Assembly: GCA_947034885.2 (NCBI GenBank)
Contig: OX344754.2
Location: 9,493,001-9,557,000 of the forward strand
Length of the DNA: 64,000 nucleotides
Reading direction: 5' to 3'
Source of the DNA: Thuidium tamariscinum
Taxonomy: Eukaryota > Streptophyta > Bryopsida > Hypnales > Thuidiaceae
A model generated the notes under the pieces. The model was not told the origin of the DNA and did no database searches. It saw nothing but the letters and a program-made list of their open reading frames with translations. The first letter of the stretch is position 1, and the number at the start of each line of letters is the position of its first letter. Positions 1 through 64,000 of the stretch are shown here, piece after piece. Position numbers and translations under genes: made by a program.

Positions 1-2469
1 CAACAATGAATGTCAAAAATCCTTGTTGACAAATTTTTCATATTCAAACATAACACTTATTTACTAATGTTAAATGTTCATAGAATATAATTCATATTAC
101 ATTTGTCAAATAATTGGTAAAAAGTATTGAATTCTAAAAATGATTCATTTCAATTGTTGTAAGATCATATTAATATCTTTTTGCATATGGTATTGTATTC
201 AAAACTTTATATTCATATTTAAATCCATTGAAACCATGTTGTTTTTCTACTATTGGTAGTGAATTGTTACACAATAATAAAAAATGATTTTATTTTTGAA
301 ATTATTTCACTATGTTTGAAAAAAAAGAATGTCAAGTATCCATTTTCTTGAGATTTTTCATTTTTCTTATCCTCCAACTTCAAGAATTATCCTATAATTG
401 ATCTTTCAAGTATAAAATCTTCTTAATGGCTTCAACCTTATCAATATTTTTTTCATTTAAAAAAATTGTTTCACTTTTGATGCATTCAAAAAAATTCATG
501 AAAGTTCCAACAAAATAGTATGTATCTTTTTGAAATTCCATGTTTCATTCCATTCCATGTTTCATTTCCATTTAAAGATGAGATCCATTGCCAATTGGTC
601 AAATATAATGTGTGAAAATTTTTCAAATGGTTATTTTATTTTATACACCCAAAACAACCACAACAAAGACCTTAAAGTCAAATTCAACTATCAAACCAAA
701 TTTATTCATTTATTTAATTGATGTATAAAATTTTGATATTTTTTGCTAGTGGAAAAATGTATTTTCTATTTAAGCTATTTTTTTCAAAAAAATTGATGAA
801 AAAATCAAATTACTGTAAATTTTTAAGTCAAAAGTGGAAATAAATTAGAATGTATATTAGAATAATCTAGAATTTTACCAAATTGAAGATTAGAATGGAA
901 TTTTTTTCTTAAATTTAATATAAAAGAGCATTTTATATAGGAATACATATGAATGAAAAACACAACATACAATCAATCTATTATTTTGATCTAATACATG
1001 GAACTTGCAAAGTTGCAATTGTAATAATTCTTTCAATTTCTAGATTTTTTCAAAATTTCAAATTGAAGTAAAAAAAGATCTTGTAAAACTTCATTTTCTT
1101 TACTTAAACTAAATACCAAAACTGATTATTTTGAAAGATGTAAACAAGGTTGACCAAGGTACATCCACTTTTAAGATTTATAGACCTTCAAGGGTTAAGT
1201 TTTTCAATGTAAGCAAAGTAGTCTCTAATTGTTTTGAACCAAATTTAATATAACACATCAAAGTCAAGTATTAAGTTTATTGAGGTGACCATCAAAATTT
1301 GATCAAACGTTTTTTGAATCAAGTGATGAATCTGGAAAAAGAAAAAATACTCGCCTTAAATTCAAAGTGAATTCAGATCAATGTGCATTTTTTATGATAC
1401 AGAAAATATTGATTAATTAAACATTTTTCTTATGGATTGAGGTTTCAGTTAAAATTTAAAAACTAAACCTTGGCATGTCAAGATACTTTTACTCCTTTTC
1501 CATGTATATTCTACATTTTAGATTGCATTTATATCAATAATTTCTAAATTTCTAAAACCTTAACTTTAGTTTGTTCAAACATAAAGATGATTATTTGTTT
1601 TTAGGCAATTAGAGCATCACCTTTAAAAAATAGTTTACACAATTCACTTAGGTATTCAATTTTCACATGGTTTAGTTTGCTTGCTAGAACAATCTCACCA
1701 TTGAATTTAGTGTTTTCAATTTCATTTGAAAACTATTAATGATTCAAATTTTCCTTCTATTTCCTACCTACTTCTACTGAACAACTTTTTTGAGGATGAA
1801 AATGAGATATAAATTTTTTTTTAAACATTCCAAACTTTCGTCTCAATTCTTCAATATGAAAAAAAATTTAATTCCAAAATCTAGAGTAAAAATATTTTAT
1901 GCTAAAAAGATTCAAATTAAAAAAATCTAGTTGAACAAGGTGCAGAAAAAATCATTTTCTTCACTTAAAAAACAATAATTTTGCAATCTATTAGGTTAGA
2001 GTTTTTGACATTTATTCTACACTTTCTTATACAAGTCTAGTGCAAGATCTCTTAGTTAGATATGTGGAAAAGAGGAATATTAAGAAATTAAAGTTTTGCA
2101 CATATCTTGCAACGAAATGGCAATTTTGAATATTTTCATGCTCCAAAAAGGTCTTGGTCTTTTAGGGGTTAACATCCAAACTTCTCTAGGATGTAAACAA
2201 ATATATAATATGCTTATGATACCTGGAAGTTCTCGATCTGATGGATTGAAGCGACATGTATTCGATAAAACTAGATTTTTAATTTTGTTGCAGATTGGAT
2301 TGCCACCAAGGCTGTCAATTCCTCATAAATAATCATCTTAGATGCTGTTTTGATTTGGCAATGACTAATACAATTAAACAATAACAATTTGATTTCAACT
2401 TATTCAAAAAGAAATGTTGAAGAAATACAAGCAAAAGAATTTCAAAATAGAAAATAAAAAAATACTTAC
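1..2469. other. AT-rich stretch, probably intron or flank of the LRR gene
   Basis: Very AT-rich DNA. I see no exon with both a good donor and acceptor on the minus strand that would continue the LRR gene, and no convincing gene on the plus strand. It is most likely part of a long intron or the interval before the missing 3' exons of the LRR gene. Confidence 0.4.
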
Positions 2470-5400
2470 AAAAGTAAATTTGAAGATTGGAGGTTAGAGG
2501 CTGTGAATGGTCCTGTTGTTGAATGTTTCACTGAACCAAGATTATTATTTGTTATACACATTTGTACAAGTGTAAAATTTTCAAATTTAGCATCTGGAAG
2601 TTCCAAAGTTTGATATTGATTTTGACTTGCGTTCCTGAAAAATGAATGCAAGTTAGTACTAGGTATTTGAACATATATAGTCTTAAAAAGGATTATTGAT
2701 AAAAAAAACACCCAATGAATGTGAAATCATTATAATTTTGTAAAGTGTAAAGGTTGCATTTCGTATATTGTATTTATTCCTTCATTTGGTTGAATACTTG
2801 AATGATTGTACATCTTCAATCCATTTCAAAATATACAATGACAATGACAATGATGTTAGTAGTTGTCAAATAACAAAATGATATAAAATATGGTACAATC
2901 ATTATAGAATTGACATGGATTGACTTACAACTTTTCTAGAGTTGGTGCAGTTAAAATACAAGTTGGAAATTCTCCTTTCAAATTATTGTTTTGAAAATAT
3001 CTAAACAAACCAAAAGACAAATCAAATGTCAATGAGTCTATTCAATTATAAACATTGCACTCAAATATTTGAACCAACCTCAAAATTTATACAACAACAT
3101 TGTTTGAACCTTACATTTGTTGAAGATTTGGTATGTAAGAAGTGCCTTTGGGAAAAGTAGCCACCATATATTCATCAAATGTGATAATGTTGAATTGATT
3201 ATTGGATAAATTCAAAATATAAGGATTAAAGTAAACACTAGTGAAGAATGTTCCATTGAAGTTATTATTGTTGATATACCTGGAAGTCCAAAACCAAAAC
3301 ACAATAAGTAGAAATTAAAGATGATGGAATTAAAATTTTCAATAGATTTAAGACTCAAATGTAGCTATTTGGAAATGACACTAAGAATGTTTGATTGTAG
3401 TTTTATTGATAAGAAAATATTAATGCCCTATCAAACAATGACAAAATCCTATTTTTATAAATGCTTCTTTTAATTTATTTAATGAATTTGTTCATGTTTG
3501 AATCTCAATCTATATTTTGGTGATAGAATTACTAATTGTCATTTTTATATACATTCAAACATTGTAATATCTCAAGATTGAGTGAATTGATGCAATTGTA
3601 AGCTTCACTAATTCAAGCTACTAATGTTTCAAGCTACCAATACAATACTTTAGGTGATAGCAATTACATCTCACTAAAACCTATACAATATAGAACAAAG
3701 TTACTTAGTGCTTTTGAATTTTTATTTTTCTTGGTAACTTTAATTTTAAATATTGAATATAAAGTGTTTTTTTCTTGGCTCTTAAATACAATGATATTAT
3801 TCTAATTTTTTATAAATAAATTCTTTTGCATTCAAATTATATGTTTTTGAAATTTTTTAATGGTTGAGTTGCACTTGAAATTGAAGTTTGAATATGCAGC
3901 TAGGCAAATTAATCTTCTAGACATTAGAATATAATCTTTAAGTTCATTTCAAAATTTTCTTATTGAAAAATTGTTATTCTGGAAACAAAAAAATCTTTAC
4001 ATTCTTTTTGTGTTGAATGTAAGTTTTAAATATAGAGAATTGAAAAGATAAAATTAGAATTTACATCACATGCAAACATGGATGAGGACAAAAATTCAAT
4101 CAAACTAGTGGTTTTCTTACAAGGAATATAGCAATATAGAAGTATTGAGACTTCTAAAGTCAATTGAACCATAAAAGTTGTTCACACTCAAATCCCTGCA
4201 CATCCAACATCCATTACTATAACTTCAATGTCTTTTTATCATAAGAATTGAATACAAAAGTAATAGTTAATGAAATTTTTTTAATAAAATATATTTGTGA
4301 CTTAAGACCATTTAGATAAACATGTTTAAAATTAAAAATATTTCAAAATCCATATGTGCATGAAGCTTTAGGTCTTAAAATCAACAAGATGAATCATTAA
4401 GAAATTATATATAAATATATCAAATCACATTGGTCTAAATTGGCAACATTTTTTTACTTTAATCAAATTTTGATACATCGTATAGTTAATAGCTACTCAC
4501 TTAATCAATGTGTTGTTTGCTTCTACAATTTAGCATTTTCAATATCTAATATATATTGCTATACAAAAAAATTCTACAATACTGATTTTTAGAATTGAAA
4601 GACCTAACATGGATCAAGAATTATCAAATTTCCATATTATAGTGTTCACATCAAGGGTAAAAATTTCATGACACTGTAGATAGAAATGCACAAACTTACA
4701 GTTCTTGTAAACTAGGCATTCCAAAAATTTCCCTAGGAAATAGTCCATCAAAATTGTTGGAAGAAATATTCCTGTTCAATACAAATTCTTTAGTTTAAGG
4801 TGTATAGTAGTGTCCACTTAGCAAATGTTGATAAATACATACTCAAATATATTAGAAAGTCTATTTTAAAATGTAATAATTTATTAAAATTTAATCTAAT
4901 ATTAAGAATTAAAAAATTAATTTTTAATTGAGAATTAGTCTTTTTCAAAACTATGAATAAAAAATAGGTGGAAGTTTTGAAAAAAAATAGATACTTTGAT
5001 GTTTGCATTCTAAAGAATAGTAATTAATAAAAATAATTTTTTGTATATTATTTTCCAATTTAATGGAGATTTTTTTATATGTCAAAAGAAAGAATTGTAT
5101 GATCTTCAATATGTACAAAAAAGAACGCACTTTGAATGTGAGTGCAATACAAAGATATTCCATATTTTTAAAATGTTTTTTATTAGTTTGTATAATTTTG
5201 ATAGATGCCATCAAATCCTAGTATCAACCTTCAAATTGACTAAATGTTTGGGCTTTAAAATGTACAAAATATTCCCACATGGAAAATGTTGATATTAAAC
5301 TAATTATCAAAGATGTAGATAAAGCAGAATAGTTGAAGAATAGTCCTATGTATCTTAATTATAAATTTCCAATTATTTAGAGGTGTAATGCAAAAGTTAT

Positions 5401-8400
5401 GGCTAAATCCTCTTTTTTTTACTATAGCCCAATGAAAAATAATTGAAGTATTTCTTACAATCATTCATAAATAGAATATCATAATATAGAAGTCTAACTA
5501 TCATGAAAAATTTTCAAGTAGGTCAAATGAACTCACAAATAAAATAAAGATGGCATGTGTAAAATATTTAAGCTTGTATTTAAAGTAGTAGGCCCAATGT
5601 AGTTTGTAAGCCGGATACCAGTGAAATTATTGTTGGACAAATCTAAACTTCTTGCATCAAAATAAGGACCGGTAGAAAATATCCCTGAGAATTGGTTATT
5701 TCTAAGAGCTCTGTACATCCACAATCAAAATCTCATAGGTAAAAACAACTAGGAGATCAACCTAATCAGAGCTTCAACTACACTTTAGTGATTTCACAAT
5801 TCAAAAACTTTATATGAGCCACATTTTAGAATGACTAGATAGAATTAGAAACAATTACATGCCTATATAGTAAAATCTTAGAGTGAAGAATAATCTTACA
5901 AAGTTGGAGCAACAGTGACATTCCAATCTTCAAAATTGATTGGTCCATTTAGTTGATTAAATTCCAAATTCCTACACAAGACAAGTGAAATTGAAAAAGT
6001 TTCCATCAATTTTGCATATTTTGAACAAATGTAGAATGAAGATCATTGAAACTAGTCCTACAAAAACTTCACTATAAATGATCAAATTATACATGTAATG
6101 GATCTTAAAAGAAACAATTGATATCAAATGCCTCATCAAATGATGATAGAAACTTGAATTTCCTTTTACACATTATTCATAGCGTTGTTTCAATTAAAAA
6201 AACAGGATAGGTGGTTAAATTTTTTTTGAATTAAACTAAACAATGTAACTAGTAGCATGCTTAGTGGCAAATCATGTGGATCATAATGATGTTAGGTACT
6301 TTAATCCAAATAGAATTTCAAATAGTAAACAAGAAGAGAATACCATGTAGCAAACACTTTATGTCATGGGAAAAACTGATAAACAATTTACAAGAACCAA
6401 CTTTTCAACCTGACAAAAGCTTTTGGATGTTGATGCAATTTGTTTTATCTTGTTCACAAATAGGAGCACATGAACAACTTCTTGTCAATAGATTGGCACT
6501 CACAGGTCACTGAGAGATGAACAGAAGAGAGTCCCTTGGGAGCTCACTTGTAGACTCCCACTAAAATTGTTGTTGTTCAGGTATCTGTTATCAAGACAAA
6601 TATGCATCAAATTAGAACCAAATAAAAAACTGCAACACCGAAACTCAAACAAGCGCATGCATGGAAGCAGGACATTCTATTTCCGAATTTGTAGTTCAAT
6701 GATGTGAGCAGGTGTATCAGTTTGCATTCATCTAACATATTTTCCAATTTGCACTGAGGGTCGTAAACATCGTCTGAGGGCAGTAATCCACTTAAAGAGT
6801 TGTTGGACAAGCTCCTGCACCATCACACAGTATCATTGTTAAGCTGGCAAGTTTCCAATGTGACATTGATGTACACAGAGCTCTAGAAACCAAGCACTCC
6901 ATCTCAAAAGTGCAATTGGCATTCAGTGTTACATTAGAGCATCCCCATGCCTGCTCTTCAAAGCAACACTTCAAACATTTTGGACCACTGATCTTCCTCT
7001 GACAAGGAAGATCAGTGGTCCCAAATGTTTGAAGTGTTGCTTTGAAGAGCAGGCATGGGGATGCTCTTAGCCATTCAAAATAACAGGATGAGGCAAATGT
7101 TATGGCAGGATCTGTCGATTGGACTTAAGTTAGAAGTGAAGCTAAATAGTTTATTTACAACCATTGGACATGATTGAAGAAGTCTCTTCATAATATTAGC
7201 TGACTCAATTCAACTTAGCTTTGACCACTTACAATGATATTAGGTTGGGCATATGGAATATCTCAACCGGCACTGGTCCCTTCAGCTTTGGATTATTACC
7301 AATCACTCTGCAAAATCCCAGGAGCATCGGTGAAATTGATCGATAGTGATTGCAATCATGCCCAATTTCGTTAAAATGACGGTATTTCAAATGCCATTTT
7401 TCAAACAGCGCAATCTGAACTGAAAATTGATATCTAAGATAGGTATAGATTTTAAGACATTTATGACATATATAGATTTCCAAAATCTATGACAAATTTA
7501 GATTTCAAATCCCATGGTCTGAAACATCTTGGATATGTATGGATTTCAGAAATCCACAACATATATAGATTTCAAAAATCTATGACAGGTGTAGATTTCA
7601 GACCGCTCAGTCTGAACTGTCAAAAATGTCAAATTAATGGAATACCACCATTTTAACGAAATTCACCATAATTGTGGTAGGATTGGTGAATTATCCTACA
7701 CAAAGGTCATGTCATTTTGGAAGAAAATTGACATGTGTCATCTTGTGAGTGGTCTAAAGTGACGTGGAACCCACTGGACTCCCAGAATCTGACGTGGAAA
7801 TTCAATTTCGACACTCAACTGCCGAATCAGCCCTTCACTTACGGTATCAAATCCAATCAAAGATTCTCTGTTCGGGGATGAGGATTGGCGTCTACTTACA
7901 GGACTTGCAGGTTGGTCAAGTTGCTAATCTCCGAAGGCAGTTGTCCAATTATCCCGTCGAAGCCACACTGCTCAGGAAAGATGTGATTTTCGCAGCTAGA
8001 AATCCTAGAATTGCTCCCATATATCCTGATCGAGACGAACGGGTGGCATGAACCGATTAGAAGTAGGAGCATATATTCCAACGTTAATTTCGTTCAATTG
8101 GCGATGTTCTCCGCCGAAACCCACGCCAAAAATCGCGCCAGATATCTTCACAACTTCGGTCTAATGTCAGGCCACAAACTAAAACAGATACAGACTTTGG
8201 TGCAGGCCGTGCCTGAACCACGCCAAAACAATGATGGAATATTGCCAATTTCAAGAAATTGACATTGATGTGCGGGATTCGAGTGCAAAGATTCTGTACC
8301 ACCAAACGCAATTCTAGGCAGTTTGCAGCTTGCACTTGCTTCTTCCACCACAAAGCTGAGACTGGAAAGGCCGTAGCCAGCAGTGCATAACCATTATATA

Positions 8401-9479
8401 TAACAATGTAATTAACTTGAAGAAAGCTAGAAAGATGACACTCACCTCAAAGATGTGATAGATACAAGATAATGTTTCGAGATTTCAGTGAGTCCTTGTA
8501 GCACTGAAGTACATCCGACTCCGCTCCATGCCTCTTGGAAGTCGTCATTATAATTACCAGTCGTAGATTCAAAGGCTTCGGTAAGATTGCCGCACGGATG
8601 TTGCACACGAGACCAATTGAGAACGGTGGACAACTGAGGGTTCTGCTCCGACCAAATGTCGAAAATGGCGTTCAAAGCATCCACTGATCAAGTGCCCGAC
8701 AAAACACACTTCAGCCTCCCATAAAATAACCTAGAAATGAAATAACTTCAAAACGAAAATGAAACTTCGACTAGCTGCTAGTGAAGCAAATACAGTACAT
8801 ATAATATGGCCCAATTGCCAGTGACCTAGCTTGTTCGTGGAACCGAGAAAATCTAAGTCAGATATGCATGGTACTATTTAGACACTCAGAGAAACTTCAT
8901 TCAGTGACGTTCACTTGACTTAATTTGGTCTTAGCGTTAGAAGCAAGAAGCGTACGTCGAGTTTGTTAAATTGGCGGTTTTCTAATTCTTTGGCACTTCT
9001 GAGAGCACTTTTCAGTAGAAGCGTCTTACTTTAATCTGGAAAACAAATCCATGTCGATCTGTCGTAGACTTCATTTAGACCTTTATGAACACTTATTGTA
9101 ATTGGCGCTGGATCAAGTTGGGCCATTCTAACGCAATTTTCGTTAACATGCATCTACAACCCACATCAAGAGGACTAGTACCTTCGGATTGATTGAACGT
9201 CACAGTCAGATTGATGTGCGTTTGCGGCGTCGATGGATTTGGTGCAGGTGCGAGGGTGTCGGTAGTGTTGGTGCAGTGAATGCTTTCGAACATGAAGGCG
9301 ATCACCGTAACGAAGAGAAGAGCGACCATGTGGAAACCTCTCGGACAGCCCAATGACTGCACCCCATCAGACCGCAAGCGGACTCCTCCGCCACTTCGAG
9401 TCGACGCCATGATCAAGCCCGCCTTGCAACGACGACCCTCCATCTCCACCCGAGGTCGAGAACATGCGAATCCGGCCAT
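2470..9479 (-). CDS. LRR receptor-like protein, N-terminal part (13 exons, 3' end outside window)
   Basis: Exons on the minus strand: 9479-9182, 8683-8446, 7995-7900, 7307-7233, 6814-6737, 6584-6504, 5971-5900, 5710-5537, 4771-4700, 4195-4121, 3279-3115, 3000-2929, 2634-2470. All have GT/AG borders and every junction after the first is phase 2, giving about 553 residues. Residues 51-65 form a hydrophobic signal or anchor segment; the start at 9479 leaves 50 residues before it, so the internal Met24 or Met51 are alternatives. An LRRNT-like region follows (VDALNAIFDIW, PCG, WSGVGC), then repeats such as LSNNSLSGLLP, YLNNNNFSG, LDLSNNNFTG. Exons of 72-81 nt that encode one LRR each are typical of plant LRR receptor kinases. 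The low-copy style with N-terminal W..NPQ and PCG resembles LRR subfamily VIII-1 (the HPCA1 group), which is inference. No transmembrane or kinase exons are visible; they should lie left of position 2470. Exon 3 uses the upstream acceptor at 7996-7997 because only that keeps phase 2. Confidence 0.8.
6937..7066. mobile_element. 130-bp foldback MITE in LRR intron 4
   Basis: Near-perfect hairpin with two arms of about 62 bp differing at one base and a loop of about 6 nt. Ends are GAGCATCCCC / GGGGATGCTC, flanked by TTA (6934-6936 and 7067-7069), a 3-bp duplication expected for PIF/Harbinger-like MITEs. It sits wholly in the intron between LRR exons 4 and 5. The near identity of the arms points to recent insertion. 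A microRNA-type hairpin precursor is a less likely alternative. Confidence 0.75.
7364..7663. mobile_element. 300-bp TIR MITE in LRR intron 3
   Basis: Terminal inverted repeats AATTTCGTTAAAATG(A/G)(C/T)GGTATT at both ends. Inside are repeated short phrases built on 'atagatttcaaaaatctatgac'-type units. A second, shorter member with the same termini lies at 40604-40770, which supports this being a family. It falls in the intron between LRR exons 3 and 4. Confidence 0.65.
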
Positions 9480-12400
9480 GACAGGCCTGGGCTGGGTGCA
9501 CGGGCGGGAGGTTGATCGATATCGATCTGAATAGCTAGTACTGAACTACTGATGACTTTGTGAAATACGTTCTCAATAATCAATTGCAAGCCAGGAACTG
9601 AATACTGCACTCAATTAACGACCCTGCATGTACCTCCACTGAACGGTTGTCTCTCCACCTTACGTACATTCACATGCATTTGCTAGCGTCGAACCCGGCC
9701 TCGAAGATGATGAAACTCCCCGGCCTCAGAGAAACTGAGTACTGAGCAGGACACAGAGAAACTGAGCCTAGTATTGAGGCTAAGTTACATAGATGTACAA
9801 TAGCTGCTTGATCGATCTGCAACTGACCAACACATAGCCTTTAAATTCAATAATTAGGGAACAACGGACTAACTTGGTCGGGATCGATGACTGTTGGGGC
9901 GGACCATTGACTTAGCTTTACATCTGTATTCTACAGGACTTCTACGGTCAGATCGACTAGTGATCCGGCGCGTTGGAAGACTTTAGCTCTCCCCACGGGC
10001 TATCTTGGAAGCAACGTACTCACATATATATTATTATATTATATGATTTCAGAAGTAGGGTAACTTAGTCTGTCGGGCGGCTCCCAGCCTGGTGAAGTAG
10101 TACCCAATGCCAGGAAGTGGTTTCTAGTGATTCCAAGAGACTTTAAATTCTGTGTTCCTTCCTCGATCATGCACAGCCTGGAAAACCTAAAGTAACTCTT
10201 CCAGTCGATGCCAAATTTCTCAAAGCGCCTAAGTTCTGGGGGAGGCCGGACATGCATGCACAGAAATCAACTTACCGATTGTTTCATGCATATTATGTTA
10301 ATTCCAAGTATCCTGAGTTGTAGACCTTGTGGCTTATCGTAACAACGTAGAAGCAACCCCAAACTGCCACTCTTTCTACCCGAACTAGCTGGGTGGTCTG
10401 CGTGATGATTTGTAGTGTAAGAATATTAGTCCCCTTGAGAGAAAGTCAAGTGATCCAAGTAATTTCGTAAGTTTGTGACACACGCAATGTTGTATCCATT
10501 TTCAAAAGTTACACATTTATCTCTAGACTCTTTTTAAGTGGTCACCCTTTATATACAAAATGTTTCAACTTTTATTGGTTGTCTATAAAATTTTTAACTT
10601 CCAATGATTGTTTATCAATTTTTGAAATTAATTAAAATTATAGTTTTAGATGATTAAAAATTGCAATTGGAAGCTCAAATATAGGTGGCACAAGTGCGAG
10701 TGTGCGATTCCTATATTGTATAGCTTTGATTTTAATTATATTTAATGCATTTTAATTTATTTTCAAAGTATATAATTTGCTTTAATGTAGGAAATTCTTG
10801 TAGTATTGCCTTATTTGTTATACTAAGACAAAGTGTAGTCTCAATTTTATCTTAGATTCAAAGATAAAAAGTCATAACTTTTTAATTTTGAATCTATTTA
10901 AAATTTTAATATAATAATATAAAAACCTTTGATTGTCTAAAGGTTGCAATCTCATGTTATTGTTGACTCAATGATAAATGCCTAAAACTATTTTAGGGTG
11001 AAGTCTCGAAATGCGTAAATTGTCTCATTTTAACAAATAAGGCCTTTAATCCTTTTAACAAGGAATCCAAAAATGTAATTATATACATGAAATGTATATT
11101 CTTTGAAGACAACAATAGCATTAAAAAACTAATTACATGAGTCTTTTTAATACATGTATCATAGGCCTAGCAACCCAACTTTTGAAGCTTTTTAATATAA
11201 AAAAATTAATTTTAACTAGAGAAGACTTCTTATATGAATTTTTTTTAAACTATGTATAGGCGTTTCAATTCTTCATAGATATTGTGAGTTTTTTCTTAAA
11301 ATGTATGTAATGCAACATTTTCAACATATAATTTTTTTTAAATTTAGCCTTCACCAATTCACCTAATGTTTTGGTTTTTTTAATTTGATATAATTTTAAC
11401 AAGAGCCATTTTCTAAGCCAATTTAATGCTAATGGCCTTTGCATATAATACAAGAATTGTATACTTGGGGGCACAAGAGAAGAGATCATGGTGTTGTTTA
11501 GAGTGTTAAGAAATCTAATAGTAATGCGTGCCAAAATTATTCATTGTAAGCATTTGAATTACTTAAAAAGTATTTTGGACTTTGGGACTATTGTAATGGT
11601 AGATTTTAGATAGAAGGTAAAAAAATCCAAATTCTGACAACCTAAAATGTACAAATATTCTTTTTAGGCTATCAAAATTGGATTTTAAACTCAGTAATTC
11701 TTTTTGAAATTTGGATGAAAATTTGTAAAGATGTAAATGTAACCATCATGTTGTTTGATGAAAATATGAGAGTTGGTCATGTCAACTTGTACAATTAAAT
11801 TGACAAATGTGAATAAAACTTCAAGGTTTTGATCATGTTTGTAAAGGTTATATACATAAGGGAGGAGGCTCAGAAATCGCTCATTTAACAGCTGATCTCC
11901 CTTTTTCATGTATTTTTTTTTATGCAAATATTTTGAACTTATTTTTTGTCAAAGAAAAATATTCTAGGAATTTAATACAAGTTGTTTCATATTTTTTGAA
12001 GCATCACTAAATTAGTTATGAATTTTCAATTTTCAGTCTAGCATAGGGCCGTATTTGTGATTAGTAGGCCTCACAAACTCATACATGTATAGTTTGGAAA
12101 TAAATTTGGCTTTGTTCATGAACTAGCATTGCAACATGGAAAAAGCAATCAAGGTGGTTTCTAAATGCGTTCCTTCCTAAATGCTTGAATTAATCATTAT
12201 TTTAGATTTTGTAACATTTGTAAGAAGGGGGTTCAACAACCAAGTCTTATTTTATTCACTTAGTTGAGAATGAAGCCACTGTGGCTCTGAAACCATCCAT
12301 TGAAGAAGGAAAAAACAAACTCTTATCATGCTCCAATATAATTGGAAATTCATTTACCCACAATCAAGTTTCATTTCACAGCCTCCTACTAGATGGTTGC

Positions 12401-14319
12401 AAAAGCCTGGGTGATTTCAGAGCCCTCTCCTATAAGAGGATTTTTGGGCCCCCAGAAGACTGTTTCAGGGGTGTTCCCTGAAACTCTTCCCACTACTACA
12501 GACCAACCGTTTGCTGGTCTGAATTTTTGAATTTTGAAAAAAAAATTAATTAATTTTTCAAAAAATTGCAAAATGTATTTAAAAGAAAATAAATGATTAA
12601 ATTTTTTTTTCAAAATTTAAAAAAATATTTAATAATTAATTAAATTTAATAAATAATTAGTATTTTCTAACGTGGCAGTCGCTTGACCACATCAGCATCG
12701 CGTTCTCAACATTCTCAATGCATTCCTCGTGTTTGGGAACTTGTAGGTTTGTAAGCCAACTAGAAATCCTCTTATATAAGGTAACTATATAAGATTGCCT
12801 CCAAATAAGCAATTGAGTAATATTATTTTTATCTAAATTTTTTTTGGTTCAATATGGTTAGAAGTCAAAAGAGGATTTTTGGGATTCTTTTTTTTATATA
12901 CATTTTACATGATATAAATTAGCTATGAATTTTCAAAATGTTGGAAACAAGTGGATCTAAAATCAATCTAACTTTTTAGTGTAGGTACCATGAATAGAAT
13001 TTGTACATTTTAGGTAAGATTGATTATATATATAAGAGTTGAATTTGGAAAAAAAAATCAACCACAATTGAGGTATGCTATCAATGAAGTAACCATTCAT
13101 CAAAAATGGCAATTAATCCAAATCATTTAATAATTTTTAAACTTTTGTAAGTTTAATTTTGATTTTTTATAATAAAATTGGTTTATTGCAAGAAACCCTA
13201 GCTATATTGCATAGCATTTTTTAAAATTGTTTTTTAAAAATGCTATAAGTTTTAAATGTTGAACCCAATGCAAAAATAAATCTATTTCTAGATGTCTTGA
13301 TTATAATTCTATCCATAATTTTTTAAATTTTCAAAAAAACATTTTATATTTAAAAGTCAATATTTTAAATTTGTCACACGCTTAAATTAAGGAATTTTGA
13401 CTATGAAATGTGGTCTAAATTAATGATTTTTAGTTGAAATTTATACAGTATGTTTGTATAGTAGATAGACATGTCTTTGCTAAAGGGCATTTATAAATAT
13501 ATCATTTTATATTGTCCATGTCAATACAAATAGGCCTTCCTTGCATATATAGTTCTAATTAATAATAATGGTGGGTCAAATGACACTCTAGTGTACCACA
13601 AAAGGCATTAAATACACCAAAATCTGCAATATATTTTCTTTCAATCTATTGTTTTCTAATGCTAATCTATTCATTAATATAATTTAGTCCTTTTTTATTA
13701 GAGCTTCAATTCAGATTAACACTAATAGTATTTTATTCATGAAAAAAACAAAAATTCTTTACTAAAAATCCAATTGTTGTTGAACTATCAATGTGTTAAG
13801 TTTTTCAATGGACAAAAGGAATCTAATTTCTAATGAATAATAATGTGATTGAATCCAAAAAAATCATATGGATATATATTCATATAATAGAATAGAAAAA
13901 GACTTTTTTTTTATACAAATTGAATATATTTTTTATTTTCTATAGTATTTAGAAGTAAATATTTTTGAACGTTTTTTCAATACATAAAATAATCCAAATG
14001 ATGATTGTATGGGAATAAAATGTATATATTAGTGACATCTAGGTCCCTATATAATATCTTTTTGAATTAAATGCTTGAATATGTTTTTAGAACAAATGAA
14101 TACTTTGTCAAAAATCAATTAATTGATTAAAAAATTATACTATATTTAATTTTTAAATCATTTTTTATAATTTTATACTCTGTAAGCATAATCTTGATTA
14201 AAAATTATTTTTAAAGCGCTACATTGTAAGAAAATCCTAAATTTAGCCTAATTTACATCCACTTAAGGATTTTTTTTGATAAATTTTTTTCAAAATTGTG
14301 GACTGATTGTTATTTTTCA
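9480..14319. other. Gene-free flank upstream of the LRR gene
   Basis: 9480-10400 has mixed base composition and should contain the LRR promoter and leader; I cannot place a start site. 10400-14319 is AT-rich with no supported gene. Scattered open frames here are short and lack splice or codon support. Confidence 0.4.
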
Positions 14320-15495
14320 TTTTGACCAATTGGTAGTTTTGGGGTGTTATTCTTGTAGTTTGCCAATTGGTAGCGTACTTGTAGAGGTTATACGGAGTTA
14401 TTGTAGGAATATACGGTGTAAGTACCAATTGGGTATTTCAATGTGATCCAAAGAGGCATTTTCCGATTGGCGGTTCTGGCTGGTGGGCCGGTTGGTGGTT
14501 ACTTAGTTGTTGATTTTCAATTGGTTTTTCAGTTGACCTTAGAGAGACAGGCGCTCCTTCCAATCGGTGGAAGTAAAACAATTGTGATTTTGTGTTTTCG
14601 GAGTTGAATTAATATAGTAAATTGATTTGCCAATTGTGTGTGTGTGGGTTTGTGTGCTGGTGGTTGTGTGAGTCCAATTGGAGTCTCTATGTTAATGTTT
14701 TGTGTGACTGTGTGTGTGTACCGATTGGATGTTGGGTGATGTTCTGTGTGTTGTGTGTAGATAATGGCCGATTGGATTTTAATTGATTATATGTGTATGA
14801 GTTGAATACAATACCGATTGGAAATTGACTGTAGCATCAGAATACCAATTGGATATGAAGTTGATTTGTGTTATAGAATACCGATTGGAGAAATAGTGTG
14901 CATTGAATATAAAACCAATGAGTGGGTAATTTGTGTGTTTACCGATTGTGATAGACTGGGATAATTTGAACAATTGGAATAGCTTTTATAAATAAGAGAA
15001 AATTAATGATAATATTATTAAAGATTAATCTGAAGAAATTAATTTGAAATAGAAAACCGATTGTGAATGTTATGTATGAATAACCAATTGAAGGAAACTG
15101 TGAATTAAACTGAATATCAATTGGAGAAATTATAAAGAACTGGAGTTGAATTGTAGAATCAGAGAGAACAATTGGAATTACAATTTGTAAAATTAAGATA
15201 ATCGAATAGAAAATAATAGGGATTTAAATTGCAATTTAAGAAGCCATGTTGAGTGATGAAGAATGTGAGAAACCAATTGTTAAATTAATGAGACCATGTC
15301 TGTGATGCTGAAACCAATCGGTGATGTTGGAGTGCTGCCAAGAAATAACAATCGGAAGGCTGGGAGCAAGGCTGGGAGACCAATTGGCAAAGCTGGAAGA
15401 TGAAGATCCAATTGATTGAGATAAGTGGGTTTAACCGATTGGGCTTGATATATTAGGGATTATATTTACCTACACCATCTTGCAATTGGTAATTT
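14320..15495. repeat. Cluster of dispersed ACC(A/G)ATTGG motifs
   Basis: About 25-28 copies of ACCAATTGG / ACCGATTGG or one-mismatch variants occur in about 1.2 kb, for example near 14326, 14371, 14423, 14464, 14719, 14766, 14812, 14843, 14880, 15056, 15116, 15379 and 15433. Most are in the same orientation and spaced 30-80 bp apart with unrelated DNA between, so this is not an ordinary tandem repeat. CCAATTGG itself is palindromic. Possible readings are transposase-binding subterminal repeats of a transposon or a degenerate satellite. No gene is seen in the interval. Confidence 0.65.
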
Positions 15496-17224
15496 CCTAT
15501 GGGGTTACATTTTATATTCTAATTGGGATAGTTTACCTCCTCGCATTCGAATCTTATAAAAAGGTTTATTTTTAGAAGGGATTAAAAATACTTCTACAAA
15601 AATCATCAATAAATTTCATTGCAATACTATCTATCTATAAAAAAGAATTTAATGAAAACATCAAAGTAATTTAAAGCTTTGAAACTTCAAAAAAGGGCTC
15701 TAATCCTATCCTAACAAAGTAATGCCAATGGTACCTTTGAGTGTGGTTTGACCCTAGTTTTTACCCTAGTTTTTGAATCAAATCTTATTACCATTGAGTC
15801 CTTACAAATGAATAATTTTTTATTTATTTAATTTAATTATTTTTTATTTTTTATAATTAAAACCTTTTAGATACCCCTTGTCTATCCAAACTTCTATGTT
15901 CAAGAATACGTCTCAAAAATTACATTCTTTGACGTTTTAATTTGCAAAAAGTAGGAAAAACTATTTTCAAAGAAATTAAAAAATTTCCATTTGCAAGGAG
16001 CCGAGGACTTAATAGTGATGAGATTTGACAAAAAAGATTAGGCCAAAACCATTTCTATTGTTTAGAAGCATATGCGCAAAAGAGGCCTATTTGCATGAAT
16101 ATGGTGGACATAGAATGATGTTTTTCTTGATACCCTGTGATAGAATATGTCTACCTATCATAAAAATATAACGCAAATAATTTAGCTAAAAATAATTAAT
16201 TTAGACCATTTTTCATAGTCAAAAACCCTAAATCCAAGAATGTGAAAAATTAACAAAATTGACTTTTAAATATAATTTTTTTTTAATTTAAAAAAAAATG
16301 AGGGATACAATAAAAATCAAGATATCTAGAAATAGATTTTTATTTTTTTCATTTGATTCATTATTCAAAAATTGTGGAAGATGACAAGAGAGCCACTCTC
16401 ATTGTGACAAAGAAACGATCAATGTTCCTTGCAATGATCCAATTCCTAAAGACTCCAAAAATTATGAATTCACCTAAGGCTTTAAATTATGTATCAATAT
16501 TTTCATTCATGACATTTGATTGACAAATTGACTTGGTAAGATGAAAAAGGTAGTATATACTTCTTTGAATATTAGAAAATGCTTTTTATAGTCTAATTGC
16601 TTTGTAAGTTCTTACCTCAAGTGTAGTTACTTTACTCACTAATCTCTTCGTCATTCTCTAGCTACTCTTATATATAGACATTTAGCTACTATAGCTAGTC
16701 TATTACAAACTTTAGATGTGGTGATGAGATATAGCCATATAGGATCAATTCAAGTGTTTTGTTTTTGCTATAATGTATGATTTCATATTTTAATTTATCA
16801 ATATCTAACAATTTGAGCTTAGTTTTAAAGGAGAGTGGAAGTTTATCATTCTCTACCAAAAAGATAATATCAAACAAAATACTTTGATATTAATGAGATT
16901 TTTTTGTTTTTTCCCCCAAAAATCCAAAATGCTCCAAATAGCACTAGCTTCAATCCCTTGACCCCAAAGATGGTCTGACTATATAATGAGGCACTCACTA
17001 TGGAGTCAATAATAGTGAATTGTCTTGTTTTTGTCTATTGCTATGCATTTTGAACAAAAAATTATCTTGTTATATCAAAATGAAGTAGCCAATATGTATT
17101 AAGTTGAATAAATCATACATCCTTGTAATTTTTGTGTCAATTTGAAATACTTACAATTAGTGGGAACTGTTCTTAAAAAATTAATTTAGAATATATTATG
17201 GCTAGGAGATTCTAACTTTTTTCT
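15496..17224. other. AT-rich stretch without recognisable features
   Basis: No gene, RNA or clear repeat seen; open frames are short and AT-driven. Confidence 0.4.
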
Positions 17225-17900
17225 ATTGGCTAAAATGGAATTTCAAAAACCTTTCTATATGTCAAATTTTTGTAAGTTCATTGATCTTTGTGAATTGATG
17301 AACAAGGTTTGAATCTTATTTCTTTGATTGTCCACAAGGATTTTGTCAATGTTGTCTACCAATTATTGCTAGTATTGTCAACTACAATTCAATAATGTTA
17401 TTGCTATTTGTTTAGTAAGTACATTTTGCTTTGAGATCCAAGGGATGGAGAGAATTTTAGTCTCTACATATTGAAATGAAAATTTTGAGAACCTATAAGT
17501 ATGTAAGCATTTTGCTAATGTTTACAAATTGATGAACAAAATTTAAATCTTGTTGTCTATTGATGGAGTGTCTCACGTTATTTACCAAAGCCATTGTCAA
17601 TTGTTAACTTTGGTGATGTTATTGCTAGGTGTTATTTGGATTTCCATATTTGTTTGTTGAACCAAGGAGGTAGATAGTATATAAGTCTATAGAAAACAAA
17701 ATTTCACAAACCTAGATGAATGTAAGCATTTTGTGAACCTTCGTAAATTAATTAATAAGGTTTGAATCTTGTTTCCTTTGTCATCTATAAGGATTTTATC
17801 AATGTATTTGCTCATATTGTCTACTAATGCTACTTCTTTGCCATCATACAATAAGATGGTGACCACTTTGTTGTCTAATTTGTTTGTTGCCATGTTGAAC
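17225..17900. repeat. Degenerate tandem repeat, about 3 units of 215-235 bp
   Basis: A phrase built on 'aattgatgaacaaggttt', 'gaatcttgttt' and 'aaggattttgtcaatg' recurs near 17295, 17528 and 17746 with considerable divergence. No coding capacity is seen. Confidence 0.5.
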
Positions 17901-19360
17901 ATTGTGCTTGTTTTGTTGGTGGTGATTGTGTATTTGATCCACTAACTAGAGTGAAGGTCCTCTACTACTCCTATCTAATTGGCTATTACTACAACTATAG
18001 TGCAAGGCATCTAGTTGCAAATCATCATGGTGCAAGTGGTGTGGCTTGCAAACAATTATATCATGAGAGCAAGATTCAACACGAAGATGGACAAAGGTTG
18101 CACAATTTTTCTATTTTGCACCATAACCATCTTTATTGGCGTGTCGTTTTGGCAATGTTGCAATACAATCAAATTATCCGATTATGTAGAGGAGGAGCTA
18201 CAGAGGGGAGCATGCTTTAGTATTAGAAGAGAATTGGGGTCTCAACTTGCTTAGTACTTTTGGCTTGGAAATTAATTGTTTGGTTTGAAAAAAAGCAAAA
18301 ATTCATTTTAGGGGTTATTGTTACATGTTTCAATCAAAGTTGTGGCCCAATGGAATGTTTGTGGTACAAATTGAGTTCACTTGGCAACAATGCACTTGTG
18401 CTTGGCCTATGTAGCAATGGAAGCGTGTTCCTATCACGTGCAAATAGAGTTTCATGTTGGTACCTTAATGCTTCAAGTGATGAAGATGCTCAATTGAATA
18501 GTATATTATGGCTATTGGGAATTGGGATGACTATTGGCATGTGAGAAGTTCCATCGAGCAGTACAACTATTGGCAACAATGTTTATTTTATAAGACCCAA
18601 GGGACATGCAAATGATGCCATTGTTCTTTGTTGTTTTTCAATGATTTACTACTATTGGTCAACAGTGGTGGCAACGCCTCCAAAATCCAACGTCATCACC
18701 TAATAAATGCTCCATGCTGTAATTTTAATTTCTAAAATATCTTTTGTAATATTATCCAATTTTGAATTAGGCATTTGTGGACCTCAATTATTCTCTAATG
18801 TATAATATGAGCTTATTGTGTGACAAAGATGAATTTGAAATGCATTGTTTTTTGAAACAAAGGTTTGTAGAAGAAGCAAAGAAGAAGCATTACCAAAAAC
18901 ACGCTAGGAGTGAAGATGTGAAGTATGCTAGAGATGTAAAAATTGTAGTTGTTTTTGGAATCCTAATTGTTGTAAACAACTATGATTTAAGTAGTAATAG
19001 ATCTAAGGATTTCAAAGAAGTTTAGGGCAATAGGTGCCATCATAATGTGATCAATTGTATCAAATATCACCAAGACTCAAGGATATATCTTCAGTTGATC
19101 TATGCAAGATTTTGAATTGTGGCTTGCACAAGAGTATATACCTTTCTAGTGTTGCTAATTTGTAATCCTAGAATTTGTCACAATAGGACTTATGGTGGGC
19201 TCAAGTTGTTCAAATTTTGCAAATTAATGTTGTATTTGGTGGCTAAAATGTGGATTTGCTTGTAATTGAAAATTGTACATGTTGAGCTATAAAGAACATA
19301 ACGTCCTTTAGATGCTAATAATTTTCTTAAAACTTGAATAGCAAAATTGCTTGTCCTACA
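17901..19360. other. Gene-free AT-rich stretch
   Basis: Open frames near 18015-18254, 18260-18544 and 18777-19025 on the plus strand are short, not linked by splice sites I can support, and carry no recognisable domain. They could be remnants of an old element. Confidence 0.35.
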
Positions 19361-20098
19361 GGGTGATTGCAAGAAACACTTGTCCTTTTTTTTGTCCCCT
19401 TGACCTTTAGGAGGTAGTTTTTTGTTCATAACTTTTTCATATTTTGTTCATTTCACTTGAAACTTGAAATTAAGGTGCCTACAAGAGTTTTACATTTTGT
19501 GTAATTTTTTCAATTTTTTCAAAATTATTTTACTATTTTTAAACTGCCCTCGATTGGGTGTCTATTTTGGCCATTTTAGGGGGGTTTTAGTCCTATTTTT
19601 GACCCAAAAATGCAAATTTTGAGCTGAAAATTGTCATGCAAGGACCTCACCTACAGTTACACAAGACCACAAAGAGATTTTTTTGAAAATACTATATTGT
19701 TCAACCTCCACATGTTGTCAAAGTGGCTGACTTTGCACAAGTGTGGAGAATAAAATTTATTTTTTCCAAAGATGAAATTTGTTGTAAAAGAAAGAAATTT
19801 ACTTGGAAAAAAAATAGATTCTTCATTTTCATTTTTTGAATTTTTTTAGTATTTTTACCAAATTAGTGAAAAAATAGCTATTTTCATTGTATTTTCCATT
19901 CTCTATAACATTTAGAAAAAAAAATTCTTAGGTCTTAATTTCAAGAGGAATAATATTCTCATTTCTCTTCAAATTATCCATATTTTTTTAATTTAAAAAA
20001 AATTTATTCCAAAAGTCACAGGACTCACAGGAGTACAGGACTCACTGATTTTGAGCCATTTTGAGCCAAAACCGGTAAGTGCTTCTTGCAATGACCCT
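19361..20098. mobile_element. 738-bp TIR element, non-coding
   Basis: Left end GGGTGATTGCAAGAAACACTTG and the reverse complement of the right end GGGTCATTGCAAGAAGCACTT match over about 21 bp. Flanks are TACA on both sides (19357-19360 and 20099-20102), a possible 4-bp target duplication. No transposase frame inside, so this is a non-autonomous element of unassigned superfamily. Confidence 0.6.
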
Positions 20099-20159
20099 AC
20101 AACATTAGCAAGTGGGTTGGAAAGCCAAAATAGCCTCTAAATGTCTTGCTAGACAAGTA

Positions 20160-21170
20160 TCACTAGACGAAAATCACGTCCGCCGCAACCAACTAATATG
20201 CAACTATGTGTCCTACGCGACTTCCCTGCAACTACAATCCTTTATATTTGCACCAAATTTAATGTTTACACTACTATAGTCACAAAGTAGTCGCAAAGTA
20301 GTTGTAGATTGAAGTTTCAAGTTGCATGTAGTTGCAAAGTAGTTGCAAGTTGAAGTTTAGGTTACAGGAATCTAACAAAAGAATTTATGTGATGTATTCT
20401 ACATCCAAAATTCATCACACTTGTCGATATGGACCACTTTAGGTTTTGTAGAGTCGAGTGTGTCAAACTACAATTGGCAATAATCTAAGTTTGACTTCAA
20501 TTCAACTAGAATGCAACTACTTTGCAACTAGAATACAACTAGAAAATAATTAAATCAAGTTTTATATCAATTGTCCCATCTCAATTGTCAAGACTACCAT
20601 TAGATTGGATGGATAAGTTATACCATCTTTAAGTAATACAGTTTAATATTACAATTGTAATATTTCTACACTTTATAGACTTCTACAATTTGTAGATTTC
20701 TACAAATATTTAAAGTATAAGAAATTTTAAAACTTTTGAGATTTAAAGTTTTGTAAACTTGTGAAATCTATTTAATATTAATATTTGAATTTGATAATCT
20801 AAAATAAGATAGATCTAAAATTCTAAAATCTACAGTTCATTGAGATTCAATTTTTGAAATCTACAATCATTAAGATAAAAAAATCTATAAATCTACAAGC
20901 TACAAACTAGTTATAAACTAGTTGCAAAGCAATCAGAAACTAGTTACAAAGCAGTTGCACACAAGTTGCAAGCAAGTTGCACAAAAACAAAGTTTTACGT
21001 CAAAAGACTTCATCGATGAAGTTCCATGTAGGCTATCTAATGAAAAACAATCTTTTCAATTTTGCAACTACATTGCAACTTGTCCACTGCAACTACGGGC
21101 TCCAAATTATCACCCAGTTGCAATCGTGTTATGCAACTACAAAACTAGTTGCTAACCGTAGTCGCAAAAG
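20160..21170. repeat. Region dense in GCAACTA / TAGTTGC motifs
   Basis: Over about 1 kb the heptamer GCAACTA and its complement TAGTTGC recur about 20 times, with clusters near 20195-20345, 20505-20545, 20905-20985 and 21060-21150, in both orientations. The two edges are the densest, as in subterminal repeats of hAT- or Mutator-like elements. I could not identify termini or target duplication. Confidence 0.45.
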
Positions 21171-22187
21171 CCCTAATTTTCTTCTAATGTATTGAAACAT
21201 TATTGAGAGGACTTGGAAGACGTTGTGATGACATCCTACCAACCTCCTCTTGAATAGAAATTGGAAAAGAAGGGATTGGTTATGCCTTATTCCTAAACTC
21301 ATCTTTTAGAATGGTGCTTGACACCTATAGTTTAGAATCAAAGGATTTATTAAGATTATATATTTGCAATCAAATTAGGAACTAAAATGTAGAGAGATTA
21401 TGATTCAACTACTATCTATTAGAATTTCAATTGTTTTATATCACAATTTGGTCAATTTTGAAGTTAGGATATGAGATCCAACCCATAACATACCTCGAGG
21501 GAGATCACTTAGTGTATCAAAAACAAATTACGTGTGTTAAAGTGATTTTTTGCCCCCCTATATACTTTTTTATAAACTATGATTTCAACCTATAATTTTG
21601 AGATGTGCTTAATAATGACTATAGGTTTCTATTGCCAAAAAATTGAACTCAAATAACATATGAAATGATGTCTAGAGTAGGTTGAAAAATGAACTAAACT
21701 AGCATGTTTTTCAACTCAAATATTTATAGAGAATGCATTTAAATTACCATAGCACCAATATTTAAGAAAAATAAACTTTCAATGAAAAATTATTTTTAAC
21801 AATTTCTTTTTCATTTTTTAAACAATTTTTTCTTATATAACATGGGATGTGAAAGTCGTCTTCAACTCTATAGTGTATTTTTTTACTTCAAAAATTTGTA
21901 ATTAATTACAATCAACACATAAAAATATCAATATGTCAAGTAATAAGCTTTCAAAGTAGAGGAATATTTTCATTTGCTTTTCTTTTCTTTTTCTTTAAGT
22001 TTTAGGATATAAAATAAGGGGTCCAAAATCTTAATACATGTGGTGTCTAAAAGTTATTCTAAGTGATCTCCCTGAGAAGGTACCGTTGGTAGGTGATATC
22101 TAGATAATTCCAAATGTATACAAGACAAAAAATTTGGAAAGGTAGATCAATTTCAATGCTCATGCACACTTGTAGTTTTTTTATTGC
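21171..22187. other. AT-rich spacer
   Basis: No gene or repeat that I can support. Confidence 0.4.
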
Positions 22188-23137
22188 TTAACCCCTAAAG
22201 GTTTTTGACTATGTTTTCACCAAAAATGCTCCAAAACTGCCATTTCTAATACAAGTGCAATTTTTTTCTTAAAACACATTTTGACTCATGTAACCATAGG
22301 ATCTTGTAGTAAGGTGGTTTGTAAACATGTGGAAAAAATTTCAGAAATTTCCACCGTGTAGATTGCAAGATATAAGCATTTGAATTGACAAAAATTGTTT
22401 TTTTATCCCTGCAAAAATTCGGGCAGTTGCACTTCACAAGGTCACATTTGTGTGAAAAAAATTCAAAATGGTGGTTACTCTTTGAATTAGTACTTCAATA
22501 CAAGTTGGCTACATTCTCAAAAAATTTCAAACCATTTGGAATTGTACAACATATAGGAAAAAATAAGTAAGTAGAAAAAAATAAAAAATGAGCCAAAATA
22601 CTAAATTGTGAACATTTTATTCATAGAATTGAAAATTTTCAATCCCAATGGTTAAAATGTTGTAATAAACAATATACACCTTCTGTTTTTATTTTTTTCC
22701 AAAAATATGAAAAATTGAATTAAATGAAGAATTTCAAACTTTTTTTTGTATTGTAGAGATTCTGTAACTGCCGGCAAACTACCCCAAACTCAAAATCTTC
22801 ATAACTTTTGACTCATTGATTGGAATGGATTGATTCAAAGCTTCCCATGTCTGTATAAACCTAAAGAATCAATTTTAAATTTCACTTGTTTTCAAAAAGT
22901 TTTTTTGAAGAAGTTTTTCTAGCTGCCCGGGCTGCCTGCCGAGTTAAGAAAACAACATATCCTGCCATAACTTTTTAACCGCGAAGTCAAAAGTTATGAA
23001 AATTGTCGGGCCTTAAAGCTACTCCTTGGGCACACATTGTATCAAAATTTCAAAGAAAAAAAATAAAAACTTCATCCATAGTGAGCTACCCAAAAATTTA
23101 TAATCTCAAAAACATTGTTCAAGGCTTTAGGGGTTAA
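22188..23137 (+). mobile_element. TTAA-flanked non-autonomous element, copy 1 (about 950 bp)
   Basis: Begins TTAACCCCTAAAGG and ends CTTTAGGGGTTAA. The termini are inverted and each is bordered by TTAA, the target-site signature of piggyBac elements, whose ends also start with CCC. The interior has no transposase frame and contains mirrored phrases such as 'aacttttgactcattgat'. Related copies lie at 37401-38332 (same orientation) and 41136-42215 (inverted). Confidence 0.75.
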
Positions 23138-24070
23138 TTCATGACCTTGAGTGACAACCATCAAATACATATTTCCTTAAACTAGGATTCTAAAACTCTT
23201 GGAAACTTAGTTCACTCTAGCTTGTGAAGTTGGTATATTGTATTCCTCTTTTTTTATTTTTTATTTTGGTAATGACAAGTTTCCATAGGGCACATAAGAT
23301 ATGAAAAAAAGTAAAAGGTTAACTTGGATCCTACAATTGACAATTATAGGGAATGCAATCAAACCATTTTTTGGTACTTGCACCAAGTAGAATTGAAGCT
23401 ATTTCTTTCAAATTGTCTATCTTTCTAAGGGTTTTCTTGATGAAACCAAAAGCATGTAGTTGAACATGGGAGCATACACCATATTTTGGAATCAAGTAGA
23501 TCAACTCATGGACAAATTTTTTACAAAGGTATGTATTTTTCAATAAAATCTCAAATCTTATTTTTGAGGATGTCAATGTTGTGCGCAAAGGAATGCTAAG
23601 GTAGAGGATGATTTTTGTGTGGATTTAAACATGGATTGTGCTTTCACTAGGAAATTAGTATGATGAAGTTGTGAAGAGATCACTTTACGTACGTGACTAT
23701 CTACTAAAAAGATGTAGGCAATTTTTTTATTTTTTTTAAAAGCACTCGACAATGCCATGAATCCCTAAAAAAAATCAGAAGTCATTGATGTCAAATACAA
23801 TCTAGAATACAAATGTGACTATAGATGTACATGATGCATATAAAAATACAAATGCAAATAAAATTCAAAATACATACATGTATGTGGATTATAGAATATG
23901 AATGCAAATACAAATATGATACAAGCTTTGTTTATGTATACAGATATGGAGTTGTTCCATATTTTTGTACTAAGTTAGCTTTGAAAAAATTACAAATAGG
24001 GGGGATTAATTGAATAATTAAAAAAAATTTAAAAACAAAAACTTGTGCCTCACAATGCACTCAAAAGATA
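23138..24070. other. AT-rich spacer next to the large transposon
   Basis: No gene recognised. Short repeats of ATACAAATGCAAAT type occur around 23820-23930. Confidence 0.4.
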
Positions 24071-24080
24071 GATTAGATAC
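24071..24080. repeat. Left target-site duplication of the 12-kb element
   Basis: GATTAGATAC occurs here and again at 36054-36063, immediately outside the two terminal inverted repeats. A 9-11 bp duplication is the hallmark of Mutator-like (MULE) insertion. Confidence 0.85.
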
Positions 24081-24309
24081 CAACGACGCTAGCATGTGAG
24101 CATGTGAGCGTGAGCCTATGAGCAGTGAGCGTGAGCCTACGAGCGGTGAGCAGGAATTGTGTGAGCCTAAAGTCTACAAATTTGAATTATGATACAACTT
24201 TTGATTTTCTTTAGTAAAAAAGTAAAATAGATTGATGTTTTTTCAACAGAGTTTATTATTTTTAGAAAATATGACCTATTGCTGTGGGACCCATGACCGT
24301 GGATTTAAA
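24081..24309 (+). repeat. Left terminal inverted repeat region of the 12-kb element
   Basis: The outer block GA(C/T)GCTAG..TGTGAGC is followed by a short array of GTGAGC(C/G/A) words through about 24170. After about 115 bp comes the block at 24286-24309, which matches the right arm at 22 of 24 positions (GGGACCYATGACCGTGG core). The array is longer on this side, so the two arms match in blocks and not end to end. Confidence 0.8.
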
Positions 24310-24643
24310 AACCTAGAAAGTTGGGGCTATTGCGAGTTCAAATTTTATATTCAGATTTATATCATGTTTTCAAAAGTTCTCCTAGAGTAAGCTCACAAAG
24401 TGAAAGTACAAATAATTCATCCAAAGGAAATTCTAAAATTGACAAGAAGACAAATGCAATGAAAATACCAAAAAGAATTTCTCATCCTGCAAATAATAAA
24501 ATATTGTTTCATTGCAAGAAAAAATACATATTAGAATATGAATATAATACTTTGCATATATGAAAATTTTGAAGATAATATATCGCTACTACATATTTAC
24601 TTCCTATCATGCTAATACTAGTCAATTAACTTGTTCACTGACT

Positions 24644-27600
24644 TCACTCGCACGTCTTGATGATTCCAGCAACAACAAGCACTTGCTTAACTTCATCCAA
24701 ACTAAGGGTAGGAGCGTGAATGAATGTGTCTGTCTTGTAATCCAATTTGCAGAAGTAACGAAAAATGTAATAAAGATGTTTGCAGTTTATGTACATGCCA
24801 CGCTTTCCAATGGAAGTTCCATTCATACCTCCATAATGGGGACAAGTACAAGATGGAAAACTGGAAAGCGTGATATTATAAACCTTTTGATTAGGCTCAC
24901 TACCAAACAAAAGTGTAATAATAGCACCAAGTCCAGGGTAAGGAAGGAAGTTTACCCCAGTGATACTTGCTGTAACATTCCTGGCACTCTCCCATTGATT
25001 GCGGTGATTTTCAGTGGGGGCCTTACTGCTGCGACGAACCTGTTTTCCATTTCGAATGGAAGGGATTCTGTCAGCATGTGCTGGTCGAGGGTGAGTCCAC
25101 AACATTGGCTCAAATACCCTAGATGAGGTGAATAGCCGGCGCGGTGACATCGGAATGCTGGACTGTAAGCAAAATCCAGCCTCTTCAAACTCTATAATTT
25201 CGGTACGAGTAAGATTGGTACCAATAAGAACCGACCAGATCTCAGGGATCTCAGGTCGAGTAAGAATATGGGAACGTTTAGGTCCCATGACACATCGTAC
25301 AATTTGGTCTGCACAAAACCAAAAATCCTCAATTTGAACTGTCGTGCCCTTATACTCACGCTTTTGCCCTCTATAAGTAGGGGCAGCTGTGGATATTCCG
25401 TGCCTCACAATCAATAACTTGCATTTGGCTTGTGTGTACTTCTGAATGGCATGACACTGTTTCCTTGACTTGTGTGAAATTCTCGCTATATGCCATTCTG
25501 CAGTATCACAGTCAGTTTCCATGACAGATTGGGTATGGGGTAAAACTATATTAGTTTCCTGAACTGCAGATCCAAGTTGCACTCTACCACTAGTTGACCT
25601 AATTTGAACCCGAGGATGAGAGAAGTTCACTTTGTCGGGGCGATGAGAATCACCTTCGGAACCAATAGGAAGATCTAATTTCCTTTTGCTGGATCCAAAT
25701 ACTTCTTCACCCTCCAAATGCGGAATTCGAGTGCAAATGTCTTCTGCTCTAGGCATCTCACTAAGTACATCTGCAATTTTTTTTCCATCTCCAGATGCCA
25801 TAGCCCTTTTCAATTTCAAATCTTCTTTAGAAGGGCCTTTTCCAGAAGGGCCCCCACAAAGATAAGCCCTATAGTTGGTCATCTGCATAAAGGCTTGAAC
25901 CCAGTCATCACAAGTGGCAACAAACAAATCAGATCCACGCTTCCCTGAAGCTTGCATCCATTTGTTGTGCATTGTTTCTGCCAGATTGCATGTTGGAATG
26001 TCTGCTAATTCTTCTATTGTCAATTTCTGCAAATATAATAAATGAAGTCATTATTTGAAACATTTAGCATGTAGGATAAAAAATAGAAAAACAAACAATA
26101 AAAGTAGAGATCATACCGTATCCATGAATGCACCCCATTGATGATATCGAAAGTGCCAAAATGCTAGCCAATCCTCAAGTTCACGGATAGCTGGTTCTGA
26201 TGCAGCTCCAGAAGAATACCACCAAGCTTTGATTTCTAGATACATCTTATCCGCCTCAGACATTAATGTTGCATCCTTATACTGCTTGCAAAGTCGAATA
26301 TGCTGTTTTTGGAACTCTTTGGCGATTAACTTCTCCATGTGCTTGTGCATACTTGTTGCCCAATGGAACAAGCAAGTCCTTTCACGGTCCACCATTGGAA
26401 TAGATGGATCCCCCGACCCATACACAGTGCGAACAACATTAAAGTTGGCTTGAGCACTATCGCACATAAATCCTTTGAAGGTACGACTTGACACTCCATT
26501 TTTTACCATGACCTTATTTAGACAACGCCAAAAAATGATCTGACCTTCAGAGCCCTCAGTCTGCATATCACATACTGCAATGGTCATGACTTTACAATAA
26601 GTAGAATCATAAACGTGACAAGCAATAGTTGTCCATAATTTCACCCTCTTGACATGATCAAACATGACAAAACAATTCTCAAGGTTGCCGCCAGGTTGCA
26701 TCCGTCGTACAAGATCCACTCCACTTCCAGGTCCATCCACAAGCATCTTGAATAAATACACCTTGTCTTGCCCTTGTCCTGGAAATACGCTATCGTGGAT
26801 ATACTCCATTTTGGCACGTCCCTTCATGTCTAAAATTCGATCAATCTCGCCTTCACCTTTGTTGTTGCTTCGGAAAGAGGATATGATGTTGCGCACATTG
26901 GGCGAGCTAAAGAGCTTGAACTTATCCATGACATTCTCCAACGCATCACCGTGAAGCATCTCCTTTGGTCCAGGCCCATCGTGAATAAGAAACGTATCAA
27001 GGAATTCCTTGCTTGCCGCCAAGGTAATAGCAGAAGTCTTGGCTGTTGGAGTCCTAGCTACTTCATTAGCAAGTAGTCCAGTTATCGCTTGAAGAGACTC
27101 TCTACATTGACCATCAGCAACTGGATGTGAATGAACACCCAAATGGATGCATGCACGTGACAAATCTCCGGTTCTGAGTACATAATAAATCCGCGAGTTA
27201 CATAGACTGAGACAAGTAGGAGGTTGTCTACAGACTTTATAAAGCACGGTAGAGTCAAGGGGAAGGATTTGACCTATACTAAAAGGATGTTTAGTGGTCC
27301 CAATCCACTCAATTTCATTGCTTTTCAAAGCTCGTGTGCGATAGTCACATTTTGTATTTTCACAAATCAAGTGTCCGATACAATGGGACTTTCTGAACTT
27401 CAAACCTAGGTCATTATGGATGTTTGATGTCATAGTGCGACACCATGCATGACCATCATACCGCTTGTCCATACCTTCCATACCTCTAGCTCCATATGTA
27501 GATCCACTACAAGGTGGCAACTCAAAAAGAACATTACCATCGAATCTAGCTGGGAGGAATTGAACCTTTTGATAGTCAATGGCATCAAAATCAGTTTGGG

Positions 27601-28258
27601 CAAGTTCATTCCGTGATCCAGGCAGTGAAGACAGTTTGCGAAGGCATTCTAATACACTTAAGGAATCATGATGATTGGGAGGGAGAGGAGGACGAGAGAA
27701 CCCGGACAATGCTGGACTACTAAGTGTACTACGGAAGGTAGTGGGAATGGATAAATCTACCACACATGGGAAAACAACATTTGAAGAAGATGGTTGCCAA
27801 GCTTTAACTAGCGTCTCACCTTCAGAATCACTAGACAACTCTATGACAGGTTCCAAAAGCTCGTGTTTCACATTGAAACCAATTGTATTCTCGGAGCATC
27901 CACTACCTAGGGACTCCACTTTTACATGATAGGGTAATGGGTGTTTACCCTTGGACATATCAGAAGTAGATGTTAGTATTTCAGTTGAAGGTGGCAAGAG
28001 CTTCGACAAGAGACCATAAACTCTATAACGTCCTGCAGAAAGAAGCCAATAGAATCCTTCATGATCACTACATCTTGACTGCAAAATAGACTCCTTAACA
28101 ACACTGTAGTCTCCTTGGACTTCTTCCTCTACAACAATAGAAGAAGGGGTGAATCCAAACCGGACATGGAGGAGATCAGCGTGCACCCGAACAAAACCTT
28201 GACTATCTAGTGGTAAAAAAAATGGGACATCATGACCTTTAGCAACAATACTAGCCAT
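24644..28258 (-). CDS. MULE-like transposase with SWIM zinc finger (2 exons)
   Basis: Exon 1 is 28258-26117 and exon 2 is 26026-24644, joined across a 90-nt GT/AG intron in phase 0, giving about 1174 residues with no internal stop. Residues 293-378 hold a Cys/His cluster (C293, C299, C304, C343, C349, C370, H376, H378) like the GCM/WRKY-type finger of MULE and FAR1 proteins. The region from about 530 to 714 has the order expected of a MULE DDE domain: Asp551 (VYDSTY), Asp600 (CDSAQAN), FHW at 631-633, and a possible Glu near 693. A SWIM-type C-x-C...C-x-H motif lies at C1107, C1109, C1129, H1131. VIELSSDSEGE at 138-148 looks like a SUMO-interacting motif. Position inside a TIR/TSD-bounded unit argues for a transposase rather than a domesticated FAR1-like factor. 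Assignment of the catalytic residues is by motif order only. Confidence 0.8.
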
Positions 28259-28936
28259 AGTGAAGCATTAAAGAAAAGTAGAAAACTAGAGGCAAGACCA
28301 GTACAAAGAAGCAAGAAATGATGTTTGCGAGTGCAAGGGATGTGAATATGAAGGATAAAATTATAGGGTTGTTGGAAATGAATGGAATTTTTTTCATGGA
28401 TGTAGTAAAATTTGAAATTGGATTGATGATTTGAATGGTCATTCATCAATGAATATCATATGAAGATTTGATATAGAAGAAGGTACATTAATAGTAGGTG
28501 AAATGGAGTTGGGTAAGGCTGCGTACTGCATGGCATCAATTAGCGTATCACCAATAATAAATGAATTATAATATGAAGAATATTGATATGTATCAGACGA
28601 AGTTGTTAGTGTTAAAACTGTCGCTAACAAAAGACGGTAAGCCGTCATGCATTGGAGTTGATGATGACGTACGACATGTTTAGAATTATAATTATACATC
28701 TAGTGAGAGGTTAAGAATCTAGTGGTTGATGATGATTCAAATTGCAAATAAAACTAGCCGTTATGTAGTGATGAAATGAAACTATATCCTTACAAAGAGG
28801 AGTCCTTGAAGTCTCATAGATTATAAAAGCTTGATGAGCATCATGAGGTAGCAGATATAAATGCGAGTTAGGAAGAAGGTGTGGTCTAGTATAGCAAATG
28901 TTGATATTGTAATGCTTTGATAGTTGATTATTTCAG
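28259..28936. promoter_or_regulatory. Divergent promoter region between transposase and gene B
   Basis: A 678-bp spacer separates the transposase start (minus) from the gene B start (plus), so it should drive both. It contains AGCCGTTA (28756-28763), identical to half of the palindrome repeated in gene C intron 1, and the small inverted repeat GACGGTAAGCCGTC (28633-28646). No TATA position is asserted. Confidence 0.45.
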
Positions 28937-29510
28937 ATGCAAGAGCACTTGCTTTCTCCATTGTTAGTATTGGATACTGTAGTTACAGGTACGAAGAAGA
29001 AGAGGAGGAAAAGTAGCTTTCGTTTTTCAAGTAGAAGGCAATTGTTAAATGCTAGAATGATTAGGCAGTTGTCCCGAATGAGTGCAACAGATTTGTTGAG
29101 CACAAGGAGGAATTTAACATATGAAGGTATAGTTCCTTGTGAAGCAATAAGAGAGGATATTGTAGAGGTTGGGCATACTTCTTGTGAAGCTCAACCAGAG
29201 ATTGCCTCTAGCTATAGTGATTGTGATCAAAACATTGACGAAGAAGAAGATGAAGTAGACGAAGACAAAGAAGAAGAACAGCAACACCAATCTATAGTAC
29301 CAGCACTGGAGTTGGAAGTAGAGCTAGGAGGTACAAACAAAATGGTACGTAAATAATTTTCTCCAAGCAATGGTAAATTAGAAAGTACGTGAAATTTTGT
29401 TTGTGACACATTTACAGGAACTTTATATCATTTTGTGCGCGTCGGAAGCACGATTCCAACGGTATATAGCACGTAAAAAATGGATGCATATTGAGTGTTT
29501 TACGGCCTAA
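28937..29510 (+). CDS. Gene B: small basic/acidic protein of the transposon (2 exons)
   Basis: Exon 1 is 28937-29344 (donor GTACGT) and exon 2 is 29418-29510 (acceptor TTTACAG), phase 0, giving 166 residues ending ..ARKKWMHIECFTA. Residues 19-50 are strongly basic (GTKKKRRKSSFRFSSRR), suggesting a nuclear localisation or nucleic-acid contact; residues 99-115 are nearly all Asp/Glu. No known domain is recognised. The ATG follows directly after TTATTTCAG, which looks like a splice acceptor, so there may be an upstream leader exon. Single-exon reading would end at 29356 instead. It shares its promoter region with the transposase, which fits a second transposon-encoded function, as accessory proteins are in some MULEs; its role is unknown. 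Confidence 0.5.
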
Positions 29511-29892
29511 AAACTAAAACAGCATCTTGGAATCTTTCCTGAAATCTTCAGAATTCGCTGATTTTTAGGCCAAATCCAGGCCTCCGAGTTTTAGTAGTTT
29601 TTTGGCGATTTTTGTAAAATCACTCGAGTGTCCAAAAAATCTGAAAAAAATTAGAGGAAATCTGACCCGTAGAATCTTTGGGTACAAATTTTTTTGGCTT
29701 GAAATCTTGAAAATTGAAGAAGTTATTCAAAAGATTCCCTTGAGGTACATCTACCAATTCTATACTTGTTTTTTTTTTGTTTTTTTTTTGAGACTTGCTT
29801 CAACCTAAGCCTTGTTGTTTCTTCGCACGTTGTCTTTGAAGGCGCTGGAGCATCAACATACAGAAGAAGAGGAGGGCGGAGAAGCTATCACG
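29511..29892. other. Spacer and leader between genes B and C
   Basis: Contains a long T-run near 29766-29790 and becomes GC-richer from about 29830, where the leader of gene C probably starts. No other gene seen. Confidence 0.4.
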
Positions 29893-32800
29893 ATGGAGAA
29901 AAGGGAGGCTGCAGCAGAGGCTGCGGCGGAATCAGAGCGGCGAGCTGAGCGTGGAAAAACGGCGATCCAAGAAAATGAGTGGACAGCAAGTGCGGCGACT
30001 GAGGCAAATCCAGGTGCGAGGGTTTTTTTTGGCCTTCCTAGACCCCAGCCGTTGACGGCTGCGCTTTTTCCGATTCTACTTCGCTTTCAATAATGCTTAG
30101 AATTTTGCTGATGTCTGCACCTGTAATAGACAGTCATTAACGGCCACTGTTTTCTGAATTTCAGTTTAGGGTATTCACTGCTACAATTCTGTAAAGCATT
30201 ATAATTTTTGGAGCCTTGTTGAACCCCAGCCGTTAACGGCTATGGTTTTCGAGATTTAGATTTGCTTCCAATAGATACTGTGAAGTAGTCAAATGCTGAA
30301 ATTTTCGAGCCATCCTAGACCCCAGCCGTTGACGGCCGTGCTTCCAACACATTCATTTTTTTCTTTAGAACATTAGGGATTTGATCAAATGCTGAAATTT
30401 TTTAGACCTTCTTAGACCCCAACCGTTAACGGCCACGCTTTTAGAGACATAAATTTGTTGTCTAATTATGCTACATCTCTGAACACTTGCCAAATGCTGA
30501 AATTTTTAGGACTTCTTAGACCCCAGCCGTTAACGGCCACGCTTTCAGAGACATAAATTTGTTGTCTAACTATGCTACATTTTTTAACACTTGCCAAATG
30601 CTGAATTTTTAGGACTTCTTTGACCCCAGCCGTTGACGGCCACGCTTTTAGAGACATAAATTTGTTGTCTAAATATGCTACAATTTTGAATACTTGCCAA
30701 ATGCTGAAATTTTTTGGGACTTCTTTTACCATAGCTGTTCAAGACTACATTTTTTAAAAACTTGCATTTACTTTTGATGTATGCTAGATTGTTATAAAAT
30801 TGTCACATGCTGAATTCCTTTAGGACTTCTCAGACCCCAGCCGTTGACGACCACACTTTTAGAGACTTGCATTTGCTTCTAATACATGCTATGTACTTGA
30901 TTTTATGCTGAAATTTTTGGGCCTCCTTAGATCACATCTATTAATACTTCCTATATTAAATTGCATAATTTTTGGTACATATGCATAAACTACAACTTCT
31001 TCTAATCTTTTTGTACACATTGTTCTTGAGATGTTGACAGAAGGAGATCCACAAGCACAAACAGTAGATGCTGCACTTCAGCTTCTATCTCAAGATCAAT
31101 TGGAGTTAGAGTTGCATGGATTCTTGAAGAAGGAGACTGTGAATACTTCTTCTCTTCTTGAGCAGTTGAGGTATCAACCACGAGCTAAATCCATAATCAA
31201 CATTCCTTTGTGCCGTATGATCTCTCTACCGGTGGTGAGGCCTTTCTTGAAGAATGATGTTATGAATTTAGCTGCACACTTTGTTACTTGTGGTTACATG
31301 GAAGGAAATGGAGTTTTCTATGTTGCCTTGGAGAACAATGAGGGGAAAACAGTAGATGTCACGGATGACATTATCAAAACATGGAGTCCAAACTGGGTGA
31401 GAGCAAATGTTGCATTTGAGAGAGAATTGCAAAATAATGAAGATCTCAAAGCTTTTTCTGGCAAGATGTTTATGGTGTGGGATGGCAACCATCGTTTACA
31501 AGCATGGTTGCCTCTTATCAACCGAGATCATGCGGACGACTTTCAATGGCATTATGCTGTTGAAAGTATCATTTTGGAGGTCAAAGGGGATGTTGCGACT
31601 ATGTTGACAGCATTGCATGAAGTCAATTGGTATTCCCTTATGTTTCTCTATCAATTTTCATTTTATTCAATTCCTTAGTTTTCAAAGTTTATGTAATTTG
31701 GAATATTGAATGTACCACTATTCTATCTTCTTTAGTTCAATGTTTACTTCATCAATTCTAATACAATAAATTTTGTTTTGGCAGGCGAAACTAGAAGTCT
31801 CATGTCTCCATAAATCTTGTTCACAAGCTCTATCGCATTCAAAGTATTGCTGGATAGCCACTCTCATACTTTGAGAAACTTGTTTCTAAGGAGGATCTTA
31901 TTGCAGCTGAAGCTAAGCAAAAGTCAAAACAAAGAACTTGGTTCACTCTAACTCTGGAGGCTCTAAATGGATTCTTATATCAGGTTTACTTTTTTATTTC
32001 CTTTTTTCACTTCATATTTCCTTGAATGTTTAGGCTTCTTCACATTTGCACTTTCTTTCATTTGATTTTATATCTCTTCATCAAGTATGCAAAACATTTG
32101 TTATCATGTGCAATTTTATTTATTCTTATACATTCTTTACTTTGTGCAGCAAGAGTTGGGGGATGCTGCTGTTGCGGCTCAAAGAAAATTCTATGAGAAG
32201 TATCCCAATCCAACAAATTGGACTTCAAATGCAGTTTCTGAGTGGGTCTCCAAAGCTGTTGACAAGGTCAAGATAGCTTCCCATTCAGAATTGAAGAAGC
32301 AACTTCCCATTGCTGATCCGAAGCATACGACCGCATTTTTGGAGCAGATAAAGCTTCATTATGAAACTCATGATGACAATCCAGAGATGACCCAGGAGAA
32401 ACTTTGGATGTTGGCAACTTCAGCGATGAATACTTCCATGAAGATCAAGTGGCTTGAGAGATGGAATAAGTCTCCTTCTCTTTGTGAGGCTCTCAGATTT
32501 CCTAAACCGAAATTCAGTGACATTGACTTTCCTGAGTGGCTTCATAAAACTACATGGTGGGCTCAGGTGAATACTTATCTTTCTTTCCTACTATTTTAAT
32601 ACTACTTCTTTGAATCTTTTGAGTCAATCAAACCATTCTTCTAATTTACAATTTGTATACATGGCAGTTGGCTATTGAGACAGAAAAACTTTTCAATGCT
32701 ATAGTGGCTGATTTGGACGTGTCTATTAACTATCTTCCCGATGGTATGGATCCCTTGCCTACCATTTTTGATTATGTGGAGACAATGCGCATACTGTTGT

Positions 32801-35095
32801 GGGATACTGCATTCTTCCGTGAATTTGCTGTAGATAAGGGAGTTCACAAGAACAATAAGATAGACAAGCAACTGAACTTCAAATCAGCCATGCAGAGGGT
32901 ACTTTATAGGTACTTCAAGTACATTCTTTTTCCTGCCAAAGCCATTTCCAGAACTCCTACTTTCTTTACCAATTATTTGGACAAAGAAAGTGAAGAGTGC
33001 ATGTTCACAAATGGGATCATGAAATCTTGGGATCCCATACATTGGGAAAGATGTGGGTGGTATTTGAATTGTCCTCTCAAAAGACCACATATTTTTGACA
33101 TTGTCCTTCGAGATTCTATTGAGCCCGCCTTCAAAGGTACAACTATAGTTGTTCCTAAAGTGGTTGATAAGGATGCAACCAAGAAGACTAGGAAGACCAA
33201 GTCAAAGAAAGTGGTGGTTGATCTTGATGATTCTAATGAAGATGTACCAGTTGAAGACACTCTCAAGCACCTTGTTGTCACTAGACCTTCTTCTTCCAAT
33301 GTTCAAGAAAAACTCCCTGCTTCAAAGCGCCAGAAGACATCTTTTACTTCTGTGGTTTTGGTACCAACCTCCTCTCCTACCTTTGAGCTACCTCCTAAGC
33401 TTAAAGGTATGATGAGTACTTCGGCTCCTTTGTCTATCAATCATACATCTCTTAATCTAATCTTGAATGATTCTTTATTAGAATTGTTGAAGAGAAGAAG
33501 AAGAATGGTACATTTGGTATATCATATAACAACATTGTGGCTTTTCTCTCAAAGGTGAGTTCATTCTTTCTATTTGTTTGTTTTTTATCTCATTTTTATT
33601 GTTATGAAATCTTACATGTTCTATATAATTTACATCTTCTCATTTTTTTTATGACTTTGACATCTTTTATCATGAATTAACATTTCTGAAATTTTATCTT
33701 TGTAGGTTGGTGAAGGCAGAGAGTTCTTTTTTGATGGAAAAATACAAAAAAGACCAGCTGTGGACCTCATCATTGCTGAATATCCAGATGGTCTTCCAGT
33801 TCCAGGTGTTTCAAATCCACCATCTCAAATTCCACATTGGAATGCTAGCATTCCAAGTTTTCTTCATGTGATGATGGCGTTCTCTCTTACTTATCTTCAT
33901 GATGATGGAGCATTTCTTCTATTTTTACCTGACAGTTCTACAGTGAAAAGAGAAGTGGCTGGATTCTTCAAGAATTACAAATTGAAGATGAAGGATGAGT
34001 GGACTATCATAAATTGCTTACATTTGGCACATCCTATGAACCCATCCAAATTTGTAAGTAGTAATTTTAATCTTTTACTTCTACTTTTGACTCAATTGTT
34101 ATTACACTTTGTTTGATTTCAAATGTACCTTCTAATTTGAATTTGATTTTGATTTGCAGACATTGAAGTTCAAGGCTTTGTTGTTGGTTCAATCATTTGC
34201 CTCTCCTACCGCTAGACTACCTCAAGAGCTTCAGATTTCTATTGATCCTTCAATTCTCGAGGTTGATTTAGCCACAGATGACGTCCTCTTCAACTCTATC
34301 ACGACAACAACTCAATCATGTGGAAAGGAAGATGGCAAGCCATGGAGGGGTGCTAAGGAGAAGTCTGAGGTTCTAATGAAGCTTTTTGTTCATGGCTTGA
34401 GCCCTACAAGTAGTATTGTCGCAGATATGACTGCCTCTATAGGTATTGTAATCTACATTATTGAATCATTATTTTTCTATTTTGTGATTTGATTGTTTTT
34501 ATCTACCCTTCAATTTTGATGTTCTTATCATGCCAATGTTGTGTCTTAATCAGGTTCTTCCATCAGAGCAGCTCATTCATCTAATTGCCATATCCTAGCA
34601 TTAGAAATGATGCCAAGCTCTTTGATGAGGTTCTCAAGCCATTACAAACACCTACAACCATCTCCAAGACTCTTGATTCTTCTACCACAGGCGATGGTAT
34701 GGACATTGATGATGACTCTTCAATTGAAGATGTCGAACTACTTGACTTATGTGAGTAAGTCTTATTTATGTTTATTTCTCTTTTAACAATTTCAATTCAA
34801 AATTCTTTACTTAATATTCTAATTTGCTACTACATACTCAAATATATGGCTTGTTGTTTGCAGTTGGATGAATCCATCACCAAGACAGACCTTGCCTTTT
34901 TATCGACACCTTGGATTTTTTAGAAGTCCTACTTTGAGTCCTCAGGGTTTGCCTACATATGCTGAAGATTTAGCTTTAGCTTATGCTAATGTTTCATCTT
35001 ATTCATCTTCAGTCTCTTTATCACCTCGTAGATCTTATGATCCTAGGGTATGTTCTTATTTTGAACTCAGTGCATCTGAGTCAGACGATATTTGA
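29893..35095 (+). pseudogene. Gene C: ParB/sulfiredoxin-like domain protein, 10 exons, probably inactivated copy
   Basis: Exons: 29893-30013, 31041-31629, 31785-31983, 32150-32566, 32668-33406, 33493-33554, 33706-34053, 34160-34442, 34554-34754, 34864-35095; about 1063 codons. Exon 1 encodes an Ala/Glu-rich start (MEKREAAAEAAAE). Exon 2 carries, at residues 99-200, a ParB/Srx-like pattern: a strand with VVRPF, a helix NDVMNLAAHF, and the box WDGNHRLQAW (GNHR at 189-192), the signature loop of that fold. Exon 5 holds a linker with basic clusters (KKTRKTKSKK, SKRQKTS). Exon 7 has VDLIIAEYPDG followed by a helix and DDGAFLLFLP, reminiscent of motif IV and the next strand of N6/N4 methyltransferases, without the canonical DPPY. 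Exon 3 contains two in-frame TAG codons (31792-31794 and 31855-31857) and exon 9 changes frame near 34595, also mismatching the phase of exon 8. All other junctions agree in phase, so the gene was functional recently. Read-through or tissue-specific splicing cannot be excluded. Confidence 0.6.
30014..30960. repeat. Palindrome-centred minisatellite in gene C intron 1 (about 10 units of 85-107 bp)
   Basis: Each unit carries CCCCAGCCGTTAACGGCC or a variant. The 12-bp core GCCGTTAACGGC is a perfect palindrome at 30229-30240 and 30526-30537. It is present with one change (GTTGAC) at 30048-30059, 30325-30336 and 30629-30640, and with other small changes at 30422-30433 and 30840-30851. Degenerate copies lie near 30133, 30733 and 30935. 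The rest of the unit (GCTGAAATTTTT upstream, CACGCTTTTAGAGACATAAA downstream) diverges more. The core is better conserved than the spacer DNA, which suggests selection for a protein-binding site. The array fills most of the 1027-nt intron. Confidence 0.85.
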
Positions 35096-35940
35096 GTTTG
35101 ATTTTATGATTTCATATTTCATTTCTATTTACTTTATTTCAGATTGAATTTAACTATGCATGATGTGGCAACAATCCCAATTAATGGCCTAAGACTTCAC
35201 CCTATGCCCAAATTGAACAATAAAATTATGAGTCTTGAATTACACTACATTATTAAACTTTATAAAATTCTACATAGTACACTTTAACTTGGAATTCAAC
35301 TAAACTACTAGCATTGGATTTGTTTTTAGAAGAATTTTTTTTGACTAAGATAGTCCAAAAATAAAGGCATTCACTAGAAAAATAGTTGCTTAATTCATTC
35401 TAGGTTAATACATATATTTAGTATATAATATATGACTATCATGTATATTTTAAATATTTTCTATCCAAGATTTTTTTTGTTTTTAATTTTAAAGCATTGT
35501 TATAAAAATAAAATAAAATAAGACATGACCATTTTCATTCTTTAAATTTACATAAAGACCAACAATTAAGACTACATTTATTCCTTAGTCATAAGCTCAA
35601 AACCATTGTTCATGATATAGTGCTTGTAATATTTTGCCTATCACCAAATTTATATTCGACCTTTACAATCCATGTTTATTGCCCCTTCTATTTTTAACTT
35701 GATAAATGTCCTCCTTAAATAATGGTGTTATGATGTATTGTATTTTTTTCATATATGTCTTTGTAGTAAGATATCCTAGACTACTGGATTCACTTATTTT
35801 CATCATCATGTGTTGTTTACAAAATATTTCCTATTTTTTATAATATTCCAATTTAAAAATATATTTTGGTTCAATTTTGGAGGACAAAATCACATAGTAA
35901 CATATTCATTTGTTTTTCATTTGGACTATAGATCCTTGCA
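35096..35940. other. 3' non-coding part of the 12-kb element
   Basis: AT-rich DNA between the end of gene C and the right terminal repeat. No gene recognised; it should include the gene C 3' end. Confidence 0.4.
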
Positions 35941-36053
35941 TTTAATTCCACGGTCATAGGTCCCTAACAGATTTAGGAATCTTAAATGGATAAAAAAATG
36001 GAGGCTCACAGGCTCACAGGCTCATGCTCACAGGCTCACAAACTAGCATCCCC
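35941..36053 (-). repeat. Right terminal inverted repeat region of the 12-kb element
   Basis: In reverse complement it reads GATGCTAGTTTGTGAGCC, an array of TGTGAGCC/GCATGAGCC words, and then the block at 35941-35964, matching 24286-24309 at 22 of 24 positions. The outer and inner blocks occur in the same order as in the left arm but 89 bp apart instead of 205. Confidence 0.8.
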
Positions 36054-36063
36054 GATTAGATAC
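36054..36063. repeat. Right target-site duplication of the 12-kb element
   Basis: GATTAGATAC, identical to 24071-24080. Confidence 0.85.
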
Positions 36064-37400
36064 TTACTACTAAAGCTGTGTACATGACTAAATCAAATTC
36101 TCCTAACAAAGATTAAATATTTTTATCCTTGTGTATGAGTTTCTTATGAAATCATTGAAAGCAGCCAAGGTTGTAGTTTGAGCAGTAGAAGTGATAGTAG
36201 AAAATCCCATGGAGTAAATGACATGCTTACACCACTTGCAAATAAATCCAACTATAAGTTTTAGTACTAATTTATGAGAAGATGAGCTATTGTTGATAAA
36301 AAGCAAGCCCATTGTAAGAAAAATTATATTATTGGTGTACATTCAAGTTTCAAAATATACATCAGCACTTGATATAATTTTACTTACAACAAGCTTGCTT
36401 CCATTTGGCTTGGAATATTTACTTCAACAACATATCTCCCAAAAATATTATTTATACTTACAAGGCCTCACAAAATTTCAACCCTCAACTTTGAACTTAA
36501 CCACTCCAATACCATAGTGGACCATTGGTTTTATTATTTGGAAAATATTTTGTCTATCCTATGCACTAATTCAATTTGTTTGCATGTATTGACTTAAAGA
36601 GAGATACTCTATACTTTTCTAATTTGATGTTTCTTTCTACAACTCCAATTCTCACGGATGCTTGCAAATTGATTGACCCTTTTAAAGATTTTTTATGTCA
36701 TTGTAATTGATTTTAATGTTATATCACATTGTAACACATAGAGATGTATATTAAAGGGATGAACATTTCACAAAATAACTAATGGAGACCTTCCTATCTA
36801 CTTGTCCATTTTCATATTTTTGCTTATCTTATTATCAGTGATTTCAATTATATATTGGACCAACATTCTATTTTTGAGAGCTACAATCTTTTTTCAATAG
36901 AATATTAGGCAATGTATATTTTTCTATGTTTAGCAAATGAAATCATTGATTTGCTACATATTCTAAGGGTGATATTGATTTGGAAGATGAATGGACACTC
37001 TTTTGGATGAATAATTCAAATTTCATCAACATTTTCATTTACATCTACATAAACAATGGATTACTTATGTAGATGTCAATAGTTGCATTACTCCAACAAA
37101 TGTTGCTTTTTCCACTATCTAAATCAAATGAAAAAAATCCCTACTATTTCATAAAGAAGGGATTGGCAAGAAGGATATAGAAAGGGGATTTCAATTTCAT
37201 TTCTTTGTCTCTTTTGTCACTTTCATTTGGTAAAAGTTCTTTTTAATATCTTCACTCTACTTCTTAATAAGAACCTTTAGTAGCCATTTGGTACCAGCAT
37301 CAAACCATTGCAAGAATCAAAAGGATTTTTTCCCATTCATTAGAAGTCATGTATACTTTATTTTCAATTGATATTGGCTTGTATAGTCTCCGCTTGTGGC
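36064..37400. other. AT-rich spacer
   Basis: No gene or structured repeat that I can support. Confidence 0.4.
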
Positions 37401-38332
37401 TTAACCCCTGAAGGACCGCAACTATGTTTCCACCAAAACTGCTCCAAAATTGTAATTTCTAGGACAGCTACCAAATTTCCGAAAAAAAACATTTTTTGAC
37501 ACATGTAACCATAGGATCTCTTAGTGCACTAGTTTGGGAAGATGTAGAAAAAATTTCAGAAATTTTCGCCAAGTAAAATGCAAGATATTAGTGTTTGAAG
37601 TTACAAAATTCATTTTTTTTCCACTGCAAAAATCCGGGCAGCTGCACTTCAGAAGGTCACATTTGTATGAAAAAATGTCCAAAATGGTTGAAACTCTTTG
37701 GAATTACTCTCCAATTCAAGTTGGCTACATGACTAAAAAATTTCATATCATTTGAAACTATACAACATGTACAAAAAAAATAGTAAGAAGAAAAAAGTAG
37801 AGAATGATTCAAAATACAAAAATGGTAACAATTTATTTATTGAATTGAAAATGCCAATCCCAATGGTTCAAATGTTGTAATAAACAATCTACACCCAATG
37901 TTTTTATTTTTTTTCAAAAATATTGAAAATTGAGTAAAATAAAGGACTTCAAAGTTTATTTTAGAAAAGAGAATCCGTAACTACCCGCAAACTAAAATCC
38001 TTCATAACTTTTGACTCATTAATCCAAATGGAATGATTCAAAGCTTTACATGTATATATAAATCTATAAGACCAATTTCAAATTTTTATTTCTAAAAAAA
38101 ATGATTTTTTCTGATTTGCCCAAACTGCCCATGTTGAGAAACAAACAACGTTTTATGCGATAACTTTTCAACCATGTAGTCAAAAGTCACAAAAATTGTT
38201 GGGATTTGAAGATACTCCTTGTCCACACCTTCTATTAAAGTTTGATTCCAAAATATGGAAATCTCTAGCCACATGTACCTGCCCAAAATCGCTATGTTGC
38301 CAAAAAAGGCATGTTGGTCCTTTAGGGATTAA
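37401..38332 (+). mobile_element. TTAA-flanked non-autonomous element, copy 2 (about 930 bp)
   Basis: Starts TTAACCCCTGAAGGACC and ends GGTCCTTTAGGGATTAA. The interior follows copy 1 (22188-23137) throughout, with many substitutions and small indels, for example the shared phrase 'ccataggatct' and the 'tgcaaaaatccgggcag' segment. No coding frame. Confidence 0.75.
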
Positions 38333-39490
38333 AAGTCTATTTGAAATCTTTTAGTTGGATTCAATGAATGAGAATCTTGTGAAATTCAATTTTTGTTGTT
38401 AAGTGCTATGAATGCAAAAGTCTATTAGTGATATTTCTACAAATTGCATTACATGAAATAGTATAGATATAAAGTTTCATTCTAGGTACCCCCTTTCAAA
38501 ATGTAAATTCAATGACATGAATTCAAATGTAGCATGTCTTGCAAGGCATAATGAAAACTCCTTAAATACAATAAATGGAAATGAAAAAGATTTTCTTAGA
38601 AGATGCAAGACTATTGTCTCCAATGGTCAAGATCACCATTTATTTCCAAATAATTATTAAATTTGAAAAGTGTAATTTAAAAAATATTTAATAGTAGAAA
38701 GATTCATTTTTTTTTCTTCACAAAGAATTTTTTTAATTAAAAAAAATTTGAAATATATTATTTAAAATGTTTTTATTGATTCTAACCATCAAGTGTTTTT
38801 TTTAAAGTTTAAAGTTTTGGACTTTTAAAAGCAATCCCTCAAGCAATCTTTTAATTAGTAATATGATAAGTAATAAGTCATAGCTCATTAGCTAATCGAC
38901 AATTGCAAATCTCTTTGTTTCCATCATTTCAATGAAAGCCTCACTAAAGAAATGGATGGGATGGCGATGCGGGGTTGCAGGCAAATGGAGCTCGGGCACC
39001 GAGTGTCAATAGACCTTTTTGCAAATTCGAGAACATTGCCTTTCAAGTGAACAAGTGTTGCGATTTGTGTAGATGTACGCTGTGGAGGTGGAAGTGGTGG
39101 TTTGTCATTTATTTTGAACGAACTACTTAGATCTAGATGGCTTGCAGGCTTTACTTGTTCACAATCTAATTCAAAAACGCAATTTGATCTCACTTAGCTT
39201 AGCTTGAATCAATTCATTTAGATCTATAGTTTGAATGCATGATCTAATCTCACTTAGCTTGACCCAACCTTCCTAGATCTAGAAATGAGATCGTATAGAG
39301 ATGCTATTAGGGATGGTCCGCATTACACATCATAACATTTTTTGAATTTACATTGTCAATTGGCCAAGAATCATGGTCTCAAGAACCTTTCCTCTAAAGA
39401 TCAGTATGGAGCCAGTGAACATAGCAAAGTGGGCTGACCACACAGTTAGGATTTTAAAAACCAGAGACATAATTTTAATGCTCAAAAGCT
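38333..39490. other. AT-rich spacer
   Basis: No gene supported. A paired phrase 'atctcacttagctt' occurs twice near 39190 and 39245. Confidence 0.4.
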
Positions 39491-41100
39491 TGTGCCACTT
39501 GGTCACCATTCCGCCCAAGCTCGAATAGAACTTCACATCGACCATAGAAACGAGCAATTGGCAAAGGGAGCGTTATCACATACAAAAGAGTTTTTAAATC
39601 CGTTTTCCAGATCTGAGGAGGAATCTCTTCCACCTTCATTGCAACATAATGGGCTGGACTGCTCATTCAATCTAAAAAGGTACTTGCCCACTTTCTTATT
39701 CACCTCGAAGCATTAATTATCTCACGAAATCTCCCATCTTAGAGAGCGGGTGGTCATAGCGTGTTTTGTAGGGGGAAACCTCAATGAGGCTTCTAAGCTT
39801 GTATAGCTACAAGATCTAGACAAGTTGATTTCTTCTAATTGTATAGTCCTTAACAAGTCGGCTAGGGCTTGGTTCCACTATCTTAAGCTAGATAGCAATC
39901 TAGCAATGGAAAAAACTGTAAATCTTTTACTCCATAGATTTCCTGGAGGTGAATTCACATACCATCGGTGGCAACAATCCTTCAATTCTGACTTTTCCAT
40001 AGGTCCTATGGTTCCATATTGGCTCTCTCTACACAACCTCTCTTTAGAATATATAGCATTTTCTAAAAATATCACCCGCAGTTTAGGTCGAATCTTGGCC
40101 ATTGACATTTCTAACCCTGCCCTAGTGTACACAGATACTGTATGGCTTTAATTGGATCTAACTCAACTGGGTGGATCCCTAAATTACAAACTGAGAATCC
40201 TTCTGGGGGAATAGGGGACATGTTGATATACAAGTATTGTACGAGGACCTACAACTCACATGCATGAGATATTTGTCCTCACATCCTCTTGATCTATATC
40301 CTACACAAACCCTGACCTCGAGCAAGAGACCTTCCACCAATAGGAAAAGTCAGAAACAATAGATCCCTCTAAAAAGCTAGAGCTTCATTGCTACTCAAGG
40401 TAGATCAAATAATTATGACAATGCTCAAGTTTGATTGACCAGTCACGATCCTATAAATTCATTACGACAAAAAGGGTCGTAGATATAACAAACATAGTGA
40501 TCGTCATTCTAAAGCTCGACCCTCTCATTCTTACTTTTGTCCCTCACAAACTCCAGATGCGGATGGATTTATTCCAGTTAGCTATCGTAAACGGAACAAA
40601 TTTTTTGTTAAAATGGCGATATTACTGCAAAAAAAATTTCATTCGTTTTCTAGGATGGGTGTAGATTTTAGACTTCAACATCTTAAAATCTAGGAGCGGT
40701 ATACATTTTAGACCACACGGTCTAGACCTGAAAATGCCAAGTTTGTGGCATACCGCCATTTTAACGAAATATCTGTTATGGGGTCCCCCGCCCCTAGGAG
40801 ATCGATGACCCCTGCTACTGTAGCTCCAAATTCTCCAATCATTACTGGGCTCGCAGGTTTTCCTTTGAGTGTCGCAGAGATGAGGCAATAGACCAAGAGA
40901 GGGTTCCAACTTCCAACTCCTCCTTCAACCTAACCATGTACCAATAATACCAAACACATAGAACATTCAAATGAAGTTGGTCAGGATCATGTAGTGATTC
41001 CACCTTCTTCTCATTCTGAACCAGCCCTTAACACTTCTCAAACCGTTTTACCTTCTCCTCCTACCTTGATGCCATATCACAATCCATTACATATCACTGA
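39491..41100 (+). pseudogene. Decayed LINE (non-LTR retrotransposon) ORF1 relic, DUF4283-like
   Basis: Plus-strand fragments in order: 39492-39716, about 39720-39825 (LRERVVIACFVGG), 39825-40151 and 40540-41100. The middle fragment has the plant L1 ORF1 (DUF4283) pattern: W...F, then GPMVPYWLSLHNLSLEY and SKNITRSLGRILAIDIS, matching the usual 'WV.L..LP.E.W....L..IG..LG..L.ID' arrangement. The later fragment has DADGFIPVSYRKRN, like the '-DGF..V..R' tail of these proteins. Stops and frame changes separate the fragments and a MITE (40604-40770) interrupts the last. No reverse transcriptase is seen. Confidence 0.6.
40604..40770. mobile_element. 167-bp MITE nested in the LINE relic
   Basis: Ends TTTGTTAAAATGGCGATATT and the inverse ATACCGCCATTTTAACGAAAT. 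Same family as 7364-7663 but with a shorter interior. Confidence 0.65.
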
Positions 41101-41103
41101 CTA

Positions 41104-41135
41104 TAAGGTAGGTACACCTAAAATGGCACCTGACC
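41104..41135 (+). mobile_element. Left fragment of a GGTAGGTACACC MITE
   Basis: TAAGGTAGGTACACCTAAAA followed by TGGCACCTGACC equals the left end of the full copy at 51781-52059. It stops exactly where the TTAA-flanked element copy 3 begins, at a position where the full copy has TTAA. Confidence 0.65.
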
Positions 41136-42215
41136 TTAATCCCTAAAACCCTGAACAACATTTTTTGAGATTATAAATTTTTTGGGAAGCTCACTACAGA
41201 TGGAGTTTTTATTTTCTTTCTTTGAAATTTTGATACAATATATGCCTGAGGAGTAGCTTTAAGGCCCAACAATTTTCATAACTTTTGACTTCACGGTTAA
41301 AAAGTTATGGTAGGATATGTTGTTTTCTTTACTCAACGGGCAGCCCGGGCAGCTGAAAAAACTTCTTCATAAAAACTTTTTTTTAAAAAGTGAAATTTCA
41401 AATTGGTTCTTTAGGTTTATAGAAACATGGGAAGCTTTGAATCAATCCATTCCAATCAATGAGTCAAAAGTTATGAAGATTTTGCATTTGGGGTAGTTTG
41501 TGACCAGTTACAAAATCTCTACAGTACAAAAAAAGTTTGAAATTCTTCATTTAATTCAATTTTTCATATTTTTGGAAAAAAAATAAAAACAAAACCATTG
41601 TTTATTTTTTATATTTTTTATATTTTTTATATTTTTATATTTTTTATATTTTTTTATATTTTTTATATTTTTTATATATTTTATGTATTTTTTATATTTT
41701 ATATTTTTTATATTTTTTATTGTGTATATTGTTTATTACAACATTTTAACCATTGGGATTGAAAATTTTCAATTCCATGAATAAAATGTTCACAATTTAG
41801 TATTTTGGCTCATTTTTTACTTTTTTCTACTTACTTATTTTTTCCTATATGTTGTACAATTCCAAATGGTTTGAAATTTTTTGAGAATGTAGCCAACTTG
41901 TATTGAAGTATGAATTCAAAGAGTAACCACCATTTTGAATTTCTTTTCACACAAATGTGACCTTGTGAAGTGCAGCTGCCCGGATTTTTGCAGGGATAAA
42001 AAAACAATTTTTGTCAATTCAAATGCTTATATCTTGCAATCTACATGGTGGAAATTTCTGAAATTTTTTCCACGTGTTTACAAACCACCTTACTACAAGA
42101 TCCTATGGTTACATGAGTCAAAAATGTGTTCTAAGAAAAAAATTGCACTTGTATTAGAAATGGTAGTTTTGGAGCATTTTTGGTGAAAACATAGTCAAAA
42201 ACCTTTAGGGGTTAA
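41136..42215 (-). mobile_element. TTAA-flanked non-autonomous element, copy 3, inverted (about 1080 bp)
   Basis: Starts TTAATCCCTAAAACC and ends CCTTTAGGGGTTAA; the interior is the reverse complement of copies 1 and 2. It is lengthened by an ATATTTTTT microsatellite (about 41605-41720). It inserted at a TTAA inside the MITE fragment to its left, supporting TTAA target preference. Confidence 0.75.
41605..41720. repeat. (TATATTTTTT)n microsatellite
   Basis: A run of ATATTTTTTAT-type units, expanded only in this copy of the TTAA-flanked element. Confidence 0.8.
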
Positions 42216-43309
42216 TACCATGTTTTCTAACAAGAAAGATGTGAAGGCTTGGGATAAATTATTTTGGTTTTTTTGAGGTTGGAATTAATTATGTTATAAC
42301 ACATGTCCCAAAGTAGTGAGTGAGAAAGTAGGAAGTATTGAGTGGGACAATAATTCTTGAATGGTTGAACTGATTAGAAGACTCTAGATGTTGGCTATTG
42401 ATTAAGAGTATTTTTTGGCTCTCAAAAACTCATAGTAATTTCAATTTTGGGAATTAAATTGTGCAAATTTTAGAATCTTCATAATTCCTATCTTTTTACT
42501 TGGGAAAAATTTCTGCCACCTCATATTGGACACAATTTGGTCCAAAATTACTTAAATGATTGGTTGATGCTGCCCCAACCTTAACTTCTATCCTTTCATT
42601 ATTTCTCTGAAAGAACAAAACAGGCATCCTCCTATGAAGATAGGCTATTTGGATGTTTGTTTGTTTGGATGTTTGTTACGTTGAGATCTCCTGGACCGTG
42701 AGTCTCTCGGGTGCGTGTTTGGTACCGTCGGAAAGCCCTCGGCAAGGAGGGGTGCACGGGCTTTGAATCATGGTGTTCCAACCTACAGCATGAAAGTTAT
42801 TGAATTTTGAAGTTTCTACACATTAAAAAAATTAGAAAATTATTTATTTTGTTGTTTTCCGTGGCAACAGCACGGGCCACCCTAGTACTAATTGAATGCT
42901 AACTCCAGTTTTGAGGCTTGGCCGTCCAACAGACGGAGAGACCAACTCTCACAGCCACCATTGGTAACTGCGGCAATGAGACCTAAGGCAGGGTTTGTTT
43001 TTTCTGGCGATTTGGTGCAAAATTGCACCAAATTTTTTGGCCTAGCACCATGCCTATAGGAAAAAAATAGTAAAATTTTGGATGAAATCGCCAATAAACT
43101 TAAAAAATTTTAAAAACAGTGGATGAAATCGCCAAATAATGGATGAAAATACAATGATACATATGTATTATTATATGCTAATATGATATTTTCTATCCAA
43201 TATATAGATGAATGTTGAGATTTGGAGCTCCACAATTAAATGAAATATCGCCACTTTGGCAGTTCACAAGAAATGAAAAAAAAAAACTGACCTAAGGTGA
43301 ACCAACTCA
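42216..43309. other. Spacer
   Basis: Mostly AT-rich; 42680-42780 and 42860-42990 are GC-richer but have no long frame or recognised motif. Confidence 0.35.
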
Positions 43310-44042
43310 TTAACCCTGGACTGCCGCCAGCGCCATTTTGTGGCGTTTGGATGACAGTCCAGGCTCAAAAGAAGAAGTAAACAGTAGTTTTTTCATCCAC
43401 TTTTTTCAAATGACCTTTCATGTTGAGTTACAAAGTGTATCCAACTGAGTTTTTAGTCTAACTAATGTTTGTTTTCATGTAATTGAGAAGCAATTAGAGA
43501 AAACGGATGGCAAAATTTGCCATTTTAATGTATTTTGAGAAATTGAGTAAATCTGAAATTTCTCCTTGAAAACGACATTTTTTGAATTTGAGGCCAACTA
43601 ATAAAATAGAGGTCCTCTACTCTAGTTTCTTCTCCAATTTGAATTTTGGCAAAATTTGTAAAATTGAATATTTTATTGCAGTTTGAACTTTGGCTGTATT
43701 TTTAATGTCCACTGTATTTTAATTATAGATGTACACGGCAAATCCATTTACACCATGATGTTTGTCACTATAATTTTCACACATGGTGAAATTTTCAGAT
43801 TTTTTGAGATTATTTCTATTTGATATGAATTTTTCTTCATTTTTTCTTCAAACAATTCCAGAAAACATAATTTTCCTCAAAAAAATCTGAAATTTTTGTG
43901 AAGTACAGAGGACATGTAGTTTCATCTCTGAAAAATAAAATTAAAAATTTTCATATACATCTGGTTTGAAAATGGCAACAAACTAGGTGACTGAAAGTGA
44001 GTCCTAAAACCAATGGCTACAGGCCTGGTGTTTAAGGGTTAA
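43310..44042. mobile_element. Second TTAA-bordered element (733 bp)
   Basis: Starts TTAACCCTGGACTG and ends CAGGCCTGGTGTTTAAGGGTTAA-type sequence, bordered by TTAA on both sides with imperfect inverted termini. A small hairpin (CCTGGACTG..CAGTCCAGG, 43314-43372) lies at the left end. The interior is unrelated to the 22188 family. Probably another piggyBac-like derivative. Confidence 0.5.
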
Positions 44043-44043
44043 C

Positions 44044-44149
44044 TTACCGCCACTTTCTCAATTCCACCCTCATGTACTTGGGGTGTACATTTCCCTTATG
44101 CATTGTACCCAATGGCTACATGAGGGCAGAATTAAGAGGGTGGTGGTAA
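44044..44149. mobile_element. 106-bp foldback MITE
   Basis: TTACCGCCACTTTCTCAATT and the inverted counterpart AATTAAGAGGGTGGTGGTAA pair, continuing into CACCCTCATGTA / TACATGAGGG. It abuts the previous TTAA element. Confidence 0.6.
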
Positions 44150-46578
44150 TCCTTGAAAGATGGATTGGTGGTTGTAGAAATCATGCATTTTGATATCATA
44201 TGGCATCATCTACTTTGAATAAGTCAAATATACTCATTGGAAGTCAAAGTCTTAAAGAAGATCTCCCTTTTCTATATCTAATATCTAAGATGAATAGTTG
44301 CACTTTTCTCCTACAACAGAAGATTTTTTGTCATTCATTTAAGTGTTAATTATCTGAACCCCCAAAGGACAAACTAGTCTATGTGGAAATGAGAATTTTC
44401 ATTACCATGTGCATCTTCAACAAAAGAAGAGCTACTATTACTCATTTGAGATCAACTAATTTTAAAAGACCATCTGCTTTCCACACAAATTCTAAAGATG
44501 GAAGATTGTCCTTCTCTTCCAAATACAAAGATGCTTTGTCATTCATCAAACACTTAATGTCTTTTCTAGGTTAAAGAACATGTACAATTTTGAAGGTCTT
44601 AAAGACTAACCATGACCATTAATTTTATAAATCTTTGATTCCGAAATGGTGCAGCAACCTAGAAGTGTCTAATGGATACCAAAGACAAAGAATTCTTTTT
44701 GTAAAAGAGAAGCATTCCCTCTTGGAAACTTGTGTGAAAGGTGAAATCTTGCACAATAGTTTGACCTTTAATAAGTGCCCTCAGGTTGTTTTAAGCAAAT
44801 GGTTCAAATAGTACAAAAAAGGATGATTTCCACAATGACAAGTTTGGCATTCTATAGTCAATGAGCTTGAAATTTGCTTGTTAAATAAGGTAATTTGCAC
44901 CTAAGTATTTGTACCAAATTGTCCCATTAGATTTTTTCCTCAAATAAAGCCTTTTGAACATGAAAATCTAGTGTAACTGATTTATCTTAAAGCATCGGAC
45001 AACTACAACAAAACATCATGCCATCTTAGAAAAGAAAATCATTGGCAACAAATCATTTATAAGCTTAAGCAAATTAGAGGTGTATAACCTCAATGGAATC
45101 TATATTTTTAAATATGGTGGTCATTCAAAAGATAAGGAGAAACTCATTCATTTCCATGACATAAAACTCTTTTAAGTTAGTATTTTGGTATATGGTACTC
45201 TTAAAACTCTTAATAAAATTCTTAAAACTCTTCAAATTCTTAAGCATGAATAGACTTTAAAGGACAAATCAACTTCTTATTTAGTCAAATGTCTTTTGTA
45301 TTTTATATTACAATATGCATTTCAAAATATTGATATTTTTTTCATAAATTAATATACACCTAACTTTTATTTCAAATTTTCATAATTATAAACTTTAGTA
45401 TGAATTCATATGTTTTCTTAAAAGAAATTTTCTTTATAAAAATCATAGCAATTACAGCAATTTTCTAAAAATTTGAGAAAATTTGAGAGAAAATAAAAAG
45501 ATAATAGTGATAAACATCATGGTATTATTGGTGTACACCTTGATTTTAGACCAAGAATTTCAGTAGAAAAATTTGATCATTGTAGCTTGAATTTCTTATC
45601 AAACTTTAAAGTATTTAAAATGAAGAACTACGTGAATATTGAGGTTAAATGTGAATATTCAATTAAATGCCACTGTAGCTTAAAATGTCTTTCAAGGATT
45701 AAATAAACAAGATAAAAACAATCAAATCATGTCTAATGATATGAAAATAGAGGTTAAATATTATTAACTGATAAAATTCATTGCTATTTCTATGGCTCTA
45801 CTATATTATTTTTTGTAACAACTTTCTTATTTTACATTACTTATTAGAGGTCAACTACATGAACATGGATGATTATCTAGTCACAGTAGACCTTAATGCT
45901 CATATAAATGGGACAACAACTTTAAATTCTTTGACCTCATTTCAAATTTTTTGCTACACTAATTGATGGCTTTGTTTGCACTCGCACATCATACATTTCA
46001 CTAAGTCATATTTATCTAGTTTCCAAGATACGTATTGAAGTCTTTAAGGCAACTAGTTAATTCTTAAAACCAAATATTGAGAAGGCTTGGGTTACAACTT
46101 ATATTCTACAAATGTCTCAAACCTTCCATCAATGACTCATATACACCCGAGTTAAGAGGATATTTGATGTGGGACTATTTATTTTAGTTCTTGTATTTAA
46201 GAGGACCTTATTTTTACATAAAAATCTACAAAGGGCGTATTTCCAATACCCTATAGTTTTGTAAATCCATTCATGTGGGTTTTAAAGTAGGTCTACCTTA
46301 CATTTAAAATTTAAGTATCCAATAATTTCTTACTTCTACCTTTCTTCACAAAATTTTCTTTTCTTCTACTACATACATGTATAGAATATACACTTGGAAA
46401 CCAATAATAATCAATTCAATTCAAGTGCCATTGACCAAGTCATAGTTTTTAACCTTTAAAGGCCAATTGTTCATTGAATAGACAATTGAAAATCTAGGTA
46501 GGTTCCTATAATGTGGATTTTGGTTGGATGTTCATAAAGTTTTTACACAAAATGTGAACATAAATGTCTTTAAATGAA
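44150..46578. other. AT-rich spacer
   Basis: No supported gene. A few open frames with retrotransposon-like composition (44383-44574) are too short to assign. Confidence 0.35.
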
Positions 46579-47342
46579 AGTATAACTCGGGTGGGTCACT
46601 TCCTGCATTTTAGAAACCACGTGCGGCATAATATAGCATAGATTTAATTGTTTCAAGGTAAAATTTATAAAGGATTTACAAATAAAAGACAAAGTCGAAG
46701 ATGCATTATAAATAAAATAGGTAGCTAAAAAATCTCAAGTATTCAAAAATTTTACATATAATTGAAGGACTAGAGATTAGAATCTTGGAAATTGTATTTA
46801 GTAAGGTTAGTTTTATTTAGAGCTGGTTGTACAAAGTAGTCAAAGTGTAAGGTGGAACACGATGTTTGCATAGCTAGATGTACAAAGTAGTTAGTGTATA
46901 AAGGTAATACACAATGTTTGCATAGCTAATACATTCAATTTTTGGATTTTTGTGTATTGCAAGTGGTAAAATTGTCATACTAGTTCACTTGACTGAATTT
47001 TAAATACAAAAAAAGAATGTGACAACGGAAAAAAATATTGAGCCAAATAAACATTCCAACTTTTCATGCAAATTTCCTTAATCTTCCCTCTAACCTTCTT
47101 GCTTTTAACTTTCTCTTTGATTCACTTTTTTCCCTTATAAAGAAAATACCCTAGAAAAAAATACTTTCACCTACATTATATAAGTAAGTATAAGGTTTCA
47201 TAATATAGGACATTTTCACAAATTATGTAAATATAGGGGACCATTTATTTGAGCCTTTGAGATAAATAGCCCCCCAAAAAATACCCCCTTGCCGCACGGG
47301 GGGTATGAAACATACAAAGAGTGATCCACCCGAGAAGTATAA
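46579..47342. mobile_element. About 760-bp TIR element
   Basis: Left TATAACTCGGGTGGGTCACT ... GTGCGGC and the reverse complement of the right end TATACTTCTCGGGTGGATCACT ... GTGCGGC match over about 50 bp. Termini adjoin TA. No transposase frame. Superfamily not assigned. Confidence 0.6.
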
Positions 47343-49025
47343 TTTTTTCCAATTGAGAATCTAAATCAAAGTTATACTCCCCTAAATTTTTTTGCCGGGT
47401 AGGTTAGGCAATTTGGGCTTCTTTGGTATATCTTTTGCAAAAACATTCATTGACTTTTGAAATTTGGCATATATGCAATCAATAAAATATAGCATTCAAG
47501 TGTCCTCAAAAAATTTAGTTTTCAATTTACATTCTAAGAGAAGTCAAATTGTGTTTGTTATATTGAGGCAACTTCAAGAAAAACATTTTCTTCTAACTTC
47601 AATTTCTATTAATTTGCAACTTATGAGGTCAAAGTTCTTGAATTTTTTTCCAAATATTCCAAATGCCTTTCCTAATTTTATTAACTTTGAATTTCAAATG
47701 AAATTTCTATTGTATAAGAAAACATCAAAAAATGACTAGTGTATTGCCAATACATTTGACCTCCTTTCATTGTAGGTTGATTTAGAATGAGCTAGATTCC
47801 ATATTTGCTTTTAAAATCCTTCATGAATGAACCTAACATCATATTTTCATAAATGGTTGCAAAATTTTACTCTAAATAGGCTTAAAATGAATTGCCCTTG
47901 TTTTGTTGAAATTTAAAAAAAACTCACCTCAAATATAATCTTTCAATCCACAAGGTCATACGGGCTCTAAGTTTTTCTAGACGTTACTCTACTTGTTCAA
48001 TAAATTTTTCATATGACTCAAATGTTTAAAAGAAAATTGGACAATGCATCTAAAGTTGTCTACTTAGACCTTTTTTTCTTCCAAAATTCCCTCCATGCTT
48101 AGAAAATAAGAAGAAGTTTAACACTAAATACTTCTAGATTCTTCGATGAAACTATGCCGTAAACATTATATTCAATATGATTGTGTATAACACACATGGC
48201 TTCAAAAATTGAGGTTAAATAGACAATAAATTTTGTCCTTATGTTGTATAAGTTTTAGTTTCTTGAATCCATTGAGGTCAACTCCCTATTTGTGTTGAAT
48301 GAGACAATTTTTGTCATTTGTAGTCAATGTCTTACACTTCTACTTAACTTCTAATTATGTATACTATTGGTACCATTGTAAAATTTTAGTGAACTACCCT
48401 TTATATGTAGATTTCTTAAGCTTCATTGTTTCTATCTCTACCATCTATATGAAATTTTCTATCCACATCTATACTCATTATACTATGAAAATTTTGTGCA
48501 ACTTCTATTTGTCAAGGCTAACTTATTAATTAAAATTTCTACTACATGATGTTCTTACATAGCCTAATTTATATATAACAAAGTGTGTAGCATTTCATAG
48601 ACCGTATAGTAATCCTACATATTATATAATTTTTTTCATCTTTGAATTAAATGAACTTTATCTTTTAACTTGTGTAGTTTTAAAAAAAAACAATAGTGAC
48701 TCCCCAGGTAGAAACCTCTACAAGATGATGATGTATAAAGCCTTTTACATTACTATATCAAAGGTCATTGTCATTGTCAAAATGACATTCAAACTTCTTT
48801 TGCATGCAATGTGAAAAATGAACTCAAATAAATTGTTGCATACTTTAAATTTTGTAGTTAATTTGATGACAAAGAATTGGATAGAATTTCAACTATAAAG
48901 AAGAATTGTCAATCAAGAATGCACTCTTCCGTTGACATTTTTAAATATTAGATGCTCCTTGGTACTTTGCTTTACCATTCAAAATTCTCAATTGGGGTTA
49001 AAAACTCAACCTCCAACCCAACTCT
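47343..49025. other. AT-rich spacer
   Basis: No gene or clear repeat seen. Confidence 0.4.
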
Positions 49026-49268
49026 CACTAGTAGAAAAAAACAGTGACCAAATTAACAAAACTCAACACAAAAGTGTTGATTTTTTAACAAAAAAATGCC
49101 AAATTTTAATTAAAAAGTGTTCATTTTCTAACAAAAAAGTGTTGATTTTTTTATTAATTTGGACCTTTTTTAAAAATATATTTTAAAAAATTCACAAAAA
49201 CTTTCAACCTCTAGGAAGGTGCCACATGGTGGCGTATCCAACTGCCACATGGCAACTATTGAGGAAAT

Positions 49269-49340
49269 GAAGCCACCGGGGTTTGAACCTACGACCTCCT
49301 GGTTGGAGGCCAAGGCTCTTGCCAAGGCACCAAGCACTTA
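49269..49340 (-). other. tRNA-like fragment (SINE head or pseudo-tRNA)
   Basis: On the minus strand the sequence has a B-box match GGTTCAAACCC (49279-49289), an anticodon-arm-like stem CTTGG/CCAGG with a seven-base loop, and an upstream TTGGTGCC..GGCAAG resembling an A-box region. The acceptor stem is poor. A SINE-derived or tRNA-derived relic within the CACTA element is more likely than a working tRNA. Confidence 0.4.
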
Positions 49341-49410
49341 AGATGTGTGATTTTTGAAGAAGTAGAAATGTATTTAGATAGTTCTTTCAGATTTTTTTCA
49401 ATTCTTTTTT

Positions 49411-49773
49411 AAAGTCAGCAGACTTTAGAGGCGATTCAGACCTAGTAAAAGAACTTTTTTGGAAAAACTTTGAACTAAAGAAAGTTGAGAAATAAAGTCT
49501 TCTTTCACCTCCAACAATTGTTTTGAGATTTGGATCTTCCAATCAAAAGTTATGGACAAAAATCAGAGAGGGAGTTTGAAAATTTTAAAAATAAATTTTC
49601 ATTTCCACCCCTCTCTGATTTTTGTTCATAACTTTTGATTGAAAGATCCAAATCTCAAAAAAATTATTGGAGGTGAAAGAAGACTTTATTTCTCAACTTT
49701 CCTTAGTTCAAAATTTTTTCAAAAATATTCTTTTACTAGGTCTGAATCGCCCCTAAAGTTTGCTGACTTTTCA
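49411..49773. repeat. Large inverted repeat (about 170-bp arms) inside the CACTA element
   Basis: GTCAGCAGACTTTAGAGGCG at the left pairs with CGCCCCTAAAGTTTGCTGAC at the right. Pairing continues through 'tctttcacctcca' / 'tggaggtgaaaga' and 'atggacaaaaatcagagag' / 'ctctctgatttttgttcat'. Such a transcript would form a long hairpin able to feed small-RNA production. Confidence 0.75.
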
Positions 49774-49935
49774 AAAATCCGATTTGTGATGATTTAATTT
49801 AAAAAGAAATCTACATTGTAAAATTAAGACTCCAAAGGCTTATAAAGAAACAAAAGGATTAAAATTACACTTATATTTGAATTTGGAGTTGAGACATATA
49901 ATTTTAATTATATTATTCTTTAACGTTTTTCCCAT

Positions 49936-50453
49936 CAAAAGTCAGTAGACTTTAGTGGCGATTTTGTCCTAGTAGATAAACTTTTCAATAGAACCTTTGG
50001 ACCAATGAAAGTTGTAAGATGAAGATATCTTTCACCTATAACAATTCAATTAAGATTTAGATCTTTCAATTAAAAGGTATGGACAAAAATCAGAGAAGGT
50101 GTTTAAAAATGTAAAAAAAAATGTCCATTTCTACTTTTCTCTAATTTTTGTTCATAACTTTTGATTGGAATATCTAAATCTCAAAAAAATTGTTGGAGGT
50201 GAAAGATATATCAATTCTACAACTTTCACTAGTCCAAAATTTATTGAAAAAATTTAATTTTACAAAAAAAATTCTTAACATTTTATAACACTGCCTCTGA
50301 AATTTATTCATAACTTTTGATTAAACACTCCAAATTGCAAACGGTTTTTTGGGGATGAAAGATTGTTTGATTCCCCAACTTTTCTTTGTTCAAAGTTTTT
50401 TGAAAAAAGTTTTTTTTCTATGACAAAATGACCTCTGAAGTCTGCTGATTTTA
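49936..50453. repeat. Second, more diverged inverted repeat of the same family
   Basis: AAAGTCAGTAGACTTTAG at the left and CTGAAGTCTGCTGATTTT at the right. It repeats the core phrases of 49411-49773, with an extra partial arm between. Divergence suggests an older duplication. Confidence 0.6.
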
Positions 50454-50767
50454 CACAATACCGAATAGTGAATGATGAATTTAAAAAAACAACAAAGTAT
50501 TGTGCATAGAACACTAACTATGGTGATTCAAACATTTTTCAAATGAAGAAAACTAATTTGAGACACATATATGTGAAAGTGAACAAAAAAGTGTTGATTT
50601 TTTTTGTTACTTTTGAATTGCAATATCCAAATCAACAAAAAAAAATGTTGATTTTGACAATGTGTACTAGAATTAATAAAAAAAATGTGAAAATGGACAA
50701 TGCAGTATCCACTTCAACAAAAAATTGTTGATGTTTTGTTAATTTGGTCACTGTTTTTCTAGTAGTG

Positions 50768-51780
50768 TCTTATGTAGCATACAATTGATAGTACTACATC
50801 CTAGTTGGAAAACTAATTTCATCACAACTCAATATAATAGGTGTAGGACAAGATTAGCACATCCCTATTTTAAAAATATTTTTTTTTCCTAAAAGTAACA
50901 TTTGATGATTGTTAAAAATAATTTTCTTGCGAGATTTTATTCTCACTACAAATTTCTTTGGAAAAAATGAATTTTTTGTAATTTTGGCATTTTTTTTAGA
51001 ATCATTTTTTGCCAAACCTATAGTATAGGAAAGAGGATTTTTCCTATCCTTTATGTGCAAATAGATAGAACCCTCTTTCCTTTAAGGTAGTTTGCTCATA
51101 AAGCAACCATTTAAGCCTACCTAACTCATCATTGATAATAATACATATTCCAAATCCAAACAACATAATGTTGCTTCTTTCTAGATAGGGGTCACATTTA
51201 GAACACAATTGCTTTTAGAGTAGGCTATTTTAGAAGTTTGTATTCTCTTTCATATTCTTTAATTTCAAATGCAAATTCAAAATTTCCAAATTGTATCATC
51301 TATGGTAAACAATTTGTTCTTGCATTTTTTCCTCCTATAGAAGATTCATTATAACACTTCCAAGGTTGGAACATCACTGAGAAATTCCATGTGTCTGGTC
51401 GTTGATGGTTGTTTACAGCAGCCAAATTAGAAATTCCCCAAGAAATTTGAGTGCTATTCTTTTCTTCTATAAATGAAGAAGTGGTGTTTCTAAAAAATTT
51501 CTCATGGAATTTCTTGAAGTGCAGTTGGGCTGGCGCAAGTTGTAGAGCTCCCACCCAACTTTGCGAGTCGAAAATTCTTGGAGAATCGTTGTAATGGCAG
51601 AAAGGGGGGTCACACCTCCTTCACACGGAACGGCTCACAATTGGCTCCACTTTTGTCTTGCTCGTTCCTCTAACTTCAAAGAAATCTAGTTCTTGCAAGA
51701 GTTGTGACTACCCCTATTGAATGACTGTAAGAAAATCCAAGATATCAAGTATTCTTTGGAGCTGTTCCACAACAAAACAA
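50768..51780. other. Spacer
   Basis: No gene supported; 51500-51700 is GC-richer but without a useful frame. Confidence 0.35.
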
Positions 51781-52059
51781 TTAAGGTAGGTACACCCAAA
51801 ATGGCACTTGACCTTAAAGCGCCTTGTACAACGTGCATACATTTTCAAAATCAGTCATGTACCCAGACTGTAGATGGCGCTTTCAGAAACACACTTTGAC
51901 TATTAATAACTTTTGCATACGGTATCCAAATCCACTATTCTTTCGTGTATTGGAACATGCTTTCACTCACCAACAAGATTGTAAAAAAATCTGAACAACG
52001 TAATAACAGGAACTAGGCACAGTTTGAAAAACTGGTGCTTTTGGGTGTACCTACCTTAA
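51781..52059. mobile_element. 279-bp MITE with TTAAGGTAGGTACACCC termini, full copy
   Basis: Exact inverted termini of about 21 bp (TTAAGGTAGGTACACCCAAAA) including TTAA at each end. Other copies: 59772-60053 (worn) and 41104-41135 (left fragment). Confidence 0.75.
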
Positions 52060-53543
52060 CCCTGTCAACTTTTACATTTAATTGCCTCCTGGTTGGTTAT
52101 GAATTGTTGCATTTGACTTTCACGAACAAAGAAGGTTGTATTGATAAAAATACAAAAAACAAACAGTAAGAGATTCCTCTTCAGTTGCATAATATAAAAA
52201 CCTCTTTTCCAGAGAATAGAAGCTTCATTAGTCCAGGACGGAAAACCGTGACTCTGAGACGGAAGCAGCGCAAGAACGATAAGGAACGTGAAATTCACTT
52301 TTCCAGGACGCAGGAAAGTCGGAATTCCCGGGCCAAGATTCAGATAGTCGTGACCCCCGCGCTGCAGATTCCTCGTGCAGCGACCTTCGAGGATTTGCAG
52401 CAATAACACCCCCAAAACAGCCCCAAACACTCCAAACTAACGTTTTTCGCTACATCCGTCGAGGACAGACTCACCCAACCGCCGCATAATCATACCAGCG
52501 GAATTATACGAAGCAACCCTAAATCCTGAATCCCGTAATCCTCCAAACCCCCAATCCTGAATCCCATAAACCTCCAAATCCAAAATCCTGAAACCCGAAA
52601 TCCTGCAGTTTCCCATCCAAATCCCGAGGCCCCAACAACCAGGGGGACAGATCCCACTCAACCAACGCCGGCCTGCCTGACAGACAGATCCTTCTGCCGG
52701 CGAGGAGGAGCAAGCATCGTCATCCTCACTCACTGCCGGACCCACACTACGCTCAACCACCCTAACATCCCAACAACACGCACATCTCGCCTCCTTCCGT
52801 TTCTGTAGAAACTTCCGTTTTTAGTTTGTGGTTCTGAGCAAGTCATTGAACTTATGCGGTAGGCCAATGCAACCGCCTCAGTTACCTCAGTCTTGGGTTT
52901 TCTGGGTTTTTCTGGGTTTGGGTTTGGTTTGGTTGGTATCCTTGATTCCTTATTGATTGACTGCGCACTTGCGAATCTGGTTTTGCAACAACTAAGTTAC
53001 AGTAAGCGTAGGTAAGCCTCTTTTTCGCATTCTTCGTTTCCTCGGAGTTTTTGGTTTTGAGGGGGTATCGTTCTTTCCCTGTTTGAGTGATTGCACACTT
53101 GCGAATCTGCTTTGGGGCATCCAGGTGGAGCCCTGTTTTTCACATTCTTCGTTTGGGGTATTATTTTTTTTTTTTCGGTATCGTTCAGTCCCTGCTTGAT
53201 TGATTGCGCACTTTCGAATGTGCTTTTGCGACTGGGTGGTGCCTTTGCAACTACTTTTCGTACTCTTCGGTTCGGGGGATGGTTGGAGCTCTCTCTTTTC
53301 TTTGCTTCATTGATTGTGCCCGTGCGAATCTGTCCTGTACTGCAACTAAGTAAGGCAAGCCCGGTTTTTTTCTCGTTATTTGTTGTTCGAATGTAGTTTG
53401 GGCTTGTTTGCTGTTGTTCACACACTGGTTGCCAATCGTGCAGGTCAAGCTCCATCGGGAGCTCTTGTTTGTGAAATCTCGTCCTGGTGGAAGACTCGCA
53501 CAGTGATGTGGTTCGAGAACCAGGGCATTACTATCGAGATTTC
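52060..53543. promoter_or_regulatory. GC-richer 5' region of the PP7 gene, with minisatellite
   Basis: Presumed promoter and leader of PP7. 52520-52615 has repeats of AATCCTGAATCCC type. 52950-53340 has four units of about 115-128 bp, each with TTGATTGATTGCGCACTTGCGAATCTG-like text (near 52955, 53085, 53200, 53310). A potential acceptor CGTGCAG at about 53442 suggests the region may be a leader intron. An open minus-strand frame (52065-52430) lacks an ATG and is not called. Confidence 0.45.
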
Positions 53544-56500
53544 ATGGACGCGCGACGCGTCACTCGATTCTCCGTCCAACAACAACAGCAAAAACTGCAA
53601 CAACAGGAACAGCAGAAGGAGGAAGTTTTAGTTGGGGACGAAGGCGACGGAGGAGCTTCAGAGCAGCTGGTGGCCCCCGTGAAGTGGCCGGAGAATGGCG
53701 TGCTTACGTTGGAGTGGGTGCAAGAGCTCGGCAAGACGCTGGAGTTCGCGTCGCGCCACTTGCTGCCCACGGAGCTTCCCGTTGTGCTCCCGGTTCCCGT
53801 GATCGACTCGCTCTTGATGGCAGCTCTAAAGGTCAGTAAAATTCTTGCAACCTTTGAAGTTTCGCGAACAAGCGACGGGGGGCATTTCAACGGTCGTCGG
53901 GAAATTAGGGTTGCGAATTGCAGTGAAGTCCTTGAGACCTTCGAATTTCTTTTACAAGTGAGCTCATTTCAGCGTTTTATTGTGAGATTAGGATTTGCAA
54001 ATTGCAGTGAAGTCATTGCAACTTTCGAATTTCTCGAACAAGAGACCGCATTTCTGCGGTCGTCGCGAATTAGGGTTGCGGATTACAGTGAAGTCGTTGT
54101 AACCCTCGAATTTATCAAACAAGCGCGCGCATTTCATTGGTCGTCGTGAAATTAGGGTTTCGAGTTGCAGTGAAGTCCTTGAAACCTTCGAATTTCATTA
54201 ACAAGCGAGCACATTTCAGCGTTTTTTCGTGAGATCAGGTTTTGCTAATTGCAGTGAAGTCATTGCAAACTTCGAATTTCTCGAACAAGTGAGCGCATTT
54301 CTGCGGTCGTCGTGAGTTAGGGTTGCAAATTGCAGCAAGTCCTTAGTGATCTTTGAATTTTTCGAATAAGCCAGCGCATTTCAGCGGTCATCGTGAAATT
54401 AGGGTTGCGATTAGAATTGGGAGAGCGTTTTCTTGCAGGAAAAGTCTGTCACTGCACTGTTTTCTGTACTAAACCCTAATTGTTTTACCCTTTGAGTTGA
54501 TTACGCTGAAGCTGCAATTCTTCAATCATTTGATACTCTCAAACCTCTTCAGTCTTCCCACTTGGAATTCAACTTTTTGACGTCGGCATAGTTTGAATGT
54601 GAGACGTGTGCTGTATTGAGAGGCGAATATGCAGGATATTCCAGAATTTTGTTTCAGAGAAGGTTGTAATAAAGAGGTTTGAGTTCATTGGCATATCGAC
54701 GCTGCATGGCGTTGATGCACTCAAACCTCTTGAATCTTACCTCCCAACTCTTTCACTATGACACAGTTCGTGACAGGTGTATTACAGTTCAGTGCAGAGG
54801 ATGTTCTAGAATTTGATTTTAGAGAAGGTCTTACGAAGTAAAGAGGTTTGATTGTAATCAGTATGGCTGCTGTTGTTGATAAAATATTTTCTGGTTGTTG
54901 CCTCAGTTATTGCATCGGGAGCCGAATTGCGTGGAAGTACCAGTGGACCCTTCATGTAAAGTAGTCCTCGTAGGGGACGTCCATGGCCAGTTCCACGACG
55001 TCTTGCACCTGCTGGAAATTGCTGGCTACCCTTCGGCCAATCGTTTGTTTGTCTTCAATGGCGATTATGTCGACCGAGGTGCCTGGGGTTTTGAAACCTA
55101 CTTCTATCTCCTGGCTTGGAAGGTACTCACTCAATTCATCACTAATTTTTCTCTTACTTAGAGTCATGCTCATCTCATTCAAAGTAGTGAGGGTGTCGAC
55201 CGTTGTTTCACTAAACAATTGGGGGTAAATCTAGTGAATAATGCCGTGTTATAGGTCTTGGCAACCCTTTTTTTTGGCAGTTTAATCACGCATCTGAAGT
55301 AATGTTAGACGTAAGGGTATCTAGAGTTGTTGATGAATCTGCCAAATGGTGCCTTGGGAATAGGATTTTGAGATGCTTTATTGGACTTGCTGCAACTTTT
55401 TCAAACCCTCTACTTTCCCTTAAATATAGGTATCATTAACCTCACTCAAAGCCTATTGAATAACTTTGTGTATTGCCGTTGGCAAACCTCATTTTGGGTG
55501 GTTCAAATGCGAATCTGAGACGGTGTTGACTTTGGGATAACTCTATTCTACCAACAGTGGGTAATGAATATGCAAAATGATGCCTTCGGATTAGGGTTTT
55601 GAGATCCTTTGTTGGACTTGCTGCAGCTTTTGTTACCCCACCCCTCTGTCTCTCAATTAGAGTTATTCTAAACCTCTTTCAAAGTGGTGGTGGGGTGTTG
55701 CCTTGTTTCAATGGAGATGTTTAGGCGAGCCTTTTTTGGTTGGTTTAATCTCGAATTCGAAAGAGTGTTCCAACAGTTGTTGATAAGTCTTCAAAATGGA
55801 CTAGGTTTTGAGATTCTTTGTTGGGCTTTGCTGCAGCTCTTTTTACCCCACCGCGTCTTCTTGTTGCGCGGAAACCACGAGACGAAGTTTTGCACGAGCG
55901 CGTATGGATTCGAGCAAGAAATCATGTCCAAGTTCGGCGAGCGTGCCAAGCACTTGTACCGCAAGCTTCTCGGTTGCTTTGAAGGTCACCCCCTGGCTGC
56001 TCGAGTTGCCGGCTGTGTGTACATGGCCCACGGGGGTTTGTTTCGGCAGGTGGAGAAAGAGCCTCCCAAGAAAACCAAAGGCAAAAGCTACAGGTGAAGA
56101 AAACAAACCTCCTTCCTCATTACCAGGAAAAAAACCCACTTTTAGTTGTTGATGTGACCCTGTTTTTTTTCTTCTCTCTTTTGCTTTATAAGAACCCGTC
56201 TATGAGGTAGAGACTCCATTAACCATACAGTACTGTACATTAGAGGCTCCATTGACGATACTGGTGAGCTTTGGTTTGTGCTACTAAGTGTGAAAATACT
56301 TAATCTATTGACATTCAGTTTTTTTGCAGTTGATTTTTAGCTTAACATAATACCAATGCGCAAAATTTAAGATGGTGCAAGTTTCTAGGTTGTTTTAGGA
56401 AAATAGGTTCAAAGTTCATCTGTATGGTGGAATGGAACCTCTCCCTTACTGTATGGTGAATGGAGACTTTACCTCATTTTAAGTAGATGAGGTGACTATC

Positions 56501-58449
56501 TTACTGCCTGTTTTGGGGGTCTATCCGTAACAGAGGTCTTTTCATGCTTGCTTGTCTGAACAACAACATCGTCAATGCTGGCGACAGGCGGTTGCTGTCC
56601 GGGCGAAACGCCGAAAAGCCCTTGAAACTGGGGACGTTAGATGACTTGGCCAAAGCAAGGCGCACGGTTCTGGATCCTTCTGGTTTTGGAACCAATGTGA
56701 TTCCTGGGGATGTGCTGTGGTCGGACCCGTCCCCGGAGAACGGTCTCTCCCACAATGACTCTCGTGGCATTGGGCTGCTCTTTGGACCGGATTGCACCCA
56801 AGAGTTCATGGAAAAACACAAACTCAAGGTAACAACAAGGTCTCATGGCCCATCAGTCGTTCATTTCACATCAATTCACGGTTTGACCTTTTGTGCCCGC
56901 ATTAAATATCTCAAGTTCACTGTGAAGTGAAGCCAATAGTAACTGAAACTCTTACTGTTCGAACAACTATAGTAGAACCCGTTTTGTTTTGTTTTTTTGT
57001 GTGTGTTAGATACATTTTGTTACCTTCCTTGAAGTTTCCTAAATGATTTATCTCAATTTCAGCATTCGGGCACTTTAGGGGTTAGAGGAAACGAGACCGA
57101 TAAAACCTTGTTCATCGTAGTATTGTAGGTTAATAGAGCCTTCACCTTAGTTGATCATAGTAACATTCAAATGCAGGGTATGATTTCTTCCTTTCAGTTG
57201 GAACATTTTATGGAAGCTTTATGAGTGATGTTTTTCAATTATCATAAATATGGAAGTGCCCACTTTTGGCTACTTGGGCGCTAGGTGTAAATATGTTTAT
57301 GTCGCAAAGAGAGATTGTTACCAGCAATCAGTCTCACTGTGAGGCTTTTCATTTTGATTTGTGAATTAACATGTGAATTCTTGTGGCTATGGATGCAGTT
57401 GATAGTGAGGTCACATGAGGGTCCAGACGCTAGGGACAAGAGACCGGAGATGGAAGCTATGAACAAGGGCTACACAGTGGACCACGTGGTCAAGGCTGGC
57501 AAGCTCATCACCTTATTCAGCGCCCCTGATTATCCTCAATTTCAGGTGTGTAAATTTTCTCCCCTTTGGCAATAAACATTTTTTTCAGTTCATTTACGTG
57601 GTTTTTACTAAATGCTTTGATTGTTTTTACTCCAACTGATCTACTCGTTGGGTTTTCGTCAGGCTTCTGAGGATCGTTACAATAATAAAGGAGCGTATAT
57701 AGTGCTGGAAGCACCCGATTTTTCTGTCCCTCATTTTTTTGAGTTTGAGGCTGTTCACCCCCGTCCTAAGGTACGAGATCCAACTCTTGCACTATGTGAG
57801 GATCTGCCAATCAATACTCTCTTAACCTTTAACACTGAATTCGTTAAAAGTGTATTTGACTTTTGAATAAACAAAATAATAATGTGGAATGGAATAATAA
57901 GGTACAATGAACACAGTGTACATAGTTTTGCGCATTTTTTGGTTTACAGAGTCATCTGAATGTGAAAGAGTACTTTCATGACACTTCCGGCTCACGAAAT
58001 ATGACATGTTTTTGTTTCTGAATGTGGAAGAATTTTCTTATGACACTTCTGACTCACGAAGTACGACATGTTTTTTGTTTCTGAGTATGAAAGAGTACTT
58101 TCATGACACTTTCGAATCTAAGTATGACATGTTTTTTGTTTCTGAATGTGAAAGAGTACTTTCATGACACTTCCGAATCAAAGCATGACATGTTTTTTGT
58201 TCTGAATGGGAGAGTACTTTCATGACACTTCCGAATCTAAGTATGACATGGGTTTTGTTTCTGAATGTGAAGGAGTACTTTCATGACACTTCCGAATCAA
58301 AAGTATGACATGGTTTTTGTTTCTGTTTCTGCCAGGTATCTCCGTACTACGATTTTGTGAACTCGATCGATTCTGACGAAGAGCTTGACCTGGGCTCAGG
58401 TTCAGGCTCTGAAGGCTCCGCCGGCAGTGGCAGTGACAAAGAGTCATAA
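53544..58449 (+). CDS. PP7: Serine/threonine-protein phosphatase 7 (PP7), 7 exons
   Basis: Exons: 53544-53831, 54907-55122, 55837-56093, 56588-56828, 57399-57545, 57663-57770, 58336-58449 (TAA). All junctions have GT/AG borders and matching phases; the product is 456 residues. PPP-family metal and catalytic motifs are intact: GDVHG 119-123, GDYVDRG 148-154, GNHE 180-183, HGG 233-235, RSHEG 338-342 and SAPDY 375-379. The region between HGG and RSHEG holds the long insert with LWSDP that marks the plant PP7 group. The N-terminus is Gln-rich (residues about 9-25) before KWPENGVLTLEW, and the C-terminus is an acidic/Ser-Gly tail. Plant PP7 is a largely nuclear, calmodulin-binding phosphatase linked in Arabidopsis to blue-light and heat responses. 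The first ATG is at 53544; the frame is open for 23 codons upstream without ATG. Introns 1, 2 and 6 are filled with tandem repeats. Confidence 0.9.
53840..54415 (+). repeat. Minisatellite in PP7 intron 1 (about 6-7 units of 76-88 bp)
   Basis: Units read approximately TTGCAGTGAAGTCCTTG, then CTTCGAATTTCTCGAACAAG, GCGCATTTC.GCGGTCGTCG and AATTAGGGTTGCG. The GCAGTGAAGT word recurs near 53919, 54004, 54090, 54166, 54251 and 54333. Confidence 0.8.
54520..54860 (+). repeat. Two-copy repeat in PP7 intron 1
   Basis: ACTCAAACCTCTT ... AGAGAAGGT..TAAAGAGGTTTGA occurs twice (about 54535-54682 and 54717-54851). Each copy starts and ends with an inverted AAACCTCTT/AAGAGGTTT pair. Confidence 0.6.
55140..55860 (+). 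repeat. Three-unit repeat in PP7 intron 2 reaching into exon 3
   Basis: Units of about 215-240 bp each end with GGACTTGCTGCA(G/A)CTTTTT-like text near 55390, 55620 and 55835. The last copy is the true intron 2 acceptor and the start of exon 3. The copy at 55620 keeps CTGCAG followed by CTTTTGTTACCCCACC, a decoy of the exon border. Confidence 0.65.
57957..58323 (+). repeat. Six-unit 59-63-bp minisatellite in PP7 intron 6
   Basis: Units start near 57957, 58019, 58082, 58143, 58203 and 58262. Each has GAATGTGAAAGAGTACTTTC, ATGACACTTCCGAATC, TATGACATG and a TTTTTGTTTCT tail. The array ends 12 bp before the exon 7 acceptor at 58334-58335, so the T-rich tail of the last unit provides its pyrimidine tract. 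Confidence 0.85.
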
Positions 58450-58725
58450 CACTAGGAATCATTTGATTGTTGGGACTTGGCAAGTAGACTACAGTAGATC
58501 CTTTTTCCACTACTCTGTTTTCCCACTTTCAATGATTCTTTAATGCAAAAAAATTCACTCCCCCACGTTTTGATTCTCAATATGTGTCTTGTAGAAACAT
58601 CAAAATACTGATCGATCTACAACACTTCTTTCTACGAATCCCCATCTCTTCCTACCTTTCATCTCTCCATCCGTCTCTCCTAATTGCAATGGTACTAACA
58701 ATCAAACAGCCTTACTCCCTCGATC

Positions 58726-59628
58726 TCATCGCCTTCTTTTGGAAGAGTCTTGAGATCCCTTCGACGTTGTATACCCAGTTGCAGCTACCGAGCTTGAAAA
58801 ATCCCCAGTCGCGCTACTCTTCTCCTCTTCTTCTTCTTCGTCTTCTTCAACTTTTGCAGGCGACTGTGCGTCATCTTGTGGAGCTTTCTCCTGATCCTGA
58901 GGTTCATCTTGTGCTTCCTTTCTCTTGGCACTTCTGATACTCTTCGTACTCTTTGTGCTTTTCGTGCTGCTCTTTGATTTCTTTGCACTCTTCGTATCCC
59001 TGGTACTCTTAGTAAAGCTCTTGCTACTCTTGCCACTCTTGCTACTTCTGGATCCTGTGCTCTGGGATCCCGAGTCTGATTGAGACGATGCTGAAGTACG
59101 AGAATCGAGACTTCTACCATGTGTACCTTCAGAATGGGCAGTAGTAGTAGTTGCCGATCCTCCACTCGCAGTAGCAGCACTGACGTATGAATTGGTATTG
59201 ACTCCCGAATTGGTGATGGCTCCCGAATTCGTATTGTTTTCTGAATTAGACTCATCCCTGATTTGTTTAGGGTTTGCGACTGGGGGATCATTGGGATCAT
59301 TGAACCAGTACTTGTACCCTTGCTTGTAAATCACTTTCCCTCGTTCCGCCAGTCTTTTCAGTGTCGTCGTGAGCAGGTCGTTGCTGGCCTTGTCGAACCT
59401 GCCTTTGTATTTCTTGAGCATTTGGCGTCGGATGTCAGGTAAGCTGACGCCGCGGCGCTCCTCCCTCAAGGCGAGCACGGCTTCTTGCAGGAGCTCGAAG
59501 GATGTGGGAGGGGAGCCGCCGGTGGAAGTCGCGGGGATGATGGGAGGCTGTTTGCGGGGTCTTCGAGGGGGTCTTCGAGGGGGTCTTCGGAGGGTGCGGC
59601 TGTAGCGGGGACGGCTTGTGGACTTCAT
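58726..59628 (-). CDS. Linker-histone-like (H15 winged-helix) protein, single exon
   Basis: An uninterrupted frame of 300 residues from ATG at 59628. Residues 1-29 are very basic (RTLRRPPRRPPRRPRK). Residues 41-110 fit the H1/H5 globular domain: FELLQEAVLALREERRG, then LPDIRRQMLKKYKG, then LLTTTLKRLAERGKVI and YKQGYKYWF. The tail (about 120-245) is Ser/Thr/Asn-rich and then KS-rich (KSTKSTKSIRS); an acidic run (EEDEEEEEEK) lies near 271-280, and the C-terminus is SSKRRR. Canonical H1 tails are Lys/Ala/Pro-rich without an acidic stretch, so this may be an atypical H1 or another H15-domain nuclear protein. It is convergent with PP7; stop codons are 276 bp apart. Confidence 0.75.
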   Translation of the reverse strand: MKSTSRPRYSRTLRRPPRRPPRRPRKQPPIIPATSTGGSPPTSFELLQEAVLALREERRGVSLPDIRRQMLKKYKGRFDKASNDLLTTTLKRLAERGKVIYKQGYKYWFNDPNDPPVANPKQIRDESNSENNTNSGAITNSGVNTNSYVSAATASGGSATTTTAHSEGTHGRSLDSRTSASSQSDSGSQSTGSRSSKSGKSSKSFTKSTRDTKSAKKSKSSTKSTKSTKSIRSAKRKEAQDEPQDQEKAPQDDAQSPAKVEEDEEEEEEKSSATGDFSSSVAATGYTTSKGSQDSSKRRR

Positions 59629-59771
59629 CGTTGGGGTCTTGGGGATGCAATGAGGAAACGGGGTTTGTTTGATTTCTCAGGTTGATAATAAATGCATTGA
59701 AATCAATGCCTGCAAAGGACACTAATAATGAAATTAAGTGTAATCACACTAATTGATTTGGAATTTAGACC

Positions 59772-60053
59772 TAAGGTAGGTACACCCAAAAGTGCCATGT
59801 TTCTAAAATCGTCATCTATAACTTGCATACATTTTCAAAATCAGTCATGTTCATAGACTATAGATGGTGCTTTTAGAAACAAACTTTGACTGTTAATAAT
59901 TTTTGCATAACTTTTGCATACGGTATCCAAATCTTTGGTGCGTTGGAACATACTTTCACTTGCCAACACGACTACATGAAAATCTAAACAAATTAATTAC
60001 AATAATTAGGCACAATATGAATAAGTGGTGCTTTTAGGTGTATCCACCCTCTA
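59772..60053. mobile_element. Worn copy of the GGTAGGTACACC MITE
   Basis: Starts TAAGGTAGGTACACCCAAAA, shares the interior 'catacattttcaaaatcagt' and 'gcatacggtatccaaatc' with 51781-52059, and ends TTTTAGGTGTATCCACCC. The right terminus is degraded. Confidence 0.7.
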
Positions 60054-63000
60054 AGTTTTTACTTTTGATGAAGGTTTCTACCAAGAGCACAAGTATATGT
60101 ACTATCCAAAGAGGAAGGCTTTGTAAACTTAGTTGGTAAAAATATTGAAGAAGAGTAAAATTTGTAGCATTTATAAATCATTTAGTGTGATTTACATTAA
60201 ATTTCATTATTAGTGTAGGATAACAAGTTAAATAATCCATAATAGTCATCAATAGTAATGTATTCAAAATGTTTGTATTATAGGATTGTCAAGATGGTAT
60301 GATAAATTCAATAGTTTATCAAAAGTTTAATATGTTCAAAATGTTTGTATAATTACTAGAAATGTCAAAATGGTGTTAAACAAGCTCAATAATCCATCAA
60401 ATCCATAAAAAGTGTGTTGTCAAAATGTATTGCATTTACCTTGAATGAATAGATGTAATTTTTAAAAGTGTACATTGTAATTGGAATCTTGAAGTTGAAG
60501 CTTGAGAATTGTAAGGTTTTTTGGGAATGATTTTAAAGTTTGTTTTCTAACTACAAAACATTTTCATATTGCAAGATTGGGACAACATACAAATTTATTT
60601 TTATTGTTGGATGTCTCTCATCTACGACTACAAATTTTGGCACTATTACAACCTTCATTTTATATAACTTCCATTCTATATCATGGCCAATATCAAGTTA
60701 TTGATCTTGGCTCAATAATCCATTGCCTATTGAGAAGATCAAGTTGACTATATTAAGGATTGTACAACACTGTTCACATTGAAAACCTTGGAAAAAATAT
60801 TTAAATTTGGATATTTATTGTTTGATGTCTATCCAATCATATGACCAATATCAATACTAATTACAATATTCTACTAGAATCATTGTAGTAGTGAAATTTT
60901 TTAAGTGTTTCCATAAATATCCCATACTCTTTGAATTGCTTCAATTATTTCTCTCTCTATTTTTTTTGCCTACAACTCATTGCACATGTTTAAGAAGTCA
61001 CTCATTCATCCAACTTCTTCTCCAATATTGCAAGAATTAATCTCTTAGTAAAATTGCATAGATTGATTTGATTTATTCTACTAAACTTGCTTGACTAAAA
61101 TTTTAGTGTACACATTTTGTTGTTCATTTGATAGCTTATTAGAAAACATAATATGATTTGGATCCAAGAATTGTGTATTAGACCATGCTACTTTTGTTTA
61201 CTCATAAATGCTAATCTATAAGCTATTACAAGAAAGTTATTTAGGAATGATTGAAATTTAGTTGTTCACAACATACTAAATATCCATCAATTTTGAATGA
61301 TCATGTAAAATTGATGGATATTTAGTTTGTTGTGAATAACTAAAAATACAAACAATTGATTGAATTTTGAAATTGTAGTCATTTTTTTTCAAATTTTAAA
61401 TTTATTTAAATTATAGTATAAACAATGTCATTAACTAAAATATGTATGCTGTAAATTTATTGGATATTGCCATATAGGAATTGAAGGATAATTATTGATG
61501 AAGTTCAAACAAAATATTCAAACAATAGATTGAAAAATGTACATGAATGTGTATCAAATATAGATGATGTTGAAGTGATATAGAATTTTGGATACCTTGA
61601 CTTTCCTTGAATTAATATATGAGTCTAAGGAGTAAAGATCTCCTTTCAAAAATATCATGTAATTTGACCATCCCACTTTCTAGGATGTCCTTGTCACTGT
61701 ACATATTGCGCTACCTTCAATATAGTTTTTTCTATGAAGTATTCCCTATTTTAAGTAGTTTGCATTCATCTTATTGAAAAATATTGTGCATGAGCTCAAG
61801 GTCTTGTCGCTTGGAGCCTTTATACCCTTTCAAAACCTAGCTCCTCATATCTTTAGTAGTAATCTTTTCATATAAAGATTAAACATCTTTGAAACCCACT
61901 ACTAAATACTAGTGAGATACTCCTTGTTTGCAACAAGATTGATGCTTAAGGCCAAACGAATTGCATGATCATCATAGTCAATTGATGTTTTAGTGCATCA
62001 CCTAATATAAAGATTTTATTTACAATGAGAATATTTTAAAGCCTCATAGAAATCATTGTCATTGTGACTCTCAAACTGCACTTGCAATGCAAAGCATCTA
62101 TTGTACTTCAATTTGATACATTTGTTGATGCTTTGTTAAGCTTTCATGAAGTCCATAAGTTGTTGCTAGGAACCCTAATTCAACAATGTGCCTTTTGCAA
62201 CCCAGATTTTGTATCTCCATTTGAATTCTTTCATAACAAATGAATGTTTTGTTCTTTGAGCATTATCACATTTAATACTTGTGCTTATAGATTTGAATAT
62301 AATTTTGCTAATGAACAATATTTGAAATCCAAAAAACATTAATTTGGATTGAATACATTTAATGATGTAAGGCAAGACACTTTTGTCCAAGGCTTAATTA
62401 CAATTTTGATGGGGCATGGATTTCAAACTTTTTATATGTGGCCAAAATATATGTCTATGTGTTAAATCTATTTGAACAAAATAAATGTTGTGATAAAAAA
62501 AATGGATGTTCTTTGTCTAGAGCACCCCCATGTTGAAGATGTAGTGTATTAAAGTTATACAACAAATCTAGAACAATTCTATTAGGATTATAAATATAAT
62601 AATTCACTTGAAAATAGAACTTGATAATACCTTTACTAAAAGCACATTAATAGATAACATTATTGATGGATATAAGAATTTCTAGAATTGTGTATAGACA
62701 AAAAAAACACCTCAAGTAAGTTAAGAAAAAAATAAGACAATAGTTTCACTTCAAAATTAGGTGAATATTGCATCCCACTAACCTCCACTTAGCTTGATGT
62801 CAATAGTTTAAATTATAGAAATACCTTAAGTTCATTTTTTTGTCCAATGTTGATTGGAGCTATTTGCAAGCATACAAGAAAGCTAACAACATGCTATAAT
62901 GAGATCATAAAATATAGAAAAAAATTACTCTAATGGAAAATGTGTTTGAATTGACCAAATAATTAAACCACTATTTGAAATTTGGTTGTTTCTGAATAGC

Positions 63001-64000
63001 TTGTTTGTTGTTCCAAAAGTCCAAATAAAATGAAGCATGTTTTATTACATTATTGTCTTAGTAATATTTATTTTGCAATCTACTTGTATCCTACCTTCAT
63101 ATTCATTTGGTAATTTTCACTATATAATTTTATTTTATATTAAAAATTAGAGGCTAGGATAAATGTAATTTAGGTTGATAGAGCTCAATAAATTTAATCC
63201 ACTTTCAGAGTGACTAATTAAGTTTGCAATTGATAATCTTAATCCAACTTTTGCTTGGTAGCTTTTTCAAGGTAGAAAATGAATTTGTTGTGTACAAAAA
63301 TTCTACATTGTGATGTGCCAAGAATGTCTTTTTGTAGTGAAAGACTTGATTTTGAATCATGCAATTGACATTTAGTTAAATAGTCATGTTGAATAAGCAT
63401 ATAATACAATAGGATATTCTATTTATACATTAGTTTTGTGTATATATACTATTGGACATGAGGAATCTTTGTTCTTGCCTTCAAGTAAATCTTACTTTCT
63501 AGCCAAAGATGAAATGAACACTCATGTCAATGTAGACCAAATTCATCAATTCTTTAATGTATTAGTAGTTCTAACATGTGCCAAACATGACTTAGTCTAC
63601 ATCCAAACTAGCCATGGATCATTTATACCATCATTTAGCTAGCCTATTTTGGTTTAACTTGTGCTAATAGAAATCATGAAATCTTCAATTTTAATAGAAC
63701 CTAGTGCTGTCTTCTACAAAAATAAGGATCCCACTAGTGAAAACTTTATAGACACTTTAATTAAAGTACAAATCCCTCACTAGAAAAAATAGTGTAGAAA
63801 AATACAAGTGAAGAACTTTGGATAGGCTATCAAATGTTATGATTTCACATCAATTTTTTTCATCAATCAAAGTTTTTTTGCTACAATTACTTTTGTTCTA
63901 TCACTTTAAGATCAGGTGCTATAGAAACACAATTTGATAGAAATTATCATTCATGGTAAAAGTTCATCAACTTTTGCCTTCTCTCTTTGTGTTAGAAAAA
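60054..64000. other. AT-rich stretch without genes
   Basis: No gene, RNA gene or TE with clear termini, apart from one hairpin at 61257-61344. Short frames are AT-driven. Confidence 0.4.
61257..61344. repeat. Hairpin with about 38-bp arms
   Basis: TTTAGTTGTTCACAACATAC..CATCAATTTT pairs with AAAATTGATG..GTTGTGAATAACTAAA around a loop of about 12 nt. Probably a small foldback MITE; it lacks recognisable target duplication. Confidence 0.55.

Follow-up and report, generated by a model that had tools for sequence, protein, structure and literature searches.

A predicted Mutator-type transposon of the moss Thuidium tamariscinum with a head-to-head partner gene for a putative ParB-like and methyltransferase-like protein

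In a 64-kb stretch of the Thuidium tamariscinum genome (contig OX344754.2, positions 9,493,001 to 9,557,000; "the window" below means this whole stretch) we find a predicted Mutator-type DNA transposon whose transposase has a constant head-to-head partner, gene C, encoding a protein with predicted ParB-like and methyltransferase-like parts; this protein likely binds palindromes in an intron of its own gene and would so recognise its own element, a reading to which we assign a probability of roughly 55%. The element most likely spans 24081-36054, its terminal base G included, and is laid out as follows (window coordinates, strand, basis of assignment in brackets):

24072-24080, no strand: left target-site duplication ATTAGATAC, 9 bp (sequence, ends of 11 copies)
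24081-24130, plus: 5' terminal inverted repeat with GTGAGC subterminal repeats, starting CAACGACGCTAG (copy ends)
24644-26026, minus: transposase exon 2, 460 aa and stop, with CNLAETMHNKW and a CxC...CxH motif (ORF reading)
26117-28258, minus: transposase exon 1, 714 aa, with predicted ubiquitin/PB1-like N-terminus, GCM-like domain and RNase H-like core (alignment, predicted structure)
28259-28936, no strand: spacer between the divergent genes, a predicted bidirectional promoter region (gene layout)
28937-29344, plus: small basic ORF, probably the gene B of the initial annotation and possibly the first exon of gene C (sequence, counterparts in L029 and L031)
29842-30013, plus: gene C exon 2 of our model (GT-AG borders)
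30041-30851, plus: iterated palindrome array GCCG-TTRA-CGGC with seven units on the plus strand, inside the gene C intron that precedes the ParB exon (counts against shuffles)
31041-31629, plus: gene C exon 3, predicted ParB/sulfiredoxin-like domain with motif FMVWDGNHRLQAW (homologues, predicted fold)
31785-31983, plus: gene C exon 4, interrupted in the window copy by two premature stops (model, copy comparison)
32150-33554, plus: gene C middle exons 32150-32566, 32668-33406 and 33482-33554 (model)
33706-34053, plus: exon of gene C that carries methylase motif IV, with EYPDG replacing DPPY (model, alignment)
34160-34750, plus: two exons of gene C for the part that carries methylase motif I, 34160-34442 and 34554-34750 (model, Pfam in related lineages)
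34864-35095, plus: last exon of gene C, stop at 35095 (model)
36004-36054, minus: 3' terminal inverted repeat, element end ...CTAGCATCCCCG (copy ends)
36055-36063, no strand: right target-site duplication ATTAGATAC (copy ends)

The initial annotation had described a unit bounded by inverted termini and a 10-bp duplication; the boundaries stand, but the duplication is most likely one base shorter. GATTAGATAC indeed occupies 24071-24080 and 36054-36063 without a mismatch. However, a G comes directly after the terminal CCCC/CCCT in 10 of 11 copies (that of the window and ten fetched ones, their ends read by eye); thus the element most likely ends at 36054, the tenth duplicated base most likely being its own last base, and the window duplication is reduced to the 9 bp ATTAGATAC. 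With this G counted as the element's, duplications of 9-10 bp are exact in nine of the 11 copies and have one mismatch in the other two. The inverted termini (24085-24130 vs. 36004-36050) are short and imperfect, matching at 83% over 47 columns, and contain GTGAGC subterminal repeats.

A 330-bp probe from the 5' end gave 44 matches in the genome (40 of 168 candidates scored), several beginning exactly at the equivalent of base 24081, and a 3'-end probe gave 43 (40 of 465 candidates scored). Copies with the same termini that lacked genes B and C had been named in advance as evidence against these genes being element functions; the ten further copies that we fetched all match both genes, in a sample chosen for, and so restricted to, matches at both ends. 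Seven 3'-end matches of 85-96% identity have no listed 5' partner (C2:6826856, C5:26148341, C1:33406712, C7:24444513, C10:8767215, C1:54101411 and C1:54091981), and a shorter group of 7-8 kb is present among the end matches. Gene-less derivatives may be found among these end-only and 7-8 kb matches or among transposase-less copies, since the pairing sample described below took in transposase-bearing places. Decay is common: transposase exon 1 is free of shifts and stops in three of the 11 window-lineage copies, and in the window copy the transposase is open and gene C is broken. Two diverged elements, A61 (L029 and L030; 13,462 bp) and B57 (L031 and L032; 13,993 bp), each fetched as two halves, share the window's layout, the two transposase exons (2, then 1) lying on one strand and gene C, together with the small basic ORF, on the opposite one; both have exact 10-bp duplications (TATTTAGCCT and CGTGGTCTTC, respectively). 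Among the contigs, C6 begins with CCCTAAA repeats, presumably a plant-type telomere.

The transposase gene reported within these termini is read as two minus-strand exons (26117-28258 then 24644-26026) separated by a 90-bp intron and open over 1,174 aa. D534 and D600, in the predicted RNase H-like core of exon 1, are invariant in 42 aligned rows; the probable third catalytic residue is E731 of CNLAETMHNKW, which we assume from the MULE signature. The CxC...CxH of exon 2 we take to be a SWIM-like motif, the SWIM match being weak (E 5.3 in one related lineage). The best fold match of the predicted structure is the ISCth4 transposase, which points to a catalytic domain of the Mutator/IS256 type; the transposase is accordingly predicted to be of that kind, and fold and duplication length both agree with the earlier Mutator-like (MULE) reading of the element. 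It could instead be an undescribed superfamily of its own with a similar fold: no Pfam family matched the window's transposase exons at E 1 (exon 1 gave 0), Transposase_mut was found in just two of the 42 rows and weakly (best E 0.034), and the termini are short and imperfect for a MULE. We consider this quite improbable.

Pairing of the two genes was scored at 62 transposase places out of 1,043 candidates. Every one of them has a ParB exon in head-to-head arrangement, decayed in a single case. A listed ParB exon is upstream on the opposite strand at 61 places, every one divergent, at distances of 2.5-6.8 kb for 57 (within 7 kb) and 11-28 kb for four; the 62nd (C3:4502213, L039) has ParB and methylase exons with stops. 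Approached from the other side, three of three loci from other ParB groups have a divergent transposase. Random scatter of 634 places would put about 5% within 15 kb; the 79 ParB places used came from two lists of 150 rows, the remainder of which could add only nearer partners. This pairing runs counter to the other outcome that the initial annotation had named as adverse, gene C homologues lying always outside such elements, and it supports, for gene C, the view of genes B and C as element functions rather than captured host genes. Mutator-type elements do often capture genes, and end-only matches that possibly lack gene C exist; but a Pack-MULE-style passenger would hardly be paired at 62 of 62 places across groups whose transposases are 57-100% identical, find a transposase at each ParB-first locus, or number 634 and 608 first-look ParB-exon candidates in the genome. 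We reject capture on the pairing in this sample and give it hardly any residual credibility.

The identities of the two genes also correlate across six lineages (5 of 720 permutations reach the observed value). Strict co-inheritance was rejected, on the differing nearest relatives of the window's genes: its transposase is nearest that of A61 (62%), and its ParB exon is nearer that of L034 (44%) than that of A61 (34%), a mismatch that argues for the gene C module having been exchanged.

The gene described earlier as having ten exons is a multi-exon plus-strand gene, although our model has eleven exons and the window copy is broken, by two premature stops in exon 4 and, relative to the other ten copies, a 1-bp shift in exon 10 of the model, 34554-34750. 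Spliced from the ParB exon onward, gene C of A61 and of B57 is open through ten exons. The small divergent gene B exists as an ORF (28937-29344) but can be read otherwise than as a separate gene: a GT donor lies at its end, and it may be the first exon of gene C. Basic ORFs occur at the matching place in A61 (L029) and B57 (L031); a loose pattern search of L033, L034, L035 and L039 gave no convincing one.

Exon 3 of gene C has 121 homologues. Its DGxxR box (D151, G152, R155) is invariant in 31 rows (the window and 30 of the 120 listed homologues) and kept in all six lineages compared, and the structure modelled for the exon weakly resembles those of sulfiredoxin and Noc; we predict a ParB/sulfiredoxin-like domain. 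Pfam matches in the 31 rows were one to DndB (E 0.0059) and one to DUF1015 (0.028), both presumably ParB-clan families. The sole match in a PDB sequence search with this exon was a ribosomal protein (E 0.056), taken as chance, and Rfam gave 0 matches within the window.

The description of gene C as a ParB/Srx-fold accessory gene thus holds for its ParB-like box but was incomplete, since a DNA-methylase-like domain is joined on; gene C as a ParB protein only was ruled out by this C-terminal domain. PF01555 (N6_N4_Mtase) matches the C-terminal part at 26.8 bits in B57 (L032; cut-off 26.7) and 19.9 in A61 (L030), and segments searched alone reach 27.6 and, below the cut-off, 24.4 bits, respectively. 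The order is permuted, with motif IV before motif I. Weak PDB matches are to the DpnA and MboIIA methylases, VDLIIADMPEG aligning under VDAIITDPPYN of DpnA; a comparison with 80 phage records gave none covering 80% (best E 1e-5). Motif I reads D(C/L)TA(S/G)TG in the sequences viewed (DLTAGTG in P0262, P0270, P0276 and P0277).

In known N4/N6 methylases the fourth, aromatic residue of motif IV stacks on the flipped base. The motif IV exon of gene C has 166 homologues, and among the 120 listed, aligned with three rows of our own, the motif is [DE]xP[DE]G, its fourth residue being D in 63, E in 52, N in 5, K in 2 and M in 1 of the 123 rows, and never Y, F or W; none of these rows therefore has the aromatic residue of the standard catalytic [DNS]PP[YFW]. 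The motif is conserved, yet unlike that of the standard enzyme, and its conservation suggests that it is probably under selection. Alternatively, gene C may be catalytically active, an N4-cytosine or N6-adenine methylase whose catalytic site is unusual and which marks the DNA of its own element in the way suggested for the algal ParB-methylase proteins. The domain match, the retained motif I, the conserved [DE]xP[DE]G and the published proposal for Ectocarpus (available text of PMC12477816) favour such activity; with an aromatic fourth residue in 0 of 123 rows and an acidic one in 115, we nonetheless judge it improbable.

The dedicated repeat array noted initially proved to be real. The window has eight matches to the repeat, a number reached by 0 of 100 shuffles; seven are the plus-strand units at 30041-30851, which centre on GCCGTTRACGGC. 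Across the 11 window-lineage copies, exact cores range from seven down to one (c5) and zero (c15). Other lineages have palindromes of their own at this place: TCGGCGCCGA nine times within 1.2 kb in B57, where flanks are unrelated and the palindrome alone is repeated; CTCTCG-CCAC-CGAGAG 16 times in A61, in a 128-bp tandem repeat; CTCG-TTGA-CGAG four times in L034; TCG-GATC-CGA five times in L035; TCG-GCGC-CGA with variants, nine times, in L039; and one site, inside a hairpin, in L033.

A pattern TCGN4CGA, formed on the first seven loci (the window itself not fitting), was tried on 12 fresh ones, where eight exceeded all 200 shuffles, L043 was weak (4/200) and L047-L049 showed no enrichment; leaving out two near-copies (L050 of L035 and L049 of L034, with 99% and 97% ParB-exon identity), the count is seven of 10. 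L047 has CG-GATC-CG 11 times and L049 has CG-TTGA-CG four times (both strands counted). In the common frame CG-NNNN-CG, 15 of 19 loci have a leading centre more frequent than in any of 200 shuffles, the exceptions being L033 (8/200), L043 (7), L048 (100) and L051 (87); the leading centre differs from that of the palindrome at A61 (a tie), L040 and L041. The shuffles for B57, the related lineages, the fresh loci and the 19 loci were first-order Markov resamples, not exact permutations. TCGN4CGA is rarer outside the intron (17 inside vs. 3 outside in A61, 9 vs. 5 in B57), and the 64-kb window holds five, with 1.45 expected. Beyond the intron, B57 has three more CTCTCGN4CGAGAG sites, a pair located between the ORFs of the transposase and a single one past gene C.

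The centre tracks kinship of the ParB exon (2 of 5000 permutations, on 18 loci without L039), in a test that is crude because of the off-palindrome centres, the close pairs included (ParB exons 96-99% identical) and the short ParB ORFs (91-151 aa in L039, L044, L048 and L050). Since an array within gene C travels with gene C, such kinship alone is no proof of binding. The window is the one case that begins to separate kinship of gene C from that of the transposase: the relatives by gene C have its TTRA centre too (L034 and L049 share it, and L048 has two occurrences), and A61, the nearest by transposase, does not. L047, however, whose gene C is about as near to the window's as that of L034, has a GATC centre.

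The palindromes might instead be sites for the transposase or for a host factor, or be neutral intron repeats, unrelated in either case to the ParB-like part. In favour of this, a GCM-like DNA-binding domain is predicted in the transposase, some of the arrays are simple tandem repeats, three B57 sites lie outside the intron, and most or all cores are gone from two copies of the window lineage; on the other side, site flanks are largely unrelated in B57, L039, L041, L042 and L045, and the lineage nearest to the window by transposase has a different centre. We treat this alternative as a serious one, at somewhat below even odds.

Proteins of the same kind have been published from algae. The transposon Sola1-1_Ec32 of Ectocarpus has an accessory protein of ~1,100 aa, ParB-like plus N4/N6 methylase, on the strand opposite the transposase; such proteins are also said to occur in green and red algae, and the Ectocarpus protein was proposed to mark the transposon's own DNA (PMC12477816, available text). 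By that description the two systems are alike in having both domains in one protein with the transposase on the other strand, as we find here by Pfam for the methylase and by motif for the ParB-like part. The carrier there is a Sola1 element and here a predicted Mutator-type one, and the available text mentions neither a changed catalytic motif nor a palindromic array. ParB-methylase transposon proteins are therefore a known kind, and what is new here is the Mutator-type carrier, the altered catalytic motif and the site array.

With MuDR and other MULEs the element shares duplications of 9-10 bp, inverted termini, a predicted IS256-like core and possibly a SWIM-like finger; it differs in the window transposase's want of a Pfam match and in an accessory gene unlike any named in the available part of PMC6446971. 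SET histone methyltransferase genes occur in MuDR families (PMC12730594, available part), and the available parts of these two papers name no ParB-methylase-type gene in Mutator elements; among open-access papers we recognised no Mutator-borne ParB-methylase protein. In the VANDAL elements of Arabidopsis the VANC protein counters silencing of its own element in a sequence-specific manner (PMC10398659, PMC5735166, available parts), to which gene C may be likened as a functional analogy only. With ParB-parS the likeness lies in the ParB-like motif and the iterated palindromes inside the gene, the fold match being weak; a CTP switch, a ParA partner and a role in segregation are features of the parS systems.

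In the reading that we prefer, the ParB-like part of gene C would bind the array in its own intron, and the protein would by this binding pick out its own element. Binding and spreading, as of ParB from parS, could keep the element accessible and unsilenced, or aid assembly of its ends, and the methylase part would serve not as a standard N4/N6 methylase but as a module that binds a cofactor or as a pseudo-enzyme. A more elaborate version, which we put forward as speculative and on balance doubtful, is that gene C contains a parS-like loading station from which the protein spreads, with the methylase domain as a cofactor sensor, keeping the element open and recognisable to the transposase, and that in each lineage the centre changed jointly with the ParB domain, so that relatives are not cross-activated.

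If the preferred reading is true, a prokaryotic-type DNA-marking module, with an altered methylase site and built-in recognition sites, would in many copies be permanently associated with a transposase of the Mutator type. The suggestion in print that a ParB-methylase protein marks the transposon encoding it would become directly testable, with protein, site and self/non-self specificity named, and Mutator-type elements would have, beside VANC, a second solution for telling their own DNA from that of the host.

Probing the genome with the terminal sequences of the window element recovered paired 5' and 3' ends only 6.7-7.8 kb apart, at ~73-76% identity to the window's ends, at three places on two contigs of the same genome:

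C10:2938320-2945777, short end pair, end-sequence matches
C2:27655989-27662677, short end pair, end-sequence matches
C2:26526792-26534616, short end pair, end-sequence matches

They probably represent a shorter related subfamily, with contents different from those of the window element. Seven 3'-end matches of 85-96% identity had no 5' partner among the matches listed, and are possibly truncated or gene-less copies:

C2:6826856, C5:26148341, C1:33406712, C7:24444513, C10:8767215, C1:54101411, C1:54091981, unpaired 3'-end matches

Contig C11 (17.5 of 363 Mb) carried 32 of the 150 ParB exon rows among the matches listed (counted by eye), a share far above its share of the genome; such an excess might be seen on a sex chromosome or a B-like one. 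In the related lineage read at locus L035, the palindromes (L035 6211-7762) seem set within longer imperfect hairpins, whose outer arms vary between sites yet by eye look partly complementary.

Two further features lie in the window:

26117-28258 (within), transposase residues 1-83, predicted ubiquitin-like/PB1/DIX-like N-terminal domain
58726-59676, minus strand, 316-aa ORF

By eye, the ORF has a linker-histone-like look (GKVIYKQGYKYWFND, with a K/S-rich tail).

When the window element was compared with the related lineages L034 and A61, the nearest relative of its transposase differed from that of gene C, a sign that element lineages have exchanged modules.
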